Assembly (NCBI RefSeq): GCF_014636495.1
Contig: NZ_BMEM01000001.1
Span: 124,001-188,000, forward strand
Length of the DNA: 64,000 nucleotides
Direction: 5' to 3'
DNA from: Ornithinimicrobium tianjinense
Lineage (GTDB): Bacteria > Actinomycetota > Actinomycetes > Actinomycetales > Dermatophilaceae
The first letter of the stretch is position 1. The number at the start of each line of letters is the position of its first letter. The notes under the pieces were generated by a model. The model was not told the DNA's origin. It saw only the letters and a list, made by a program, of their open reading frames with translations, and ran no database searches. Of this stretch, positions 1-64,000 are shown in pieces. A program made the position numbers and the translations under genes.

Positions 1-2257
1 CCTGCGCCGCGGTCTCGGTCATCCCGATCACCTGCGGGATCGTCACTCGCTTGCCGTTGAGGATCTCGGCCGACGGCTTCTCCCAGTCCTCGACCGGCAG
101 CTCGCGGTGCGCCCAGTCCATGAACTTCTTCCACGTCGGTGCCGCCAGCGACGAGCCGAACAGCGGGCCGTCGACGTAGGTGTCGCCGATCTGCAGGTCG
201 ACCATGTCACCGTCGTAGGGCTGGGAGTTGCCGATCCGGTTGCCGACGAAGATCGCGGTCGACAGCTGCGGGGTGAAGCCGGCGAACCAGGTGTGGGAGG
301 AGTTGTCGTTGGTGCCGGTCTTGCCGCCCGCGGGGCGGTTGCCGTCCAGGATCGCCCGCCAGCCCGAGCCGGTCGGCGCGACGACCCCCTTGAGCAGCTC
401 GACGGTGCCGAGGGCCACCTCCTTGTCGATGACCTGCTCGCACTCGGGCTTCTCGAAGGGGATCTCCTTGCCGGCGGAGTCGATGATCTTGGTCACCGGG
501 ACCGGCGGGCAGTAGAGACCGTCGGCGGCCAGGGCCGCGTAGGAGGCCGCCACCGTGAGGGGAGCGCCGTAGTCCGAGCCGAGCACGATCGACGGCGGGA
601 AGGGGTCCGGCTCGGCGCCGTTGCCCTGGTGAATGCCGAGCTTGATCATCGTGTCGCGGATGTCGCAGGTGCCGACCTGGGAGGCCAGCGTGGCGAAGGC
701 GGTGTTGATGGACAGGCCGGCCGCCGTCCGCAGCTTGACCTGCTCGTCGTGGTTCTTGTCCTCAGCGTTGCGGACCGTCCAGACCGGGTCGCCCAGCGTG
801 CAGCCCTCCTGGAAGTCCTCCTTCTTGAAAACCCCCACCGGGTGCGTCTCGCCGTCGGCCGGCATCGGCTGCGGGTTCTCGGGGTTGTCCAGCCACACAC
901 CCCTGGAGTCGGCCAGACCCGGCTTGTCGATCTTGAGCGTGGCCTCGACCGGGATGCCCTTCTCGAGCGCCTCGACCAGGGTGTAGGCCTTGGCGACCGA
1001 GCCGATCTGCATACCGCCCGGGCCGCCGTAGGCGCTGTCGACGTTCCAGTTGACCGCGGTCTTGACAACCTTGTCGCTGGACTCCTCGAAGGAGTACTTG
1101 CTCGACTGGTTGATCGCCAGCACGTGCCCGGTGCCGGGCTCGACGACTGAGCCGGCCGAGCCGACGTGGTACTTGTTCTTGGGCGTGGCCTCGCGGAGCA
1201 TCTGCCCGAGGGTCTTGGACATCTCCAGGTCGAGCGTCGTCTCGACGGTCAGCCCCTTGGTGGTCAGCGTCTCCAGCCGCTCAGCCGGCGTCTTGCCCAG
1301 GGCCGGCTGCTGCATGAGCCAGGCCGTGACGTAGTCGCAGAAGTAGGGGTTCTGGGAGTTGATGCAGGAGCGCTGGCTGTCCCGCAGGTTGCCCTCGATG
1401 AGCTCCGTGACCGAGACCGCCTTGGCCTCCTTGAGCTCCTTCTTGGTGATCATCTTCTGGGCGTACATCTTGTCCAGGACCGTGTCCCGGCGCTCCTGCG
1501 CCAGCTCGGGGTTGGCCACCGGGTTGGTCGCCGTGGGCGAGCGGACGACGCCCGCGAGGGTGGCCGCCTGCGACGGCGTGAGCTTCTTGGCGCTGGTGTT
1601 GAAGTAGTGGCGGGCGGCCGCCTCGACCCCGTAGACGTTGTCGCCGTAGAAGGCCAGGTTGAGGTAGCCGACCAGGATCTCGTCCTTGGTGAGGCGCTCC
1701 TCGAGCGTCACGGCATACTTCAGCTCGCGCAGCTTGCGGACGTAACCGTCCATGCCGGAGCGGGCGTCCAGCTGGCTGAGGGCCTCGGCGTCGCGGTTCT
1801 TGAGGGCCTCCTCCTTGAGCGCCATCTTGATGTACTGCTGCGTCAGCGTCGAGCCGCCCTGGGTGTTGTCCGAGGTGGCGTTGGAGACGACCGCGCGGGC
1901 CAGCGCCTCGAGGTCCATGCCCCCGTGCTGGTAGAAGCGTTCGTCCTCGATCGCGACCTGCGCGTCCTTCATGTTCTGGGAGATGTCCTTGCTCTCCACG
2001 ATGATGCGGTTCTGCTTCGCCGGCGTCGCGAGGACCTTGCCGTTGGCCGCGAGGATCTTGGACTGCTGCGCCAGGGGGTTCTGGTCCAGGTCTCCGGGGA
2101 GGCGGTCGAACATGCCCACCCCCTCACGCGCGGCGAAGCCCGCAGCACCGACCACCGGGGCCAGCAGACCCGCCCCGATGATCCCCATGAGGACGGACAC
2201 GGCCAGGAAGACCCCGAGCAGGGAGGTCAGCTTGGCAGCCGTAAAAGCAGAACGCAT
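1..2257 (-). CDS. ponA: Class A penicillin-binding protein (transglycosylase/transpeptidase), C-terminus cut by window edge
   Basis: Bifunctional peptidoglycan synthase: it polymerises glycan strands and cross-links stem peptides on the outer face of the membrane. About 752 codons are visible and the gene runs off the left edge. A single N-terminal membrane anchor (residues about 10-40) is followed by a GT51 domain with IEDERFYQHGG (catalytic Glu104). The transpeptidase domain then shows GSVAK, LSINTAF and GGKTGT, matching the SxxK, SxN and KTG motifs. The last visible residues, KRVTIPQVIG, look like the start of a PASTA domain. The ATG at 2257 is chosen because GGAGGG lies just upstream. It corresponds in position to mycobacterial ponA2, upstream of the crp-nth block. 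Family assignment is secure; which PBP paralogue it is remains an inference. Confidence 0.93.
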   Translation of the reverse strand, partial: MRSAFTAAKLTSLLGVFLAVSVLMGIIGAGLLAPVVGAAGFAAREGVGMFDRLPGDLDQNPLAQQSKILAANGKVLATPAKQNRIIVESKDISQNMKDAQVAIEDERFYQHGGMDLEALARAVVSNATSDNTQGGSTLTQQYIKMALKEEALKNRDAEALSQLDARSGMDGYVRKLRELKYAVTLEERLTKDEILVGYLNLAFYGDNVYGVEAAARHYFNTSAKKLTPSQAATLAGVVRSPTATNPVANPELAQERRDTVLDKMYAQKMITKKELKEAKAVSVTELIEGNLRDSQRSCINSQNPYFCDYVTAWLMQQPALGKTPAERLETLTTKGLTVETTLDLEMSKTLGQMLREATPKNKYHVGSAGSVVEPGTGHVLAINQSSKYSFEESSDKVVKTAVNWNVDSAYGGPGGMQIGSVAKAYTLVEALEKGIPVEATLKIDKPGLADSRGVWLDNPENPQPMPADGETHPVGVFKKEDFQEGCTLGDPVWTVRNAEDKNHDEQVKLRTAAGLSINTAFATLASQVGTCDIRDTMIKLGIHQGNGAEPDPFPPSIVLGSDYGAPLTVAASYAALAADGLYCPPVPVTKIIDSAGKEIPFEKPECEQVIDKEVALGTVELLKGVVAPTGSGWRAILDGNRPAGGKTGTNDNSSHTWFAGFTPQLSTAIFVGNRIGNSQPYDGDMVDLQIGDTYVDGPLFGSSLAAPTWKKFMDWAHRELPVEDWEKPSAEILNGKRVTIPQVIGMTETAAQ

Positions 2258-2294
2258 GCCCTCCACCGTAAAGGAGAAACCTGAGGAGTCCCGG

Positions 2295-3059
2295 TCAGCC
2301 GCGGACGGTGAGGCGTCGCAGGTGCGCCAGCAGGGTGGGGTAGGAGGGTGCCGCCGGGTCGATGAGCGGGAAGTGCGTCGTGCCCTCCATCACGTCGAGC
2401 ACGTCGCGTCCGGGCTCGGCGCAGGCCTCCCACCAGGAGCGCGCCACGCTCACCGGGACCGCCTCGTCCGCGGTCCCGTGCATCACGACGACCGGGTATG
2501 GCGCGCGCCCCAGGCGCGCAGGGTCGGCGGCGTCGTAGCGGGCCGGGTGGGTGAGCGGCGTCCCGCCGACCAGGTCGACGGCGGCGTCGTCGCCGAGGCC
2601 CAGGTCGGCGGCCAGAGCGAGGTCCAGGCACCCGCCCAGGCTCACGGCGCCGCCGACGCCCACGGCCTCCGGCTGGTGGAGCAGCCACACCGCGAGGTGG
2701 CCGCCGGCGGAGTGGCCGACCAGCGCGACCGGTGCCCCCGCGGCCTCGGCCAGCACCGCGCTGAGCGCGGCGCGCACGTCGGTGAACGTCCCGTCCCAGC
2801 CGCCGCCCGCCATGCCGGTGCGGGCGTACTCCACGAGCGCGACGGCATACCCCTCCTGCGCGAGCGCGACGGCGAGGGGGCGCTGGTGGGTGCGGTCCCA
2901 CTCGGCCCGCCAGAACCCGCCGTGGACCAGCACGACCCACGCCGGCGAAGCCGGGTCGCCGAAGACCTCGTAGATCTGGTGGGGCAGCGGGCCGTAGGCC
3001 GACGTGCGGCCCGGCGGGAGCACCGGGTGGGCGAGGATGGCGCGTGGGTCGGTGGTCAC
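2295..3059 (-). CDS. Alpha/beta hydrolase (kynurenine formamidase/BD-FAE-like)
   Basis: A 254-residue soluble alpha/beta hydrolase. It has an oxyanion-hole motif VLVHGGFW and the nucleophile elbow GHSAGG, the pattern of esterases and kynurenine-formamidase-like enzymes. The acid and base are probably the Asp of HGTADEAVP and the His of EGTTHFPL. No signal peptide is seen, so it is cytoplasmic. The GTG at 3059 is preferred because GGAGG precedes it and it aligns with the start of the conserved fold; longer in-frame starts upstream would overlap the divergent gene at 3108. Substrate is unknown; no tryptophan-degradation genes lie nearby, so the formamidase name should not be taken literally. 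Confidence 0.85.
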   Translation of the reverse strand: MTTDPRAILAHPVLPPGRTSAYGPLPHQIYEVFGDPASPAWVVLVHGGFWRAEWDRTHQRPLAVALAQEGYAVALVEYARTGMAGGGWDGTFTDVRAALSAVLAEAAGAPVALVGHSAGGHLAVWLLHQPEAVGVGGAVSLGGCLDLALAADLGLGDDAAVDLVGGTPLTHPARYDAADPARLGRAPYPVVVMHGTADEAVPVSVARSWWEACAEPGRDVLDVMEGTTHFPLIDPAAPSYPTLLAHLRRLTVRG

Positions 3060-3094
3060 GCTCTGCCTCCGTGAGGGGTGCGACGGGCGACGAG

Positions 3095-3100
3095 TAGGGT
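3095..3100 (+). promoter_or_regulatory. -10 box (TAGGGT) for a leaderless mRNA
   Basis: TAGGGT ends 7 nt before the ATG at 3108 and no Shine-Dalgarno sequence is visible, so transcription probably starts at the start codon. Confidence 0.5.
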
Positions 3101-3107
3101 CGGCGGC

Positions 3108-3269
3108 ATGACGAACCAGCAGTGGGAGTACGCCACCGTCCCCCTCATCATCCACGCGACCAAGCAGATCCTCGACCAGTGGGGTCAGGACGGCTGGGAG
3201 CTCGTCCAGGTCGTCCCCGGCCCCGACGGCACGAACCTCGTCGCCTACCTCAAGCGCCCCAAGGCCTGA
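3108..3269 (+). CDS. DUF4177-like small protein
   Basis: A 53-residue cytoplasmic protein with the pattern WEYATVPL..LDQWGQDGWELVQVV, typical of DUF4177 proteins of unknown function. The ATG at 3108 is chosen over an upstream in-frame ATG at 3078 because a TAGGGT -10 box lies 7 nt before it, fitting a leaderless transcript. It is followed 73 bp downstream by ridA. A similarly small gene is commonly found upstream of ridA in actinobacteria (recollection). No catalytic residues can be assigned. Confidence 0.8.
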   Translation: MTNQQWEYATVPLIIHATKQILDQWGQDGWELVQVVPGPDGTNLVAYLKRPKA

Positions 3270-3342
3270 CGCCGCCGCGTCCGGCGCCCCCTGTTTTCCA
3301 CCGTCCTTCCCCACCGTCGAACCGACAGGAGACACGAGCAGC

Positions 3343-3831
3343 ATGTCCGAGCAGTCCCTCAGCACCGTCGAGCAGCGCCTGGCCGAGCTGGGCCACACCG
3401 TCCCCGAGGTGGCCGCGCCGGTCGCCGCCTACGTCCCCGCCATGCAGCACGGCGACCTCGTCTTCACCTCCGGCCAGCTGCCGTTCGTGGACGGTGCGCT
3501 CCCCGCGACCGGCAAGGTGGGCGAGGGTGAGGGTCTGGTCGACCCGGAGGAGGCCAAGCGTCTCGCGGCCCTGTGCGCCCTCAACGCCATCGCCGCCGTC
3601 AAGGCGGTCGTCGGTGACCTCGACAAGGTCGCGCGCGTGGTCAAGGTCGTCGGGTTCGTCGCCAGCGACCCGGCCTTCACCGGTCAGCCCGGCGTGATCA
3701 ACGGGGCGTCCGAGCTCCTGGGCCACGCGTTCGGCGACGCCGGCGTGCACGCGCGCTCGGCCGTCGGTGTGGCGGTGCTCCCGCTCGACACGCCGGTCGA
3801 GGTCGAGATCACCGTCGCCGTCCAGGCCTGA
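3343..3831 (+). CDS. ridA: RidA family (YjgF/YER057c/UK114) deaminase
   Basis: A 162-residue RidA-family protein. These proteins hydrolyse reactive enamine/imine intermediates such as 2-aminoacrylate released by PLP enzymes, or act on related substrates. The sequence shows VFTSGQLPFVDG near the N-terminus, the internal LNAIAAVKAVVGDLDKVARVVKV block and a C-terminal VGVAVLPLDTPVEVEI strand typical of the family. AGGAG lies about 10 nt before the ATG. The next gene, a Nudix hydrolase, starts 4 bp after its stop, so they probably share a transcript. It is longer than the ~130-residue E. coli enzyme, in line with a separate actinobacterial subgroup, so the substrate is uncertain. Confidence 0.88.
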   Translation: MSEQSLSTVEQRLAELGHTVPEVAAPVAAYVPAMQHGDLVFTSGQLPFVDGALPATGKVGEGEGLVDPEEAKRLAALCALNAIAAVKAVVGDLDKVARVVKVVGFVASDPAFTGQPGVINGASELLGHAFGDAGVHARSAVGVAVLPLDTPVEVEITVAVQA

Positions 3832-3835
3832 CCCG

Positions 3836-4765
3836 ATGAGCGCCTCGGCCGTGCCGGACCAGCCCTACCGCGACTTCCCGATGCCGCAGATCGTCGCGGC
3901 ACAGGCGCGGTCCTGGCTCGACACGGCCGAGGTCGACCGGGTGGTCGCCCCGCCCCGACCGTCGGCGACGGTCATGCTGCTGCGAGAGGTCGGCGGGAGC
4001 GGCGAGGGCGGCGGCGCGGGCCACGCCGGGAGCACCGGCGTCGAGGTCTTCGTGCTCCACCGGGCCTCGACCATGCCGTTCGCCCCCGGCATGGTGGCCT
4101 TCCCCGGCGGCGGGGTGGACGTCCGCGACGCCGATCCCGGCGTGCCGTGGGCCGGACCGTCGCCGGCCGACTGGGCCGCGCGGCTCGGCGTCGCCGAGGA
4201 CAGCGCCCGCGAGCTCGTGATCGCCGCCGCGCGCGAGGTGTTCGAGGAGTGCGGCGTCCTGCTGGCCGGGCCCACGCCGGACCAGGTCGTGGCCGACCTC
4301 ACCGACCCGTCCTGGGACGCCGAGCGGGCCTCCCTGCTCGACCGGACGCAGAGCTTCGGGGAGCTGCTCACCCGCCTCGGACTGGTGCTGCGCACCGACC
4401 TCATGGCCGTGCGGGCGCACTGGATCACCCCGGTCTGCGAGCCGCGGCGCTACGACACCTGGTTCTTCGCCGCCCGTATGCCGCGCGGCCAGGTCGCCGA
4501 CGATCTGAGCACGGAGGCCGTGAAGGTCGCGTGGACGACCCCCGAGCGGCTGCTGGCCGCGCAGGCTGACGGCGACGCGGTCATGCTGCCACCGACGCAG
4601 ACGATGATCGAGCAGCTGGGGCGGGTCGAGCAGCTGGACGGCTGGCTCGCCCGCGATGTCCCCGTGCACTCCGTGATGCCCTGGCCGGTGGAGCGCGACG
4701 GCACCCTGTGGATGCGCTCGCCCGTCGACGTCGACGGTCACGGGCTGCCGGCAGGCCAGGGCTGA
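3836..4765 (+). CDS. Nudix hydrolase family protein
   Basis: A 309-residue protein with a Nudix-like domain: FPGGGVDV begins the box and REVFEECGVLLAG ends it, with an unusually long insertion between the two halves. A Gly-rich loop (about residues 42-58) separates the first strands. Nudix enzymes cleave nucleoside diphosphates linked to a second group; the substrate cannot be read here. The ATG at 3836 starts 4 bp after the ridA stop, and the next gene starts 2 bp after this stop, so ridA, this gene and the MBL hydrolase look like one operon. The stretched box may reflect an eukaryote-like NUDT19 type subgroup, which is an inference. Confidence 0.8.
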   Translation: MSASAVPDQPYRDFPMPQIVAAQARSWLDTAEVDRVVAPPRPSATVMLLREVGGSGEGGGAGHAGSTGVEVFVLHRASTMPFAPGMVAFPGGGVDVRDADPGVPWAGPSPADWAARLGVAEDSARELVIAAAREVFEECGVLLAGPTPDQVVADLTDPSWDAERASLLDRTQSFGELLTRLGLVLRTDLMAVRAHWITPVCEPRRYDTWFFAARMPRGQVADDLSTEAVKVAWTTPERLLAAQADGDAVMLPPTQTMIEQLGRVEQLDGWLARDVPVHSVMPWPVERDGTLWMRSPVDVDGHGLPAGQG

Positions 4766-4767
4766 GC

Positions 4768-5595
4768 GTGCAGGGCCCCGGTCCGGCGGACCCCTCCTGG
4801 CAGGGCGGCGCCTGGGGCGCGCGCGCCGTCTGCGTGCTCTGCCCGAACCCCTCCCCGATGACCCTCGAGGGCACCAACACCTGGGTGCTGGCCGAGCCCG
4901 GGAGCACCGACGTCGTCGTGGTGGACCCCGGCCCGCTCGACGAGGGCCACCTGCAGGGAGTGCTCGACCACGTCGCCGGTCGCGGGGCACGGGTCGCGTT
5001 GACCCTGCTCACCCACGGCCACTGGGACCACGCCGAGTCCGCCTCGCGGTGGGCCGAGATCACCGCAGCCCCGGTGCGCGCCGTCGGCCGCGGGCACGAC
5101 GACCTGGCGGCCGGCGAGCTGCTGCGGGTCGGGGGGCTGGAGCTGCTGACCGTCGCCACCCCGGGACACACCGCCGACTCGGTCTCCTTCCTGCTGCCGG
5201 CCGAGCAGGTGCTGCTCACCGGCGACACGGTCCTGGGCCGCGGGACGACCGTGGTGGCCTACCCCGACGGCGACCTCACGTCATACCTCGCGTCGTTGGA
5301 GCGGCTCCAGACGCTCACGGGCTCGGGACGGGTGACGAGCATCGCGCCCGGGCACGGCCCGGTGGTGCCGGACGCGGCGGGCACGGTCGCCTACTACCTG
5401 GAGCACCGCCACGAGCGGCTCGAGCAGGTGCGCCGCGCCCTGGACGTCCTGGGTGCCGAGCCGGAGCTGCCGGGCACCGGTCAGGACCTCGCCGACCTGG
5501 TGGTCGAGACCGTCTACGCGGACGTGCCTCGTGAGGTCTGGCCCGCGGCGCGGCTCAGCGTGCTGGCGCAGCTGGACTACCTGGGCGTCCTCTGA
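4768..5595 (+). CDS. MBL-fold metallo-hydrolase (LACTB2-like)
   Basis: A 275-residue metallo-beta-lactamase-fold hydrolase. The metal motif HGHWDHAES is clear, followed by TPGHTADS and LLTGDTVLG, which supply the remaining metal ligands. It resembles LACTB2/Rv3677c-type proteins, some of which have RNase activity; its substrate here is unknown. The GTG at 4768 is 2 bp past the previous stop; upstream start codons would run into the Nudix gene. It converges on crp with a 9 bp gap. The pairing with crp and nth is a conserved actinobacterial arrangement (from memory of the mycobacterial locus). Confidence 0.87.
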   Translation: MQGPGPADPSWQGGAWGARAVCVLCPNPSPMTLEGTNTWVLAEPGSTDVVVVDPGPLDEGHLQGVLDHVAGRGARVALTLLTHGHWDHAESASRWAEITAAPVRAVGRGHDDLAAGELLRVGGLELLTVATPGHTADSVSFLLPAEQVLLTGDTVLGRGTTVVAYPDGDLTSYLASLERLQTLTGSGRVTSIAPGHGPVVPDAAGTVAYYLEHRHERLEQVRRALDVLGAEPELPGTGQDLADLVVETVYADVPREVWPAARLSVLAQLDYLGVL

Positions 5596-5604
5596 GGGGA
5601 GGGG

Positions 5605-6282
5605 TCAGCGGGCGCGTCGACGCAGGCGCTGCAGGTCCAGGAGCGTGACCGCCTTGGCGCCGAGGCTGATCCAGCCACGGTGGGCGAAGTCGGCGAGCGC
5701 CTTGTTGACCGTCTCGCGGCTGGCGCCGACGAGCTGGGCCAGCTCCTCCTGGGTGAGCTCGTGTGCCACGAGCAGGCCTGCCTCCGTGCGGCGGCCGAAA
5801 CGGTCGGACAGGTCCAGCAGCGCCTTGGCGACCCGGCCGGGGACGTCGGTGAAGACGAGGTCGGAGATGCCCTCGTTGGTCCGGCGCAGGCGGTGGGCCA
5901 TGCCGGCGAGCATCTGCATCGCGACCTCCGGGTGCGTCTGGAGGAAGGTGCGCAGCGACTCGTTGCCCAGCGAGATCAGCTCGCTGCCGGAGACGACGTA
6001 GGCCGTGCTCAGCCGCGGGCCCGGGTCGAACAGGCTCAGCTCGCCGAACATCTCGCCGGGGCCCAGCACGGACAGGAGCGACTCACGGCCGTCGCCGGAG
6101 GCGCGCGCAAGCTTCACCTTGCCGGAGACGATGACGTAGAGGGAGTCACCCGGGTCCCCCTCCCGGAAGACGACCTCACCCCGGGCGAGGCGCTGCGGTG
6201 TCATGGAGCTGACGAGCCTCTCCGCCGTGACCTCGTCGAGGGCGGAGAACAGCGGTGCCTTCATCACGACGTGCTGGTCCAC
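5605..6282 (-). CDS. crp: Crp/Fnr family cAMP-responsive regulator (GlxR-like)
   Basis: A 225-residue global transcription regulator of the GlxR/Crp type. The cyclic-nucleotide-binding domain covers about residues 8-130, with GEVVFREGDPGDSLYVI and the phosphate-cassette-like GELSLFDPGPRLST. The C-terminal helix-turn-helix reads TQEELAQLVGASRETVNKAL, nearly identical to GlxR. The GTG at 6282 (VDQHVVMKAPLF) is preferred because it aligns with MDxxVxRKAPLF starts of homologues, but GTG 6288, GTG 6267 and ATG 6264 are also possible; none has a good ribosome binding site. It is divergent from nth, with 72 bp between starts. Confidence 0.92.
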   Translation of the reverse strand: MDQHVVMKAPLFSALDEVTAERLVSSMTPQRLARGEVVFREGDPGDSLYVIVSGKVKLARASGDGRESLLSVLGPGEMFGELSLFDPGPRLSTAYVVSGSELISLGNESLRTFLQTHPEVAMQMLAGMAHRLRRTNEGISDLVFTDVPGRVAKALLDLSDRFGRRTEAGLLVAHELTQEELAQLVGASRETVNKALADFAHRGWISLGAKAVTLLDLQRLRRRAR

Positions 6283-6342
6283 GGGCACATCGTCGCACGT
6301 CACGGCTCGCGAGGCACGGATAGGTGTGTCGTCGGTCACGTC

Positions 6343-6348
6343 TAGGCT
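6343..6348 (+). promoter_or_regulatory. -10 box (TAGGCT) for leaderless nth mRNA
   Basis: TAGGCT ends 6 nt before the GTG start of nth, with no Shine-Dalgarno sequence between. It also marks the crp-nth divergent promoter region. Confidence 0.5.
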
Positions 6349-6354
6349 GGTCGG

Positions 6355-7101
6355 GTGAGCATGGTGGACGCGCAGGACGGGCAGCAGACCGCGACGACGG
6401 CGACGGGGGAGAGCCCGCTGGCCCTGACCCGCCGCGCGCGGCGGATGCACCGCCTCCTGTCCGAGCGCTACCCGGACGCGCGCTGCGAGCTCGACTTCGA
6501 GGACCCCTTCCAGCTCCTCGTCGCCACCGTGCTCTCCGCGCAGACGACCGACGTGCGGGTCAACGGAGTCACGCCGACCCTGTTCGGCCGCTATCCCGAC
6601 GCCCGGGCGCTGGCCGGCGCGGAGCGTCCGGACGTCGAGACCATCGTGCAGCCGACCGGCTTCTTCCGCGCCAAGACCGACAGCATCCTGCGCCTGGCGG
6701 CTGACCTCGTCGAGCGCTTCGACGGGCAGGTCCCCGGACGCCTGAAGGACCTGGTGACCCTCCCGGGGGTGGGCCGAAAGACGGCCAACGTCGTCCTCGG
6801 CAACGCCTTCGGGGTGCCCGGGATCACCGTCGACACGCACTTCGGACGTCTCGTGCGGCGTTTCGGGTGGACCGAGGAGGAGGACCCCGTCAAGGTCGAG
6901 CACGCCGTCGGCGCGCTGTTCCCCCGCAAGGACTGGACCCAGCTGTCCAACGTGCTGATCTTCCACGGTCGACGCACCTGTCACGCCCGACGACCGGCGT
7001 GCGGCGCCTGCCCCGTCACGCGCCTGTGCCCCTCCTACGGCGTCGGCGAGACGGACCCGACCAAGGCCGCCGCGCTGCTGCGCACGGCGCCGCGCGGGTG
7101 A
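6355..7101 (+). CDS. nth: Endonuclease III (DNA glycosylase/AP lyase)
   Basis: A 248-residue base-excision-repair enzyme that removes oxidised pyrimidines and nicks abasic sites. The helix-hairpin-helix [13 protein letters not shown] carries the catalytic Lys, VDTHFGRL carries the catalytic Asp, and the C-terminus has the iron-sulfur ligand spacing C-x6-C-x2-C-x5-C ([17 protein letters not shown]). The N-terminal 25 residues are extra relative to E. coli Nth and look disordered. The GTG at 6355 sits 6 nt after a TAGGCT -10 box, so a leaderless message is likely; ATG 6361 is the alternative. The CoA-type Nudix gene follows after 11 bp. Confidence 0.95.
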
Positions 7102-7112
7102 GGGAGAGGCGC

Positions 7113-7763
7113 GTGACGACATACCCGCCCCCGGCCTGGCTCACCGGGCTCGCCGACCGGCTGCCCACGCTGGACCGCGAGGCGTTCAGCCGCTTCCGTC
7201 CGCCGCCGGAGGGTGGCGAGCGGCACTCGGCGGTGCTCATGCTCTTTGCGCCCGGTGACGCCGAGCCGGAGGACACCACCGTCGTCATCACCGAGCGCTC
7301 GCACTCGATGCGTCGGCACGCCGGTCAGCCGGCCTTCCCCGGCGGTGGCACCGAGCCGGGTGACGCGGACGCCGTCCACACCGCGCTGCGGGAGGCCTGG
7401 GAGGAGATAGGCCTCGAGAGCAGCGGCGTGGAGGTGCTCGGACAGCTCCCGACGCTGCACCTGTCGGTGAGCGGGTATGACGTGACGCCCGTCCTGGCCT
7501 GGTGGCGCCGCCCCGCGCCGGAGACCCTGTGGGCCAAGGACCCGCGCGAGGTGGCGCGCGTGCTGCGCCCGAGCGTGGCCTCGCTGGTGGCTCCGGAGGC
7601 GCGCTTCCAGGTCCGGCACCCGAGCGGTTTCGTCGGGCCGGCGTGGGACGTCGAGGGGCTGCTCGTGTGGGGCTTCACCGGCGGCATCCTCGACCGGGTG
7701 CTGGACCTCGGTGGCGTGGCGCAGCCGTGGGACCGCGGACGGACCCGCGAGCTGCGGCTCTGA
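7113..7763 (+). CDS. Nudix hydrolase, CoA pyrophosphatase type
   Basis: A 216-residue Nudix enzyme. The family box is complete: GGGTEPGDADAVHTALREAWEEIGL runs over residues about 80-104, fitting Gx5Ex7REUxEExGU, and the preceding SHSMRRHAGQPAFPGG matches the CoA-pyrophosphatase signature upstream of the box. The predicted reaction is cleavage of CoA to 3',5'-ADP and phosphopantetheine. The GTG at 7113 is 11 bp after nth, in the same direction, and the spacer contains GGGAGAGG as a ribosome binding site. It corresponds in position to mycobacterial Rv3672c. The substrate is inferred from the signature only. Confidence 0.87.
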   Translation: MTTYPPPAWLTGLADRLPTLDREAFSRFRPPPEGGERHSAVLMLFAPGDAEPEDTTVVITERSHSMRRHAGQPAFPGGGTEPGDADAVHTALREAWEEIGLESSGVEVLGQLPTLHLSVSGYDVTPVLAWWRRPAPETLWAKDPREVARVLRPSVASLVAPEARFQVRHPSGFVGPAWDVEGLLVWGFTGGILDRVLDLGGVAQPWDRGRTRELRL

Positions 7764-7789
7764 CGGGCGGACCGTCGGGACCGCGAGTT

Positions 7790-8278
7790 TCAGCTGCGGC
7801 GGGCGGGCTCCAGGGCGGTCGGCTGCGCCTCCGGCGCGCGCGCACCCTTGAGCTGGGCCGGCGCCTGCTTGAGCGTGGCGACGGTCTCCTGCGCGTTGCT
7901 GATCGCGCGCTCGGGCTTGCCCTTGACCTGGGTGACCTGCTTCTTGCCCACGAGGGCCAGCACACCGGCGACGACGAAGAGCAGCGCAGCCATGATGAGG
8001 ATGGAGGCCCACACCGGCAGCCAGATCGCGATCACGGCGGCCATGCCGAGGAACAGCAGACCCAGCCCGTAGAGCGCGAACACCGCGGCCCCGGCGAACA
8101 TGCCGGCACCCTTGCCCGCGTGGGCGACGTCCTGCTTGATCTCGGCCTTGGCGAGCTCGATCTCGCCGCGCATGATCTGCGAGACGTCGTTCGAGACGTC
8201 GCTCACGAGCTGCCCGATGGAGCGCTCGCCGGTCAGGCCGCGGAGCGGCTGGTGGCCAGGATCGACGGGAGTGGTCAT
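7790..8278 (-). CDS. Phage holin superfamily III-like / Actinobacterial holin-X membrane protein
   Basis: A 162-residue membrane protein: a soluble amphipathic N-terminal helix (residues about 20-50, rich in Glu/Lys) precedes two membrane segments (about 55-78 and 84-105), then a basic/Ala-rich tail. This is the pattern of the 'putative Actinobacterial Holin-X, holin superfamily III' family found in nearly all actinobacterial chromosomes. No lysis or phage genes are near, so a holin role is not supported. A TATCCT -10 box lies 7 nt before the ATG at 8278, with no ribosome binding site, so the message is probably leaderless. It converges with the Nudix gene. Confidence 0.75.
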   Translation of the reverse strand: MTTPVDPGHQPLRGLTGERSIGQLVSDVSNDVSQIMRGEIELAKAEIKQDVAHAGKGAGMFAGAAVFALYGLGLLFLGMAAVIAIWLPVWASILIMAALLFVVAGVLALVGKKQVTQVKGKPERAISNAQETVATLKQAPAQLKGARAPEAQPTALEPARRS

Positions 8279-8285
8279 GCCGTGG

Positions 8286-8291
8286 AGGATA
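8286..8291 (-). promoter_or_regulatory. -10 box (TATCCT) for leaderless mRNA of the holin-like gene
   Basis: On the minus strand TATCCT is followed by 7 nt and the ATG at 8278. There is no Shine-Dalgarno sequence. Confidence 0.5.
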
Positions 8292-8375
8292 TCTGCCCCG
8301 CGACGTCGGCGCAGGTCGGCTGGCCGCCCAGGGGTCGTGCCTGGTCGCCCGGCATCTCCTGCCTGGCACGTCAAT

Positions 8376-8414
8376 GGGTCCGCCCGGCACCCCCTGTGTG
8401 TGCCGGGCGGACCC
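8376..8414. terminator. Perfect 15-bp hairpin, possible terminator of an unknown short RNA
   Basis: Arms 8376-8390 and 8400-8414 (GGGTCCGCCCGGCAC and its complement) are fully paired around a 9-nt loop. No T-tract follows on either strand. It lies in a divergent region where neither neighbouring gene needs a terminator. Confidence 0.45.
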
Positions 8415-8582
8415 GATCGACGACCGGTCCCGTGACAGCCGGTGGGGCTCTCCCCGAAGGGGGCCGCCTTGTCGACTCCTCCATGGTGTCATGCGGCGGC
8501 ACCCGTTCCTAGGCCTCTTCGGTAAGGGTTTGTTAAAGATTTCGGGCGTCCGGCCGGGGCCGTGAGCCGAGACCGCGGCCCG

Positions 8583-8588
8583 TACAGT
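8583..8588 (+). promoter_or_regulatory. -10 box (TACAGT) for leaderless mRNA of the Fic-like gene
   Basis: TACAGT is followed by 7 nt and the GTG at 8596. An in-frame GTG at 8587 overlaps the box itself and would lie upstream of the predicted transcription start. Confidence 0.5.
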
Positions 8589-8595
8589 GGCCGCC

Positions 8596-9468
8596 GTGAC
8601 CAGCGATCCCGCCCACGCTGCCCTGGGGCGCCTGCTCGCCCTGACCGGTGTCGAGGAGGCGGTCGGCGCGGCGCGCGAGGCGTGCACCGCCCTGCGCTGG
8701 CACGAGGCGCTGCGTCGCCGGATCCCCGAGGCGGCCGCCGAGTCCCGCGTGCGCGGCGCAGCCGCCAGCGCCATGCTCGAGGGGGCCGAGCCGGCCGGCT
8801 CGCAGGGGAGCGTCCCGCTCGTGCGCGAGCTGGTGCGCGGGGCCGTGGACTGGCAGGAGCGCGCCGATGACCCGGTATGGCGCGTGCTCGCCGGCGCGGT
8901 CCGCGCCACCTCGGCCACCGAGCAGATCGGGGGGCCGCAGCTGCGGTCGCCCGGCCAGGTCCTCGCCGGTCTGCACACGGCGGCCACCGGGGGTCTTGTC
9001 GCGCCCGGCCAGGTCGGTCGACCGCGCGTGGAGGGGGAGGACGCTCTGGAGTGGACCGAGCTCGGCCCTGCCCCGGGCGTCGGCGAGATGCACGCGCGCC
9101 TGGGTCTGGTCCACGAGCTCGTGTCGGGAGTCACCGACGGACGGCTGCCGACCCTGCTCGTGGCGGCGGTGGTGCACGCCGAGATCGTGGTGGCGCGGCC
9201 CTTCGTGCTGGGCAACGCCATCGTGGCGAGGGCCCTCGAGCGCGTCGTGATCCGCGTCGGCGGACTGGACCCCACGGGGGTGGCCGTGCCCGAGGTCGGG
9301 CACGCGGACCGGGCCGGGGCGGACTACCGAGGAGCTCTCACGGCCTACGCCTCCGGTGGGAGCGAGGGGGTGCGGCTGTGGCTGCTGCACTGCGCCGAGG
9401 CGGTCGAGAGGGCAGCCGCCGAGGGCGTGCGCATCGCCGACGCCGTCCGGGCGGGCAGGCTGGGCTGA
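8596..9468 (+). CDS. Fic-fold-like protein with degenerate active site
   Basis: A 290-residue Ala/Arg-rich cytoplasmic protein. By eye it resembles Fic proteins, which transfer AMP or other groups to target proteins. Residues 58-63 (SAMLEG) fit the class II inhibitory helix motif S/TxxxE(G/N). Residues 201-212 (RPFVLGNAIVAR) line up with the Fic motif HPFxxGNGRxxR, but the catalytic His is Arg, and GNGR is GNAI. If this alignment is right, the protein would lack AMP-transferase activity by the known mechanism. It lies immediately upstream of the Tad operon on the same strand but is separated by 391 bp. The Fic assignment is my reading; no second line of evidence is available here. Confidence 0.6.
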   Translation: MTSDPAHAALGRLLALTGVEEAVGAAREACTALRWHEALRRRIPEAAAESRVRGAAASAMLEGAEPAGSQGSVPLVRELVRGAVDWQERADDPVWRVLAGAVRATSATEQIGGPQLRSPGQVLAGLHTAATGGLVAPGQVGRPRVEGEDALEWTELGPAPGVGEMHARLGLVHELVSGVTDGRLPTLLVAAVVHAEIVVARPFVLGNAIVARALERVVIRVGGLDPTGVAVPEVGHADRAGADYRGALTAYASGGSEGVRLWLLHCAEAVERAAAEGVRIADAVRAGRLG

Positions 9469-9587
9469 ACCCACGTCGGAGGCGCCCTGAGGAGATGACG
9501 CCGGGAGGCGTCGAGGGCCAGGGCCGCTGCTCCTCGTCGACGGCGGCGCAGGGAGGTCCGTCCGCCGGCAACTCGCCGGTCACGTAG

Positions 9588-9617
9588 TTGCAGCAGGGTG
9601 ATCGCGGGGTGCATACT
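9588..9617 (+). promoter_or_regulatory. Candidate sigma70-type promoter upstream of the Tad operon
   Basis: TTGCAG (9588-9593) and CATACT (9612-9617) are separated by 18 bp. Transcription would start near 9624, either for a short RNA ending at the hairpin at 9689-9719 or, by read-through, for the Tad operon. Confidence 0.5.
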
Positions 9618-9688
9618 TGATGAACAGCGCTCCTCGCAAGAGTCGCAGCGCGGGTGCTCCGGACCATCCCCCCCTGGTCCTGGGCACC

Positions 9689-9719
9689 GACGGCCCCGGC
9701 TCCCCCCGCCGGGGCCGTC
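9689..9719 (+). terminator. Strong hairpin (terminator or attenuator) in the Tad leader
   Basis: GACGGCCCCGGC pairs perfectly with GCCGGGGCCGTC around a 7-nt C-rich loop and is followed by CCCGTTTCC. It could end the Fic-like gene's transcript, end a short RNA started near 9624, or attenuate the Tad operon. Confidence 0.55.
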
Positions 9720-9768
9720 CCCGTTTCCGGCCCGTGCGGTGGTCCCGGCTGTGCGGTGAGGTCCGGGG

Positions 9769-9806
9769 TTGTCCACATGCCGCCGCGCACCGGGCGGTCG
9801 TCCACA
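9769..9806 (+). promoter_or_regulatory. Pair of DnaA-box-like sites
   Basis: TTGTCCACA (9769-9777) and TCGTCCACA (9798-9806) are direct repeats 29 bp apart. TTGTCCACA matches the high-GC actinobacterial DnaA box. A near-identical pair occurs at 12960-12998, before the pilin gene. Function is inferred. Confidence 0.4.
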
Positions 9807-9859
9807 GGTGCGGGCCCGTCGGTTTCCTCGAGCTCCGGCCGTGACGACCCTTGGTCGTC

Positions 9860-10570
9860 ATGGAAGAGCGAGCGCGAATCGTCATCGGCGTCCTGAGAGC
9901 CAGCGGAGGGTTGGGGGCCAGTACCCTCGCGGCAGCCGTCGCCCGCGTGGCGGCCGACGTGGGCCGCTCGGCCCTGCTGGTCGACCTGGGTCCGCACGGG
10001 GGAGGGATCGACAGCCTCGTCGGGTGCGCGCACGAGCCAGGGGTGCGTTGGGTCTCGGGCGTGCGCCGCGGCGCCGTCGACCCCGGCACGTTGCCGCAGT
10101 GGCACGGGCTGCACGTGCTCAGCCATGGACGGCTGCTGCCGCCGGGCGAGACCCTCGGTCGGGAGGCGCTGGGCGTCGTGACGGGCCTGACGAGGTCGTT
10201 CGACGTCACGGTCCTCGACCTGCCCGTCCCGGACCACCCGCACTCCCGCACGTGGCTCGGGCTCTGTGACGCGGTCGTGCTCCTCGTGGGGTCGCGGCCG
10301 GCCCAGGTGGCTGCGGCGCTGACGGTCCACGGCATGGCCGGCCAGGTGATGGGCGTCGTGGTGCGTCCTGCCTCCGGTGGCCTGCGGTCGTCCGACGTGG
10401 CGGACGCGCTGGGGCTGGAGCTCGTGGGGGTGCTCGGTGATGACCCGCAGGCGCTGCGGGCCCACCTGTCCCAGGAGCCGCCGGGGCGGGAGGACGGGCC
10501 GCTGCGCGACGTGGCGGCCGGCATCCTGGCCAGCTGCGGCTGCCCGGGCCGGAGCGAAGGAGCGGCCTGA
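9860..10570 (+). CDS. CpaE/TadZ-like ATPase (septum-site-determining Ssd-like), Tad locus
   Basis: A 236-residue MinD/ParA-superfamily protein. It starts with RIVIGVLRASGGLGAST, a deviant Walker A of the CpaE kind, and has LLVDLGPHGGGID and VTVLDLPVPDHP as the later ATPase strands. In Tad systems such proteins position the secretion machinery at a cell pole; the mycobacterial homologue is called Ssd. It fits the 'helicase/secretion neighborhood CpaE-like' family of actinobacteria. The ATG at 9860 is used; an in-frame TTG at 9851 is the alternative. The stop overlaps the tadA start by one base, so the two are translationally coupled. Confidence 0.85.
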   Translation: MEERARIVIGVLRASGGLGASTLAAAVARVAADVGRSALLVDLGPHGGGIDSLVGCAHEPGVRWVSGVRRGAVDPGTLPQWHGLHVLSHGRLLPPGETLGREALGVVTGLTRSFDVTVLDLPVPDHPHSRTWLGLCDAVVLLVGSRPAQVAAALTVHGMAGQVMGVVVRPASGGLRSSDVADALGLELVGVLGDDPQALRAHLSQEPPGREDGPLRDVAAGILASCGCPGRSEGAA

Positions 10571-11727
10571 TGGAGCGCGTGGGCCCTGCGCCCGGTGCCG
10601 CCGTCCGCGGCCATGGGCCGGACGGCAGCGCGGGGGCGGGTGGATCCATGCCGCCTGCCGCCGTGGCGGCGACCGGGTCCGTCGCGGCAGCGCTCGGTCC
10701 GCTCGCCGCGCTGCTCGAGGACCCGCTGGTCACCGACGTGCTGGTCAACGGCGACAGCGGGGTCTGGGTGGACCGGGGGCGCGGCGTCGAACCGGCTCCG
10801 GTGGTGCTCAGCGACGATCGATCCGTGCGCCGTCTTGCCGTCCGCCTGGCGGGCCTCGCCGGGCGGCGGCTCGACGACGCGAGTCCCTACGTCGACGGGT
10901 TGCTGCCGGGCGGGGTGCGTCTGCACGCAGTCCTGCCGCCGGTGGTGTCCGGTGGGCCCCACGTCAGTCTGCGCGTGCCGCGGTCGGTGGCGCCCAGCCT
11001 GCATCGGCTGGTGGCCTGGGGTGCGCTCGATGAGCGAGCACGGACGGTCCTCGAGTCCGTCGTCGCGGCTCGCGCCTCCTTCCTGGTGACGGGCGGGACG
11101 GGCTCCGGCAAGACGACGCTGCTCGCCGCGATGCTCGGCTGCGTCGAGCCTGCGGAGCGCGTGGTCGTCGTCGAGGACGTCCGTGAGCTCTCGGTCGACC
11201 ATCCGCACGTGGTGCACCTCCAGGGACGCAGCAACAACGTCGAGGGGCGCGGCGAGGTCACGCTCACCTCGCTGGTGCGGCAGAGCCTGCGGATGCGGCC
11301 GGACCGCCTTGTGGTCGGCGAGGTGCGCGGCGGGGAGTGCCGGGAGCTCATGGCCGCGCTGAACACCGGTCACCGGGGTGGCTGCGGGACCGTCCACGCC
11401 AACGCGGCCTCCGACGTGGTGGCCCGCATGGAGGCCCTGGGAGCCCTGGCGTCGATGAGCCCCGATGCTGTCCACGCCCAGCTCGCCAGCGCCGTCGAGG
11501 TCGTCGTGCACGTCGCGCGGGACGACGGGCGTCGCCGGCTCACCGAGGTCGCCGTCCTCGAGCGGGGCGCCGACGGCCGGGTGCGAGCGGTGTCCGCGCT
11601 GGCAGGTGGGCCGGGCCGCTGGCAGACGGGGCCGGGCTGGGGACGGCTGAGCGGCCTCCTTGGGCTGCCCCGGGACCTGCGCGACCTCCTGCCCCGCACG
11701 CCGGACACCCGCGTCGTCGTCCGATGA
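10570..11727 (+). CDS. tadA: TadA/CpaF-type secretion ATPase
   Basis: A 385-residue hexameric motor ATPase that powers pilus assembly from the cytoplasmic side of the membrane. Walker A is GGTGSGKTTL, the Walker B region is LVVGEVRGGE, and VVVVEDVRELSVDHPHVV and the His-box-like LNTGHRGGCGTVHAN are typical of the family. An N-terminal domain (DVLVNGDSGVWVDRG) is the usual N-domain of CpaF-like ATPases. The first 27 residues are Gly/Ala-rich and a later start (for example GTG or ATG near residue 27) is possible. It sits in a tightly packed operon: 1-bp overlap with the CpaE-like gene, 4-bp overlap with tadB. Confidence 0.92.
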   Translation: MERVGPAPGAAVRGHGPDGSAGAGGSMPPAAVAATGSVAAALGPLAALLEDPLVTDVLVNGDSGVWVDRGRGVEPAPVVLSDDRSVRRLAVRLAGLAGRRLDDASPYVDGLLPGGVRLHAVLPPVVSGGPHVSLRVPRSVAPSLHRLVAWGALDERARTVLESVVAARASFLVTGGTGSGKTTLLAAMLGCVEPAERVVVVEDVRELSVDHPHVVHLQGRSNNVEGRGEVTLTSLVRQSLRMRPDRLVVGEVRGGECRELMAALNTGHRGGCGTVHANAASDVVARMEALGALASMSPDAVHAQLASAVEVVVHVARDDGRRRLTEVAVLERGADGRVRAVSALAGGPGRWQTGPGWGRLSGLLGLPRDLRDLLPRTPDTRVVVR

Positions 11728-12368
11728 GCGCGGCCGGACGCGTGACGCACCGCCCCGGTCGGCGGGACGCGCGCCGCGAGCCGTCAGGAGCGCTGCGTCT
11801 GCTGGGCCGGGGGCGCGGTCCCGCACCGGTCCTCGAGGAGGTCCACCTTCTCGACGGCCTGGCCGCCGCGCTGGAGGCCGGGATGCCCACGCACCGGGCG
11901 GTGCGGCTCGCGCTGGACGGCGCGTCGCGGGCGGGCGTGGTGCCGCCGGAGTGGGTCGAGCTGCGCCGGGCCGCCGACCTGGGGCAGTCCCTCGGGCCCG
12001 TGTGGCTCAGGCTCGCGCGCCGGACGGCCAGCCCGACCCTGGCCGCCGCCGGCCGTGCGTGGGTGGTCGCCGTCGCGACCGGCGCGCCCCTGGCGGGCGC
12101 CGTGCGCACCGCGGCTCATGCAGCGCGCGAACGACACCGTCTCGCGCGGGCACTGGAGACCGCGACCGCCGGCGCGCGTGCGACCGCGACCGTCCTCGGA
12201 CTCCTTCCCCTGGCCGGGATCGGCCTGGCGGCCGTGCTGGGGGTGGGGCCGGTCACGCTCTACGGGAGCGTCCCGGCCCTGGCCTCGCTCGTGGGCGGGG
12301 CCGTCCTGCTGGCCACCGGCCACGTCGTCGTGCGGGCGATGGTGGCCCGGGTGAGCGACCTGGGATGA
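11724..12368 (+). CDS. tadB: TadB-like type II/IV secretion inner-membrane protein (GspF domain)
   Basis: A 214-residue platform protein of the Tad pilus. A GspF-type cytoplasmic helical domain (about residues 35-145; EEVHLLDGLAAALEAG, then GAVRTAAHAARERHRLAR) is followed by two C-terminal membrane segments (about 150-175 and 180-205). It overlaps tadA by 4 bp (ATGA) and tadC by 4 bp. It is shorter than the ~300-residue TadB of proteobacteria, as is normal for actinobacterial 'mini-Tad' clusters. With TadC it forms the membrane platform on which TadA acts. Confidence 0.85.
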   Translation: MSAAGRVTHRPGRRDARREPSGALRLLGRGRGPAPVLEEVHLLDGLAAALEAGMPTHRAVRLALDGASRAGVVPPEWVELRRAADLGQSLGPVWLRLARRTASPTLAAAGRAWVVAVATGAPLAGAVRTAAHAARERHRLARALETATAGARATATVLGLLPLAGIGLAAVLGVGPVTLYGSVPALASLVGGAVLLATGHVVVRAMVARVSDLG

Positions 12369-12955
12369 GCGAGAGCGTGCAGCTGCTCTGCGCCGCCGCG
12401 CTCGCCGTGGCCGGGATCCTGTCCTGGCCGTCGCCCCCGCGGCGATGGAGCGTGACGACGCGACCGCCGCCGGCGTCCGGCGGTGTCCTCGGGACCGACG
12501 CGCGACGGGGGACCGCTGGCGGGACCGGGGGTCGGCACCTCGTGCCGGAGGCCCTCGAGCTCATCGCGCTCGCGCTGGGGGGTGGGGCGTCGGTGGTGGC
12601 AGCGGTGGCGGAGGTGGCCTCGACGTTGCCCGCGCCTCTCGGGGCCGAGCTTGGGCAGGTCGCCTCAGGGCTGGCGGGTGGCGACGACCCCGTGCAGGTG
12701 TGGGAGCGCACGGGAGACCACTGGGCACCGGCCCGACGGGCGCTGGGCCTGGCCGAGGCAGCCGGCGTCGCGCCGACCGAGGCGCTCCTCGCAGCTGCCG
12801 CGGACCTGCGCCGCGACGCCGTCGCGGACGTCGAGGTCGCGACCGCCAGGCTGGCGGTGCGGCTGGTCCTGCCGCTGGGGCTCGCCTACCTGCCGGCCTT
12901 CGTGCTCACGACGGTCGTCCCGCTCGTCCTCGCGCTGGTGCGCGACCTCTCGTGA
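12365..12955 (+). CDS. tadC: TadC-like type II/IV secretion inner-membrane protein (GspF domain)
   Basis: A 196-residue second platform protein. It has a short N-terminal membrane helix (residues about 5-21), a variable Pro/Gly linker, a GspF-type helical domain (VPEALELIALALGGGASVVAAV to ALLAAAADLRRDAVAD) and a C-terminal membrane hairpin (about 165-195). The ATG at 12365 overlaps the tadB stop by 4 bp. The gene ends the first half of the operon; the pilin gene starts 135 bp later, after a DnaA-box-like pair. Confidence 0.83.
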   Translation: MSESVQLLCAAALAVAGILSWPSPPRRWSVTTRPPPASGGVLGTDARRGTAGGTGGRHLVPEALELIALALGGGASVVAAVAEVASTLPAPLGAELGQVASGLAGGDDPVQVWERTGDHWAPARRALGLAEAAGVAPTEALLAAAADLRRDAVADVEVATARLAVRLVLPLGLAYLPAFVLTTVVPLVLALVRDLS

Positions 12956-12959
12956 CGAG

Positions 12960-12998
12960 TTGTCCACACCCGGCAGGGCGACCGCGCGGTCGTCCACA
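12960..12998 (+). promoter_or_regulatory. Second pair of DnaA-box-like sites, before the pilin gene
   Basis: TTGTCCACA (12960-12968) and TCGTCCACA (12990-12998), direct repeats 30 bp apart. The sequence between also resembles the pair at 9769-9806 (both have a GCGG..GG run before the second box). Confidence 0.4.
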
Positions 12999-13090
12999 GA
13001 TCTCGTCGGGGCACCTGACGGGCCGGCCCGCGCGACCGAGAGTTGAACCACGCCGATCCCAGTCGGGGGTCGCAACACCAGGAGGGGAAC

Positions 13091-13294
13091 ATGAAGAGAA
13101 GCACCATGTCGCTCGCGGCGGCGGTCCGCCAGCTGCGCCGCACCAAGGACGCCGGGATGACCACGGCCGAGTATGCCGTGGGCACGATCGCGGCCTGTGC
13201 GTTCGCCGCGCTGCTGCTCGCGGTCATCAAGTCGGGCTCGATCGAGACGCTGGTGGCCAACGTCATCACCACCGCCCTGTCGGTGTCGCTGTGA
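13091..13294 (+). CDS. Flp-like pilin (DUF4244 family)
   Basis: A 67-residue small membrane protein, the probable major pilin of the Tad system. A basic leader of about 22 residues ends in KDAG, then MTTAEYAVG begins the hydrophobic helix (residues about 23-47). The Gly before the helix and the Glu at mature position +5 followed by Tyr match the prepilin peptidase and Flp rules. AGGAGGGG is 4-11 nt before the ATG, the strongest ribosome binding site in this cluster, fitting a highly made subunit. It overlaps the next gene by 4 bp (GTGA). No prepilin peptidase gene lies in the window. Confidence 0.85.
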   Translation: MKRSTMSLAAAVRQLRRTKDAGMTTAEYAVGTIAACAFAALLLAVIKSGSIETLVANVITTALSVSL

Positions 13295-13656
13295 CGCGGC
13301 GCGGGCACCGGGGCCACGACGCGGGGATGACGACGGCCGAGCTGGCCCTGGCGACCCCGGCCGTGGTCCTGGTGCTCGCGCTGTGCCTCTCGGGGATGAC
13401 GTTCGCGCTGGACCAGCTCCGGTGCGAGGACGCCGCGCGGGTGGCCGCCCGCGCGGCGTCCCGCGGGGAGCAGGCCGACGCGGTCCGGGCGCTCGCGGAG
13501 ACCCGGCTACCGGAGGGCGCGCGCATCTCGGTGGAGCGGGAGGACGACCTGGTCCGCGTGGAGGTCCTCGGCCCGCGTCGTGCCCGCACCCTGCCAGGTC
13601 TCCCGGCGGCGCAGGCCGAGGCGGTCGCGCAGCTCGAGCCGGGGGCCCGACCGTGA
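13291..13656 (+). CDS. TadE-like minor pilin
   Basis: A 121-residue pseudopilin-like protein. After a short basic leader it carries DAGMTTAELALATPAVV, sharing the DAGMTTAE peptidase site with the pilin encoded just upstream, then one membrane helix (to about residue 36) and a soluble domain outside. TadE-family proteins are minor components or assembly factors of Tad pili. The GTG at 13291 overlaps the pilin stop, and its own stop overlaps the next GTG, so the three small genes are translationally coupled. Confidence 0.83.
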   Translation: MTRRGHRGHDAGMTTAELALATPAVVLVLALCLSGMTFALDQLRCEDAARVAARAASRGEQADAVRALAETRLPEGARISVEREDDLVRVEVLGPRRARTLPGLPAAQAEAVAQLEPGARP

Positions 13657-14048
13657 GTGTCGTCGGTGCCGGGAGGCACCACGCCGAACGGGGGAGCGGG
13701 ACCGTCCTGGCCGTCGGCCTGGTGGGGGTGCTCCTCACCCTGCTGGTGGCTGGTCTGCTGATCGCCGACGTGGCGATCGCCGGTCAGCGAGCCAGGACGG
13801 CTGCCGACCTCGCCGCGCTCGCCGCAGCCGGCCGCGCGCTGGAGGGCGCCTCCGAGGGGGAGGTGTGCGCGGCAGCCTCAGCCGTCGCGGCGCGCAACGG
13901 TGCCCCGCTGACCTCGTGCTCGCTGGACGTCGCCGGACGCGTCGGATCGAGAGGTCTGCCGTCGGTCCGGGTCACCGCAGCCCGGGACACTGCCGCTGGG
14001 GGTTGGACGGTGGAGGCACGAGCCCGGGCGGGAGGCGTCGTGCCGTGA
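13653..14048 (+). CDS. TadE-like protein of the helicase/secretion neighbourhood (Rv3654c-like)
   Basis: A 131-residue membrane-anchored protein with GSGTVLAVGLVGVLLTLLVAG (one helix, residues about 15-37) followed by the conserved GQRARTAADLAALAAA segment and an external domain with two Cys (in EVCAAAS and LTSCSL) that may form a disulfide. This matches the actinobacterial 'helicase/secretion neighborhood TadE-like' family. Unlike the two preceding proteins it lacks the MTTAE peptidase site, so it may stay in the membrane unprocessed. It is the last gene of the Tad operon and converges with the LapA-like gene. Confidence 0.8.
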   Translation: MSVVGAGRHHAERGSGTVLAVGLVGVLLTLLVAGLLIADVAIAGQRARTAADLAALAAAGRALEGASEGEVCAAASAVAARNGAPLTSCSLDVAGRVGSRGLPSVRVTAARDTAAGGWTVEARARAGGVVP

Positions 14049-14090
14049 GAGCGAGCCCCAACGGTGCTGGGAGCGGGCGCGGCCGAGCTC

Positions 14091-14564
14091 TCAGCGGCCG
14101 TCGACGTCCCTGCCGAGGGTCCCGTCCGGGCGAGCCGGCCCGGGGGTCGGTCCGGTGGTCGTCGGCCCCTGAGTCGTCGGTCCGGTCGTCGCCCCGGGAG
14201 CGGTCGTGGTCGAGCCGGTGACCGGGGCCTGCGTCCTGGCCGGTCCCGGCACCGACGTGGGGCGGGGGACGGTCGCGTCGCCGGCCCGCTCGACGCGTCG
14301 GTCAGCCTGCTTGGCCTGGCGCTTGAGCTCACGGACCTCCTTGGCCCGACGCGCCTTCAGGCGGGCGCCCGCGCCGACCATCCAGAACCCCAGGGCCGCG
14401 ACGGCGAGGGTCAGCAGGCCGGCGAGGTAGAGCCACAGCGGCGGCAGCTCGAGGTTGAGGATGCCGTAGTCCAGGCGTACGTCCGGCATCCCGGTGGTGG
14501 CGGCGACCATGTAGGCGATGACGCCCGCGGCCAGGAGGATCAGCAGGAAGCCGAAGATCAGCAT
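14091..14564 (-). CDS. LapA/DUF1049-like two-helix membrane protein with Thr/Pro-rich tail
   Basis: A 157-residue protein. Two membrane helices (residues about 2-24 and 44-64) are followed by a basic helical stretch rich in Arg/Lys (about 66-92; KARRAKEVRELKRQAKQADR) and a low-complexity tail of Thr, Pro and Gly. The layout is like LapA-domain proteins of unknown role. Start ATG 14564 has GGAAAGG 8 nt upstream. It lies downstream of the DECH helicase on the same strand, separated by 126 bp. Confidence 0.7.
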   Translation of the reverse strand: MLIFGFLLILLAAGVIAYMVAATTGMPDVRLDYGILNLELPPLWLYLAGLLTLAVAALGFWMVGAGARLKARRAKEVRELKRQAKQADRRVERAGDATVPRPTSVPGPARTQAPVTGSTTTAPGATTGPTTQGPTTTGPTPGPARPDGTLGRDVDGR

Positions 14565-14690
14565 GTCGGGACCTTTCCGGGGGCTGCACGCGCGACCAGG
14601 ACCGCGGCCGCTGCCTGGGTGACGCGGCGCTGCCGAGGGTAACCGACCCCGCGCCGTCGCACCATGCGAGCGCGTCGAGGTCCAGGCCTG

Positions 14691-17009
14691 CTACCTGGCT
14701 GGGACCGTGACGCTGCGCTCGGTGAGCAGGTGCGAGAGGACCGCGACCGCGCCCGCCTTGTCCAGGGGGTCGTTGCCGCTGCCGCACTTGGGCGACTGCA
14801 CGCACCGGGGGCAACCCGCGTCGCACGCGCACTCCTCGACCAGGTCGCGGGTGGCCGCGAACCAGGTCGCGGCCTCGCCGTAGCCCCGCCGCGAGAAGCC
14901 CGCGCCGCCGGCGTGGCCGTCGTAGACCATCACCGTCGGCAACCCCGTGTCGGGGTGCAGGGCGGTGGAGACGCCGCCGACGTCCCAGCGGTCGCAGGTG
15001 GCCAGGAGCGGGAGCATCCCGATCGCGGCGTGCTCGGCGGCGTGCAGGGCGCCCGGGACCGCGTCCTGGCCGATCCCGGCCAGCGCGAGCTCCTCCTCGG
15101 GGAGGGTCCACCACACCGCCTGGGTGACCAGGCAGCGCTCGGGGAGGTCGAGGGGGTGCTGGCCGATCACCTCACCCGTGGGCAGGATCCGCTGGAAGCT
15201 GGTGACCCGCGTCGTCACCTCCACCCGGCCGGTGCACAGGTGCGCCGCTCCCCAGGCGGTGGCGGACTCGGTGGACCGGATCCTGAAGGTGCTCTCGCTG
15301 CGGGCCCGGGTGGTCCAGCCGGGGTCGCCCACGACGACCATCGCCACGCCCGCCTCCAGGTCCAGCTCGGTCACCACGTGGGGTGTTCCCTGGTGCACGT
15401 ACACCGCGCCCTCGTGCACGGTCGTGAGCGCGCGTTCCTCGTCCACCGTCCCGAGCACCCGGCCGCTGCGCGCGTCGACGATCTGCACCGGCTGCCCGGC
15501 GTCGCGCAGCTGCACGTGGTCGCTGGCGCGGTCCTCGCGTGCCCAGTACCACCCCGTGGGGCGGCGGCGCAGGACCCCTCCGGCCACCAGCTGCTCGGCC
15601 AGCTCCGGCACCAGCTCGCCGAACCACCTGACGTCGTCCCTGGTCAGCGGCAGCTCGGCGGCGGCCGCAGCGAGGTGCGGCGCGAGGACGTACGGGTTCT
15701 GCGGGTCCAGGACGCAGGCCTCGACGGGCGCGTCGAAGATCAGCTCGGGATGGGAGAGGAGGTAGGCGTCGAGCGGGTCGTCGGCCGCCACGAGCACGGC
15801 GAGCGAGGGAGCCCCGCGGCGTCCCGCGCGCCCGGCCTGCTGCCAGAAAGAGGCACGGGTGCCCGGCCAGCCGGCCATGACCACGGCGTCCAGACCGGCG
15901 ATGTCGATCCCGAGCTCCAGCGCGCTCGTCGCCGCCAGGCCCATGATCTCCCGCTCCCGCAGCGAACGTTCGAGCGCGCGACGCTCCTCGGGCAGGTAGC
16001 CCCCGCGGTAGGCGGCCACCAGACCGTCGGCGGGCGGTGCGCCGCGGGCCTCGAGCTCCTGGCGGGTGCGGGAGGCCACGACCTCGACGCCCTGGCGGGA
16101 CCGCGCGAAGGCCACGGTCTGCACCCCGGTGTCGACCAGGTCCGCCAGCACCGAGGCGGTCTCGGCGGTCGTGCCGCGGCGGGTCCCGTCCTCCGCCGTC
16201 GGGGGCTCCCACAGGGCGACCAACGTCTCCCGACGCGGCGACGCGTCCTGGGTGACCGCGACCACGGGCTGCCCCACGAGGGTCGAGGCGAGCCGCTCAG
16301 GCTCGGCCACCGTGGCCGAGGCGAGGACGACGGTGGGGTGCGCGCCATACCGCGCAGCGACCCGCAGGAGGCGACGCAGCACCGCGGAGACGTGGGCGCC
16401 GAACACGCCTCGGTAGACGTGGCACTCGTCCACCACGACGTAGCGCAGCGCCCGGAGGAAGGCCCGCCAGCGCTCATGGCCCGGCAGCAGCGTGTGGTGG
16501 AGCAGGTCCGGGTTGGTGAGGACGTAGTGCGCGTGCTCGCGCACCCAGCGCCGCTCCTCCGGCGGGGTGTCGCCGTCGAGCGTCGCGGTGCGCACCCCGG
16601 GAACGGCGAGGGTGTGCAGCCGTGCCGCCTGGTCGGCGCCAAGCGCCTTGGTGGGGGCGAGGTAGAGCGCGGTGGCGCCACGACCGCTGGCCGCGCCGGC
16701 CCCCTCGCACAGCGCGGTGAGCACCGGCAGCAGGTAACCCAGGGACTTGCCGGACGCGGTGCCGGTGGCCACGATCACGTGCCGACCCGCGCGCGCGTGC
16801 TCCGCTACCTCGGACTGGTGGCCCCACAGGGTGTGGATCCCCTCGCCGTGCAGCGCCGCGGTGACCTCGGGAGCGACCCAGGCCGGCCACGGGACGGTCC
16901 GTCCCTCGCGCGCCGGGACCGTGCGGGCATGCACCAGCCGCCCGGCGCGTGGGCCACGGGTCAGGTGGGCCAGCGCCGTCTGCGGGTCGAAGGGTGCGGG
17001 CTGCGTCAT
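14691..17009 (-). CDS. DECH-box helicase with DUF1998 domain (MrfA/YprA type)
   Basis: A 772-residue superfamily 2 helicase. The motor shows the Q-motif region LWGHQSEVAEH, Walker A ATGTASGKSLGYLLP, Walker B VVDECHVYRG (a DECH rather than DEAD/DEAH box), SAT as LASATVAEP, and motifs ATSALELGIDI and QQAGRAGRRG. The C-terminal DUF1998 region ends with a four-Cys metal site, CACDAGCPRCVQSPKC. Bacillus MrfA of this family acts in repair of mitomycin-C damage; the mycobacterial homologue is Rv3649. The ATG at 17009 is chosen because the conserved protein begins there; the same frame stays open far upstream, opposite hppA, but that part is only the shadow of hppA. It is divergent from hppA and lies next to the Tad genes, a pairing known in actinobacteria. 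Confidence 0.9.
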   Translation of the reverse strand: MTQPAPFDPQTALAHLTRGPRAGRLVHARTVPAREGRTVPWPAWVAPEVTAALHGEGIHTLWGHQSEVAEHARAGRHVIVATGTASGKSLGYLLPVLTALCEGAGAASGRGATALYLAPTKALGADQAARLHTLAVPGVRTATLDGDTPPEERRWVREHAHYVLTNPDLLHHTLLPGHERWRAFLRALRYVVVDECHVYRGVFGAHVSAVLRRLLRVAARYGAHPTVVLASATVAEPERLASTLVGQPVVAVTQDASPRRETLVALWEPPTAEDGTRRGTTAETASVLADLVDTGVQTVAFARSRQGVEVVASRTRQELEARGAPPADGLVAAYRGGYLPEERRALERSLREREIMGLAATSALELGIDIAGLDAVVMAGWPGTRASFWQQAGRAGRRGAPSLAVLVAADDPLDAYLLSHPELIFDAPVEACVLDPQNPYVLAPHLAAAAAELPLTRDDVRWFGELVPELAEQLVAGGVLRRRPTGWYWAREDRASDHVQLRDAGQPVQIVDARSGRVLGTVDEERALTTVHEGAVYVHQGTPHVVTELDLEAGVAMVVVGDPGWTTRARSESTFRIRSTESATAWGAAHLCTGRVEVTTRVTSFQRILPTGEVIGQHPLDLPERCLVTQAVWWTLPEEELALAGIGQDAVPGALHAAEHAAIGMLPLLATCDRWDVGGVSTALHPDTGLPTVMVYDGHAGGAGFSRRGYGEAATWFAATRDLVEECACDAGCPRCVQSPKCGSGNDPLDKAGAVAVLSHLLTERSVTVPAR

Positions 17010-17077
17010 CGTCGTCCCACCGTACGTCCGTGCGACGACATACCATGCCCGCGACCCGGCACCGTCCGTCAGGTCGC

Positions 17078-17083
17078 TACAGT
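17078..17083 (+). promoter_or_regulatory. -10 box (TACAGT) for hppA
   Basis: TACAGT places the transcription start near 17090 and gives a leader of about 70 nt before the hppA ATG. No clear -35 box is seen. Confidence 0.4.
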
Positions 17084-17159
17084 GACCGCATCCACACAGC
17101 GGGGAGGACCCCCGCGCCGCTGCCCGCAGAGCCGCGGGCCACCTCAGGAAGGTGTACCT

Positions 17160-19490
17160 ATGACACCCGTCCGTGCCGTGACCGAGGTGACGCTGTCCAG
17201 CGCCGACACCTCGATCGTCGTCGTGGTGCTCTGCATCGCGCTCGTCGCCCTGGTGATGGGCTTCGTCTACCGGCGCGAGGTGCTCGCCGCCTCGCCGGGG
17301 ACCGAGTCCATGCAGGAGATCGGCGGCGCCGTGCAGGAGGGTGCCTCCGCCTACCTGGGCCGCCAGTTCCGCACCCTGGGCATCTTCGCCGTCGTGGCCT
17401 TCTTCCTCCTGATGGCCCTGCCCGCCGACGACCTGGGGGTCCGGATCGGCCGTTCGGTCGCCTTCCTCTTCGGCGCGGCGTTCTCGGCGAGCATCGGCTA
17501 TCTGGGCATGAACCTCGCCACCGCCGCCAACATGCGCGTGGCCGAGGCGGCCCGCCACGGCGACCGGGACGCGGGCATGCGCATCGCCTTCCGCACCGGC
17601 GGCACCGTCGGCATGGCCACGGTCGGCCTGGGGCTGCTCGGTGCGGCACTGGTCGTGCTCATCTACCGCGGTGACGCCCCGAAGGTGCTCGAGGGCTTCG
17701 GCTTCGGCGCCGCGCTGCTCGCGATGTTCATGCGGGTCGGCGGCGGCATCTTCACCAAGGCCGCCGACGTCGGCGCCGACCTGGTCGGCAAGGTCGAGGC
17801 GGGCATCCCCGAGGACGACCCGCGCAACGCGGCCACCATCGCCGACAACGTCGGCGACAACGTGGGTGACTGCGCCGGCATGGCCGCGGACCTGTTCGAG
17901 TCGTATGCCGTCACGCTCGTCGCGGCGCTCATTCTCGGCACCGCGGCGCTCGGCAACGAGGGCGGTCTGACCTTCCCCCTCATCATCCCGGCGATCGGTG
18001 TCGTCACCGCCATCCTGGGCGTCTACATCACCCGCGCGCGCAACGGCGAGAACGCCCTGCGCGCCATCAACCGCAGCTTCTACATCTCCGCCGGTGTCGC
18101 CGCGGTCGCCTCGGTCATCGCCGCGTTCGTCGTCCTGCCGGACGACGCCTCGCAGCTGGGCGGGATCACCGACGAGGGCCTGCTGGCCGGCGGCGCGGCG
18201 AGCGTCGTGGACGTCAACCCCGCGCTCGGCGCGGCGGCCGCCGTGGTCATCGGCATCGTGCTGGCGGCCTTCATCCTCTGGCTGACCGGCTACTTCACCG
18301 GCACCGAGAGCAAGCCCACCAACGACGTGGCCCGCACCTCGCTGACCGGGCCGGCCACCGTGGTCCTCTCGGGCATCGGCGTGGGCCTGGAGTCCGCCGT
18401 CTACACCGCGGTGACGATCGCGATCGCCATCTTCGCGCTGTTCACGCTCGGCGGCGGGTCGCTCATCCTCTCGCTCTTCTTCGTCGCGCTCGCCGGCTGC
18501 GGCCTGCTGACGACCGTCGGCGTCATCGTCGCGATGGACACCTTCGGCCCGGTCTCCGACAACGCGCAGGGCATCGCCGAGATGTCCGGCGACGTCGACG
18601 GGGAGGGCGCGCAGATCCTCACCGAGCTGGACGCGGTCGGCAACACCACCAAGGCCATCACCAAGGGCATCGCTATCGCGACCGCCGTGCTCGCGGCGAC
18701 CGCGCTCTTCGGCTCCTACCTCGACGCCATCGTCCAGGCCGTGCGCACGGCCGTCGGCGACGACACCGGGGCGGTCTGGGACCAGTTCCTCGTCTTCGAC
18801 CCGCGCGCCCTCGTCGGCATGCTCATCGGTGGCGCCGTCGTCTTCCTCTTCTCCGGCCTGGCGATCAACGCCGTCACCCGCGCCGCCGGGGCGATCGTCT
18901 TCGAGGTCCGCCGCCAGTTCCGCGAGAAGCCCGGCATCATGGACTACACCGAGAAGCCGGAGTACGCCCGCGTCGTCGACATCTGCACCCGCGACTCGTT
19001 GCGCGAGCTGGCCACACCGGGTCTGCTCGCGGTCTTCGCCCCGATCGCCGTCGGCTTCGGCCTGGGCGTGGGCGCGCTCGCGGGCTACCTGGCGGGCGCC
19101 ATCGTCACCGGTGTGCTCATGGCCATCTTCCTGGCCAACTCCGGCGGCGCCTGGGACAACGCCAAGAAGATCGTCGAGGACGGCCACTACGGCGGCAAGG
19201 GCACGGACGCCCACGCCGCGACCGTCATCGGCGACACCGTCGGCGACCCCTTCAAGGACACCGCCGGCCCGGCCATCAACCCCCTCATCAAGGTGATGAA
19301 CCTCGTCGCGCTGCTGATCGCCCCGGCGATCATCGGCCTGACCTACGGCGACGGCGCCAGCGCGCCGATCCGCTGGGGCATCGCGCTCGTCGCCCTCGTG
19401 GTGATCGTCGCGGCCGTCGTGGTCTCCAAGCGCCGCGACATCGCGATCGGCGACGCCCCCGAGAGGGCCGGGGTCCTCACCGAGAGCTGA
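17160..19490 (+). CDS. hppA: Proton-pumping membrane pyrophosphatase, K+-insensitive
   Basis: A 776-residue integral membrane pump with about 16 helices that uses pyrophosphate hydrolysis to move H+ out of the cytoplasm. The substrate site motifs are clear: [11 protein letters not shown] and [19 protein letters not shown], plus [13 protein letters not shown] near the C-terminus. The K+-dependence position reads [10 protein letters not shown] with Lys498, which marks the K+-independent class. AGGAAGG (17146-17152) is the ribosome binding site. It is monocistronic, followed by a strong terminator. Soluble Ppa is also encoded in this window, so the cell has both energy-wasting and energy-saving PPi hydrolysis. 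Confidence 0.96.
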
Positions 19491-19520
19491 CACCTCAGCC
19501 TCGCGGCACCGCACCGCAGC

Positions 19521-19566
19521 AGCGACCGCCCGTCCACCGGCTCTGGCCGTGGGGCGGGCGGTCGCT
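19521..19566 (+). terminator. Terminator of hppA
   Basis: AGCGACCGCCCG (19521-19532) pairs with CGGGCGGTCGCT (19555-19566), followed by GTTCGCG. It lies 31 bp after the hppA stop. Confidence 0.75.
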
Positions 19567-19597
19567 GTTCGCGACGGTCGTGTGACAACCTCGTGCC

Positions 19598-21199
19598 GTG
19601 CCGACCCGCCACGAGCCCTCGTCCCACGACGCGCCCCTGACCGACGACGCGCCCCTGACCGACGACACCTCACCCACCGCGGACCGCACCGCGCCCCCTG
19701 CGCCCGTCGTCGTCCCCGACCTCGTGGCCGCGCTGCGCGAGGACCTGGCAGCCGCCGTGTACACCGTGGACCGGGTCCAGGAGGTGCTGGGCGAGCGAGC
19801 GGCAGCGGCTCTGTGGCGCGAGCAGCCCCTCCCGGCCGACCTCGCCACCCGTGACGAGCCCGACCCGGTGGCCGTGCTCGTCCGCTGCTTCGTCCTCGGC
19901 CGACCCGTGCCGACCGCCACGCTGCAGGCGACGCTCCCGCGGACCGGGATCGCCGGCCTGCTCGCCCTGCGCCTGGTCACCCATCCTGACGGCGACGACG
20001 CGACGGCGGTCGCGACGAGCGACCTGCGTCCCTACGGCGACGAGGAGCACACCTGGTGGGTCTCCTCCGACCTGTCCGAGATCGCCCTCGGCGGTGCCCT
20101 GCCGACCGACCACGTCCTCGGGGTCGGGGGCGCCTCGACCACCCTCGCCTCCTGGACCCCGCGTCCCCAGGTCGAGCGGGCCCTCGACCTGGGCACAGGC
20201 TGCGGGGTGCAGGCGCTGCACCTGGCCGGGCACACGGCATACCCGGTGGTCGCGACCGACCTGTCGGGGCGCGCGCTGGAGCACGCGCTCTTCACGGCGG
20301 CCCTCAACGACGTCCCGCTGCACCTGCGCCGCGGCAGCCTGCTCGAGCCCGTCGCGGGGGAGCGGTTCGACCTCGTCGTGAGCAACCCGCCGTTCGTCAT
20401 CACGCCGCGCTCCGCGGACGTGCCGGTCTACGAGTACCGCGACGGCGGTGTCGCGGGCGACGCGCTGGTCGCGGATCTGGTCCGGGGCATCGGTGAGCAC
20501 CTCAACCCCGGCGGCATCGCGCAGCTGCTGGCCAACTGGGAGCTCGCGGAGGGGGAGGACTGGCGCGAGCGTGTCGGCCGCTGGTTGGACGGCACGGGGC
20601 TGGACGCCTGGGTGGTCCAGCGGGAGGTCCAGGACGTCGCCGAGTATGCCGAGACCTGGGCCCGGGACGGCGGTCACCGCCCCGGGACGGCCCGGTTCGA
20701 CGCGCTGTATGCCGCGTGGCTGCGCGACTTCGACGCGCGCGGCGTGGCGGCGGTCGGGTTCGGGGTGGTCACGCTGCAGAGGCCGGTCGGCGAGCGCGAT
20801 CCCTGGCGCGACATGGACGAGGTGCGCACCCCGGTCGCCTCGCCCATGGGGCCGACCGTGCTCGCCGGGCTGCGGGCCCGCACCTGGCTGGCTGAGCACA
20901 CCGAGGACGAGCTGCTCGACGTGCCCTGGCAGGTGGCCGACGACGTGACGGAGGAGCGGGTCGGCCGACCGGGTGCGCCGGACCCGCAGGTCATCCAGCT
21001 GCGCCAGGGCGGCGGTCTGCGCAGGGTGGTGCGGCTCGACACCCTCGGCGCCGGCTTCGTCGGTGCTTGCGACGGGGAGCTCACCGCCCGGCAGCTGTGC
21101 GCGGGCCTGGCCGTGCTCACGGGGTCGGAGGTCGCCGACGTCCAGCAGGCGCTGGTGCCGCTGGTGCGCGACCTCGTCAAGGACGGGTTGCTGCGCTGA
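19598..21199 (+). CDS. Class I SAM-dependent methyltransferase with NPPF motif
   Basis: A 533-residue protein. An N-terminal all-helical/winged region (about 35-160) precedes a Rossmann methyltransferase domain with ALDLGTGCGVQALHLAG (SAM binding) and the catalytic-type motif VVSNPPFVITP, the pattern of N6-adenine or glutamine methyltransferases such as RsmC, TrmN6 and PrmC. A C-terminal winged-helix-like part (about 450-533) follows. The substrate (rRNA, tRNA or protein) cannot be decided. The first 30 residues are low complexity with a direct repeat (APLTDD twice). GTG 19598 follows a CAACCT box by 6 nt, so a leaderless message is possible; a later start is also possible. Confidence 0.85.
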   Translation: MPTRHEPSSHDAPLTDDAPLTDDTSPTADRTAPPAPVVVPDLVAALREDLAAAVYTVDRVQEVLGERAAAALWREQPLPADLATRDEPDPVAVLVRCFVLGRPVPTATLQATLPRTGIAGLLALRLVTHPDGDDATAVATSDLRPYGDEEHTWWVSSDLSEIALGGALPTDHVLGVGGASTTLASWTPRPQVERALDLGTGCGVQALHLAGHTAYPVVATDLSGRALEHALFTAALNDVPLHLRRGSLLEPVAGERFDLVVSNPPFVITPRSADVPVYEYRDGGVAGDALVADLVRGIGEHLNPGGIAQLLANWELAEGEDWRERVGRWLDGTGLDAWVVQREVQDVAEYAETWARDGGHRPGTARFDALYAAWLRDFDARGVAAVGFGVVTLQRPVGERDPWRDMDEVRTPVASPMGPTVLAGLRARTWLAEHTEDELLDVPWQVADDVTEERVGRPGAPDPQVIQLRQGGGLRRVVRLDTLGAGFVGACDGELTARQLCAGLAVLTGSEVADVQQALVPLVRDLVKDGLLR

Positions 21200-21211
21200 G
21201 GAGCCGCCGGC

Positions 21212-21907
21212 TCAGCCGTAGGTGTAGCCGCCGCGGGAGAGGAAGAAGCTGCGGCCGGTGGAGGCGTTGCTGCACCGCACGCCGTCCTCCGCGGAGGAGC
21301 AGGTCACGTCGCCCACGGTCAGCGTGGAGCCGTAGTCCAGCACCGCCATCGTGCGGTTGCCGACCTTGGTGGTCGCCGACCCGTTGGCCTTGGCCCACCA
21401 GCCGCCCTGGGCCACCCAGGCCTGGGGCTTGATCGGGTCCTCGACGCAGGTCCAGGCGCCCTGGCCGTCGTTGATCATGATCGCGTTGGCGTTGCCGGCG
21501 CTGCAGTCGCCGAGGGCGTCGTCGACCAGGTGCCCGCCCTGCACCGAGAAGCCCTGGGCGTCGGCGTCGAGCTGGCAGACCGCAGTCGCGGCGCTGACCG
21601 TGCAGGCCGCGTTGGCGCTGGGCAGGACGAACGCGGCGCGGTCGCCGGTGACGACGACCGACGTGCCGCCCGCGGCGGAGCGCTCACCGGGTGCAGGCCG
21701 GATGTCGCCCGGCTCGGTGGGCGGGCCGGTGTACGCGGCCGCCCCCGTCTCCTCGCCGGCGTCGCCGCCGCTGGGCGCCTGGCTGTCGGTGCCCGCGCCC
21801 GTCGTGGAGGTGGCCCCGCCCTCGTCCTCCCCGCTGCAGCCCGCGAGCGCCAGGGCGGAGGCGAGCAGCACGGTCACGAGGGGGCGCACCCGGGCGCCCC
21901 TCGACAT
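21212..21907 (-). CDS. Secreted lipoprotein of unknown function
   Basis: A 231-residue lipoprotein: basic N-terminus, hydrophobic stretch and lipobox LALAGC, so it is anchored outside the membrane. A Ser/Thr/Gly/Ala linker follows (to about residue 75), then a domain with several Cys in pairs (NAACTVSAATAVC, LGDCSAG, WTCVED, VTCSS, VRCSN) that probably forms disulfides. The start ATG 21907 has AGGAG 5-9 nt upstream; an in-frame ATG at 21931 sits 8 nt after a TAGGCT -10 box and may be the first codon of the mRNA. The function is unknown. It is divergent from topA. Confidence 0.75.
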   Translation of the reverse strand: MSRGARVRPLVTVLLASALALAGCSGEDEGGATSTTGAGTDSQAPSGGDAGEETGAAAYTGPPTEPGDIRPAPGERSAAGGTSVVVTGDRAAFVLPSANAACTVSAATAVCQLDADAQGFSVQGGHLVDDALGDCSAGNANAIMINDGQGAWTCVEDPIKPQAWVAQGGWWAKANGSATTKVGNRTMAVLDYGSTLTVGDVTCSSAEDGVRCSNASTGRSFFLSRGGYTYG

Positions 21908-22041
21908 ACCTGCTCCTGTGCGGACCGTCATGGGGGACCAGCCTAGACGCAACCGCGGCATCGGCTACGGTGACGCCCGAAGGTCCCGTGTCGGAGCCGC
22001 GACGAATCCGCGGCACACGGGTGCCGCAGAAGGAGCAGACC

Positions 22042-24870
<2,829 letters not shown>

Positions 24871-24884
24871 GGCCCCAGCCAGAG

Positions 24885-24954
24885 CGTCCCGCGAAGATCG
24901 TCACGCGGAAGTCGGGTACGTCCCCGACTTCCACGTGACGATCCTCGCGGGACG
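24885..24954. repeat. Long near-perfect palindrome downstream of topA
   Basis: Arms 24885-24916 and 24923-24954 are 32 nt each, with 30 pairs and two mismatches around a 6-nt loop (TACGTC). It starts 14 bp after the topA stop and may end its transcript, but it is much longer than the other terminators here and has no T-tract, so a dispersed palindromic repeat is also possible. Confidence 0.6.
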
Positions 24955-24980
24955 GCCTGCCGGACGCGGCGGCGGGGTGG

Positions 24981-25156
24981 GCTGCAGGGCGCGATCAGGC
25001 CAGGTCGGCGGGGAGGGCTGCGGAACACGGCTGCTGCAGGGCGCGATCAGGCCAGGTCGTGCGGGGAGGGCTGCGGAACGCGGTTGCTGCAGGGCGCGAT
25101 CAGGCCAGGTCGTGCGGGGAGGGCTGCGGGCGTTTGCTGCAGGGCGCGGTCACGCC
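24981..25156. repeat. Tandem direct repeat, 50-53 bp unit, about 3.4 copies
   Basis: Copies start with GCTGCAGGGCGCGATCAGG at 24981, 25033, 25086 and (partial, with GCGCGGTCA) 25136. Unit lengths are 52, 53 and 50 bp. The partial copy overlaps the last codons and stop of the PLP-enzyme gene (25150), suggesting the array grew from that gene's 3' end. No protein or RNA function can be assigned. Confidence 0.8.
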
Positions 25157-26334
25157 CCGGCGGCGGCCAGCGCGTTCCCCAGGTCGGCGATGAGGTCCTC
25201 GGGCGACTCGAGACCCACCGAGAGGCGCAGGATGCCGGCTCCCGGCTTGGCGTCGCCGCTCACCGGCCGGTGGGTCAGGGCGGCGGGGTGCTGGATGAGC
25301 GAGTCGACGCCACCCAGCGACACCGCGTGCGAGATGAGCTCGCACCCCTGGGCGACCGCCGCGGCGCGCTCGTAGGAGCCCAGGTCGAAGGCCAGCACCG
25401 CACCCGGACCGGCCATCTGCTCGCCGATCAGGCCCAGCGGGTCGCCGCCCTCGAGGCCGGGGTAGAACACCTTCTCGACGTGCGCGTGCTCGGCCAGCCA
25501 GTGCGCGACGACCTGGGCCGAGTCCTGCTGCGCGGCCACCCGCACCGGCAGCGTCTGCAGCCCGCGGTGCGCGAGGTAGGCCGCCAGCGGGTGCAGGCTG
25601 CCACCGGTGATCGCGCGCACCGACCGGATGCGGGTGGCGAGCTCCTCGGACGTGGCGACGACGCCGCCGAGCACGTCGCCGTGGCCGGCGAGGAACTTCG
25701 TCACCGAGTGCAGCACGATGCTGGCGCCGAGCTCGAGCGGGCGCTGCAGCACCGGGGTCGCGAACGTGTTGTCGACCAGCACCGGCACCTCGCCCGCCTG
25801 CTCGCACAGGGCCCGCAGGTCGACGAGGTCCAGGGTCGGGTTGGCCGGGCTCTCGACGATGACCAGGCCGGTGTCCGCCTCGATCGCGTCGGCCACGCCC
25901 GAGGCGTCGGCCCAGGTCACCCGGGTGCCCAGCAGCCCCGTCGCGAGCAGGTGGTCGCTGCCGCCGTAGAGCGGGCGGACCGCGACGACGTGGGGCCTGC
26001 CCGCGGCCACGCAGCTGAGCAGGGTCGCGGTCAGCGCGGCCATGCCGGAGGCGAACGCCACGGAGGTCTGCGCCCCCTCCAGGGTCGCGAGCGCCTCCTC
26101 GAAGCGCGCGACCGTGGGGTTCCACAGCCGCTGGTAGACCGCTGACTGGCCCTCCTGGCGGGCGTGGCCGGTCGCCAGCGTCTCGTAGGCCTCACCGCCC
26201 GCCTCCACGTCCGGCAACGGGTAGGTGCTCGACAGGTCGATCGGGGGGACATGGACGCCGAGCGCCGTCAGATCAGCACGTCCTGCGTGCACGGCCCGGG
26301 TCTCTACGCTGAATCGCTCGGCATCCATAGGCAT
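25150..26334 (-). CDS. Cys/Met-metabolism PLP enzyme (methionine/cystathionine gamma-lyase family)
   Basis: A 394-residue fold type I PLP enzyme. It has the tetramer-site YQRLWNPT segment, the cofactor-stacking region FASGMAALTATLL, VIVESPANPTLDL and VLVDNTFATP, and the PLP Lys in HSVTKFLAGHGDVLGG. Members split Met, cystathionine or homocysteine at the gamma carbon; the exact reaction is not readable. Divergent transcription from an Lrp/AsnC gene suggests amino-acid control and favours a degradative methionine gamma-lyase role (inference). Two close in-frame starts exist, ATG 26334 and ATG 26328. The 3' end abuts the tandem repeat. Confidence 0.85.
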   Translation of the reverse strand: MPMDAERFSVETRAVHAGRADLTALGVHVPPIDLSSTYPLPDVEAGGEAYETLATGHARQEGQSAVYQRLWNPTVARFEEALATLEGAQTSVAFASGMAALTATLLSCVAAGRPHVVAVRPLYGGSDHLLATGLLGTRVTWADASGVADAIEADTGLVIVESPANPTLDLVDLRALCEQAGEVPVLVDNTFATPVLQRPLELGASIVLHSVTKFLAGHGDVLGGVVATSEELATRIRSVRAITGGSLHPLAAYLAHRGLQTLPVRVAAQQDSAQVVAHWLAEHAHVEKVFYPGLEGGDPLGLIGEQMAGPGAVLAFDLGSYERAAAVAQGCELISHAVSLGGVDSLIQHPAALTHRPVSGDAKPGAGILRLSVGLESPEDLIADLGNALAAAGA

Positions 26335-26450
26335 ATGGTGCAGAGTCTGCGCTTCAAGAGCAAGATCGCCGAAGTATGCGGTGCGCGCTCGGGTCACGCT
26401 CGGCACCTCTGGCCTCGCGCGCCGGGTGCAGAAAGGGCGGCGCTGCACGG

Positions 26451-26456
26451 CATACT
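26451..26456 (+). promoter_or_regulatory. -10 box (CATACT) for leaderless lrp-type mRNA
   Basis: CATACT is followed by 7 nt and the ATG at 26464, with no ribosome binding site. Confidence 0.45.
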
Positions 26457-26463
26457 CGAGCCC

Positions 26464-27006
26464 ATGCCGAAGAATCCTCGCGACGACAAGCCGCTCGACC
26501 CGACCGACCTCGCGCTCGTCCGTCTGCTGGAGCAGGACGGTCGGATGAGCAACGCGATGCTCGCCCGCGAGGTGGGCATCGCCGAGTCCACCTGCCTGGT
26601 CCGCGTCCGGTCGCTGCGCGAGCGCGGGGTGGTGCGCGGGATCCACGCGGACATCGACCCGGTGGCGGTCGGCCGACCGGTCGAGGCGATGATCGCGGTC
26701 CGCTTCGGCGGTCACCGGCGCAGCCACTTCGAGGAGTTCACGGACGAGGTGCCCCAGCTGCCCGGCGTGCTGGGGGCCTACCACGTCTCCGGCGCGATCG
26801 ACTACTACGTCCACGTGGCGTGCGAGTCGGCCGACGCCCTGCGCGACTTCGTGCTCGACCACCTCACCAACCGCCCCGGCGTCCTGCACGCCGAGACGAG
26901 CCTGATCTTCAACAGCCTCCGCGGTCGCGGCACGATCACGCTGCCGACGCCGCCTCCGGGCGGCTCGGCGGACGAGGCGCCGATCGAGGACGCGAACCCG
27001 GCTTGA
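26464..27006 (+). CDS. Lrp/AsnC family transcriptional regulator
   Basis: A 180-residue regulator. The N-terminal helix-turn-helix covers LDPTDLALVRLLEQDGRMSN to ESTCLVRVRSLRERGVV, and the C-terminal RAM/effector domain has GVLGAYHVSGAIDYYVHVAC, a family hallmark. Such proteins bind amino acids and often control the gene next door; here the divergent PLP lyase, 129 bp away start to start, is the obvious target. A short Pro/Gly tail (residues about 160-180) is extra. It probably has a leaderless message. Confidence 0.92.
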   Translation: MPKNPRDDKPLDPTDLALVRLLEQDGRMSNAMLAREVGIAESTCLVRVRSLRERGVVRGIHADIDPVAVGRPVEAMIAVRFGGHRRSHFEEFTDEVPQLPGVLGAYHVSGAIDYYVHVACESADALRDFVLDHLTNRPGVLHAETSLIFNSLRGRGTITLPTPPPGGSADEAPIEDANPA

Positions 27007-27040
27007 CCCTCACGCCGCGTGAGGCCCCACAGTCGATGAC

Positions 27041-27820
27041 GTGACCGCGAACCCGCTGATGGACGAGACGCTGCTGACGGTGGGCCAGGTGGCCGAGGAG
27101 CTCGGCGTGACGGTGCGCACCCTGCACCACTACGACGAGATCGGCCTCGTGGTGCCGTCGGAGCGCAGCCATGCCGGCTACCGCCTCTACACCGAGGAGG
27201 ACCTGCGCCGGCTGCAGCACGTCGTCGTCTACCGGCGGCTGGGCTTCCCGCTGGAGGAGATCGGGCAGCTGCTCACCGGCGGGGCTGATGTCGTCGCGCA
27301 CCTGCGGCGGCAGCGGGCTGCGGTCACGGACAGGCTGGCCGAGCTCACCGGGCTCGTCAGCGCCATCGACAGGGCCTTGGAGGCAGAGATGAACGACTAC
27401 CAGATCACCCGTGAGGAGCAGAAGGAGCTCTTCGGCGACACCTTCGACGAGCGCTACGCCCAGGAGGCGGAGGAGCGCTGGGGCGGCACCGACGCGTGGG
27501 CGCAGTCCCAGCGCCGGGCCAAGAGCTACAGCAAGGAGCAGTGGCAGCAGATCAAGGACGAGGGCGCCGCCACCAACGCGCGTTTCGTCGAGCTGCTCGA
27601 GGCCGGGACGCCGGCCGACTCCGAGGCGGCCATGGACGCCGCCGAGGAGGCCAGGCAGCACATCTGTCGCTGGTTCTACGACTGCCCGCGGCAGATGCAC
27701 GCCGGCATCGCCGAGATGTACGTCGCCGACCCGCGCTTCACCAAGACCTACGAGGACGTCCACGAGGGGCTGGCCCGGTACGTCCGCGACGCGGTCGTCG
27801 CCAACGCCGCCCGCGGCTGA
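27041..27820 (+). CDS. MerR family regulator with TipAS drug-binding domain
   Basis: A 259-residue TipA-like regulator. The MerR helix-turn-helix is LTVGQVAEELGVTVRTLHHYDEIGL; a coiled-coil (about residues 80-118) leads to the C-terminal TipAS domain (about 130-255: TFDERYAQEAEERWGGTDAW, then HICRWFYDCPRQMHAGIAEMY). TipAL binds thiopeptide antibiotics through a Cys and activates resistance genes; two Cys (CRWFYDC) are present here. The GTG at 27041 lies 34 bp after the Lrp gene. No drug efflux or resistance gene is adjacent, so its target lies elsewhere. Confidence 0.9.
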   Translation: MTANPLMDETLLTVGQVAEELGVTVRTLHHYDEIGLVVPSERSHAGYRLYTEEDLRRLQHVVVYRRLGFPLEEIGQLLTGGADVVAHLRRQRAAVTDRLAELTGLVSAIDRALEAEMNDYQITREEQKELFGDTFDERYAQEAEERWGGTDAWAQSQRRAKSYSKEQWQQIKDEGAATNARFVELLEAGTPADSEAAMDAAEEARQHICRWFYDCPRQMHAGIAEMYVADPRFTKTYEDVHEGLARYVRDAVVANAARG

Positions 27821-27831
27821 GCCGTCCACAG

Positions 27832-27860
27832 ACGGGACGGGCACGTCATACCCGTCCCGT
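27832..27860. promoter_or_regulatory. Inverted repeat overlapping the tmk -10 box
   Basis: ACGGGACGGG (27832-27841) and CCCGTCCCGT (27851-27860) are perfect inverted repeats with a 9-nt spacer. The right arm ends on the first base of TAGGCT, the tmk -10 box. It may be a terminator of the MerR gene, 12 bp upstream, or an operator. Confidence 0.5.
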
Positions 27861-27865
27861 AGGCT
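27860..27865 (+). promoter_or_regulatory. -10 box (TAGGCT) for leaderless tmk-holB mRNA
   Basis: TAGGCT is followed by 6 nt and the ATG at 27872; no Shine-Dalgarno sequence is present. Confidence 0.5.
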
Positions 27866-27871
27866 CCTGCC

Positions 27872-28537
27872 ATGACCTCGCAGACCCCGCCCGAGCCCGG
27901 TGCGCCCGGCCTCGGGCGGGGTCTGTTCGTCGCCTTCGAGGGGGGTGACGGGGCCGGCAAGTCCACCCAGTCCGGTCTGCTCGGGGCCTGGCTCGAGCGG
28001 CAGGGGTATGCCGTGCGCCACACCCGCGAGCCCGGTGGCACGGAGCTCGGTCGGCAGATCCGCGAGCTGCTGCTCCACGGGGAGGACGGCTCGGTGAGCC
28101 CCCGCGCCGAGGCGCTGCTGTTCGCCGCGGACCGGGCCCACCACGTCGCCTCGCTCGTGCGACCTGCGCTGGAGCAGGGCGAGGTCGTGCTCACCGACCG
28201 CTACCTCGACTCCTCGGTCGCCTACCAGGGCGCCGCCCGGGCCCTGGGCCACGAGGAGGTGCGCGAGCTGTCGCTGTGGGCGGTGGAGGGTCTGGTCCCC
28301 GACCTGACCGTGCTGCTCGACGTCCCCGCCGAGCTCGGGCGGGAGCGGCGCGGCGAGGTCCACGACCGGCTCGAGCGCGAGGCCGACGACTTCCACGACC
28401 GGGTCCGGCGGGGTTTCCTCGACCTGGCTGCGCGCGAGCCGGGTCGCTACCTCGTGGTCGACGCCACCCGGCCCGCGGAGGAGATCGCGGCCACCGTCGC
28501 CGCCCGCGTGGGTGAGCTGCTGGGGGCGCTGCGATGA
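27872..28537 (+). CDS. tmk: Thymidylate kinase
   Basis: A 221-residue P-loop kinase that converts dTMP to dTDP. The P-loop is FEGGDGAGKST, the DR(Y/H) motif is LTDRYLDSSVAYQG, and TREPGGTELG is the dTMP-binding loop. The LID region REREADDFHDRVRRGF follows. Length fits the bacterial family with an extra N-terminal Pro-rich dozen residues. It overlaps holB by 4 bp (ATGA), a classic tmk-holB pair supplying replication. Confidence 0.96.
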   Translation: MTSQTPPEPGAPGLGRGLFVAFEGGDGAGKSTQSGLLGAWLERQGYAVRHTREPGGTELGRQIRELLLHGEDGSVSPRAEALLFAADRAHHVASLVRPALEQGEVVLTDRYLDSSVAYQGAARALGHEEVRELSLWAVEGLVPDLTVLLDVPAELGRERRGEVHDRLEREADDFHDRVRRGFLDLAAREPGRYLVVDATRPAEEIAATVAARVGELLGALR

Positions 28538-29724
28538 GCGTCTTCGACCAGCTGGTGGGCCAGCAGCAGGTCGTCGCGACGCTGCGACGGACCCTCACCA
28601 CCCCGGGCGCCATGACGCACGCGTGGCTCGTCACCGGGCCGCCCGGCTCCGGTCGCTCGGTGGCGGCGCGGGCGTTCGCCGCAGCGCTGCAGTGCGAGCG
28701 GGTCGACGACCCCGGCTGCGGGCAGTGCCAGGCGTGCCGCACCGCCATGGCCGGCAGCCATCCCGACGTGCAGGTGGTCACGACGACCGAGACCTTCATC
28801 AAGGTCGAGGCGGCCCGGGACCTGGCGGTCGACGCGCAGGCACGGCCGACCCTGGGGCGCTGGCGGGTCATCGTCGTCGAGGACGCCGACCGCTTCACCG
28901 AGCAGGCGGCCGACGCCCTCCTGAAGTCGCTCGAGGAGCCGCCGCCGCGGACGGTCTGGATCCTCTGCGCACCCTCCCTCGAGGACCTCATCGTGACCGT
29001 GCGCTCCCGCTGCCGGCACCTGCGGCTGGGCACACCGCCGGTCTCGGCGGTGGCCGACCTGCTCATCGAGCGTGACGGCATCGACCCGTCGATGGCCTAC
29101 CACGCCGCGCGGGCGGCCCAGAGCCACATCGGCATCGCGCGTCGGCTCGCCACCGACGAGCACGCCCGGGCCCGGCGGCGCGAGGTGACCTCGATCCCGC
29201 TGCGCCTCACGAGCCTCGGGGCCGCGCTCAACGCCGCCCAGGATCTCGTGAGCGAGGCCGGTGAGGGGGCCGAGTCGGTCTCCTCCGACCGCCACGAGGC
29301 CGAGCGGAGGGCGCTGCTGGAGCAGCTCGGGGCCGACCCCGCCGCCCGTGTCCAGCCGCCCGCGGTCCGCACGCACCTGCGCGACCTGGAGGCCCGCCAG
29401 AAGCGCCAGACCAAGCGCCAGCAGCACGACAGCATCGACGCGGCGCTGACGGACCTCGCCTCGGTCTACCGCGACGCCCTGCTCGTCTCCTCCGGCGCGC
29501 GGGTCGAGCTGGTCAACGCCAGCGAGCCGGACGCGATCGGCCGGCTGGCGCGCGCCTTCAGCCAGGACGGTCTGCTGGAGGCGCTGGAGACCATCGGGCT
29601 GGCCCGCCAGCGCCTCATCGCCAACGGCGCGCCGCTCCTCGTCCTCGAGGCCATGATGATCGGCCTCACGATCCCGACCTCCGGACCCGGCGTGGGGCAC
29701 GCCCGGCCCGGCCTGCACGCCTGA
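28534..29724 (+). CDS. holB: DNA polymerase III subunit delta'
   Basis: A 396-residue clamp-loader subunit. It begins with VFDQLVGQQQVVATL, has a modified P-loop GPPGSGRSV, a zinc module (CERVDDPGCGQCQAC), and the sensor region ADALLKSLEEPPPRTVWIL. Delta' stabilises the gamma complex that loads the beta clamp onto DNA. The helical C-terminal part (about 215-380) includes a basic coil (EARQKRQTKRQQ). It is coupled to tmk by a 4-bp overlap. Confidence 0.94.
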   Translation: MSVFDQLVGQQQVVATLRRTLTTPGAMTHAWLVTGPPGSGRSVAARAFAAALQCERVDDPGCGQCQACRTAMAGSHPDVQVVTTTETFIKVEAARDLAVDAQARPTLGRWRVIVVEDADRFTEQAADALLKSLEEPPPRTVWILCAPSLEDLIVTVRSRCRHLRLGTPPVSAVADLLIERDGIDPSMAYHAARAAQSHIGIARRLATDEHARARRREVTSIPLRLTSLGAALNAAQDLVSEAGEGAESVSSDRHEAERRALLEQLGADPAARVQPPAVRTHLRDLEARQKRQTKRQQHDSIDAALTDLASVYRDALLVSSGARVELVNASEPDAIGRLARAFSQDGLLEALETIGLARQRLIANGAPLLVLEAMMIGLTIPTSGPGVGHARPGLHA

Positions 29725-29753
29725 CGACCTCCCACCGAAAGGGGGCCACCCAC

Positions 29754-31337
29754 GTGGCCACACTGCATACCCTCAGGGCGCCGGCGGCGGCCGCCACGCT
29801 GCTGTCCCTGACGCTGCTCGCCGGCTGCTCGCTCGGCGGGTCGGACGGCGACGACGCAGACGGTGCCTCGAGCACCACGACCGACGGATGGGCCGGGGGG
29901 ACCGCCGTGGCGACCTCGACCCCGGTCGCCGAGGAGGCTCCTGAAGGCCTCGAGAGGTTCTACTCCCAGGAGCTGGAGTGGACCAGCTGCGAGAGCCTCT
30001 TCGAGTGCACGACGCTGGAGGTGCCGATCGACTACGCCGAGCCGGACGGGGCGACCATCGAGATCGCCGTGCTGCGCTCGGCGGCCAAGGGCGAGAGCCG
30101 CGGCGCGCTGCTGGTCAACCCCGGCGGGCCCGGCGCCAGCGGTGTCGACTACGCGATGTCCGCCGGCGCGGTGTTCTCCAAGGACGTGCGCGCGGCCTAC
30201 GACATCGTCGGCTTCGACCCGCGCGGAGTGGGGCGCTCGGCGCCGATCGACTGCCTGAGCGACGACGACCTGAGCACCTTCCTCGGCCACGACCTCACTC
30301 CGGACGACCCGGCCGAGACCGCCGCCGAGGAGGAGATCCTCAAGGGCTTCGGCAAGGGCTGCGTGACCAACGCCCCCGAGCTGGCCCCGCACCTGTCCAC
30401 CATCGAGGCGGCCCGCGACATGGACGTCCTGCGTGCCGCCCTGGGTGAGGAGACGATGACCTACGTGGGCGCCTCCTACGGCACCTACCTCGGCACCGTC
30501 TACGCCAACCTCTTCCCCGACAAGGTCGGCCGCTTCGTGCTCGACGGCGCGGTGGACCCGACCCTCCAGGGCGCCGAGGGCGCCAAGGGCCAGGCCGAGG
30601 GGTTCGAGCGCGCGACCCGCGCCTACGTCGAGGACTGCGTGGCCCAGGGCAGCTGCCCGCTCGGTGACGACCTCGACTCCGGGCTGGCCCGGATCAGCGG
30701 CCTGCTGGAGGAGCTGGACGCCGACCCGCTCCCGGTGCAGGGTGACGAGGTCACCGAGCTCACCGAGGGCTGGGCGTCCTACGGCATCGCCGTCGCGATG
30801 TATGACGAGTCCAGCTGGCCGGTCCTCACCCAGGCCCTGGAGGCGGCCTTCGACGGCAACGGGACCGTGCTGATGTTCCTCGCCAACGCCTACGCGAGCC
30901 GGCACAGCGACGGCACCTACGGGTCGAACATGATGGAGGCCTTCCAGGCGATCGGCTGCCTGGTGCCCGAGAGCGAGCGCGCCGAGCAACCCACGCCGCA
31001 GGAGCGTCTCGCCGAGATCACGGAGGTCGCCCCCACGTGGGGTCGCTTCCTCGGCGGCGCGAGCCCGTGCGACTACTGGCCGGTGACCGCCTCGGAGGAG
31101 CTGGACGACTTCTCGGCCGAGGGCGCGGCGCCGATCCTCGTCATCGGCACCACCCGCGACCCGGCCACGCCCTACGAGTGGGCGGAGAGCCTGGCCGAGG
31201 TGCTGGACTCCGGCGTGCTGCTGACCTACGACGGTGACGGGCACACGGCCTACGGCCGCTCCAACGACTGCATCGACTCGACCGTGGACGCCTATCTCGT
31301 CGACGGGACCGTCCCCGAGGACGGCCGGCGCTGCTAG
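29754..31337 (+). CDS. Secreted TAP-like alpha/beta hydrolase lipoprotein (tripeptidyl-aminopeptidase family)
   Basis: A 527-residue exported serine hydrolase. The signal peptide ends in a lipobox, LTLLAGC, then a Ser/Thr/Asp-rich linker. The alpha/beta hydrolase core has NPGGPGASG (oxyanion region), nucleophile Ser241 in GASYGTYLG, Asp469 in GTTRDPATPY and His497 in DGDGHTAYG. The C-terminal part is the TAP-like domain of Streptomyces tripeptidyl aminopeptidases and mycobacterial CaeA/Hip1-like enzymes. It likely cleaves peptides or esters at the cell surface. GTG 29754 has AAAGGGGG upstream. It starts 29 bp after holB. Confidence 0.9.
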   Translation: MATLHTLRAPAAAATLLSLTLLAGCSLGGSDGDDADGASSTTTDGWAGGTAVATSTPVAEEAPEGLERFYSQELEWTSCESLFECTTLEVPIDYAEPDGATIEIAVLRSAAKGESRGALLVNPGGPGASGVDYAMSAGAVFSKDVRAAYDIVGFDPRGVGRSAPIDCLSDDDLSTFLGHDLTPDDPAETAAEEEILKGFGKGCVTNAPELAPHLSTIEAARDMDVLRAALGEETMTYVGASYGTYLGTVYANLFPDKVGRFVLDGAVDPTLQGAEGAKGQAEGFERATRAYVEDCVAQGSCPLGDDLDSGLARISGLLEELDADPLPVQGDEVTELTEGWASYGIAVAMYDESSWPVLTQALEAAFDGNGTVLMFLANAYASRHSDGTYGSNMMEAFQAIGCLVPESERAEQPTPQERLAEITEVAPTWGRFLGGASPCDYWPVTASEELDDFSAEGAAPILVIGTTRDPATPYEWAESLAEVLDSGVLLTYDGDGHTAYGRSNDCIDSTVDAYLVDGTVPEDGRRC

Positions 31338-31349
31338 GCCCGCGCGGGT

Positions 31350-31379
31350 TTGGGGCCGCTGTCGCGGATCGGGTATCCT
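31350..31379 (+). promoter_or_regulatory. Promoter of tRNA-Thr
   Basis: TTGGGG (31350-31355) and TATCCT (31374-31379) are 18 bp apart and end 30 bp before the tRNA. Confidence 0.6.
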
Positions 31380-31409
31380 CGCTGAGGTTGTCTGCCCCGC
31401 AGGCAGCAC

Positions 31410-31483
31410 GCCGCCTTAGCTCAGTCGGCCAGAGCGATTCACTCGTAATGAATAGGTCAAGGGTTCGATTCCCTTAGGCGGCT
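31410..31483 (+). tRNA. tRNA-Thr (anticodon CGU)
   Basis: A complete 74-nt cloverleaf. Acceptor arms GCCGCCT and AGGCGGC pair over 7 bp, the D-stem is GCTC/GAGC, the anticodon stem ATTCA/TGAAT encloses CTCGTAA with anticodon CGT at 31444-31446, and the T-arm is AAGGG-TTCGATT-CCCTT. It reads ACG codons. The 3' CCA is not encoded (TCCG follows). Confidence 0.97.
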
Positions 31484-31490
31484 CCGACAA

Positions 31491-31521
31491 GGCCCCAGCC
31501 ACCCTCTCGGTGGCTGGGGCC
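31491..31521. terminator. Bidirectional terminator between tRNA-Thr and the DUF3352 gene
   Basis: GGCCCCAGCCACC and GGTGGCTGGGGCC pair over 13 bp around a CTCTC loop. It ends the tRNA on the plus strand and the converging DUF3352 gene on the minus strand. Confidence 0.85.
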
Positions 31522-31536
31522 TCGTGCGTGCTCGGC

Positions 31537-33108
31537 CTACTCCTCGTCGGCGACGAAGCGCATCGTGAACCGGCTCTCGTCCGCGCCGGTCACGACCGTC
31601 GACCAGCCCACGGCGCGCAGCTTCTCCAGCGCGGCGCGGGCCTTCTCGTCGGTGACCTCGGGCAGGTAGAGGTCCTCGTACTCCGACACGTCGACGAAGA
31701 GCAGCTGGTCGGCCTCGTCGGCGTCGGCGACGGTGGCCGTGAAGGCCTCCTGGTCGGCGAGGCGCCCCTCCGTCTCGACGAGGCCGTCGACGAAGGCCTG
31801 GTAGAGGCCGACGGTGAGCACGCCCTCGTCGGTGCGCTGCGCGAGCATCGTGGGCGGCAGGCCGAAGCCCTCCAGCAGGGTGTTGACCGCGGTCGTGTCC
31901 GTCTGGACGCGGTAGGCCACGGGGAGCTCGGGCAGGGCGATGGCCTCGGTCCCGCTCATCGCGTCGACCGCCTCCACCATGCCCGGGCCCACGGCGAGCG
32001 CCATCGAGTCACCGAGGACGGTCTTGAGGTCGTCCGGCAGCGTGAAGCCCTGCTCGGAGGCCTGCGCGGACAGCTCCTGGGTGATCTGCGGGTCGATCGA
32101 GTCGTAGAGGTCCCACGCCGCCTGCACCCAGTCCGCGCCGTTCTCCAGGGAGAACGCCGCCTTGGTGTCGGCCGGCAGGTCGAGCACCAGGTGGGCGGAC
32201 TCGCCCGTGGGCATCGTCATCGCGTCGTTGCCGCGCGAGAGACCGTGGATCTCCACGGCGTCCGCGCTCAGCCGCAGCGCGCCCGCGGTCCGGCCGGAGA
32301 GCAGCGCCTTCTGCTCGTCGGTCAGCTCGCTCGTGACTGCGGAGGGTGCGCCACCGGCGGCGGCGGCCGCCTCCTCCAGGGCACCCGTGTCGATCTCGGC
32401 GGCCTTGGCCATGTCGACCCAGAAGGACGCGACGCCCGGGTCGCCGAGCTCGTCCATGTCGTCGGTGAAGGCGTCCTGCTCGTCCAGGGTGCCCTGCTCG
32501 GCAGCAGCCTTGACCTTGTCCGCCTGGCCCACCTGGGTCAGGATCACGTAGTCGCCGTCGAGGTAGTACTCGACCTGCTCATCCTCGGGCTGGTCAGCCT
32601 GGGACGCCGTGATCTTGTCGAGGGAGGCGAGCGCCTTGTCCCCGTCCTTGACCTGCAGGGCGATGGCCACGAGCGGCTTCTCGTCGCCGTCGGGCACGAC
32701 GGCCACCCCGGCCCGGTCACCCAGCCAGGGCTCCACGTCCGTGGCGTAGTCGAGCCCTGCGGGCGCCTTGCCGTCCTTCTCCAGGGTGTCCCAGACGTAC
32801 TCCCGCCACTCCCCGGACTCCAGCGCCGCCTGCAGCTCCGGGTCCAGGCCCTGGAAGAAGCGCACCGCCGCGACCTTCTGACCCACCGAGGGGTCCACGT
32901 CGACCCGCAGGTAGACCGCGGCGCTCGCCGGCAGCACCGACTCCGGCTGCGCCTCGTCAGAGCCCAGGAACTGGACCGCGGCATACGCGCCGCCGCCGAT
33001 GACCAGCGCCGCGCCGACCCCCAGCCCGGCCATCAGCCAGCCCTTCCCCCCGCGCCCGGGCTCGGTCACGTCTCCACCCGGTGCCTGTTCCACAGTTGTC
33101 ATCACCAT
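31537..33108 (-). CDS. DUF3352 family membrane-anchored protein
   Basis: A 523-residue protein with a short cytoplasmic N-terminus, one membrane helix (residues about 25-47, GWLMAGLGVGAALVIGGGAYAA) and a large acidic external domain (about 55-523), in the arrangement of DUF3352 proteins. The repeated ALPASAAVYLRVDVDP and FVDVSEYEDLYLPEV strands are typical. The function is unknown. The start ATG 33108 is followed by a second ATG at 33102; no strong ribosome binding site separates them. It shares a terminator with tRNA-Thr. Confidence 0.82.
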   Translation of the reverse strand: MVMTTVEQAPGGDVTEPGRGGKGWLMAGLGVGAALVIGGGAYAAVQFLGSDEAQPESVLPASAAVYLRVDVDPSVGQKVAAVRFFQGLDPELQAALESGEWREYVWDTLEKDGKAPAGLDYATDVEPWLGDRAGVAVVPDGDEKPLVAIALQVKDGDKALASLDKITASQADQPEDEQVEYYLDGDYVILTQVGQADKVKAAAEQGTLDEQDAFTDDMDELGDPGVASFWVDMAKAAEIDTGALEEAAAAAGGAPSAVTSELTDEQKALLSGRTAGALRLSADAVEIHGLSRGNDAMTMPTGESAHLVLDLPADTKAAFSLENGADWVQAAWDLYDSIDPQITQELSAQASEQGFTLPDDLKTVLGDSMALAVGPGMVEAVDAMSGTEAIALPELPVAYRVQTDTTAVNTLLEGFGLPPTMLAQRTDEGVLTVGLYQAFVDGLVETEGRLADQEAFTATVADADEADQLLFVDVSEYEDLYLPEVTDEKARAALEKLRAVGWSTVVTGADESRFTMRFVADEE

Positions 33109-33221
33109 GCCCCGATCTGGCGGGCCCTACCCCGCACCTCGTGCGTCGCCCGACGGCGACGTCTGTGCCACACAGTAGTCCTCCCGTCTGACAGGACCAC
33201 GCGCCTGCTCGGCAGCATGGC

Positions 33222-33254
33222 CGACGCCCCGGACCGCGCGGTTCCGGGGCGTCG
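33222..33254 (-). terminator. Probable terminator of ppa
   Basis: CGACGCCCCGGA (33222-33233) and TCCGGGGCGTCG (33243-33254) pair over 12 bp, extended by CCGCGCGG in the loop. It lies 50 bp past the ppa stop. Confidence 0.6.
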
Positions 33255-33304
33255 TGAGGTTTCTGTGTCGCGGGGGCGCCCGGTGTTGCGGCTCCCGCGC
33301 GGGG

Positions 33305-33829
33305 TCAGTGACCCTGGTGCGGCATCGGCCAGCGGGCCGTGGTGACGCCGGCGTCCTTGGCACGCTGCACGGCCTCGCGGTAGACGCGCTCGGCGTCCTC
33401 GCGACCGGCCCAGTGGGCGCCCTCGACGGACTTGCCCGGCTCGAGGTCCTTGTAGACCTCGAAGAAGTGCTGGATCTCCAGGCGGGTGTGCTCGCCGATG
33501 TGCTCCAGGTCGCGGATGCCGCCCTTGCGCGGGTCGTCGGCGGGCACGCAGATGATCTTGTCGTCACCGCCGGCCTCGTCACGCATGTGGAACATGCCGA
33601 TCGGGCGGGCCGCCACCAGGCAGCCGGGCCAGGTGGGCTCGTCGAGCAGGACCAGGGCGTCCAGGGGGTCGCCGTCCTCGCCGAGGGTCTCCTCGATGTA
33701 GCCGTAGTCGGCCGGGTAGCGCGTCGCGGTGAACAGCATCCGGTCCAGGCGGATGCGCCCGGTGGCGTGGTCGACCTCGTACTTGTTGCGGCTGCCCTGG
33801 GGGATCTCGATGGTGACGTCGAACTGCAT
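33305..33829 (-). CDS. ppa: Inorganic pyrophosphatase (soluble, family I)
   Basis: A 174-residue cytoplasmic Mg2+-dependent enzyme that hydrolyses PPi to phosphate and drives biosynthesis. The signature [12 protein letters not shown] holds the metal-binding Asp residues, and [12 protein letters not shown] and [16 protein letters not shown] are further active-site segments. The C-terminal [11 protein letters not shown] helix is typical. The ATG at 33829 has GGAG-containing sequence about 8 nt upstream (GAGGAGAG). It is divergent from dacB, as in mycobacteria. Confidence 0.97.
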
Positions 33830-33918
33830 GCTGGTCTCTCCTCGTCGGCGGACGGCTAGGCTCTGGGACCCAGTGTTCCATTATTTCCGACCCGATCCGT
33901 GACGGAGGTCTGCACGAC

Positions 33919-35397
33919 GTGGTGCGTGAACCCGTGCCGTGCAGGCGCGCCCGCCCCTTCAGGTATGCCGTGGCGCCCCTGGCGCTGTCCGCCCTTCTCC
34001 TCGCCGGAGCACCTGGTGCGCTGGCCACGTCGGCCGTCACCGAGGACGCCGCGACCGCGACCGCGACCGCGACTGCGACCGCGACTCCCACGAGCCAGGC
34101 CGACGCCCGCCCCAAGATCCGCGGCCTGACGTCTCCGTTGGGGCAGGTGGCCGACGGGGTGACGCCCTCGGCGGCGTCGGTCACCGAGGCGGTCTCCGAC
34201 GAGCTCGCGAGCGACTGGCTCGGCCCGGCGGACCGGCGCGCGGTCGAGATCCGCGACGCGCTGACCGGTGAGGTGCTGGTGGAGCGCAACGCCGACCTCC
34301 GCGTGACCCCTGCCTCGACGACCAAGCTGCTCTCGGCCGCCGCGATCGTGACCGGTCTCCCGCCCGAGACGACCTTCACCACCCGCGTGGTGGCGGGCGC
34401 CAGCCCGCAGGAGGTGGTGGTGGTCGCCGGCGGCGACATGCTGCTGGCCAGGGGCGAGGGGGACCCCGAGGCGGTCGCCGGCCGGGTCGGGGTCGCCGAC
34501 CTGGCGTCCCAGGCCGCCCGGGCGCTGCAGGAGCAGGGCGTCACGGGGCCGGTCTCCGTCCAGCTCGACCTCGACCACGTCGCGGGGCCTGACGTCCTCG
34601 ACAGCTGGACCGACTTCTGGGTCTCCGAGGGCTACACCGGCCGGGTCGTCCAGCTCGGGCTGGCGGAGGACGTCGCGCTTCCCCAGGCGCCGTCGCCCGC
34701 GGACCCGCCGCAGGAGGTGGCCCGCGCGTTCCGGGCCGCCCTCGAGGAGCGCGGGGTCGAGGTCACCGGCAGCGCCAAGGCGGAGGCCGAGGTCGTGAGC
34801 GTCCCGGCCGACGCCGCCGAGCTCGCCTCGGGCACGTCCGCGCCGCTGCGCGACGTCCTCGCGCTCGCCCTGGCCACGAGCGACAACGCGATGGTCGAGC
34901 AGCTGGCGCGTCAGGCCGCCGCCGCGCAGGGCCGGCCCGTGGACCGCAGCTCCGTCTCCACCTGGATCCTGGGGGTCCTCGAGAGCGGCTACGCGATCGA
35001 CACCACGGGTGTGGAGCTGGCCGACGCGAGCGGCCTGTCGGAAGGCACGCGCATCCCCGTCTCCGTCGTCGCCGACGTGCTGGTCGCCGGAGCCGACGGG
35101 TCCCACCCGGCCCTGCAGTCGGTGCTGGCTGCGGGCGGGCTCCCCATCGCCGGACTCACCGGCACGCTCGAGGAACGCTTCCACCTGCCGGTCCACGACG
35201 CCGCCGTGGGCAACGCCCGGGCCAAGACCGGCTCCCTGCCCAACGTCACCTCCCTCGCCGGGACGGTGGTGACCGAGGACGGGCGGCTGCTCGTCTACGC
35301 CATGACCGCCGACCGGATCGGCGAGGACGGCGCCGTCCTCGAGGCTCGTTCCTCGCTCGACGAGGTCGTGGCCCAGCTCGCGCGCTGCGGCTGCTGA
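33919..35397 (+). CDS. dacB: D-Ala-D-Ala carboxypeptidase/endopeptidase (PBP4 family)
   Basis: A 492-residue exported class C PBP (peptidase S13) that trims or cleaves peptidoglycan cross-links. A signal peptide (residues about 13-37) is followed by an Ala/Thr repeat made of six near-identical GCGACC hexamers (34051-34086). The active-site motifs are S133-T-T-K136, S321-D-N and K436-T-G. GTG 33919 is taken with GGAGG about 10 nt upstream; GTG 33922 is equally possible. It is divergent from ppa. The repeat could vary in length without breaking the frame. Confidence 0.93.
   Translation: MVREPVPCRRARPFRYAVAPLALSALLLAGAPGALATSAVTEDAATATATATATATPTSQADARPKIRGLTSPLGQVADGVTPSAASVTEAVSDELASDWLGPADRRAVEIRDALTGEVLVERNADLRVTPASTTKLLSAAAIVTGLPPETTFTTRVVAGASPQEVVVVAGGDMLLARGEGDPEAVAGRVGVADLASQAARALQEQGVTGPVSVQLDLDHVAGPDVLDSWTDFWVSEGYTGRVVQLGLAEDVALPQAPSPADPPQEVARAFRAALEERGVEVTGSAKAEAEVVSVPADAAELASGTSAPLRDVLALALATSDNAMVEQLARQAAAAQGRPVDRSSVSTWILGVLESGYAIDTTGVELADASGLSEGTRIPVSVVADVLVAGADGSHPALQSVLAAGGLPIAGLTGTLEERFHLPVHDAAVGNARAKTGSLPNVTSLAGTVVTEDGRLLVYAMTADRIGEDGAVLEARSSLDEVVAQLARCGC
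34051..34086 (+). repeat. Hexanucleotide repeat (GCGACC/T)x6 inside dacB
   Basis: Six tandem hexamers encode alternating Ala-Thr just after the signal peptide of DacB. Length changes in steps of 6 bp would keep the reading frame. Confidence 0.85.
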
Positions 35398-35432
35398 GGG
35401 GGCCGCAGCAGGCACGGCCGGGCGACACGGCA

Positions 35433-35438
35433 TACCGT
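35433..35438 (+). promoter_or_regulatory. -10 box (TACCGT) for leaderless mRNA
   Basis: TACCGT is followed by 7 nt and the ATG at 35446; there is no ribosome binding site. Confidence 0.45.
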
Positions 35439-35445
35439 CGGGGTC

Positions 35446-36618
35446 ATGACGCAGACGCCCGGGACCACGGACGACGCACCCGACCCCACGACCGACCGGC
35501 CCGACCCCACGACCGACCGGCCCGACCCCCTGCGCGGGAGCGGCCTCGTCGACTGGCGGCTGGCGGCGACAGCGGCGAGCCGCCTGGTGCCCCCGGGGCC
35601 GCGCGCCGCCCGCGGCGAGGTGGAGGGCCTGGTGGCCGAGCTCCGCACGGCGGCCGGGCGGGCGGTCCAGCCCGTCGCCGAGACCGCCCGCATGGAGACT
35701 CCCCCGGGCACCCCGCCGGCCATGATCGTCGACCGTCCCGGGTGGATCCGCGCCAACGCGGCCTCCATGGGCGCGATGCTCGGTCCCGTCCTGGACGACG
35801 TCGTCGCGAAGAAGCGCGAGGCCGACCGGGCAAGGGCGCAGGCGCGCGGCAAGGAGCTGCCGGAGCTCGGCGCGACCGCGCAGCGGGTCGGCTCGACCAT
35901 CACCGGGACCGAGGTCGCGGGCATGCTCTCGTGGGTGTCGACCAAGGTGCTCGGCCAGTACGACCTCGCGCCGCAGGGCACCCCGCGCCTGATGTTCGTG
36001 GCGCCGAACATCCTCCACGCCGAGCGTGAGCTGGACGTCGACCCGACCGACTTCCGCCTCTGGGTGGCCATGCACGAGGAGACGCACCGCGTGCAGTTCA
36101 CGGCGGTGCCGTGGCTGCGCGAGCATGTGATCGCCCAGGCTCGCGCGGTCGGCACGCAGATCCTGCCCGAGCCCGACCAGATGTCGCAGCGGCTGCTCGA
36201 CATCGTCAGCCAGCTGCCCGGCGTCCTGCGCGGCGAGACCGACATCACCCAGGTCGTCGCCACGCCGGAGCAGCGCGCGCAGCTCGCCGAGGTCACCGCC
36301 GTGATGTCCCTTCTCGAGGGGCATGCGGACGTCGTCATGGACGAGGTCGGCCCGCAGGTGATCCCCTCGGTCGCCGAGATCCGCCGCCGCTTCACCGAGC
36401 GCCGCAAGGGGGCCGGCAACGTCGACAAGATCCTGCGGCGCCTGCTCGGGATGGAGGCCAAGATGCGGCAGTACCGCGACGGTGCCGTCTTCGTCCGCGC
36501 CGTCGTCGACCGCGTGGGCGTGGACGGGTTCAACGCGGTGTGGACCTCGCCCGAGACCCTGCCGCGCCCAACCGAGATCACCGACCCGCAGACGTGGGTC
36601 GCCCGCGTGCACGGCTGA
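35446..36618 (+). CDS. DUF2342 zinc-dependent metalloprotease-like protein
   Basis: A 390-residue cytoplasmic protein of the DUF2342 family ('putative hydrolase / F420 biosynthesis associated'). A zincin motif HEETHR (HExxH) lies in LWVAMHEETHRVQF, and EGHADVVMDEVG downstream may supply a third ligand. An N-terminal tandem repeat (PDPTTDR twice) looks disordered. The family sits next to dacB and tilS in many actinobacteria, but its substrate is unknown. The F420 link comes only from family naming; no F420 gene is in the window. tilS starts 3 bp after the stop. Confidence 0.85.
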   Translation: MTQTPGTTDDAPDPTTDRPDPTTDRPDPLRGSGLVDWRLAATAASRLVPPGPRAARGEVEGLVAELRTAAGRAVQPVAETARMETPPGTPPAMIVDRPGWIRANAASMGAMLGPVLDDVVAKKREADRARAQARGKELPELGATAQRVGSTITGTEVAGMLSWVSTKVLGQYDLAPQGTPRLMFVAPNILHAERELDVDPTDFRLWVAMHEETHRVQFTAVPWLREHVIAQARAVGTQILPEPDQMSQRLLDIVSQLPGVLRGETDITQVVATPEQRAQLAEVTAVMSLLEGHADVVMDEVGPQVIPSVAEIRRRFTERRKGAGNVDKILRRLLGMEAKMRQYRDGAVFVRAVVDRVGVDGFNAVWTSPETLPRPTEITDPQTWVARVHG

Positions 36619-36621
36619 CCC

Positions 36622-37773
36622 GTGCCCGGTCCTCCGGCAGCTGTCGCGCACGTCCGGTCCGCGGTGCGCGACGCCCTCGTGGCGGCCGGCGTCGCGGACG
36701 CGCGCACCTGGCGCCCCGGGGAGTCCCCCGGGGCGGACGCCGCGCTGCTGCTCGTCGCCTGCTCCGGCGGCGCGGACTCCCTGGCGCTCGCGGCCGCGAC
36801 GGCGTTCGTCGCCCCGCGCCTCGGGCTGCGGGCCGGCGCGGTCGTCGTCGACCACGGGCTCCAGCCCGGCTCGGCCCAGGTCGCGTCGGAGGCGGCCCGT
36901 GCGTGCCGAGACCTCGGGCTGAGCCCCGTCGACGTGGTCCCCGTCTCCGTGGCCGCCTCGGCCGAGGGCCCGGAGGGCGCTGCGCGCGAGGCCCGGTATG
37001 CCGCGCTCGTCGCCCGCGCGCACCACCTCGGCGCGGCTGCGGTCCTGCTCGGGCACACCCGCGACGACCAGGCCGAGCAGGTGCTCCTGGGGCTCGTCCG
37101 GGGGTCCGGGGCGCGCTCGCTGGCGGGGATGCCACCACGTCGCGCGCTCGGTGGTGCTGAGGACGACCCCTTCACGCGTCCGGTGGGGGAGGGGGCGGTC
37201 GCGGCGGAGGGCGCCGCAGGTGGGGTGCTGCTGGTGCGGCCGCTGCTGGGCACGCCCCGGGCCCAGACCGCCCGCGCCTGCGCGGACCTGGGGCTCACGC
37301 CGTGGCAGGACCCGCACAACGAGGACCCGAGGTTCACCCGGGTCCGCGCCCGGCGGGCCCTCTCCGACCTCGAGGCCGACCTCGGGCCGGGGCTCGCCGC
37401 CGGTCTCGCGCGGAGCGCGGACCTGCTGCGCGACGACGCCGACGCCCTCGACGAGGTGAGCGGGACGGCATACCGCGAGCTCGGGGACGGACCGTGGGAG
37501 GTGACGGAGGTGCTGCGGCACCCGCGTGCGGTGCGGACGCGGCTCTGGCGCCGCCTGGCGCTCGCGGCCGGCAGCCCCGGCACCGACCTGACCTCGGAGC
37601 ACCTGCTCGGGGTGGACGCCCTCGTCACGGCCTGGCGCGGGCAGGGGCCCGTGCACCTGCCCGGCGGTGTCCGGGCGGGCCGCACGCAGGGGCGCGTGTG
37701 GCTCTCCGGGCCGCGGATGAGCACAATGGGTCCGCGGGCCGAGACGGACCTGACCCCCAACACCGAGGAGTAG
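36622..37773 (+). CDS. tilS: tRNA(Ile)-lysidine synthetase
   Basis: A 383-residue N-type ATP pyrophosphatase that converts C34 of tRNA-Ile(CAU) to lysidine, so that it reads AUA. The PP-loop is ACSGGADSLAL; GHTRDDQAEQVLLGLVRGSG is the second family block. A C-terminal domain (about 230-370) binds the tRNA. The GTG at 36622 starts 3 bp after the upstream stop, and hpt begins 3 bp after this stop, so tilS-hpt is an operon. An internal insertion (about 175-200) is Gly/Glu-rich. Confidence 0.92.
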   Translation: MPGPPAAVAHVRSAVRDALVAAGVADARTWRPGESPGADAALLLVACSGGADSLALAAATAFVAPRLGLRAGAVVVDHGLQPGSAQVASEAARACRDLGLSPVDVVPVSVAASAEGPEGAAREARYAALVARAHHLGAAAVLLGHTRDDQAEQVLLGLVRGSGARSLAGMPPRRALGGAEDDPFTRPVGEGAVAAEGAAGGVLLVRPLLGTPRAQTARACADLGLTPWQDPHNEDPRFTRVRARRALSDLEADLGPGLAAGLARSADLLRDDADALDEVSGTAYRELGDGPWEVTEVLRHPRAVRTRLWRRLALAAGSPGTDLTSEHLLGVDALVTAWRGQGPVHLPGGVRAGRTQGRVWLSGPRMSTMGPRAETDLTPNTEE

Positions 37774-37776
37774 CGC

Positions 37777-38334
<558 letters not shown>

Positions 38335-38385
38335 GCCGATCGCTGCGGCCGGCGCAGGGAGCGCAGCGCGGCCACGGCATACCCT

Positions 38386-38411
38386 GGAACACTGAATCTC
38401 TGCCGGACGTT
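38386..38411 (+). promoter_or_regulatory. Candidate SigR/SigH-type promoter of ftsH
   Basis: GGAAC (38386-38390) and GTT (38409-38411) are 18 bp apart, matching the thiol/heat-stress ECF sigma consensus GGAA(T/C)-N18/19-GTT. A TACCCT (38380-38385) could serve as a housekeeping -10 box just upstream. Confidence 0.45.
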
Positions 38412-38494
38412 GTCGGGCAGGAAGACCCAGCCCTAAGAACGATCAGGAGGAGCGGGGCAGCGCCGTCGCCGGTGCCGCCCCCGACGCGCCAGAC

Positions 38495-40537
<2,043 letters not shown>

Positions 40538-40538
40538 G

Positions 40539-41183
40539 ATGGCCGGCCCCGAGGAGCCCGACGAGCGACCGGTGCCCGACGAGGGCGACGCCCCGGGATC
40601 CCCGGCGCGCGGCCCGGTCGACCACGCGCGCATCGAGGCCGCGGTCCGCGAGCTGCTGATCGCGGTCGGTGAGGACCCCGACCGCGACGGCCTGCTGGAC
40701 ACGCCCGCGCGCGTCGCCCGGTCCTACGCGGAGATCTTCTCCGGGCTCAGCCAGGACCCGGCGGCCGTGCTCGGCACCACCTTCGACGTCGACCACGACG
40801 AGATGATCCTCGTCAAGGACATCGAGATGTTCAGCGTGTGCGAGCACCACCTGGTGCCCTTCCACGGGCTGGCCCACGTGGGCTACATCCCGGGCCGGGA
40901 CGGCCGTGTGGTCGGCCTGTCCAAGCTGGCCCGGCTCGTCGACGTCTACGCCCGTCGCCCCCAGGTCCAGGAGCGGCTGACCACCCAGATCGCCGACGCG
41001 CTCGAGCGCCACCTGGCCCCGCGCGGTGTGATCGTGGTGGTGGAGGCGGAGCACCTGTGCATGTCGATGCGCGGCATCCGCCGCCCCGGCGCCCGCACGA
41101 TCACCTCGACGGTCCGCGGGCAGCTGCGCAACCCCGCCACGCGTGCGGAGGCGATGAGCCTCATGACGCGCCCGACCTCCTGA
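40539..41183 (+). CDS. folE: GTP cyclohydrolase I
   Basis: A 214-residue enzyme for the first step of folate synthesis, GTP to dihydroneopterin triphosphate. Zinc ligands are in [11 protein letters not shown] and [31 protein letters not shown] is the family signature. About 30 N-terminal residues are acidic and disordered. The ATG at 40539 follows the ftsH stop by one base, so translation is coupled. It starts a folE-folP-folB/K-DUF3180 operon. Confidence 0.97.
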
Positions 41184-41190
41184 CCGACGG

Positions 41191-42063
41191 ATGACCGAGC
41201 CCCTCTCCCTCCTCGCGCCGGGTCCCACCCGGATCATGGGCATCCTCAACGTGACGCCCGACAGCTTCAGCGACGGCGGCCGCTGGTTCGACCGCGGCGC
41301 GGCGCTGGCGCACGGTCGGCGGCTCGTCGCGCTCGGGGCGGACATCGTGGACGTGGGCGGCGAGTCGACCCGACCCGGCAGCGAGCGCCCCTCCGAGCAG
41401 GAGGAGCTGGACCGCGTCGTGCCGGTGGTCGAGGCGCTCGTGGCCGAGGGGACGGTCGTCTCGGTGGACACCATGCGCGCCTCGGTGGCCCGCGCGAGCA
41501 TCGACGTGGGCGCCCGCATCATCAACGACGTCTCCGGAGGGCTGGCCGACGAGGACATGCCGGCGGCGGTCGCGGGCACCGGGGTGCCGTTCGTCGCGAT
41601 GCACTGGCGGGGCCTGCTCACCGACCCCCACGAGCAGCCCCACTACGACGACGTGGTCGCCGAGGTGTGCCGCGAGCTCACGGCCCGGGTCGACGCGCTG
41701 GTGGCGCAGGGGCTCACGCGCGAGCAGATCGTGCTCGACCCGGGCTTCGGCTTCTCCAAGGACGCCGGCCACAACTGGACGCTGCTGGCCGGGCTGCAGG
41801 CGGTCACCGGGCTGGGTCACCCCGTGCTCTTCGGCACCTCCCGGAAGCGGTTCCTCGGCCGGCTGCCGCGCCGACCCGGGGCCGGTGCCGAGGTCGACGA
41901 GACGGCCGAGCCGACCCCGCCGCTGGAGCGCGACGCCGCGACCGCGGCGACCAGCCTGCTGGCCGCGCAGGCCGGGTGCTGGGCGGTGCGCGTCCACGAC
42001 GTCCCGGCGACCCGCGACGCGCTCGCGGTGTGGGAGATGGTGCGCGGTGCCCGGGCGCGCTGA
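41191..42063 (+). CDS. folP: Dihydropteroate synthase
   Basis: A 290-residue TIM-barrel enzyme that joins p-aminobenzoate to dihydropterin pyrophosphate; it is the sulfonamide target. MGILNVTPDSFSDGG, DVGGESTRPGSERP, the Asp of VVSVDTMRA, LDPGFGFSKD and GTSRKRFLG are all present. A short insertion (PRRPGAGAEVDETAEPTPP region) near residue 235 is unremarkable. It starts 7 bp after folE and overlaps folB/K by 17 bp. Confidence 0.97.
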   Translation: MTEPLSLLAPGPTRIMGILNVTPDSFSDGGRWFDRGAALAHGRRLVALGADIVDVGGESTRPGSERPSEQEELDRVVPVVEALVAEGTVVSVDTMRASVARASIDVGARIINDVSGGLADEDMPAAVAGTGVPFVAMHWRGLLTDPHEQPHYDDVVAEVCRELTARVDALVAQGLTREQIVLDPGFGFSKDAGHNWTLLAGLQAVTGLGHPVLFGTSRKRFLGRLPRRPGAGAEVDETAEPTPPLERDAATAATSLLAAQAGCWAVRVHDVPATRDALAVWEMVRGARAR

Positions 42064-42964
42064 CGAGATCCGTCTGCTGGGCGTCGCCGCGCGCGGCCAC
42101 CACGGCGTGCTCGACTTCGAGAAGCGCGACGGGCAGGACTTCGTCGTCGACGTGGTCATGCAGGTCGACCTCACCGCCGCCGGCCGCACCGACGACCTCG
42201 CGCGCACGGTCAACTACGCCGAGGTCGCTGCCGACGTGGTCGACGTCGTCACCGGAGAGCCGTACGACCTCATCGAGACCGTGGCCTCCGTCATCGCGGA
42301 CCGGGTCCTCGCCCGCCCGCTGGTCGAGCACGTCGAGGTCACCGTCCACAAGCCGCAGGCGCCGGTGGGCGTGCCCTTCGGCGACGTCCAGGTCGTCGTC
42401 CGGCGGGCCAAGGACGTCCCCGTGGTCATCGCGCTGGGCGCCAACCTCCAGGGCGTCGACGGAGCCGACCCCGACGAGACCGTCCGGGAGGCCGCCCGCC
42501 GGCTGCACCGGGTGCGCGGCCTGCGCGGGGTGCGGGTGTCCCGGCTCTTCGTCACGGCGCCGGTCGGCGGGGAGGCGGTCGTGGGCCAGCCTGACTACGT
42601 CAACGCGGTGGCGGTCGGGCGCACCCGCCTCGCGCCCGCGGGCCTGCTCGCCCAGCTGCACCGGATCGAGGACGAGCACGGCCGGACGCGCCAGGTGCGC
42701 TGGGGTGCCAGGACCCTGGACCTCGACCTGGTCCAGTATGGCGATCCGCGCGCGGGCGCGGACGTCACCTCGAGCGTGCCCGAGCTGCTGCTGCCGCACC
42801 CGCGGGCGCACGAGCGGGCCTTCGTGCTCCAGCCCTGGCTCGACGTGGACCCCGACGCCGCGCTGCGCGTGGGTGAGGAGGTCGTGGCGGTGCCCGACCT
42901 CCTGCGGGCGACCGCGGACCAGGTGGTCCGCCCCCTGGACGTCACCCGGGCGGCGGACCGGTGA
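42047..42964 (+). CDS. folBK: Bifunctional dihydroneopterin aldolase / HPPK
   Basis: A 305-residue fusion of two consecutive folate enzymes. The FolB part (about 1-120) shows LLGVAARGHHGVLDFEK with the active-site Glu and VTVHKPQAPVG with the catalytic Lys. The FolK part (about 125-300) shows VIALGANLQG and RWGARTLDLDLVQYG, where the Asp pair binds Mg-ATP; the usual Pro of RWGPR is Ala. In mycobacteria these are separate adjacent genes. The GTG at 42047 is chosen since it places RADEIRLLG at the normal FolB start; this gives a 17-bp overlap with folP. Confidence 0.93.
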   Translation: MPGRADEIRLLGVAARGHHGVLDFEKRDGQDFVVDVVMQVDLTAAGRTDDLARTVNYAEVAADVVDVVTGEPYDLIETVASVIADRVLARPLVEHVEVTVHKPQAPVGVPFGDVQVVVRRAKDVPVVIALGANLQGVDGADPDETVREAARRLHRVRGLRGVRVSRLFVTAPVGGEAVVGQPDYVNAVAVGRTRLAPAGLLAQLHRIEDEHGRTRQVRWGARTLDLDLVQYGDPRAGADVTSSVPELLLPHPRAHERAFVLQPWLDVDPDAALRVGEEVVAVPDLLRATADQVVRPLDVTRAADR

Positions 42965-43461
42965 ACCGCCTCGACGGCGTGCGTCCCGGCCGGGCGGTGC
43001 TGGTGGCGGTGCTCTCGGGGATGGCCAGCTGGCTCCTCCTCCAGCTGGTGGTCGCCCTGGACGGGCAGCCCCCGGTCATCTCCTGGCTGGGGCTCGTCCC
43101 TCTGGTCGCCGTCACCCTCCTGGTCCTGGTGATGGGGTGGCAGATCCGGCGCTACGTGCTGGGCAGGTCGACGGTGCGACCCAGCCCGCAACGGGGCCGC
43201 GGGACCCTGGTGGGCGCCCAGGCGGCCGCCCTCGGCGGGGCGGCGCTGCTGGGGTGGTACCTCGCCAACGCCCTCGTCCACCTGCCGGTCGTCGACGTCC
43301 CGAGCCACCGCACCCAGCTCGTCTGGGGCCTCGTCCACGCCGGCGCCGCCCTGCTGCTCTCGCTCGTGGGTTTCCTGGCGCAGCACTGGTGCCGGATCCC
43401 GCCGGAGGACGACGACGACCGCGGCGAGGGCGTGACCGACGGGGGCCTGGCCTACTCCTGA
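42961..43461 (+). CDS. DUF3180 family membrane protein
   Basis: A 166-residue integral membrane protein with four helices (about residues 10-30, 38-60, 80-100 and 118-140) and an acidic tail. It overlaps folB/K by 4 bp (GTGA). DUF3180 genes follow the folate genes in most actinobacteria; the function is unknown and a link to folate is only positional. Confidence 0.85.
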   Translation: MNRLDGVRPGRAVLVAVLSGMASWLLLQLVVALDGQPPVISWLGLVPLVAVTLLVLVMGWQIRRYVLGRSTVRPSPQRGRGTLVGAQAAALGGAALLGWYLANALVHLPVVDVPSHRTQLVWGLVHAGAALLLSLVGFLAQHWCRIPPEDDDDRGEGVTDGGLAYS

Positions 43462-43472
43462 CCGGGCACGGG

Positions 43473-43478
43473 TAGCGT
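43473..43478 (+). promoter_or_regulatory. -10 box (TAGCGT) for leaderless mRNA
   Basis: TAGCGT is followed by 7 nt and the ATG at 43486. Confidence 0.4.
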
Positions 43479-43485
43479 GCCGGGC

Positions 43486-44163
43486 ATGTCCCAGCCTCCG
43501 TCCGACGACCGCGACGCCGAAGCCGCCGACGACGCCGGTCTCGTCGACCCGACGACCACCGCCAGCCCGACGTCATACTGGCCCGGACTGCAGGACACCG
43601 AGCACTCGGCCTGGTACGTCCAGCGCTTCCGGGTGATGGCCACCCTCGGCGAGGACATGCACGGGGAGTCCCGGCTGATGGACGTCCTCGCCCCGCGGGG
43701 CGCCCGGCTGCTCGACGCCGGCAGCGGCCCCGGCCGCCACGGCGGCCATCTGGCCCGGCTGGGCCACCGCGTGGTCGGTGTCGACATCGACCCGGTCCTC
43801 ATTGCCGCAGCGCGGGAGGACCACCCGGACGCCACCTGGCTGGTCGGCGACCTCGTGACGCTCGACCTCGCAGCGCAGGGGGAGCGGGAGCCGTTCGACG
43901 GGGTGCTCCTGGCCGGCAACGTCATGGACTTCATCCCCCAGGAGCACCGGGCCACGGCGCTCGCGCGGGTGGCGGCCCACGTGCGTCCGGGCGGGTTCGT
44001 CCTGGTCGGGTGCCGGACCGTGCGCGGCTTCACGCCGGAGGAGCTCGACGCGGCGCTGCCGGCGGCGGGGCTGCGGCTTGAGCACCGGTTCGGCACGTGG
44101 GACCTGGCCCCCTGGGACCCCGCGTCGACCTACTTTGTCAGTGTGCTGCGCAAGGATGGGTGA
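43486..44163 (+). CDS. Class I SAM-dependent methyltransferase
   Basis: A 225-residue small-molecule-type methyltransferase. SAM binding is shown by LLDAGSGPGRHGGHLARLG and VVGVDIDPVLIAAA, with GVLLAGNVMDFI as the later strand. No NPPF-type catalytic motif is seen, so a UbiE-like or metabolite substrate is more likely than DNA or RNA. An acidic, Thr-rich N-terminus (about 30 residues) is extra. It has its own -10 box 7 nt before the ATG. Its substrate is unknown. Confidence 0.83.
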   Translation: MSQPPSDDRDAEAADDAGLVDPTTTASPTSYWPGLQDTEHSAWYVQRFRVMATLGEDMHGESRLMDVLAPRGARLLDAGSGPGRHGGHLARLGHRVVGVDIDPVLIAAAREDHPDATWLVGDLVTLDLAAQGEREPFDGVLLAGNVMDFIPQEHRATALARVAAHVRPGGFVLVGCRTVRGFTPEELDAALPAAGLRLEHRFGTWDLAPWDPASTYFVSVLRKDG

Positions 44164-44240
44164 CGCAGGCCGATGAAGCCCGCACGCGGCTGAGGTCTGT
44201 CCATCGTCATCGTTCGTCCATCACGTCCAAGGAGCACGAC

Positions 44241-45014
44241 ATGACCGAGCGCAACACCCCCTGGCCCGTCGGCGCACCCGCCTGGGTCGACATCTCCGTG
44301 ACCGACCTCGAGCGCAGCAAGCAGTTCTACACCGCGGTCCTCGGCTGGGACTACACCGGCGGCGACGAGGCCTTCGGCGGCTATGTCAACGCCACCGTGC
44401 ACGGCCGGGCGGTCGCGGGGATGGCACCGCCGATGCCGGGTGTCGAGGAGGCTCCGCACGTGTGGACCACCTACCTCGCCGTCGAGGACAGCGCCGCGAC
44501 CCAGACGGCGATCGAGGCCGCGGGCGGCACCACCGCCATGGGGCCCATGGAGGTCGGCCCGTTCGGCACCATGGGGATCTTCGCCGACCCGATGGGAGCC
44601 GTCTTCGGCACCTGGCAGGCGGGTTCGCACACCGGGTTCGAGCTGTATGGCGTGACCGGCGCCGTCGGCTGGTGCGAGGCGATGGTCGCCGACTTCGAGC
44701 GGGGCAAGGAGTTCTACACCCAGGTCTTCGGGTGGAGCTACACCGACCTGTCGTCCGAGGAGATGCAGTACGCCACCTTCGGACCGCCCGGGGACGACTC
44801 GAACATGTCCGGTGGGATCGGGACGGAGCCGGGTCGGCCGCCGTACTGGGCGGTGAACTTCGGGGTCGACGGCACCGACGAGGCGGTGGAGCGCGTCACG
44901 GAGGCCGGCGGCGGCATCCTCGTGGAGCCCTTCGACTTCGAGTACGGCCGGCTGGCGGTCGTCACCGGCCCCGACGGCGAGCCGTTCGGTCTGCTCACCG
45001 GCACCGGGAGCTAA
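44241..45014 (+). CDS. Two-domain VOC (glyoxalase/bleomycin-resistance fold) protein
   Basis: A 257-residue tandem of two vicinal-oxygen-chelate domains: PAWVDISVTDLERSKQFYTAVLGW (about 10-35) and WCEAMVADFERGKEFYTQVFGW (about 140-162) mark the two starts. This resembles Streptomyces hydroxylase/CFP-30B-like VOC proteins. Metal ligands are not certain, as the usual His positions are poorly kept. ATG 44241 has AAGGAG 7 nt upstream. It converges with nuoD. The role is unknown. Confidence 0.83.
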   Translation: MTERNTPWPVGAPAWVDISVTDLERSKQFYTAVLGWDYTGGDEAFGGYVNATVHGRAVAGMAPPMPGVEEAPHVWTTYLAVEDSAATQTAIEAAGGTTAMGPMEVGPFGTMGIFADPMGAVFGTWQAGSHTGFELYGVTGAVGWCEAMVADFERGKEFYTQVFGWSYTDLSSEEMQYATFGPPGDDSNMSGGIGTEPGRPPYWAVNFGVDGTDEAVERVTEAGGGILVEPFDFEYGRLAVVTGPDGEPFGLLTGTGS

Positions 45015-45044
45015 GCACCGGCAGCTGGGCGTCGGGCCGGAGAC

Positions 45045-46217
45045 CTACCGGTCGACGTCGCCCACGACGAAGAACATCGACCCCAGGATGGCGACCATGT
45101 CGGCCACCACCGTGCCCGGCAGCATCTCGCGCAGCACCTGCACGTTGCTGAAGGAGGCCGAGCGCAGCTTGAGCCGGTGCGGTGCCTTGTCCCCGCGGCT
45201 GACCAGGTAGTAGCCGTTGAGGCCGAGCGGGTTCTCCCCGGCGACGTAGTGCGCGCCCTCGGGGACCTTGAGGACCTTCGGCAGCTTGGTGTCGAAGGGT
45301 CCGGGCCCCAGCTCGCGCAGCCGCTCGGTGCAGGCCCGCGCCAGGTCGAGCGAGACGTGGACCTGCTCGGCCAGCACCTCCAGCCGGGCCAGGCAGTCGC
45401 CGGTCTCGCGGGTGACGACCCGGCCGGGACCACCCTCGGTGAACAGCTCGGCATACGCCAGGTAGGGCTCGTCGCGGCGCAGGTCGAGGTCGAGGCCGGA
45501 GGCGCGCGCGATGGGACCGGACACGCCGTACGCCAGGACCTGGTCGAGCCCGAGCACGCCCACCCCCTTGGCGCGCGCGGTGACGATCTCGTTGCCGAGG
45601 ATCATCCCCTCGAGCTCGGGGAGGCGGCTGCGGACCTTCTCCACGGCGGCGTCCACCCGGTCCAGCCAGCCGTCGGGGATGTCGTGCAGCAGCCCGCCGA
45701 CCCGGGTCGCCATGTAGTGCATGCGTCCGCCGCTGAACTCCTCCATCACCGCCTGCAGCTCCTCGCGCTCGCGGAAGCTGTAGAACATCGGCGTGATGGC
45801 GCCCAGCTCGAGCGGGTAGGACCCCAGGAACATCAGGTGGTTGAGGACCCGGCTGAGCTCGGAGAGCAGGGTGCGCGTCCAGGTGGCGCGCTCGGGGACC
45901 TCCATGCCGAGCATGTGCTCGACCGTGAGCGCGACGCCCACCTCGTTGTTGAACGCGGACAGCCAGTCGTGGCGGTTGGCGAGCACCATGATCTGGCGGT
46001 AGTCCCGCACCTCGAAGAGCTTCTCCGCGCCGCGGTGCATGTAGCCGATGACCGGCTCGGCCGCGACGATCCGCTCGCCGTCGACGGTGATCCGCAGGCG
46101 CAGCACGCCGTGGGTGGCCGGGTGCTGCGGGCCGATGTTGAGCACCATCTCGGTGGTGCTCAGCCCGCTCACGCCGGTGGCGGTGCCGAGGGAGACGTCC
46201 AGGTCGCGGGTGCTCAC
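45045..46217 (-). CDS. nuoD: NuoD-like protein (NADH:quinone oxidoreductase 49-kDa subunit paralogue)
   Basis: A 390-residue homologue of complex I subunit [17 protein letters not shown] carries His36, the counterpart of the quinone-site His; [12 protein letters not shown] holds Arg62, the counterpart of the Arg methylated in mitochondrial NDUFS2; and [14 protein letters not shown] is the family block near the C-terminus. The segment RHDWLS has Trp85 where standard NuoD has Tyr (R-x-D-Y-x-S), a residue important for quinone binding. No other nuo gene is nearby. It is the second gene of an operon, 9 bp after a MidA-type methyltransferase. It may act in a partial or specialised oxidoreductase; the annotation as a working complex I subunit is uncertain. 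Confidence 0.88.
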
Positions 46218-46226
46218 CGCTCCACC

Positions 46227-47198
46227 CTAGCCACGCGTCGCGAACACCCACCGGAAGCCGCCCAGCCCGCCGGCGGCGGTGAGCGCCGTGAAGGCGCCCC
46301 TGCGCGCCAGCGCCTCGAGGTATGCCGTGGGCCGGGTCCGCGCGAGCGCCGGGTCGGGCGCGCGGCCGGCGGCGTCGCCGAGGACGTCCCGCAGGGCATC
46401 GGCCTGGGTGAGCACGGTCGGTGCGAGCCCCGGGGTCGCGGCCGCGAGCGAGTCGACGGCGACGTGGGCGGTGAGGTCGCAGGACCCGTCGGGCACGGGG
46501 TCGACCTCGCGTCCCGCGCGGAATCCGGTGAGGGTGCCGTGGCGTGGTCGGTCGGCCCTCGTGTGGCCGTAGTCCACGGCGAGCACGACACCGCTGTCCA
46601 CCCGACACACCAGGTCGGCCCACGCCTGGTCGCGAGGCCTGCCGATCTCGGCCCGCCGGACGTCCTCCGTCAGCCAACGGTCGGCCCAGGCGAGGTCGGC
46701 CCCGGCGAGGTCCGCCCCGCCGAGGACCGGTCCGAGGCTCTCGGTGCCGTCGGGCGCGACGGTGACCACGCGCCATACCCCCAGGTCGTCGCGCTCCACG
46801 ACCGGGGCGGGCACGACGTCCAGCCACTCGTGGGCGACGACGAGGGTGTCGCGCAGGCTGCGGAGCGTGGCCGGCAGCTCGGCGCCGCCGGGGGAGGTGA
46901 TCCAGTCAGCGTCGAGACCCGGCGGGGCAGCGACGACGTCCACCCCCGCGAGGGCCAGGTCAGGGTCGAGCGTGCGCAGCGCGGCGAGCAGCTCGCCGCG
47001 GCCCGCACCCACGTCGACCACCCTCGTGCAGCGGTGCCGGCGCGCGAGCGCCAGCAGCGCCTCCGCGAGGAGCCGGCCTGCGCCGGGCACGCCCTGGACA
47101 GAGGTGGCGAAGTGGTCGGCGGGGGCGTGGCGGCGGTAGAACCCCGCGCTCCCGTAGAGCGCCTCGTGCCAGGCGTCCTCCCAGGTCAGCGTGGCCAC
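46227..47198 (-). CDS. SAM-dependent methyltransferase, MidA/NDUFAF7 family (DUF185)
   Basis: A 323-residue methyltransferase of the MidA/NDUFAF7 kind. The N-terminal DUF185 signature region FYRRHAPADHFATSVQ is followed by the SAM motif RVVDVGAGRGELLAAL, VVAHEWLDVVPAPVV and VLAVDYGHTRADRPRHGTL, all features of this family. NDUFAF7 in mitochondria dimethylates an Arg of NDUFS2 during complex I assembly. Here the gene lies 9 bp upstream of nuoD, the bacterial counterpart of NDUFS2, so an enzyme-substrate pair is a natural inference. The start is GTG 47198; it is divergent from the Ada fusion, 102 bp away. Confidence 0.85.
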   Translation of the reverse strand: MATLTWEDAWHEALYGSAGFYRRHAPADHFATSVQGVPGAGRLLAEALLALARRHRCTRVVDVGAGRGELLAALRTLDPDLALAGVDVVAAPPGLDADWITSPGGAELPATLRSLRDTLVVAHEWLDVVPAPVVERDDLGVWRVVTVAPDGTESLGPVLGGADLAGADLAWADRWLTEDVRRAEIGRPRDQAWADLVCRVDSGVVLAVDYGHTRADRPRHGTLTGFRAGREVDPVPDGSCDLTAHVAVDSLAAATPGLAPTVLTQADALRDVLGDAAGRAPDPALARTRPTAYLEALARRGAFTALTAAGGLGGFRWVFATRG

Positions 47199-47300
47199 GG
47201 GGTGAGTCTAGGAGGTCGGCGCGACGCGGCCCGGCGTCCGGAGGGTCGCAATGTCGCTTTTCTGCTAGATCACAGGTCCACCACCGGTGATGATGGGGTC

Positions 47301-49427
47301 ATGGACCCCTCGACCTTCCACCTGGACCACGCGCGCTGCGCGGCGGCCGTGAGCAGCAGGGACCGCAGGTTCGACGGCTGGTTCGTGACCGCGGTGCTGA
47401 GCACCGGCATCTACTGCCGCCCGAGCTGCCCGGCCATGACGCCCAAGCTCGTCAACATGAGCTTCTACCGCTCGGCCGCGGCCGCTCAGGCGGCAGGCTT
47501 CCGGGCGTGCAAGCGCTGCCTGCCGGACGCCACCCCCGGGTCCCCCGAGTGGCACGTGCGTGGTGACGTCGTCGCCAGGGCGGTCCGGCTCGTTGCGGAC
47601 GGAGTCGTGGAGCGGGAGGGCGTCGGGGGGCTGGCCGAGCGGCTCGGCTACTCCACCCGCCAGGTCGAGCGGCTCGTGGGAGCCGAGCTCGGGGCCGGTC
47701 CGCTGGCCCTCGCGCGCGCCCAGCGGGCCCAGGCCGCCAGGGTGCTGCTGGAGAGCACGGACCTGCCGATGTCCGAGGTGACCTTCGCCGCCGGTTTCGC
47801 GAGCATCCGGTCCTTCAACGACACCGTGCGCACCGTCTACGGGGCGACGCCGTCCGAGCTGCGCGCCGGCCGCCGGGGGCGCGGGGCCCGGGCGCGGAGG
47901 GGGCCAGCCGTGCGTGAGGTGCGGGGCGATCTCCCCGACGCCGGGGCGCTGGTGCTGCGGGTCCGTCTCGCCTTCCGGGCGCCGCTGCACGTTCCGAGCC
48001 TGTTCGGTCACCTGGCGGCGACCGCCGTCCCGGGCCTGGAGGTATGGCGTGCCGGTCGCCTCGAGCGCAGCCTGAGCCTTCCGCACGGCTGCGCCGTGGT
48101 GCGGCTGGCGGCCCCCGGCCCGGAGGACCGGCACGTGGAGGCCGAGCTGTCCCTGGAGGACGGCCGTGACCTCACGACGGCGATCCAGCGCTGCCGTGGG
48201 CTGCTCGACCTGGACGCCGACCCCGCGGCTGTCGATGCGCGTCTCAGCAGCGACCCCGCGCTGGCGCCTCTGGTCGCGGCCACCCCCGGGGTCCGCCTCC
48301 CGGGCACGGTCGACGCGGGGGAGATGCTGGTCCGGGCCGTGCTCGGTCAGCAGGTCTCCACCGCCGCGGCGGCCACCCAGACCGCCCGTCTCGTCTCGCG
48401 GCTCGGTGCCCCGCTGCCGCCGGAGCTCGTCCAGCCCGGTGGTCCGACTCACCTGTTCCCGACCGCCGCCGCCATCGCCGGCGCCGCCGACGGGGACCTG
48501 CCCGGTATGCCGTCCAGCCGGCGCCGCACCCTGCGCGCGGTGGCGGAGGCGCTGGCGGACGGCCGGCTCGACCTCGGGCCGGGCTCCTCCTGGGAGCAGG
48601 CCCGCGAGCAGCTGCTCGCCCTGCCCGGCATCGGTCCCTGGACGGCCGAGATCGTGGCCCTCCGCGGGCTGGGTGACCCGGACGCTTTCCCCTCGACCGA
48701 CCTCGGTGTCCGCCTGGCCGCCCAGGCGGTGGGCCTGCCGTCGGAGAGCCGGGCGCTCACGGCGCACGCCGAGCGGTGGAGACCCTGGCGCTCCTACGCC
48801 GTGCAGCTGCTCTGGGCCTCCAGCGACCACGCCGTGGCCCGACTGCCCCAGACCTCGACCGAAGGAGACACCATGTCCACGACGTCCCCCACCCCCAGGC
48901 ACACCCGGGTCACCATCGACTCGCCGGTGGGCCCGCTCGCCCTGGTGAGCGACGGTGAGCACGTCACCGGCGTGTTCTTCGAGACCCACAAGCACGCTCC
49001 TGCCGACCTCGGCACCGAGGTCGCGCTCGAGGACGCGCCGGCGGTGCTGCGATCGGCGGCCGAGCAGCTGGCGGAGTACTTCCGCGGTGAGCGACAGGAG
49101 TTCGACCTCCCGGTCGCCGCGGTCGGCACCGAGTTCCAGCGGCGGGTCTGGGCCCTCCTGCGCACCATTCCGTACGGCCAGACCTGGTCCTACGGGCAGC
49201 TCGCGACGGCGCTGGGTCAGCCCGGCGCCTCCCGGGCGGTGGGTCTGGCCAACGGCCGCAACCCCATCTCCATCATCGTCCCGTGCCACCGGGTCGTCGG
49301 GGCGGACGGGTCGATCACCGGCTACGGCGGCGGCATCGAGCGCAAGCAGCACCTCCTCGACCTCGAGCGCGGCGCCACCACCGCCACTGCCACCACCACC
49401 ACGGCCACTACCACCACCCTCTTCTGA
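47301..49427 (+). CDS. Ada metal-binding/AraC domain - AlkA glycosylase - OGT methyltransferase fusion
   Basis: A 708-residue open frame joining three alkylation-repair modules. Residues 1-85 are the Ada zinc domain with Cys39, Cys43, Cys70 and Cys73, which in Ada takes methyl groups from phosphotriesters. An AraC-type helix-turn-helix follows (about 90-190). An AlkA 3-methyladenine glycosylase (about 205-505) has LPGIGPWTAEIVALRG and the catalytic Asp467. The usual stop after AlkA is absent; the frame continues into an O6-alkylguanine-DNA methyltransferase with the acceptor Cys662 in IIVPCHRV. AAGGAG and ATG at 48873 in the same frame suggest that OGT is also made alone. The tail is Ala/Thr repeats. 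Confidence 0.85.
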   Translation: MDPSTFHLDHARCAAAVSSRDRRFDGWFVTAVLSTGIYCRPSCPAMTPKLVNMSFYRSAAAAQAAGFRACKRCLPDATPGSPEWHVRGDVVARAVRLVADGVVEREGVGGLAERLGYSTRQVERLVGAELGAGPLALARAQRAQAARVLLESTDLPMSEVTFAAGFASIRSFNDTVRTVYGATPSELRAGRRGRGARARRGPAVREVRGDLPDAGALVLRVRLAFRAPLHVPSLFGHLAATAVPGLEVWRAGRLERSLSLPHGCAVVRLAAPGPEDRHVEAELSLEDGRDLTTAIQRCRGLLDLDADPAAVDARLSSDPALAPLVAATPGVRLPGTVDAGEMLVRAVLGQQVSTAAAATQTARLVSRLGAPLPPELVQPGGPTHLFPTAAAIAGAADGDLPGMPSSRRRTLRAVAEALADGRLDLGPGSSWEQAREQLLALPGIGPWTAEIVALRGLGDPDAFPSTDLGVRLAAQAVGLPSESRALTAHAERWRPWRSYAVQLLWASSDHAVARLPQTSTEGDTMSTTSPTPRHTRVTIDSPVGPLALVSDGEHVTGVFFETHKHAPADLGTEVALEDAPAVLRSAAEQLAEYFRGERQEFDLPVAAVGTEFQRRVWALLRTIPYGQTWSYGQLATALGQPGASRAVGLANGRNPISIIVPCHRVVGADGSITGYGGGIERKQHLLDLERGATTATATTTTATTTTLF
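48873..49427 (+). CDS. ogt: Methylated-DNA-protein cysteine methyltransferase, internal start within the fusion
   Basis: The last 184 codons of the fusion form a complete OGT with its own signals: AAGGAG at 48861-48866 and ATG at 48873. Domain order is normal: a small N-terminal strand region (RVTIDSPVGPLALVSDGEHV), then the active domain with FQRRVWALLRTIPYGQTWSYG (split by a few residues), PCHRV (Cys138 in this numbering) and GYGGGIERKQHLL. It removes methyl groups from O6-methylguanine in a suicide reaction. Whether the cell makes the fusion, this short form or both cannot be told from sequence. Confidence 0.7.
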   Translation: MSTTSPTPRHTRVTIDSPVGPLALVSDGEHVTGVFFETHKHAPADLGTEVALEDAPAVLRSAAEQLAEYFRGERQEFDLPVAAVGTEFQRRVWALLRTIPYGQTWSYGQLATALGQPGASRAVGLANGRNPISIIVPCHRVVGADGSITGYGGGIERKQHLLDLERGATTATATTTTATTTTLF

Positions 49428-49458
49428 CCGAGCGCGTCACGCGGTCGGTGGAAAAGGA

Positions 49459-49505
49459 ACGGCGGGTCGGCTCTCCCTCCCCCAGGAGAGAAACCGACCC
49501 GCCGT
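49459..49505. terminator. Bidirectional terminator between ogt and lsr2
   Basis: ACGGCGGGTCGG (49459-49470) pairs with CCGACCCGCCGT (49494-49505), with an inner CTCTCC/GGAGAG stem. Runs of A precede it on the plus strand, giving a T-tract for lsr2. Confidence 0.8.
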
Positions 49506-49521
49506 CAGGCGTGCCTCAGCG

Positions 49522-49875
49522 TCAGTGCGCTGCGGCGTAGGCGTCCTGGAGCTCCTGCGGGACGCGGCCGCGCGAGCTGACCTTGTAGCCGTTGTCGCGG
49601 CCCCACTCGCGCATCGCGGCGAGCTCCTGCGCCCGCCCGGACGCGGAACCGTTGCTGGCAGCGGCGGCACCGCTGCCCCGTCGACGGGTCTGACGGCGGC
49701 CACCTGCACGACGGGCGTCGGCGATCCAGCCGGCCAGGTCGTTGCGCAGGCGGGTGGCGTTCTCGTCGTTCAGGTCGATCTCGTAGGTCACGCCGTCGAG
49801 AGAGAATTCGACCGTCTCGGTGGCCTCGCCACCGGTGACGTCGTCCTCAAGAATGACCTGCACACGCTGGACCAT
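49522..49875 (-). CDS. lsr2: Lsr2 nucleoid-associated protein
   Basis: A 117-residue H-NS-like silencer that binds AT-rich DNA and bridges it. The N-terminal dimerisation domain is VQRVQVILEDDVTGGEATET and the following strands; the C-terminal AT-hook-like DNA-binding domain has EWGRDNGYKVSSRGRVP with the key RGR. The linker is Arg/Gly/Ser-rich. AAGGAG is 5-10 nt before ATG 49875. It sits between lysS and clpC in many actinobacteria; here clpC is separated by the sulfur and NHEJ genes, and lies on the other side of lysS. Confidence 0.96.
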   Translation of the reverse strand: MVQRVQVILEDDVTGGEATETVEFSLDGVTYEIDLNDENATRLRNDLAGWIADARRAGGRRQTRRRGSGAAAASNGSASGRAQELAAMREWGRDNGYKVSSRGRVPQELQDAYAAAH

Positions 49876-50004
49876 GAACCATCTCCTTGTTGCTTGTCCG
49901 TCCCGAGCTCGCCACACAGAGATTGTGGCAGGTCAAGTCTAGAGGAAATAGGCCGCACATGGCTAGGCAACCAGAAAACTGTTGAAAAGTACGTGATATC
50001 CCGG

Positions 50005-50280
50005 TCAGCCGGTCGCGTCGCCATTGTGCGGCGCGGACCCGTGTGGTTTGTGGGTGCGCGGCGCGCCGGACTCCTTTTCGGGCGTGCCCTCTGGGCTGAT
50101 GTCCGCGGCGGAGGGACGCATGGTGTCCCTGTCGCGCTGGGCCTCCCATTCCCGCAGCGCAGCACGCTCCCGTCGGTCACCCTCGACGATGTGCTTGAGA
50201 ATGACCCAGAAAAGGAAGAGCAGGCCGATGGACGGGAGGAGCGCGGCCAGAATCATCCAGCCGTCATAAAGAATGCCCAT
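50005..50280 (-). CDS. Small single-helix membrane protein downstream of lysS
   Basis: A 91-residue protein: one membrane helix (residues about 7-29; ILAALLPSIGLLFLFWVIL), then a charged amphipathic helix rich in Arg/Glu (about 33-52) and a disordered tail with many His, Pro and Gly. It starts 1 bp after the lysS stop, so it is translationally coupled to lysS. No function can be assigned; similar short proteins occur next to lysS in related actinobacteria (recollection). Confidence 0.75.
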   Translation of the reverse strand: MGILYDGWMILAALLPSIGLLFLFWVILKHIVEGDRRERAALREWEAQRDRDTMRPSAADISPEGTPEKESGAPRTHKPHGSAPHNGDATG

Positions 50281-50281
50281 C

Positions 50282-51793
50282 TCAGGCCTCCGGGCGCAGC
50301 AGCGGGAAGAGGATGGTCTCGCGGATGCTCGAGCCGGTGAGCAGCATGATGAGGCGGTCGACGCCCATGCCGGTGCCGCCCATGGGCGGCGCGCCGTACT
50401 CCAGCGCACGCAGGAAGTCCTCGTCCAGCTGCATGGCCTCGAGGTCCCCACCTGCAGCGAGCTGGGCCTGCGCGGTCAGGCGCTCCCGCTGGATGACCGG
50501 GTCGACGAGCTCGGTGTAGCTCGGGGCCAGCTCGACCCCGCCGATGATCAGGTCCCACGCCTCGACGAGCCCCGTCTGGTCGCGGTGGCGACGGGCCAGG
50601 GGCCGGACCGACTCGGGGTAGTCGCAGACGAACGTCGGCTGGATCAGGGTCTCCTCGACCAGCTGCTCGAAGAGCTCGAGAATGATCTCGCCCGCGCCCC
50701 AGGCGGGCTGCAGCGCGATGTCCCGGTCGGCAGAGAGTCGCCGCAGCCGCGCGACGTTGTCCGGCGTCTCCTCGGCGTCCACCTGCTCGCCGAGCGCCTC
50801 GGAGACCGCGTCGAGAATGGGCAGCCAGCGCCATTCTCCCGAAAGGTCGATCTCGCGACCTCGGTAGTCGGTCAGGGTGGTGCCGACACCGACCGCCTCG
50901 GCCGCGTCGAGAATGATCGCGCGCGTGCGCTCGGCGGCGGTGAACTGGTCGCCGTAGGCCTCGTAGAACTCGAGCTCGGTGAATTCTGCAGAATGCGTCG
51001 AGTCGATGCCCTCATTGCGGAACACACGGCCGATCTCGTAGACCTTGTCGATACCGCCGACGACCGCCTTCTTGAGGGCGATCTCCGTATATCCACGCAG
51101 GTACATGTCGATGTCGAAGGCGTTGAGGTGGGTCTGGAAAGGAGCTGCCGCGCCGCCGTGGGTCGTGGACAGGATCGGCGTCTCCACCTCGACGAAACCG
51201 AAGCCGTCGAGCGTGGACCGGATCGAGCGCAGGACGGCGGCCTTGGTCCGCACCATCTGGCGCGCCTCGTCGCGGACGATGAGGTCGACGTAGCGCTGAC
51301 GCACCCGCTGCTCCTCGGAGAGGTCCTTGTGCAGGACCGGCAGCGGGCGCAAGGCCTTGGAGACCATCTGCCACGAGCCGGCCATCACGGACAGCTCGCC
51401 GCGGCGCGAGCTGATGACCCGGCCGTGGACGAAGACGTGGTCGCCCAGGTCGACGAGCGACTTCCAGCGGTCGAGCGACTCCTGCCCCACCTCGGCGAGG
51501 GAGAGCATCGCCTGGAGGCGCGTGCCGTCGCCGGCCTGCAGGGTCGCGAAGCAGAGCTTGCCGGTGTTGCGGACGAAGACCACGCGGCCGGCGACGCCGA
51601 CCTCGTCCTGCGTCTCCTCGCCGGTCTGCAGGTGGGCCCACTGCTCGCGGACCTCGGCCACGGTGTGCGTCAGGGGCACGCCCACGGCATACGCGTCACC
51701 GTCGGCGAGGAGGGCCTCGCGCTTGCCCCGCCGCACCTTCATCTGCTCGGGAAGGTCGACCTCGGGCACCGGCTGGGGGGACGCGTCACTCAC
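50282..51793 (-). CDS. lysS: Lysine--tRNA ligase (class II)
   Basis: A 503-residue enzyme that charges tRNA-Lys. An N-terminal OB-fold anticodon-binding domain (about 60-165; VGVAGRVVFVRNTGKLCFATL, broken by a few residues) precedes the class II core: motif 2 FRNEGIDSTHSAEFTELEFY and motif 3 GGTGMGVDRLIMLLTG. Length and motifs fit the bacterial family. It is the first gene of a minus-strand group with the small membrane protein and lsr2. Confidence 0.97.
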   Translation of the reverse strand: MSDASPQPVPEVDLPEQMKVRRGKREALLADGDAYAVGVPLTHTVAEVREQWAHLQTGEETQDEVGVAGRVVFVRNTGKLCFATLQAGDGTRLQAMLSLAEVGQESLDRWKSLVDLGDHVFVHGRVISSRRGELSVMAGSWQMVSKALRPLPVLHKDLSEEQRVRQRYVDLIVRDEARQMVRTKAAVLRSIRSTLDGFGFVEVETPILSTTHGGAAAPFQTHLNAFDIDMYLRGYTEIALKKAVVGGIDKVYEIGRVFRNEGIDSTHSAEFTELEFYEAYGDQFTAAERTRAIILDAAEAVGVGTTLTDYRGREIDLSGEWRWLPILDAVSEALGEQVDAEETPDNVARLRRLSADRDIALQPAWGAGEIILELFEQLVEETLIQPTFVCDYPESVRPLARRHRDQTGLVEAWDLIIGGVELAPSYTELVDPVIQRERLTAQAQLAAGGDLEAMQLDEDFLRALEYGAPPMGGTGMGVDRLIMLLTGSSIRETILFPLLRPEA

Positions 51794-51873
51794 CCCGCAA
51801 GGGTATCCGCCCCGCGCGCGGGTCCCGGAACGCTCCCAGGGGCACCGGCGTCAGTAACGACTTGTTCTCAGAT

Positions 51874-51879
51874 TAATAA
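51874..51879 (+). promoter_or_regulatory. -10 box (TAATAA) for the sulfur-operon leader
   Basis: In an AT-rich island (GATTAATAAG), TAATAA ends 6 nt before the ATG of the leader peptide, so the leader mRNA probably starts at or beside that codon. Confidence 0.45.
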
Positions 51880-51885
51880 GGGTGC

Positions 51886-51984
51886 ATGATGGTCCGCATG
51901 GATTCCCGGGGTCTGCGCCTCACGCGGCGCTACGAGCTGGACCTGGTGCGCGTCAGCAGCATGCTGATGCGGCCCTGTCGCTGA
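51886..51984 (+). CDS. Leader peptide of the sulfate-assimilation operon (putative cysteine attenuator)
   Basis: A 32-codon ORF, MMVRMDSRGLRLTRRYELDL followed by VRVSSMLMRPCR. It fits the actinobacterial 'putative leader peptide' class found upstream of sulfur genes (basic start, R-x-D-L-x-R-V-x-S-x-L-x-R core, Cys near the end). Such peptides sense Cys-tRNA and couple translation of the leader to expression of the operon. Here only one Cys codon (TGT, 51976-51978) remains, two codons before the stop. Starts at ATG 51886, 51889 or 51898 are possible. The sulfite reductase gene starts 76 bp downstream. Confidence 0.7.
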   Translation: MMVRMDSRGLRLTRRYELDLVRVSSMLMRPCR

Positions 51985-52060
51985 CACCCCGACCCCGCCC
52001 GTCAGACCCGGCGCCACGGCCTGCCCGAACCCGCCGCGGACGAGACCCCCGAGGACACCT

Positions 52061-53773
52061 ATGACCATCCATGCCTCTGCACCGCCGCGTGTCCGCCCCT
52101 CCCGCAGCACCCGCTCCCAGGGTCAGTGGGCGGTGGACGGCCGTGAGCCGCTCAACGCCAACGAGGAGTTCAAGGCGGCCGACAACGGCCTCAACGTCCG
52201 CGAGCGGATCGAGCAGATCTACTCCCGGACGGGCTTCGACTCCATCCCCACCGACGACCTGCACGGGCGCTTCCGCTGGTGGGGCCTCTACACCCAGCGC
52301 AGGCCCGGGATCGACGGCGGCCGCACCGCCCAGCTCGAGCCGCACGAGCTGGAGGACAGCTACTTCATGCTGCGCGTGCGCACCGACGGCGCCGCGCTGA
52401 CGCCCGAGGCGCTCCGGGTGCTGGGCGACATCTCCACCGAGTTCGCGCGCGGCAGCGCCGACATCAGCGACCGCCAGAACATCCAGTACCACTGGATCCG
52501 CATCGAGGACGTCCCGGAGATCTGGCGCCGTCTCGAGTCGGTCGGCCTGGAGACGACGACCGCCTGCGGCGACACGCCCCGCGGCTTCCTGGGCAGCCCG
52601 GTCGCCGGCGTCGCGGCCGACGAGATCATCGACCCCACCCCGGTCATCGCGGAGATCAAGCGCCGCTTCATCGGCGACCCCGAGCTGACCAACCTGCCGC
52701 GCAAGTTCAAGACCGCCATCACCGGGCACCCCAGCCTGGACGTGGTCCACGAGATCAACGACGTCTCGCTCGTCGGCGTGGTCCACCCCGAGCTGGGCCC
52801 CGGCTACGACCTCTGGGTCGGCGGCGCGCTGTCGACCACGCCGCGGCTGGCCGAGCGTCTGGGCGTCTTCGTCAGCGAGGACCGCGCGGCGGAGGTCTGG
52901 CACGGCGTCGTCCGCATCTTCCGCGACTACGGCTACCGACGGCTGCGCAACAAGGCCCGGCTGAAGTTCCTCCTCGCCGAGTGGGGGACCGAGCGCTTCC
53001 GTGAGGTCCTCGAGACCGAGTACCTCGGCTACGCCCTCCCCGACGGTCCCGCCCCGGCCACCCCGACCACGCCCGGCGACCACGTGGGCGTGCACCTGCA
53101 GAAGGACGGCCGCTACTACGTCGGCGCCGCGCCCACCGTCGGCCGCGTCGGCGGCGACACGCTCGTTGGCCTGGCCGACCTCGTCGAGCGCGTCGGGGCG
53201 GAGTCGGTCCGCCTCACCGCCTTCCAGAAGCTCGTCGTGCTCGGCGTGCCGGCCGACCGCGTCGACGAGCTCGTGGCCGGCCTGGAGCCGCTGGGCCTCA
53301 CCGCCCGCCCGAGCCTGTTCCGCCGCAGCACGATGGCCTGCACCGGCATCGAGTTCTGCAAGCTGGCCATCGTCGAGACCAAGGCGACGGCCGCCGCGGC
53401 GATCGCCGAGCTGGAGCGCCGCCTGGTCGACGTCGAGCCGCTCCTGGAGAGCCCGATCACGCTCAACGTCAACGGCTGCCCCAACTCCTGCGCCCGCATC
53501 CAGACCGCCGACATCGGTCTCAAGGGCCAGATCCTCACCACCGACGACGGGCGCCAGGTGCCCGGTTTCCAGGTGCACCTGGGCGGCGGGCTCGCCTCCT
53601 CCGACCGGGACGAGGAGGCCGGGCTGGGCCGCACGGTCCGCGGTCTGAAGGTCACCGCCGAGGAGCTGCCCGACTACGTCGAGCGGGTCGTGCGCCGCTA
53701 CGCCGCCGACCGCGGCGCCGGCGAGGCCTTCGCCGCCTGGGCCCACCGCGCCGACGAGGAGGACCTGACGTGA
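52061..53773 (+). CDS. sir: Assimilatory sulfite reductase (ferredoxin-dependent, siroheme/4Fe-4S)
   Basis: A 570-residue nitrite/sulfite reductase that takes sulfite to sulfide with six electrons. Two ferredoxin-like half domains (about 85-160 and 345-410) surround two core domains. The cofactor Cys residues are in MACTGIEFCK (C-x5-C) and NVNGCPNSCAR (C-x3-C). Tyr in WWGLYTQRRPG and Cys in ETTTACGDTPRG may form the Tyr-Cys crosslink known in mycobacterial NirA/SirA (inference). In this operon, sulfite rather than nitrite is the likely substrate. It overlaps cysH by 4 bp. Confidence 0.95.
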   Translation: MTIHASAPPRVRPSRSTRSQGQWAVDGREPLNANEEFKAADNGLNVRERIEQIYSRTGFDSIPTDDLHGRFRWWGLYTQRRPGIDGGRTAQLEPHELEDSYFMLRVRTDGAALTPEALRVLGDISTEFARGSADISDRQNIQYHWIRIEDVPEIWRRLESVGLETTTACGDTPRGFLGSPVAGVAADEIIDPTPVIAEIKRRFIGDPELTNLPRKFKTAITGHPSLDVVHEINDVSLVGVVHPELGPGYDLWVGGALSTTPRLAERLGVFVSEDRAAEVWHGVVRIFRDYGYRRLRNKARLKFLLAEWGTERFREVLETEYLGYALPDGPAPATPTTPGDHVGVHLQKDGRYYVGAAPTVGRVGGDTLVGLADLVERVGAESVRLTAFQKLVVLGVPADRVDELVAGLEPLGLTARPSLFRRSTMACTGIEFCKLAIVETKATAAAAIAELERRLVDVEPLLESPITLNVNGCPNSCARIQTADIGLKGQILTTDDGRQVPGFQVHLGGGLASSDRDEEAGLGRTVRGLKVTAEELPDYVERVVRRYAADRGAGEAFAAWAHRADEEDLT

Positions 53774-54546
53774 GCACCGAGCGCCTTCGCGCGCTCGCCC
53801 TCGAGGCGCAGGAGAGGTATGCCGATGCCGGCACCGACGAGGTCCTCGCCTGGGCGGCCCAGCAGTTCGGCCGCCGCATGGCCGTGGCGTGCAGCATGGC
53901 CGACGCGGTCCTGCCCCACGTGGTCGCCGAGCACGTCCCGGGTGTGGACGTCCTCTTCCTCGACACGGGCTACCACTTCCCGGAGACCCTCCAGACCCGG
54001 GACCGCGTCGCCGACCTGCTCGACGTGACGATCGTGGACGTGCGGCCCCGGCTGAGCGTCGCCGAGCAGGACGCCGTCCACGGCAAGGACCTCTTCGCCC
54101 GCGACCCGGGTGCCTGCTGCCGGATGCGCAAGGTCGAGCCGCTGCGCGAGGCGCTCGCCGGCTACGACGCGTGGGTCACCGGCGTCCGACGTGAGGAGGG
54201 GCCGACCCGGGCGGACACCCCGCTGGTCACCTGGGACGAGAGCTTCGGGCTGGTGAAGATCAACCCGCTCGCGGCGTGGACCTTCGAGGAGCTGCTCGCC
54301 TACTCCGAGCGGGAGCTGCTGCCCGCCAACCCCCTGCTCGCGCAGGGCTACCCCTCCATCGGCTGCCTGCCCTGCACCCGCCCGGTCGCCCCCGGCGAGG
54401 ACCCGCGGGCGGGCCGCTGGGCCGGCTTCGCCAAGACCGAGTGCGGGCTGCACCCCGCCACCGCCACGCCAGCCACCGCCACCGCCGCAGCCACCGCCAC
54501 CATCCCGACCACCCCGACCCCCCAGACCACCGAGGAGGCGCGATGA
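53770..54546 (+). CDS. cysH: Adenylyl-sulfate (APS) reductase, iron-sulfur type
   Basis: A 258-residue reductase that converts APS to sulfite and AMP with thioredoxin. The core has FLDTGYHFPETLQTRD and the nucleotide loop VACSMADAV. Iron-sulfur Cys are CC in DPGACCRMRK and CxxC in IGCLPCTRPV, which mark APS-type enzymes; the catalytic Cys is in FAKTECGLH. The absence of an APS kinase gene supports APS as substrate. After the catalytic Cys the protein has a ~35-residue Ala/Thr/Pro tail made by GCCACC-like repeats, which is unusual. GTG 53770 overlaps the upstream stop. Confidence 0.94.
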   Translation: MSTERLRALALEAQERYADAGTDEVLAWAAQQFGRRMAVACSMADAVLPHVVAEHVPGVDVLFLDTGYHFPETLQTRDRVADLLDVTIVDVRPRLSVAEQDAVHGKDLFARDPGACCRMRKVEPLREALAGYDAWVTGVRREEGPTRADTPLVTWDESFGLVKINPLAAWTFEELLAYSERELLPANPLLAQGYPSIGCLPCTRPVAPGEDPRAGRWAGFAKTECGLHPATATPATATAAATATIPTTPTPQTTEEAR

Positions 54547-55493
54547 CCACGCTCACCCGCGAGACGGCATACCTCGAGGAGACCGCGGACCGCCCGACCG
54601 CCGGCACGGACCTGCTCGACGCGCTCGAGTCCGAGGCCGTCCACATCATCCGCGAGGTCGTCGCGGAGCTGGAGCGGCCGGTGCTGCTCTTCTCCGGCGG
54701 CAAGGACTCCGTGGTCATGCTCCACCTGGCCGCCAAGGCGGTGTGGCCCGCGCGCGTGCCGTTCCCGGTGATGCACGTCGACACGGGCCACAACTTCCCC
54801 GAGGTGCTGGCCTTCCGCGACGCCACCGTCGAGCGCCTCGGCGTCGAGCTGGTCGTCGCGAGCGTCCAGGACTACCTCGACGACGGCCGGCTGCGCGAGC
54901 GTGCCGACGGCACCCGCAACCCGCTGCAGACCCTCCCGCTGCTCGACGCGATCGAGGAGCACCGCTTCGACGGCGTCTTCGGCGGCGGGCGGCGCGACGA
55001 GGACAAGGCCCGCGCCAAGGAGCGGGTGGTCAGCCTGCGCGACGCCTTCGGCCAGTGGGACCCCAAGAACCAGCGGCCCGAGCTGTGGCGCCTCTACAAC
55101 ACCCGTCACCGCCCGGGCGAGCACGTGCGCGTCTTCCCGCTGTCCAACTGGACCGAGCTGGACATCTGGCGCTACATCGCCCGCGAGGGCATCGAGCTCC
55201 CCGAGCTCTACTACGCCCACGAGCGCGAGGTCTTCGAGCGCGACGGCATGCTGCTGAGCCCCGGCCCGTGGACCACCCCGCGCAAGGGCGAGGAGGTCAC
55301 GACCCGGACGGTCCGCTACCGCACCGTCGGCGACATGTCGTGCACCGGCGCCGTGCTCTCCGAGGCCCGCGACGTCGACGCCGTCATCGCCGAGGTCGCC
55401 GCGACGACCATCACCGAGCGCGGCGCGACCCGCGCGGACGACCGGATCTCCGAAGCCGCCATGGAGGACCGCAAGAAGGAGGGGTACTTCTGA
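54543..55493 (+). CDS. cysD: Sulfate adenylyltransferase subunit 2
   Basis: A 316-residue ATP pyrophosphatase-fold subunit that makes APS from sulfate and ATP. The PP-loop is LLFSGGKDSVVMLHLA, and GGGRRDEDKARAKERVVSLR and FPLSNWTELDIWRYI are family signatures; the C-terminal RKKEGYF is invariant in CysD. The first ~25 residues are extra. It overlaps cysH by 4 bp and cysN by 1 bp. Confidence 0.97.
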   Translation: MTTLTRETAYLEETADRPTAGTDLLDALESEAVHIIREVVAELERPVLLFSGGKDSVVMLHLAAKAVWPARVPFPVMHVDTGHNFPEVLAFRDATVERLGVELVVASVQDYLDDGRLRERADGTRNPLQTLPLLDAIEEHRFDGVFGGGRRDEDKARAKERVVSLRDAFGQWDPKNQRPELWRLYNTRHRPGEHVRVFPLSNWTELDIWRYIAREGIELPELYYAHEREVFERDGMLLSPGPWTTPRKGEEVTTRTVRYRTVGDMSCTGAVLSEARDVDAVIAEVAATTITERGATRADDRISEAAMEDRKKEGYF

Positions 55494-56818
55494 TGAGCAC
55501 CGCCACCCAGCACCCGACCACGCCCGCGGCGACGGCATACCCGAGCCCGAGCCTGCTCCGCCTGGCGACCGCCGGCTCCGTCGACGACGGCAAGTCGACG
55601 CTCGTCGGCCGGCTCCTGCACGACACCAAGTCGGTCCTCGCGGACCAGATGGCCGCGGTCGAGCAGGCCTCGCGGCGGCGCGGCTGGACCGGTGAGCTCG
55701 CCGATCTCGCGCTGCTCACCGACGGGCTGCGCGCCGAGCGCGAGCAGGGGATCACGATCGACGTGGCCTACCGCTACTTCGCGACGGCCCGCCGGTCCTT
55801 CATCCTCGCCGACTGCCCCGGGCACGTGCAGTACACCCGCAACACGGTCACCGGCGCCTCGACGGCCGACGTCGTGGTCGTCCTCGTCGACGCCCGCAAC
55901 GGCGTCGTGGAGCAGACCCGGCGCCACCTTGCGGTCATCGGTCTGCTGCGCGCGCCGCACGTCGTCGTCGCGCTCAACAAGATCGACCTCGTCGAGGACG
56001 CGGAGGCCGTGCACGCTGGGGTCTCGGCCGACGTGGCCGCGCTCGCCCGGACCTTCGGGATCGAGGACGTGCGGGTGGTCCCGGTGTCCGCGCTGCTCGG
56101 CGACAACGTGGTGGAGCGGTCGAGCCGCACGCCGTGGTACGCGGGCCCCACGCTCCTGGAGCTGCTCGAGACGCTGCCCGCGGAGTCCGAGGTGGACGAG
56201 CCGCTGCGCTTCCCGGTGCAGCTGGTGATCCGCCCGCAGCAGGGCGCCGTGGACCCCGCATTCGTCGACTACCGGGGGTATGCCGGGCACGTCGCCTCGG
56301 GCGCGGTGTCGGTCGGCGACGAGGTCGTGGTGTCCCCGTCCGGCCTGCGGACCACGGTCACCGGCATCGACCGCGGCGGGGTGAGCGTCGAGCGGGCCGA
56401 GGCGCCGCTGTCGGTGACCCTGCGGCTGGCGGACCAGCTCGACATCTCCCGCGGCGACCTCATCGCCGGTGCCGCGGAGGCACCGCACCCGGTGCAGCAG
56501 GCCGAGGCGGTGCTCTGCTGGCTGGCCGAGGCGCCGCTGGTGCCGGGCGCGCGCGTGCTGGTCAAGCACGGCACCCGCACGGTCCGGGCCCGCGTCACCG
56601 CGCTGCACGAGCGCCTCGACGTGGCCGCGATGGAGGTCGTGCCGGTGACGGGGGGCGCCGAGCTCAACGACCTCGTGCGGGTCTCGCTGACGCTGGCCGA
56701 GCCGCTGCCGCTGGAGGACTACGCCCTCTCGCGCGACGGCGGGAGCCTGCTCGTCGTCGACCCCCACGACGGCACCACGCTGGCCGCCGGGATGGTCGGT
56801 GCGGAGCTGAGGGTCTGA
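55493..56818 (+). CDS. cysN: Sulfate adenylyltransferase subunit 1 (GTPase)
   Basis: A 441-residue EF-Tu-like GTPase that drives APS synthesis by CysD. G motifs are GSVDDGKSTLVGRLL, DCPGHVQYTRN and NKIDL, followed by two beta-barrel domains (about 235-325 and 330-430). There is no C-terminal APS kinase (CysC) domain, so PAPS is not made by this operon. It overlaps cysD by one base, and the siroheme gene follows 2 bp later. Confidence 0.97.
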   Translation: MSTATQHPTTPAATAYPSPSLLRLATAGSVDDGKSTLVGRLLHDTKSVLADQMAAVEQASRRRGWTGELADLALLTDGLRAEREQGITIDVAYRYFATARRSFILADCPGHVQYTRNTVTGASTADVVVVLVDARNGVVEQTRRHLAVIGLLRAPHVVVALNKIDLVEDAEAVHAGVSADVAALARTFGIEDVRVVPVSALLGDNVVERSSRTPWYAGPTLLELLETLPAESEVDEPLRFPVQLVIRPQQGAVDPAFVDYRGYAGHVASGAVSVGDEVVVSPSGLRTTVTGIDRGGVSVERAEAPLSVTLRLADQLDISRGDLIAGAAEAPHPVQQAEAVLCWLAEAPLVPGARVLVKHGTRTVRARVTALHERLDVAAMEVVPVTGGAELNDLVRVSLTLAEPLPLEDYALSRDGGSLLVVDPHDGTTLAAGMVGAELRV

Positions 56819-56820
56819 CG

Positions 56821-58077
56821 ATGTCCACGACCCTCCTCGCCCTCGCGCTGTCCGGTCGGCGGGTGGTCCTCGTCGGCGGCGGGGCGGTGAGCGCCCGCCG
56901 CGCGGCCGACCTGGTCGCCGACGGGGCGGTGGTCACCGTGGTGGCGCCGCAGCTGGACCACGCTCTGGCGCGGCTCGTCGCGGACGGTCGCGCCGGGTGG
57001 GTCGCCCGCGGCTATGCCGGTCCGGCCGACCTCGAGGGTGCCTGGCTCGTGCACACCGCCACCGGGGACCCGCAGGTGGACGAGGCCGTCGCGTCCGACG
57101 CCGAGTCGGCGCGCATCTTCTGCGTCCGCGCAGGGGCGGCGTCGGAGGGCACCGCCCAGGTGCCCGCCCGTGGCGAGATCCCCACGCCGGACGGACCGGT
57201 CCGGGTGGCGGTCCACGCCGGCGGCGACCCACGCCGGGCCGTCGCCGTCCGCAACGCCGTCGTCGAGCACCTCGGTGCCGGCGTGGTCGACCTCCGCGTG
57301 CACCGTCCGCGGGCCCGCGGCGGCTGGGTCGCGCTCGTCGGGGCCGGCCCGGGCGACGACGGGCTGCTGACCCGCCGGGCCGCCACCCTGCTCGCGTCCG
57401 CCGACGTGGTCGTCGCCGACCGGCTGGTGCCGCAGGGTGTGCTCGCGGCCCTGCCCGAGAGCGTCGAGGTGATCGACGTGGGCAAGGTCTCCGGCCACCA
57501 CCCGGTCCCGCAGGAGCAGATCAACCGCATCATCGTCGAGCAGGCGCGGGCCGGTCGCGGGGTCGTCCGTCTCAAGGGCGGCGACCCCTACGTGCTCGGC
57601 CGGGGCGGCGAGGAGCGGCTGGCCTGCGAGGCCGCCGGTGTCCGCGTCGAGGTCGTCCCGGGGATCACCAGCGCCGTCTCGGTGCCCGCCGCGGCCGGCA
57701 TCCCGGTCACCCACCGGGGCGTCGCGCGCGGCTTCACCGTGGTCACCGGCCACGAGGAGGTCCCGGCCCTGCCCGGCGGCACGGACCACACGCTGGTCCT
57801 GCTCATGGGGGTCGCCGGCCTGCGGGAGACGGCTGCCCTGCTCGTGCGCCACGGGCGTCCGGCCCACTGCCCGGTGGGGATCGTCGAGCGCGGGTGGACC
57901 CCCGACCAGCGGGTCACCCTCGGCACGCTCGGCGACATCGCCGACCGGGCCGAGGCCGTCGGCGTCGCGTCCCCGGCCGTGGTGGTCGTCGGCGACGTCG
58001 TCCGGCTGGCCCACGCCTGGCGGGCGGCCGACGGGCTGGCGGCTCAGCTCGCGATGTCGGGAGGAGCCGTCGCGTGA
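56821..58077 (+). CDS. cysG: Siroheme synthase-like fusion: precorrin-2 dehydrogenase + uroporphyrinogen-III C-methyltransferase
   Basis: A 418-residue fusion supplying siroheme for the sulfite reductase. The N-terminal Rossmann domain (about 1-165) has VVLVGGGAVSARRAADLV and HTATGDPQVDEAV, as in the NAD-dependent dehydrogenase/ferrochelatase half of CysG. The C-terminal methyltransferase (about 175-410) has VALVGAGPGDDGLLTRRA, VIDVGKVSGHH and LKGGDPYVLGRGGEE. In the N-terminal half the usual Asn after the Asp run is Asp, and a separate chelatase gene follows, so iron insertion may be done by that protein. Confidence 0.92.
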   Translation: MSTTLLALALSGRRVVLVGGGAVSARRAADLVADGAVVTVVAPQLDHALARLVADGRAGWVARGYAGPADLEGAWLVHTATGDPQVDEAVASDAESARIFCVRAGAASEGTAQVPARGEIPTPDGPVRVAVHAGGDPRRAVAVRNAVVEHLGAGVVDLRVHRPRARGGWVALVGAGPGDDGLLTRRAATLLASADVVVADRLVPQGVLAALPESVEVIDVGKVSGHHPVPQEQINRIIVEQARAGRGVVRLKGGDPYVLGRGGEERLACEAAGVRVEVVPGITSAVSVPAAAGIPVTHRGVARGFTVVTGHEEVPALPGGTDHTLVLLMGVAGLRETAALLVRHGRPAHCPVGIVERGWTPDQRVTLGTLGDIADRAEAVGVASPAVVVVGDVVRLAHAWRAADGLAAQLAMSGGAVA

Positions 58078-58781
58078 GCGCCCCGGAGGGCAGCGGCGTG
58101 CCGGTCCTGAGACCGCTCGTGCTCGCCGCCCACGGGACCGCGAGCGAGGACGGCCGCAGGGTCGTCGAGCGCTGCGCGGCCGAGGCCGCGGCGCTGCTGG
58201 GTGTCGACCACACGGTCGGCTACGTCGACGTCTGCGGCCCGAGCCTCGAGGAGGCCCTCACGGACCTCGACAGGCCGGTCGTCGTCCCCTTCTTCCTGGC
58301 CTCCGGCTACCACGTGCGCCAGGACGTGCCCTCGGCCGTGGCCTCCGCCGCCCCCGGCGCCACGGTCACCCCGGCGCTCGGCGACGCGGACGAGGTCGTG
58401 CAGGCGCTCGCGGCTCGTGTGCTCGAGGCGGTCGGGGGAGACGGGCTCGACGCCGTGGTCCTCACCGCGGCCGGCTCGAGCGTCACCGCGGCCCGCGACG
58501 AGGTCGTGCGCGTCAGCACCCTGCTGGGCGAGGCGCTGGACGTGGCGACGGGCACGGCATACCTCACCGGGCCGGGTCCACGTCCGGACGAGGAGGTGGC
58601 GCGCCTGCGTGCCGCCGGCCACCGCCGGGTCGTCCTCGCCAGCCACCTGCTCTCGCCCGGACACTTCCTGGACCGGGCGCACGCGGCCGCGGCATCCCTT
58701 GGCACGATCTCCACGGACGCTCTCGGCACGCACCGCGCCGTCGCCGACCTCGTGGTGAGGCGCTACCGAGACGCGGGCTGA
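58074..58781 (+). CDS. Sirohydrochlorin chelatase (CbiX/SirB-like)
   Basis: A 235-residue class II chelatase that inserts Fe2+ (or Co2+) into sirohydrochlorin. Metal-site His are in LAAHGTASEDG and ASGYHVRQDVPS, and the second half repeats the fold with LASHLLSPGHFLDRA. The GTG at 58074 overlaps the upstream stop by 4 bp, so it completes the six-gene sulfur operon. No cobalamin gene is nearby, which favours iron and siroheme. Confidence 0.9.
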   Translation: MSAPEGSGVPVLRPLVLAAHGTASEDGRRVVERCAAEAAALLGVDHTVGYVDVCGPSLEEALTDLDRPVVVPFFLASGYHVRQDVPSAVASAAPGATVTPALGDADEVVQALAARVLEAVGGDGLDAVVLTAAGSSVTAARDEVVRVSTLLGEALDVATGTAYLTGPGPRPDEEVARLRAAGHRRVVLASHLLSPGHFLDRAHAAAASLGTISTDALGTHRAVADLVVRRYRDAG

Positions 58782-58793
58782 GTTCGCTCCTCC

Positions 58794-59357
58794 TCAGCGC
58801 CGGGTCTCGTACCTGCTCAGCACGACGCCGCCCGGTAAGGTGCGCGTCTCCAGCAGTCGGAGGCTGACCCAGGAGTCCAGGGCGGTGAAGAAGGGGAGCC
58901 CGCCGCCGAGCAGCACCGGCACCGTCGCGAGGACGTACTCGTCCACCAGGCCGGCACGCACCGCTGCCGCGGCGAGCGTGGCACCGCCGATGTCCATGCG
59001 GCCGTCGCCCTCGGCCTTGAGGCGGGTGATCTCGGCGACCGCGTCGCCGGTGACCACCCGGGTGCTCGGGTCGACCGCGACCTGCGTGGAGGAGAAGACC
59101 ACCTTGGGCATCGCCGTCCAGCGGCGCCCGAACTCGACCTCCGCCTCGGTGACGCCAGGCTGCCCGGCGACCTCGGGCCAGTAGGGGCTCATGGTCTCCC
59201 AGAGCCTGCGCCCGTAGAGCGCGACGCTGGTCTGCGCCACCCGGTCCGACCACCACTGGAAGAGCTCGTCGCTCGGCACGCTCCACGTGAGGTCGTCCCC
59301 GGGCGCGGCGACGTAGCCGTCCACGCTGACGTTCATGCCGTAGGTCAGTCTGCGCAT
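58794..59357 (-). CDS. Dihydrofolate reductase/RibD C-terminal-domain protein
   Basis: A 187-residue NADPH-dependent reductase of the RibD C-terminal type. It opens with LTYGMNVSVDGYVAAPGDDL, has ALYGRRLWETM and DIGGATLAAAAVRAGLVDEY (the Gly-rich nucleotide site), and ends RYETRR. These stand-alone proteins are common in actinobacteria; substrates are mostly unknown. AGGAGGAG precedes ATG 59357. It lies 31 bp after the LigD polymerase gene, so it is probably co-transcribed with the end-joining genes, though no functional link is known. Confidence 0.87.
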   Translation of the reverse strand: MRRLTYGMNVSVDGYVAAPGDDLTWSVPSDELFQWWSDRVAQTSVALYGRRLWETMSPYWPEVAGQPGVTEAEVEFGRRWTAMPKVVFSSTQVAVDPSTRVVTGDAVAEITRLKAEGDGRMDIGGATLAAAAVRAGLVDEYVLATVPVLLGGGLPFFTALDSWVSLRLLETRTLPGGVVLSRYETRR

Positions 59358-59388
59358 CTCGTCTCCTCCTGCTCGTCGGGACGAGGCC

Positions 59389-60237
59389 TCAGACCTCGTC
59401 GATCGTCCGCTGCACCAGCTCCAGCTCGCCCTCCGCCGCAGACTCGACCTCGTCCCACCCGCGGGGCAGCGCCACCTGGGGTCGGGTGCGCCCGCGCATC
59501 GACCACGGGCAGATCGTCGTCTTGGCACCGTTGTTCTGGCTCCAGTCGAGGAAGACCTTCCCGGGGCGCAGCGCCTTGGTCATCTTCGAGGTGACCAGGT
59601 CCGGGTGCTCGCTCTCCAGATGCTCCGCGAGCGACTTCGCGACCGCGCTGACCTCGTCGGAGGACCGCGTGCCCTCCAGCGCCGCATAGAGCTGCATCCC
59701 CTTCGACCCGCTGGTCACCGCCCGCGCGGTCAGCCCGACGGCCTCGAGCCGCCCGCGCACCAGCAGGGCGACCCGCGCGCACTCGGCCAGCCCGGCCCCT
59801 GGCCCCGGGTCGAGGTCCACCACCATCCGGTCCGGCGGTCGCGGCACGCCCTCGTCGTCCACCCGCCACTGCGGCACGTGCAGCTCCAGGCTGCCGAGGT
59901 TCACCAGGTAGACCAGTGCCGCCAGGTCGGTCACCAGCGGGAAGGTCAGCGTGTCCCGCCCCCGTGAGGACCCCGGCGTCGGCACCGTCACGCGCGGCAG
60001 CCAGTCCGGCGCCCCGGAGGGCAGGTTCTTCTCGAAGAAGCTGGCCTTCTCGACCCCCTCGGGCCAGCGGATGCGCGTCACCGGCCGCCCCTGCAGCTCG
60101 GGCAGGATCTGCTCGGCGTGCGTGACGTAGTAGGTGAGGACCTCGCCCTTGGTGGTGCCGGTCGCGGGGTAGAGCACCTTGTCCAGGTTGCTGACCTTCA
60201 GCGTCCGCCCGGCCACGTTCACCGCCTGCGAGGTCAT
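59389..60237 (-). CDS. ligD: LigD-type NHEJ polymerase (primase-like), stand-alone
   Basis: A 282-residue archaeo-eukaryotic-primase-fold polymerase that fills or extends ends at double-strand breaks. The Mg2+ Asp pair is in VVDLDPGPGAG, the substrate loop is VTSGSKGMQLYAAL, and the third Asp is in VFLDWSQNNGAKT. It begins with VSNLDKVLYPATGTTKGEVL, typical of LigD-Pol. In many bacteria it is fused to ligase and nuclease domains; here it is a separate gene, coupled to the ligase by a 4-bp overlap (ATGA). Confidence 0.93.
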   Translation of the reverse strand: MTSQAVNVAGRTLKVSNLDKVLYPATGTTKGEVLTYYVTHAEQILPELQGRPVTRIRWPEGVEKASFFEKNLPSGAPDWLPRVTVPTPGSSRGRDTLTFPLVTDLAALVYLVNLGSLELHVPQWRVDDEGVPRPPDRMVVDLDPGPGAGLAECARVALLVRGRLEAVGLTARAVTSGSKGMQLYAALEGTRSSDEVSAVAKSLAEHLESEHPDLVTSKMTKALRPGKVFLDWSQNNGAKTTICPWSMRGRTRPQVALPRGWDEVESAAEGELELVQRTIDEV

Positions 60238-61217
60238 GACAGCTCCAGCAGGTCGAGCGGCGTGAGGTCGGTGCGCACGCCCTGGTAGGACGGCTGGCGC
60301 AGCCGCCCCTCGCCCGGGGTGATCCCGAGCGAGGCGACGTCGATGACCACCCGCGGCTCCAGCCACGTGGACCCGTGCGCCTCCGCGCGCGGGATGTCTG
60401 TCGTGAAGGGGTATGCCGTGCGCGGCACCTCCCCGAGCAGCGCCGCGAGCTGCTCGCCGGCGCGTCCGGCCAGCCCCGAGCCCACCCGGCCGGCGTAGAC
60501 CAGCCGCAGCCGGCCCTCCTCGTCGCACAGCGGCATACCGTCCTCGTCCGTCGTCGGGAGACCGACGTGCACGGCGCCGAGCCGGCCGGCCGTCCCGGTC
60601 TGCGGGCGCCACCCGCCGATCACGACGCTCATCGTGTCGCGGTGGGGAAACTTCAGCCAGTCGGGCGAGCGCACGCCTTCGGCATAGAGGGAGGACCGGC
60701 GCTTGCTCACCACGCCCTCGAGGCCCTGCGCGGCCGTCGCGGCCAGCAGCTGCGCGCCGTCGTCGAACACCGGAGAGACCTGCACCCTCGGTATGCCGTC
60801 GAGCAGGTCCTCCAGCGCCGCTCGTCGCGCGGACCAGGGGAGGGCGTCGAGCGGCATACCGTCCAGGCGGAGCAGGTCGAACGCGACGTAGGTGACCGGC
60901 CGGGTGGCGGCCAGCTTCTGCGCGGCGGTCGCCGACATGGTGTGCACGCGGTCCACGACGTGACCGAAGGAGGGCTTCCCGCCCACCATCGCGACCGCCT
61001 CCCCGTCGAGGAGGAGGTCGTCCGCGACGTCGGCGAGACCGGCGAGCTCGGGCAGGGCGACGGCGATGTCCCGGCCGCTGCGGGTGAGCATCCGCAGCCG
61101 CCCGTCGCGCACCTCAGCGAGCAGCCGGATGCCGTCCCACTTGATCTCGTGCGCCCACGCCGGACCGGTCGGCGGGCCGGTGCGGGAGTCGCCGGAAGTG
61201 GCGAGCATGGGGCGCAT
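60234..61217 (-). CDS. ATP-dependent DNA ligase (LigD ligase-type), stand-alone
   Basis: A 327-residue ATP-dependent ligase that seals double-strand breaks in end joining. Motif I with the adenylated Lys is HEIKWDGIRLLAEV, motif IIIa is VAFDLLRLDGMPL, and motif IV/V reads GLEGVVSKRRSSLY and WLKFPH. An OB-fold domain forms the C-terminal third. No phosphoesterase domain is found here or next door. The start ATG 61217 lies only 18 bp from the divergent ku start. Confidence 0.92.
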   Translation of the reverse strand: MRPMLATSGDSRTGPPTGPAWAHEIKWDGIRLLAEVRDGRLRMLTRSGRDIAVALPELAGLADVADDLLLDGEAVAMVGGKPSFGHVVDRVHTMSATAAQKLAATRPVTYVAFDLLRLDGMPLDALPWSARRAALEDLLDGIPRVQVSPVFDDGAQLLAATAAQGLEGVVSKRRSSLYAEGVRSPDWLKFPHRDTMSVVIGGWRPQTGTAGRLGAVHVGLPTTDEDGMPLCDEEGRLRLVYAGRVGSGLAGRAGEQLAALLGEVPRTAYPFTTDIPRAEAHGSTWLEPRVVIDVASLGITPGEGRLRQPSYQGVRTDLTPLDLLELS

Positions 61218-61222
61218 GGGTC

Positions 61223-61228
61223 CATCCT
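61223..61228 (+). promoter_or_regulatory. -10 box (CATCCT) for leaderless ku mRNA
   Basis: CATCCT is followed by 7 nt and the GTG at 61236. It lies inside the 18-bp gap between the two divergent genes, so any -35 contacts lie within the ligase gene. Confidence 0.4.
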
Positions 61229-61235
61229 GGGTGGT

Positions 61236-62180
61236 GTGAGAGCGATCTGGAAGGGCGCCGTCAGCTTCGGCCTGGTCAACGTACCCGTGCGGCTGTACTC
61301 CGCCACCGAGAACCACGACCTGAGCTTCCACCAGGTCCGCCGCAGCGACGGCAGCCGCATCCGCTACAAGCGGGTGGCGCAGGCCGACGGCGAGGAGGTC
61401 GCCTACAAGGACATCGCCAAGGCTTACGAGACCGAGGACGGCAAGACGGTCATCCTCACCGACGAGGACATGGCCAGCCTGCCCAGCAGGTCCAGCAAGG
61501 AGATCGCGGTCGAGAGCTTCGTGCCGATCAGCCAGATCGACCCGATCCTCTACGACAAGGCCTACTACATCGAGCCCGACGCGATGGGCGCCAAGGCCTA
61601 CGGGCTGCTGCGCGAGGCGCTGCGCGAGTCGGAGCGGGTGGCCGTGGTGACGGTCTCGGTGCGCACCCGGATGACGATGGCGGTCCTGCGGGTCGTCGAC
61701 GACGTCATCGTGCTGCAGACCCTGCTGTGGCCGGACGAGGTGCGCGACTCCGGCCAGCTGGACAACCTCGACGAGGTCAGCGAGCCCAAGAAGGCCGAGA
61801 TCGCGATGGCGCGGATGCTGGTCGACTCCATGTCGGGCGACTTCGAGCCCGAGGGCCACGTCGACGACTTCAAGGAGGCCGTCGACGCGCTGGTCAGGAG
61901 CAAGATCGAGGGCGGCGACGTCACCGAGAGCCCCGACCGCGAGGAGGAGGCGGACAGCGGCGAGGTCGTCGACCTGCTGGCCGCGCTCCAGCGCTCGGTC
62001 GACCGGGCCAAGGCCGGGCGCGGCGAGAAGTCGTCGTCCTCGTCCGCCTCCGACGAGACGGAGGACGGCGAGGACGAGAAGCCGGCCGCCAAGAAGGCCG
62101 CGGCCAGGAAGACGACCGCCCGCAAGAGCGCCGCGAAGAAGCCGGCCGAGAAGAAGACCGCGGAGAAGAAGGCCGGCTGA
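61236..62180 (+). CDS. ku: Ku protein (NHEJ end-binding)
   Basis: A 314-residue bacterial Ku that forms a ring on DNA ends and recruits LigD. It opens with IWKGAVSFGLVNVPVRLY and contains the core IDPILYDKAYYIEPD and LQTLLWPDEVRDSG. After the core (about residue 255) comes a Ser/Asp/Glu stretch and a Lys/Ala-rich tail (KKAAARKTTARKSAAKK), like the basic tails that bind DNA in mycobacterial Ku. GTG 61236 is the only start in frame near the conserved N-terminus. Confidence 0.95.
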   Translation: MRAIWKGAVSFGLVNVPVRLYSATENHDLSFHQVRRSDGSRIRYKRVAQADGEEVAYKDIAKAYETEDGKTVILTDEDMASLPSRSSKEIAVESFVPISQIDPILYDKAYYIEPDAMGAKAYGLLREALRESERVAVVTVSVRTRMTMAVLRVVDDVIVLQTLLWPDEVRDSGQLDNLDEVSEPKKAEIAMARMLVDSMSGDFEPEGHVDDFKEAVDALVRSKIEGGDVTESPDREEEADSGEVVDLLAALQRSVDRAKAGRGEKSSSSSASDETEDGEDEKPAAKKAAARKTTARKSAAKKPAEKKTAEKKAG

Positions 62181-62187
62181 GCCCCGG

Positions 62188-62204
62188 CCGGCGCCCCGCG
62201 CCGG
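62188..62204 (+). terminator. Short GC hairpin after ku
   Basis: CCGGCGC-CCC-GCGCCGG, 7 bp, 7 nt after the ku stop. No T-tract follows; a tandem repeat does. Confidence 0.45.
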
Positions 62205-62236
62205 TCAGGTCAGTCAGGTCAGGTCAGTCAGGTCAG
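62203..62236. repeat. Tandem repeat of GGTCAGGTCAGTCA, 2.4 copies
   Basis: Units at 62203-62216 and 62217-62230 plus a partial copy to 62236. It lies between the converging ku and lipoprotein genes and supplies the lipoprotein's stop codon (62233-62235). Confidence 0.85.
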
Positions 62237-62877
62237 GGGGCGGTGGTGGCGGCCGCCTGGTCCTTGATGGCCTGCTTCGGCGCGCAGCCGAGGGACTTGT
62301 CCAGGCTCTGCGCTGCGCCGGCGAGCGTTGCGCGCAGGTTGGCGGTCGTGGCCTCGTCGACCTCGCCCGAGAGCTGCTCGGCGACGAGGGTGTAGGGCGC
62401 CTGGTCGGCGCGGTCGGTGGCGCCGGGCGCCATACAGCTGGTCAGGCCGGTGACCAGGCCGGGGGAGACGTAGGACAGGCCGAGGTACTCCGGCCCCGGG
62501 CGGACGCCGTCGGCGGCCTCGGCGCGCTCGCGGGCCTCGGCGCGGGCCTCCTCGCCGATGAGGATGGACACCCGCATCACCGGCTCCTGCTCACCCTTGC
62601 CGCCGTTGAGGACCTCGCAGGCCCAGCCGTCCTCGTCGTCCTGCACGACCAGCTCGCGCGGCGACTCCGCCGTCGTGCCCACCGCGGCGTCGATGGCCTT
62701 CGGCGCGACGTACTGGCAGAACCAGCCGCTGTCGGGCGCGCTCCCCTCGAGGCCGTCGTCGGTGGTGACCACGGCGTCGTCGGTCGTGGGGGTCTCCCGG
62801 GCGGGGTCCTCCGAGGTGCAGGCGGACAGGGCGAGGGCGGCCACGGCGGGCAGCGTGAGCAGGCGGAGCGTGCGCAT
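62233..62877 (-). CDS. Lipoprotein of unknown function
   Basis: A 214-residue exported lipoprotein: signal peptide with lipobox LALSAC, an acidic Thr-rich linker, then a domain with four Cys (SGWFCQYVAP, GWACEVLNG, LTSCMAPG, LGCAPKQ) that probably form two disulfides. It resembles actinobacterial DUF3558-like surface lipoproteins in layout, but this is not certain. The ATG at 62877 has no strong ribosome binding site. It lies 38 bp after the SDR gene on the same strand. Confidence 0.75.
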   Translation of the reverse strand: MRTLRLLTLPAVAALALSACTSEDPARETPTTDDAVVTTDDGLEGSAPDSGWFCQYVAPKAIDAAVGTTAESPRELVVQDDEDGWACEVLNGGKGEQEPVMRVSILIGEEARAEARERAEAADGVRPGPEYLGLSYVSPGLVTGLTSCMAPGATDRADQAPYTLVAEQLSGEVDEATTANLRATLAGAAQSLDKSLGCAPKQAIKDQAAATTAP

Positions 62878-62915
62878 GGGCCGACATGCTAAGCCGTGCG
62901 GCTGGTGGCTCCCGT

Positions 62916-63668
62916 TCAGCCGCGCCCCAGCAGGGTCCCGCCGTTGACCTGCAGGATCTGCCCGGTCGTCCACCCGGCGTCCGGCGAGGCGAGGTAGGCG
63001 ACCGCGGCCGCCACCTCCTCCGGCGTGCCGGGACGCCCCGCCGGGATCGGCCGCACGCGGTCGTCCACGATCGTGGGGTCGTCGGCGATCCGCTGCTCCC
63101 AGAACTGCGTGTCGGGCACGAAGCCGGGCGCGACCGCGTTGACGGTGATCCCCTCGGGCGCCAGCCGGGTGGCGCGGTCGAGGACCCAGGCGTTGACCGC
63201 GGCCTTCGCGGCCCCGTAGGAGCCCGACCCCCGCAGCGCGGCGATCGAGCTCATCGCGACGATCCGGGCCCCCGGCCGGGTGAGGTGGTCGGTCAGCGCG
63301 TGCGCGAGCAGGACGGTGCTGAGCACGTTGCCGTCGAAGTCGGCCCGCCAGGCCTCGGCGATGTCGGCCAGCGAGCCCGTGGCGCCCACGCCGTAGTTGC
63401 CGCCCGCGTTGGCGACCAGCACGTCGATGGTGGGCCCCTGGCGCAGCGTCGCCGCCAGGCCCTCCACCGCCGCGGGGTCGGTGAGGTCGCATGAGTATGT
63501 CGTGACGTCCGCCTGCGGGTCGCTACGCCGCAGCTCGTCCGCGGCGTCGCCCAGGACCTGCTCGCGCCGGCCGACCAGGACCAGGGCGGGCCGCTCGGCC
63601 AGCAGCGTGCGGGCGACGGCCAGGCCGATGCCGGTGCCGCCGCCGGTGATGAGGATGCGTCGGGTCAT
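62916..63668 (-). CDS. Short-chain dehydrogenase/reductase (SDR)
   Basis: A 250-residue NAD(P)-dependent oxidoreductase. The cofactor motif is ILITGGGTGIGLAVA, followed by LVANAGG (NNAG-like), the catalytic Ser in IVAMSSIAALRG and Tyr-x3-Lys in SGSYGAAKAAV; the C-terminal TTGQILQVNGG is typical of classical SDRs. The substrate is unknown. ATG 63668 has CCGGGG rather than a clear ribosome binding site. It is divergent from clpC. Confidence 0.9.
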   Translation of the reverse strand: MTRRILITGGGTGIGLAVARTLLAERPALVLVGRREQVLGDAADELRRSDPQADVTTYSCDLTDPAAVEGLAATLRQGPTIDVLVANAGGNYGVGATGSLADIAEAWRADFDGNVLSTVLLAHALTDHLTRPGARIVAMSSIAALRGSGSYGAAKAAVNAWVLDRATRLAPEGITVNAVAPGFVPDTQFWEQRIADDPTIVDDRVRPIPAGRPGTPEEVAAAVAYLASPDAGWTTGQILQVNGGTLLGRG

Positions 63669-63727
63669 CCCCGGGACGCTAGCGGAGGGCGCCCGGATTC
63701 CGCCGGGGGCGAACACGGCATACCGGA

Positions 63728-63754
63728 GGAACACCTGGGGGTGAACGGGACGTT
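63728..63754 (+). promoter_or_regulatory. Candidate SigR/SigH-type promoter of clpC
   Basis: GGAAC (63728-63732) and GTT (63752-63754) are 19 bp apart. A TAGAGT (63773-63778) further down could be a housekeeping -10 box. clpC belongs to the SigR regulon in Streptomyces, from memory. Confidence 0.45.
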
Positions 63755-63846
63755 GTGGCAGGCAGACGCGACGTAGAGTGGATGCACGCCCGTGAGCGGG
63801 AGGACCGCCACCCGCCGCGTGCCACGACGGAACTCAAGGAGTGACG

Positions 63847-64000
63847 ATGTTCGAACGGTTCACCGACCGCGCACGGCGCGTGGTGGTGCTCGCGCAGGAA
63901 GAGGCGCGGCTGCTCAACCACAACTACATCGGGACCGAGCACCTGCTGCTCGGCCTCATCCACGAGGGGGAGGGCGTCGCGGCCAAGGCGCTGGAGTCCC
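63847..64000 (+). CDS. clpC: ATP-dependent Clp protease ATP-binding subunit ClpC, N-terminus only
   Basis: Only the first 51 codons lie in the window. They read [20 protein letters not shown] and continue with [20 protein letters not shown], the unmistakable start of ClpC's N-terminal repeat domain. ClpC is the AAA+ unfoldase that feeds ClpP. AAGGAG lies at 63836-63841, 5 nt before the ATG. The gene runs off the right edge. Confidence 0.96.

Follow-up and report, generated by a model that had tools for sequence, protein, structure and literature searches.

One reading frame through ada, alkA and ogt

The window, a 64,000-nucleotide stretch of the Ornithinimicrobium tianjinense genome, carries on its plus strand a fused ada-alkA-ogt frame (47301..49427) encoding 708 amino acids. 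Its 708 codons run from 47301 to 49424 with no stop before the one at 49425, in agreement with the in-frame fusion proposed in an earlier note on this DNA. The domain order given in that note (Ada_Zn, HTH_18, AlkA, OGT) is recovered by Pfam, every match exceeding its own cut-off: the Ada zinc-binding domain Ada_Zn (residues 13-76, 47337..47528), an AraC-type HTH_18 domain (residues 111-189, 47631..47867; E 1.2e-18), AlkA_N (residues 221-338, 47961..48314), an HhH-GPD glycosylase domain (residues 344-496, 48330..48788), Methyltransf_1N (residues 538-606, 48912..49118) and DNA_binding_1, the O6-methylguanine methyltransferase DNA-binding/active-site domain (residues 611-690, 49131..49370), all on the plus strand. 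Read from its own ATG, ogt (48873..49427, plus strand) encodes 184 amino acids and lies in the same frame as alkA.

The key residues are those of all three activities. In alignments, Cys39, Cys43, Cys70 and Cys73 stand opposite the zinc cysteines of E. coli Ada, which we take to be its zinc ligands, with Cys39 at the position of Cys38. Likewise, Asp467 and Trp447 stand opposite Asp238 and Trp218 of E. coli AlkA, Asp238 presumably being the catalytic aspartate. The N-terminal part has what defines an Ada regulator (AdaA), four zinc cysteines including the methyl acceptor and then an AraC-type helix-turn-helix, and the combination of AlkA_N, HhH-GPD and the catalytic Asp points to an AlkA glycosylase. 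Cys662, located in a PCHR motif, is aligned with Cys126 of M. tuberculosis OGT, the role of which is described in PMC7432924. With this acceptor cysteine and both of its domains, the C-terminal part is a predicted OGT (AdaB). The cysteine sites named in the earlier note are thus present.

An AlphaFold model built on a 32-row alignment has a mean pLDDT of 87.4 and a pTM of 0.59, with low-confidence stretches at residues 74-85, 199-213, 522-531 and 700-708. The third of these is the junction linker (48864..48893, plus strand; pLDDT under 50), located where the alkA stop and the ogt start overlap in relatives, and it is probably disordered. In Foldseek comparisons, the AlkA part of the model matches E. 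coli AlkA (1mpg) with a TM score of 0.87 and the OGT part matches M. tuberculosis OGT (4wx9) with a TM score of 0.88, both by target length. The model pictures separate folded domains, predicted with confidence and joined by flexible links, so that OGT would be tethered rather than built in. The OGT part ends in an Ala/Thr-rich low-complexity tail (49386..49424, plus strand), a repeat that sequence comparison found absent from the OGT of the 30 relatives compared. The fused locus is the sole such locus in its own genome, in which two further matches are weak and partial.

Upstream of the gene lies a conserved 18-nt element, ATGTCGCTTTTCTGCTAG (47251..47268, plus strand), which ends 32 nt before the start codon and is a candidate Ada operator/promoter. 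Its consensus, RTGTCS-NN-TTYC-NGCYAG, spans several actinobacterial families: of 67 loci counted without duplicates, the window among them, 55 have at least 11 of the 14 core positions ahead of ada-alkA (59 of 71 with duplicates), 38 of these 55 copies sit 32-33 nt before ada-alkA, and only 20 of 4020 shuffled upstream regions reach the same score. The only exact copy of ATGTCGCTTTTCTGCTAG in the genome stands before ada. A genome-wide regulon search returned this exact site and two with 2 mismatches, versus eight for a reversed control pattern at the same tolerance; thus, only the site before ada is meaningful. No paper describing the element was found in the literature search, and a sigma-70 promoter scan found no promoter. 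The intact element suggests that the fused gene is regulated as before. On the 3' side of the gene, between convergent genes, a 12-nt perfect inverted repeat (49459..49505) is a possible terminator.

The junction in related genomes

Because stops are few in G+C-rich DNA, an open frame is by itself little evidence; that of the fusion is already open from 45177, upstream of 47301. The weight rests on comparison with relatives, since there the genes are separate and, within the genus, out of frame. The genus grouping comprises 31 genomes, the window's own included, and takes in Serinicoccus kebangsaanensis (L033, junction as in L010) and an Ornithinimicrobium MAG (L034, junction as in L021). Twenty of the 31 contain an intact, separate ada-alkA/ogt pair, nine (G019 and G023 among them) are without an adjacent pair, one (G004) has a broken alkA, and the sole fusion is that of the window. 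In each of the 20 intact congeneric pairs, the alkA stop and the ogt start form a 4-nt overlap (19 ATGA and 1 GTGA), which places ogt in a different frame from alkA. The earlier note had described ada-alkA followed by ogt as the usual neighbour arrangement; it proves tighter than was claimed.

The AlkA tails of 17 congeners (among L004-L021) are of low complexity and 20-53 residues long, counted from LW. The alkA stop stays locked to the ogt start in the genus despite this variable tail length. The same ada-alkA/ogt order with an ATGA overlap also occurs in three Vibrio species (L039-L041), whose Ada and AlkA show identities of only 32-38%.

The window's junction differs from that of its relatives in two respects: alkA is in the frame of ogt, and ATGA is replaced by ATGT. 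A T follows the ATG at 48873, so the former alkA stop is gone. Neither the separate ada-alkA stop of a two-gene operon, there being no stop from 47301 to 49425, nor the stop/start overlap of an ATGA-coupled pair is found at this single-frame junction.

Junctions were also classified by a script applying a mechanical rule, with ATG, GTG or TTG as starts, to 83 deduplicated Ada-bearing loci including that of the window's genome; five rows that were duplicates and three lacking Ada had been left out beforehand. In this set, picked by match strength and not randomly, 58 loci show a 4-nt overlap and 5 a 1-nt overlap, in 16 the stop is followed by a gap, 1 overruns and 3 are 'fused'. In some loci, for instance those of G554, G407 and G448, alkA and ogt share a frame, yet a stop lies in between. 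The three loci classed as fused are those of the window, G004 and G300. The latter two were rejected as further fusions: in both G004 (L065) and G300 (L111/L132) the alkA frame is broken inside its core and the ATGA is kept, and in G004 just part of AlkA is in the frame of ogt. A broken core with a retained ATGA has the appearance of an error or a fresh mutation.

Wider searches returned no second clean Ada-AlkA-OGT fusion among the matches listed for the relatives, the family, the class, the phylum and the genus of G300. At 1e-120 the family search matched 52 of 186 genomes, and at 1e-110 the phylum search matched 72 of 346; these matches were covered in full, and in each search the window's genome alone had a stop-free whole-protein match. 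The class search gave matches at 1e-100 in 265 of 393 genomes and the search of G300's genus matches at 1e-150 in 213 of 248; across these two and 117 relatives, G300 was the only other stop-free full-length match among the matches listed. The family, phylum, class and genus samples overlap, and fusions scoring below the thresholds would escape these counts. Two lesser candidates were also rejected: the match to residues 401-696 in G031 proved to be no more than OGT when the parts were searched separately, and that in G023 (75-235 of 295) is OGT only, cut by a contig end. No paper on an Ada-AlkA-OGT fusion was found in the literature searched, which took in few subscription journals.

A rival reading is that the frame is a sequencing or assembly error, the true alkA ending before or at ogt as in relatives. 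The fusion is known from one genome and one sequence, the broken alkA frames of G004 and G300 mimic fusions, and one substitution in the linker could mask a stop; a single sequence leaves room for such an error at any of nine linker codons. However, recovering the relatives' layout takes two changes, one of frame and one from ATGT back to ATGA. In neither other frame is a stop close to the ogt start; the first ones come at 48946 and 48956, which is 73 and 83 nt into ogt. One base wrongly gained or lost would thus not recreate the junction of the relatives. The reported frame has a third-position G+C of 0.91 across alkA and 0.94 across ogt, the assembly is 100% complete in 12 contigs, and the flanking genes appear intact by eye. 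An error is therefore very improbable.

When 27 combined Ada-AlkA and OGT sequences were placed on a tree with L029 as root, the window's branch fell within the congeners showing the overlap. The surrounding groups of 16 and 17 members are supported at 0.953 and 0.916, and support is low for the exact place of the window (0.673) and for all 18 genus members (0.625). The window's root-to-tip length (1.344, versus 1.159-1.456 in 17 congeners) gives no sign of relaxed constraint in this tree. A first mixed alignment, which set AlkA against OGT columns, was replaced by a second.

The ogt start signal and the proposed products

The Shine-Dalgarno sequence of ogt, AAGGAG (48862..48867, plus strand), lies 5 nt ahead of the in-frame ATG at 48873, and the strong in-frame start that the earlier note had placed here (48862-48875) is confirmed. 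In the window, AAGGAGN4-8ATG occurs five times, compared with an average of 0.33 over 100 shuffles, and by eye the other four sites are the starts of glyoxalase-like, Lsr2-like, Tad/CpaF-like ATPase and ClpC-like genes. The 14-base ogt start signal AAGGAGACACCATG is identical in the window, L004 and L011, and AGGAG precedes the ogt start in 17 of 20 congeners. The internal ribosome-binding site is thus not the addition that the earlier note had made of it: judging from these sequences, it is most likely the ancestral, ordinary ogt start signal, and what has disappeared is the stop of alkA. A further stop/start overlap (TGATG), with an AAGGAG, lies at 10557-10572 between two genes that by eye look Tad-like.

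Of the old junction, then, the stop is gone but the start signal remains intact, which hints that free OGT is still made from 48873, although a young fusion would look alike. The gene probably gives two products, the three-part protein and OGT alone. Alternatively, the long protein may be the only one and the start at 48873 out of use: ribosomes on alkA would cross the site without stopping, now that the overlap for re-initiation is gone. This is quite unlikely, given that AAGGAG and its 5-nt spacing are intact and that the window's four other such sites look like gene starts.

A stronger contender, if still an unlikely one, is a neutral accident, in which the fusion would be translated to no benefit, with most functional OGT arising at the internal start and the OGT attached to Ada-AlkA being a mere passenger. 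The ogt start signal persists and looks, by eye, stronger than that before 47301, the range of AlkA tail lengths in the 17 congeners suggests that extension is tolerated, and the fusion is very rare among the matches listed. Against it, the key residues are kept and the rate is not increased, observations that fit a neutral and a useful fusion alike.

A real, derived fusion of ada-alkA and ogt that has kept the ancestral ogt start is the best explanation, and a fairly probable one. The ancestor would have had the common actinobacterial ada-alkA/ogt pair, its stop and start codons overlapping in ATGA, which couples translation through termination and then re-initiation. In this lineage, the variable AlkA tail would have changed in length, bringing alkA into the ogt frame, and the old stop would have become ATGT. 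Set against a selected origin, G+C-rich frames stay open by chance, so fusion is expected once the frame changes, with or without selection. Ribosomes starting at 47301 would read on into OGT, giving Ada-AlkA-OGT, and others would start at the untouched AAGGAG-ATG (48873), giving free OGT; the retained signal may be a sign of a young fusion only. More generally, a simple route to fusion is apparent: an ATGA overlap puts the second gene in a shifted frame, so that a single change of frame within the first gene's loose end fuses them, and the second start signal survives.

Upon alkylation, the Ada zinc cysteine Cys39 would become methylated and activate the promoter of its own gene, the AlkA module would remove N-alkyl bases, and the OGT module would repair O6-alkylguanine at Cys662, with free OGT from the internal start supplying the suicidal enzyme in excess. 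Autoregulation, and any benefit of the fusion, we infer. A more elaborate version, a one-gene adaptive response, seems doubtful: one frame would yield a sensor-activator-glycosylase-methyltransferase plus extra free OGT, and the methylated Cys662 of the tethered OGT would send a second damage signal back to transcription.

The closest known system is the mycobacterial ada-alkA/ogt (adaA-alkA, adaB) operon, which has the same domains in the same order but as two genes and two proteins, whereas here a single frame runs through both. In M. tuberculosis, expression of this pair rises with methylating agents, according to excerpts of PMC7432924, PMC5751216 and PMC8151990. In M. smegmatis, Ogt pulls down Ada-AlkA and the purified proteins co-elute in gel filtration at about 120 kDa, as reported in PMC7432924. 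By analogy, the fusion appears to be a covalent counterpart of this complex, whose place tethering would take. A natural fusion of Ada-AlkA with OGT provides independent support, of the Rosetta-Stone type, for the reported binding of both proteins, and with it for the idea that the actinobacterial pair jointly fills the role that Ada has in E. coli.

E. coli Ada (AdaA-AdaB) resembles the fusion in having a DNA-binding part and both methyl-acceptor sites, C38 and C321, on one polypeptide, as given in PMC4437013. Thus, two methyl-acceptor cysteines on one regulator, as raised in the earlier note, are already known. Unlike in E. coli, where AlkA is separate, AlkA here lies between the helix-turn-helix and the OGT part. 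The junction of the relatives is of the kind seen in ATGA/TGATG overlapping pairs, for which excerpts of PMC10666635 and PMC6728339 describe termination-reinitiation, whereas the alkA-ogt junction in the window has lost both overlap and stop. In this organism, coupling by fusion can readily be tested against coupling by overlap. The locus is a clean, real, single-species variant of a known repair operon, its novelty being the lost stop, not the start.

Inside ogt, a terminator-like hairpin with a T-rich tail (48953-48969, plus strand) matches the consensus only; if real, it would cut the message of both products.
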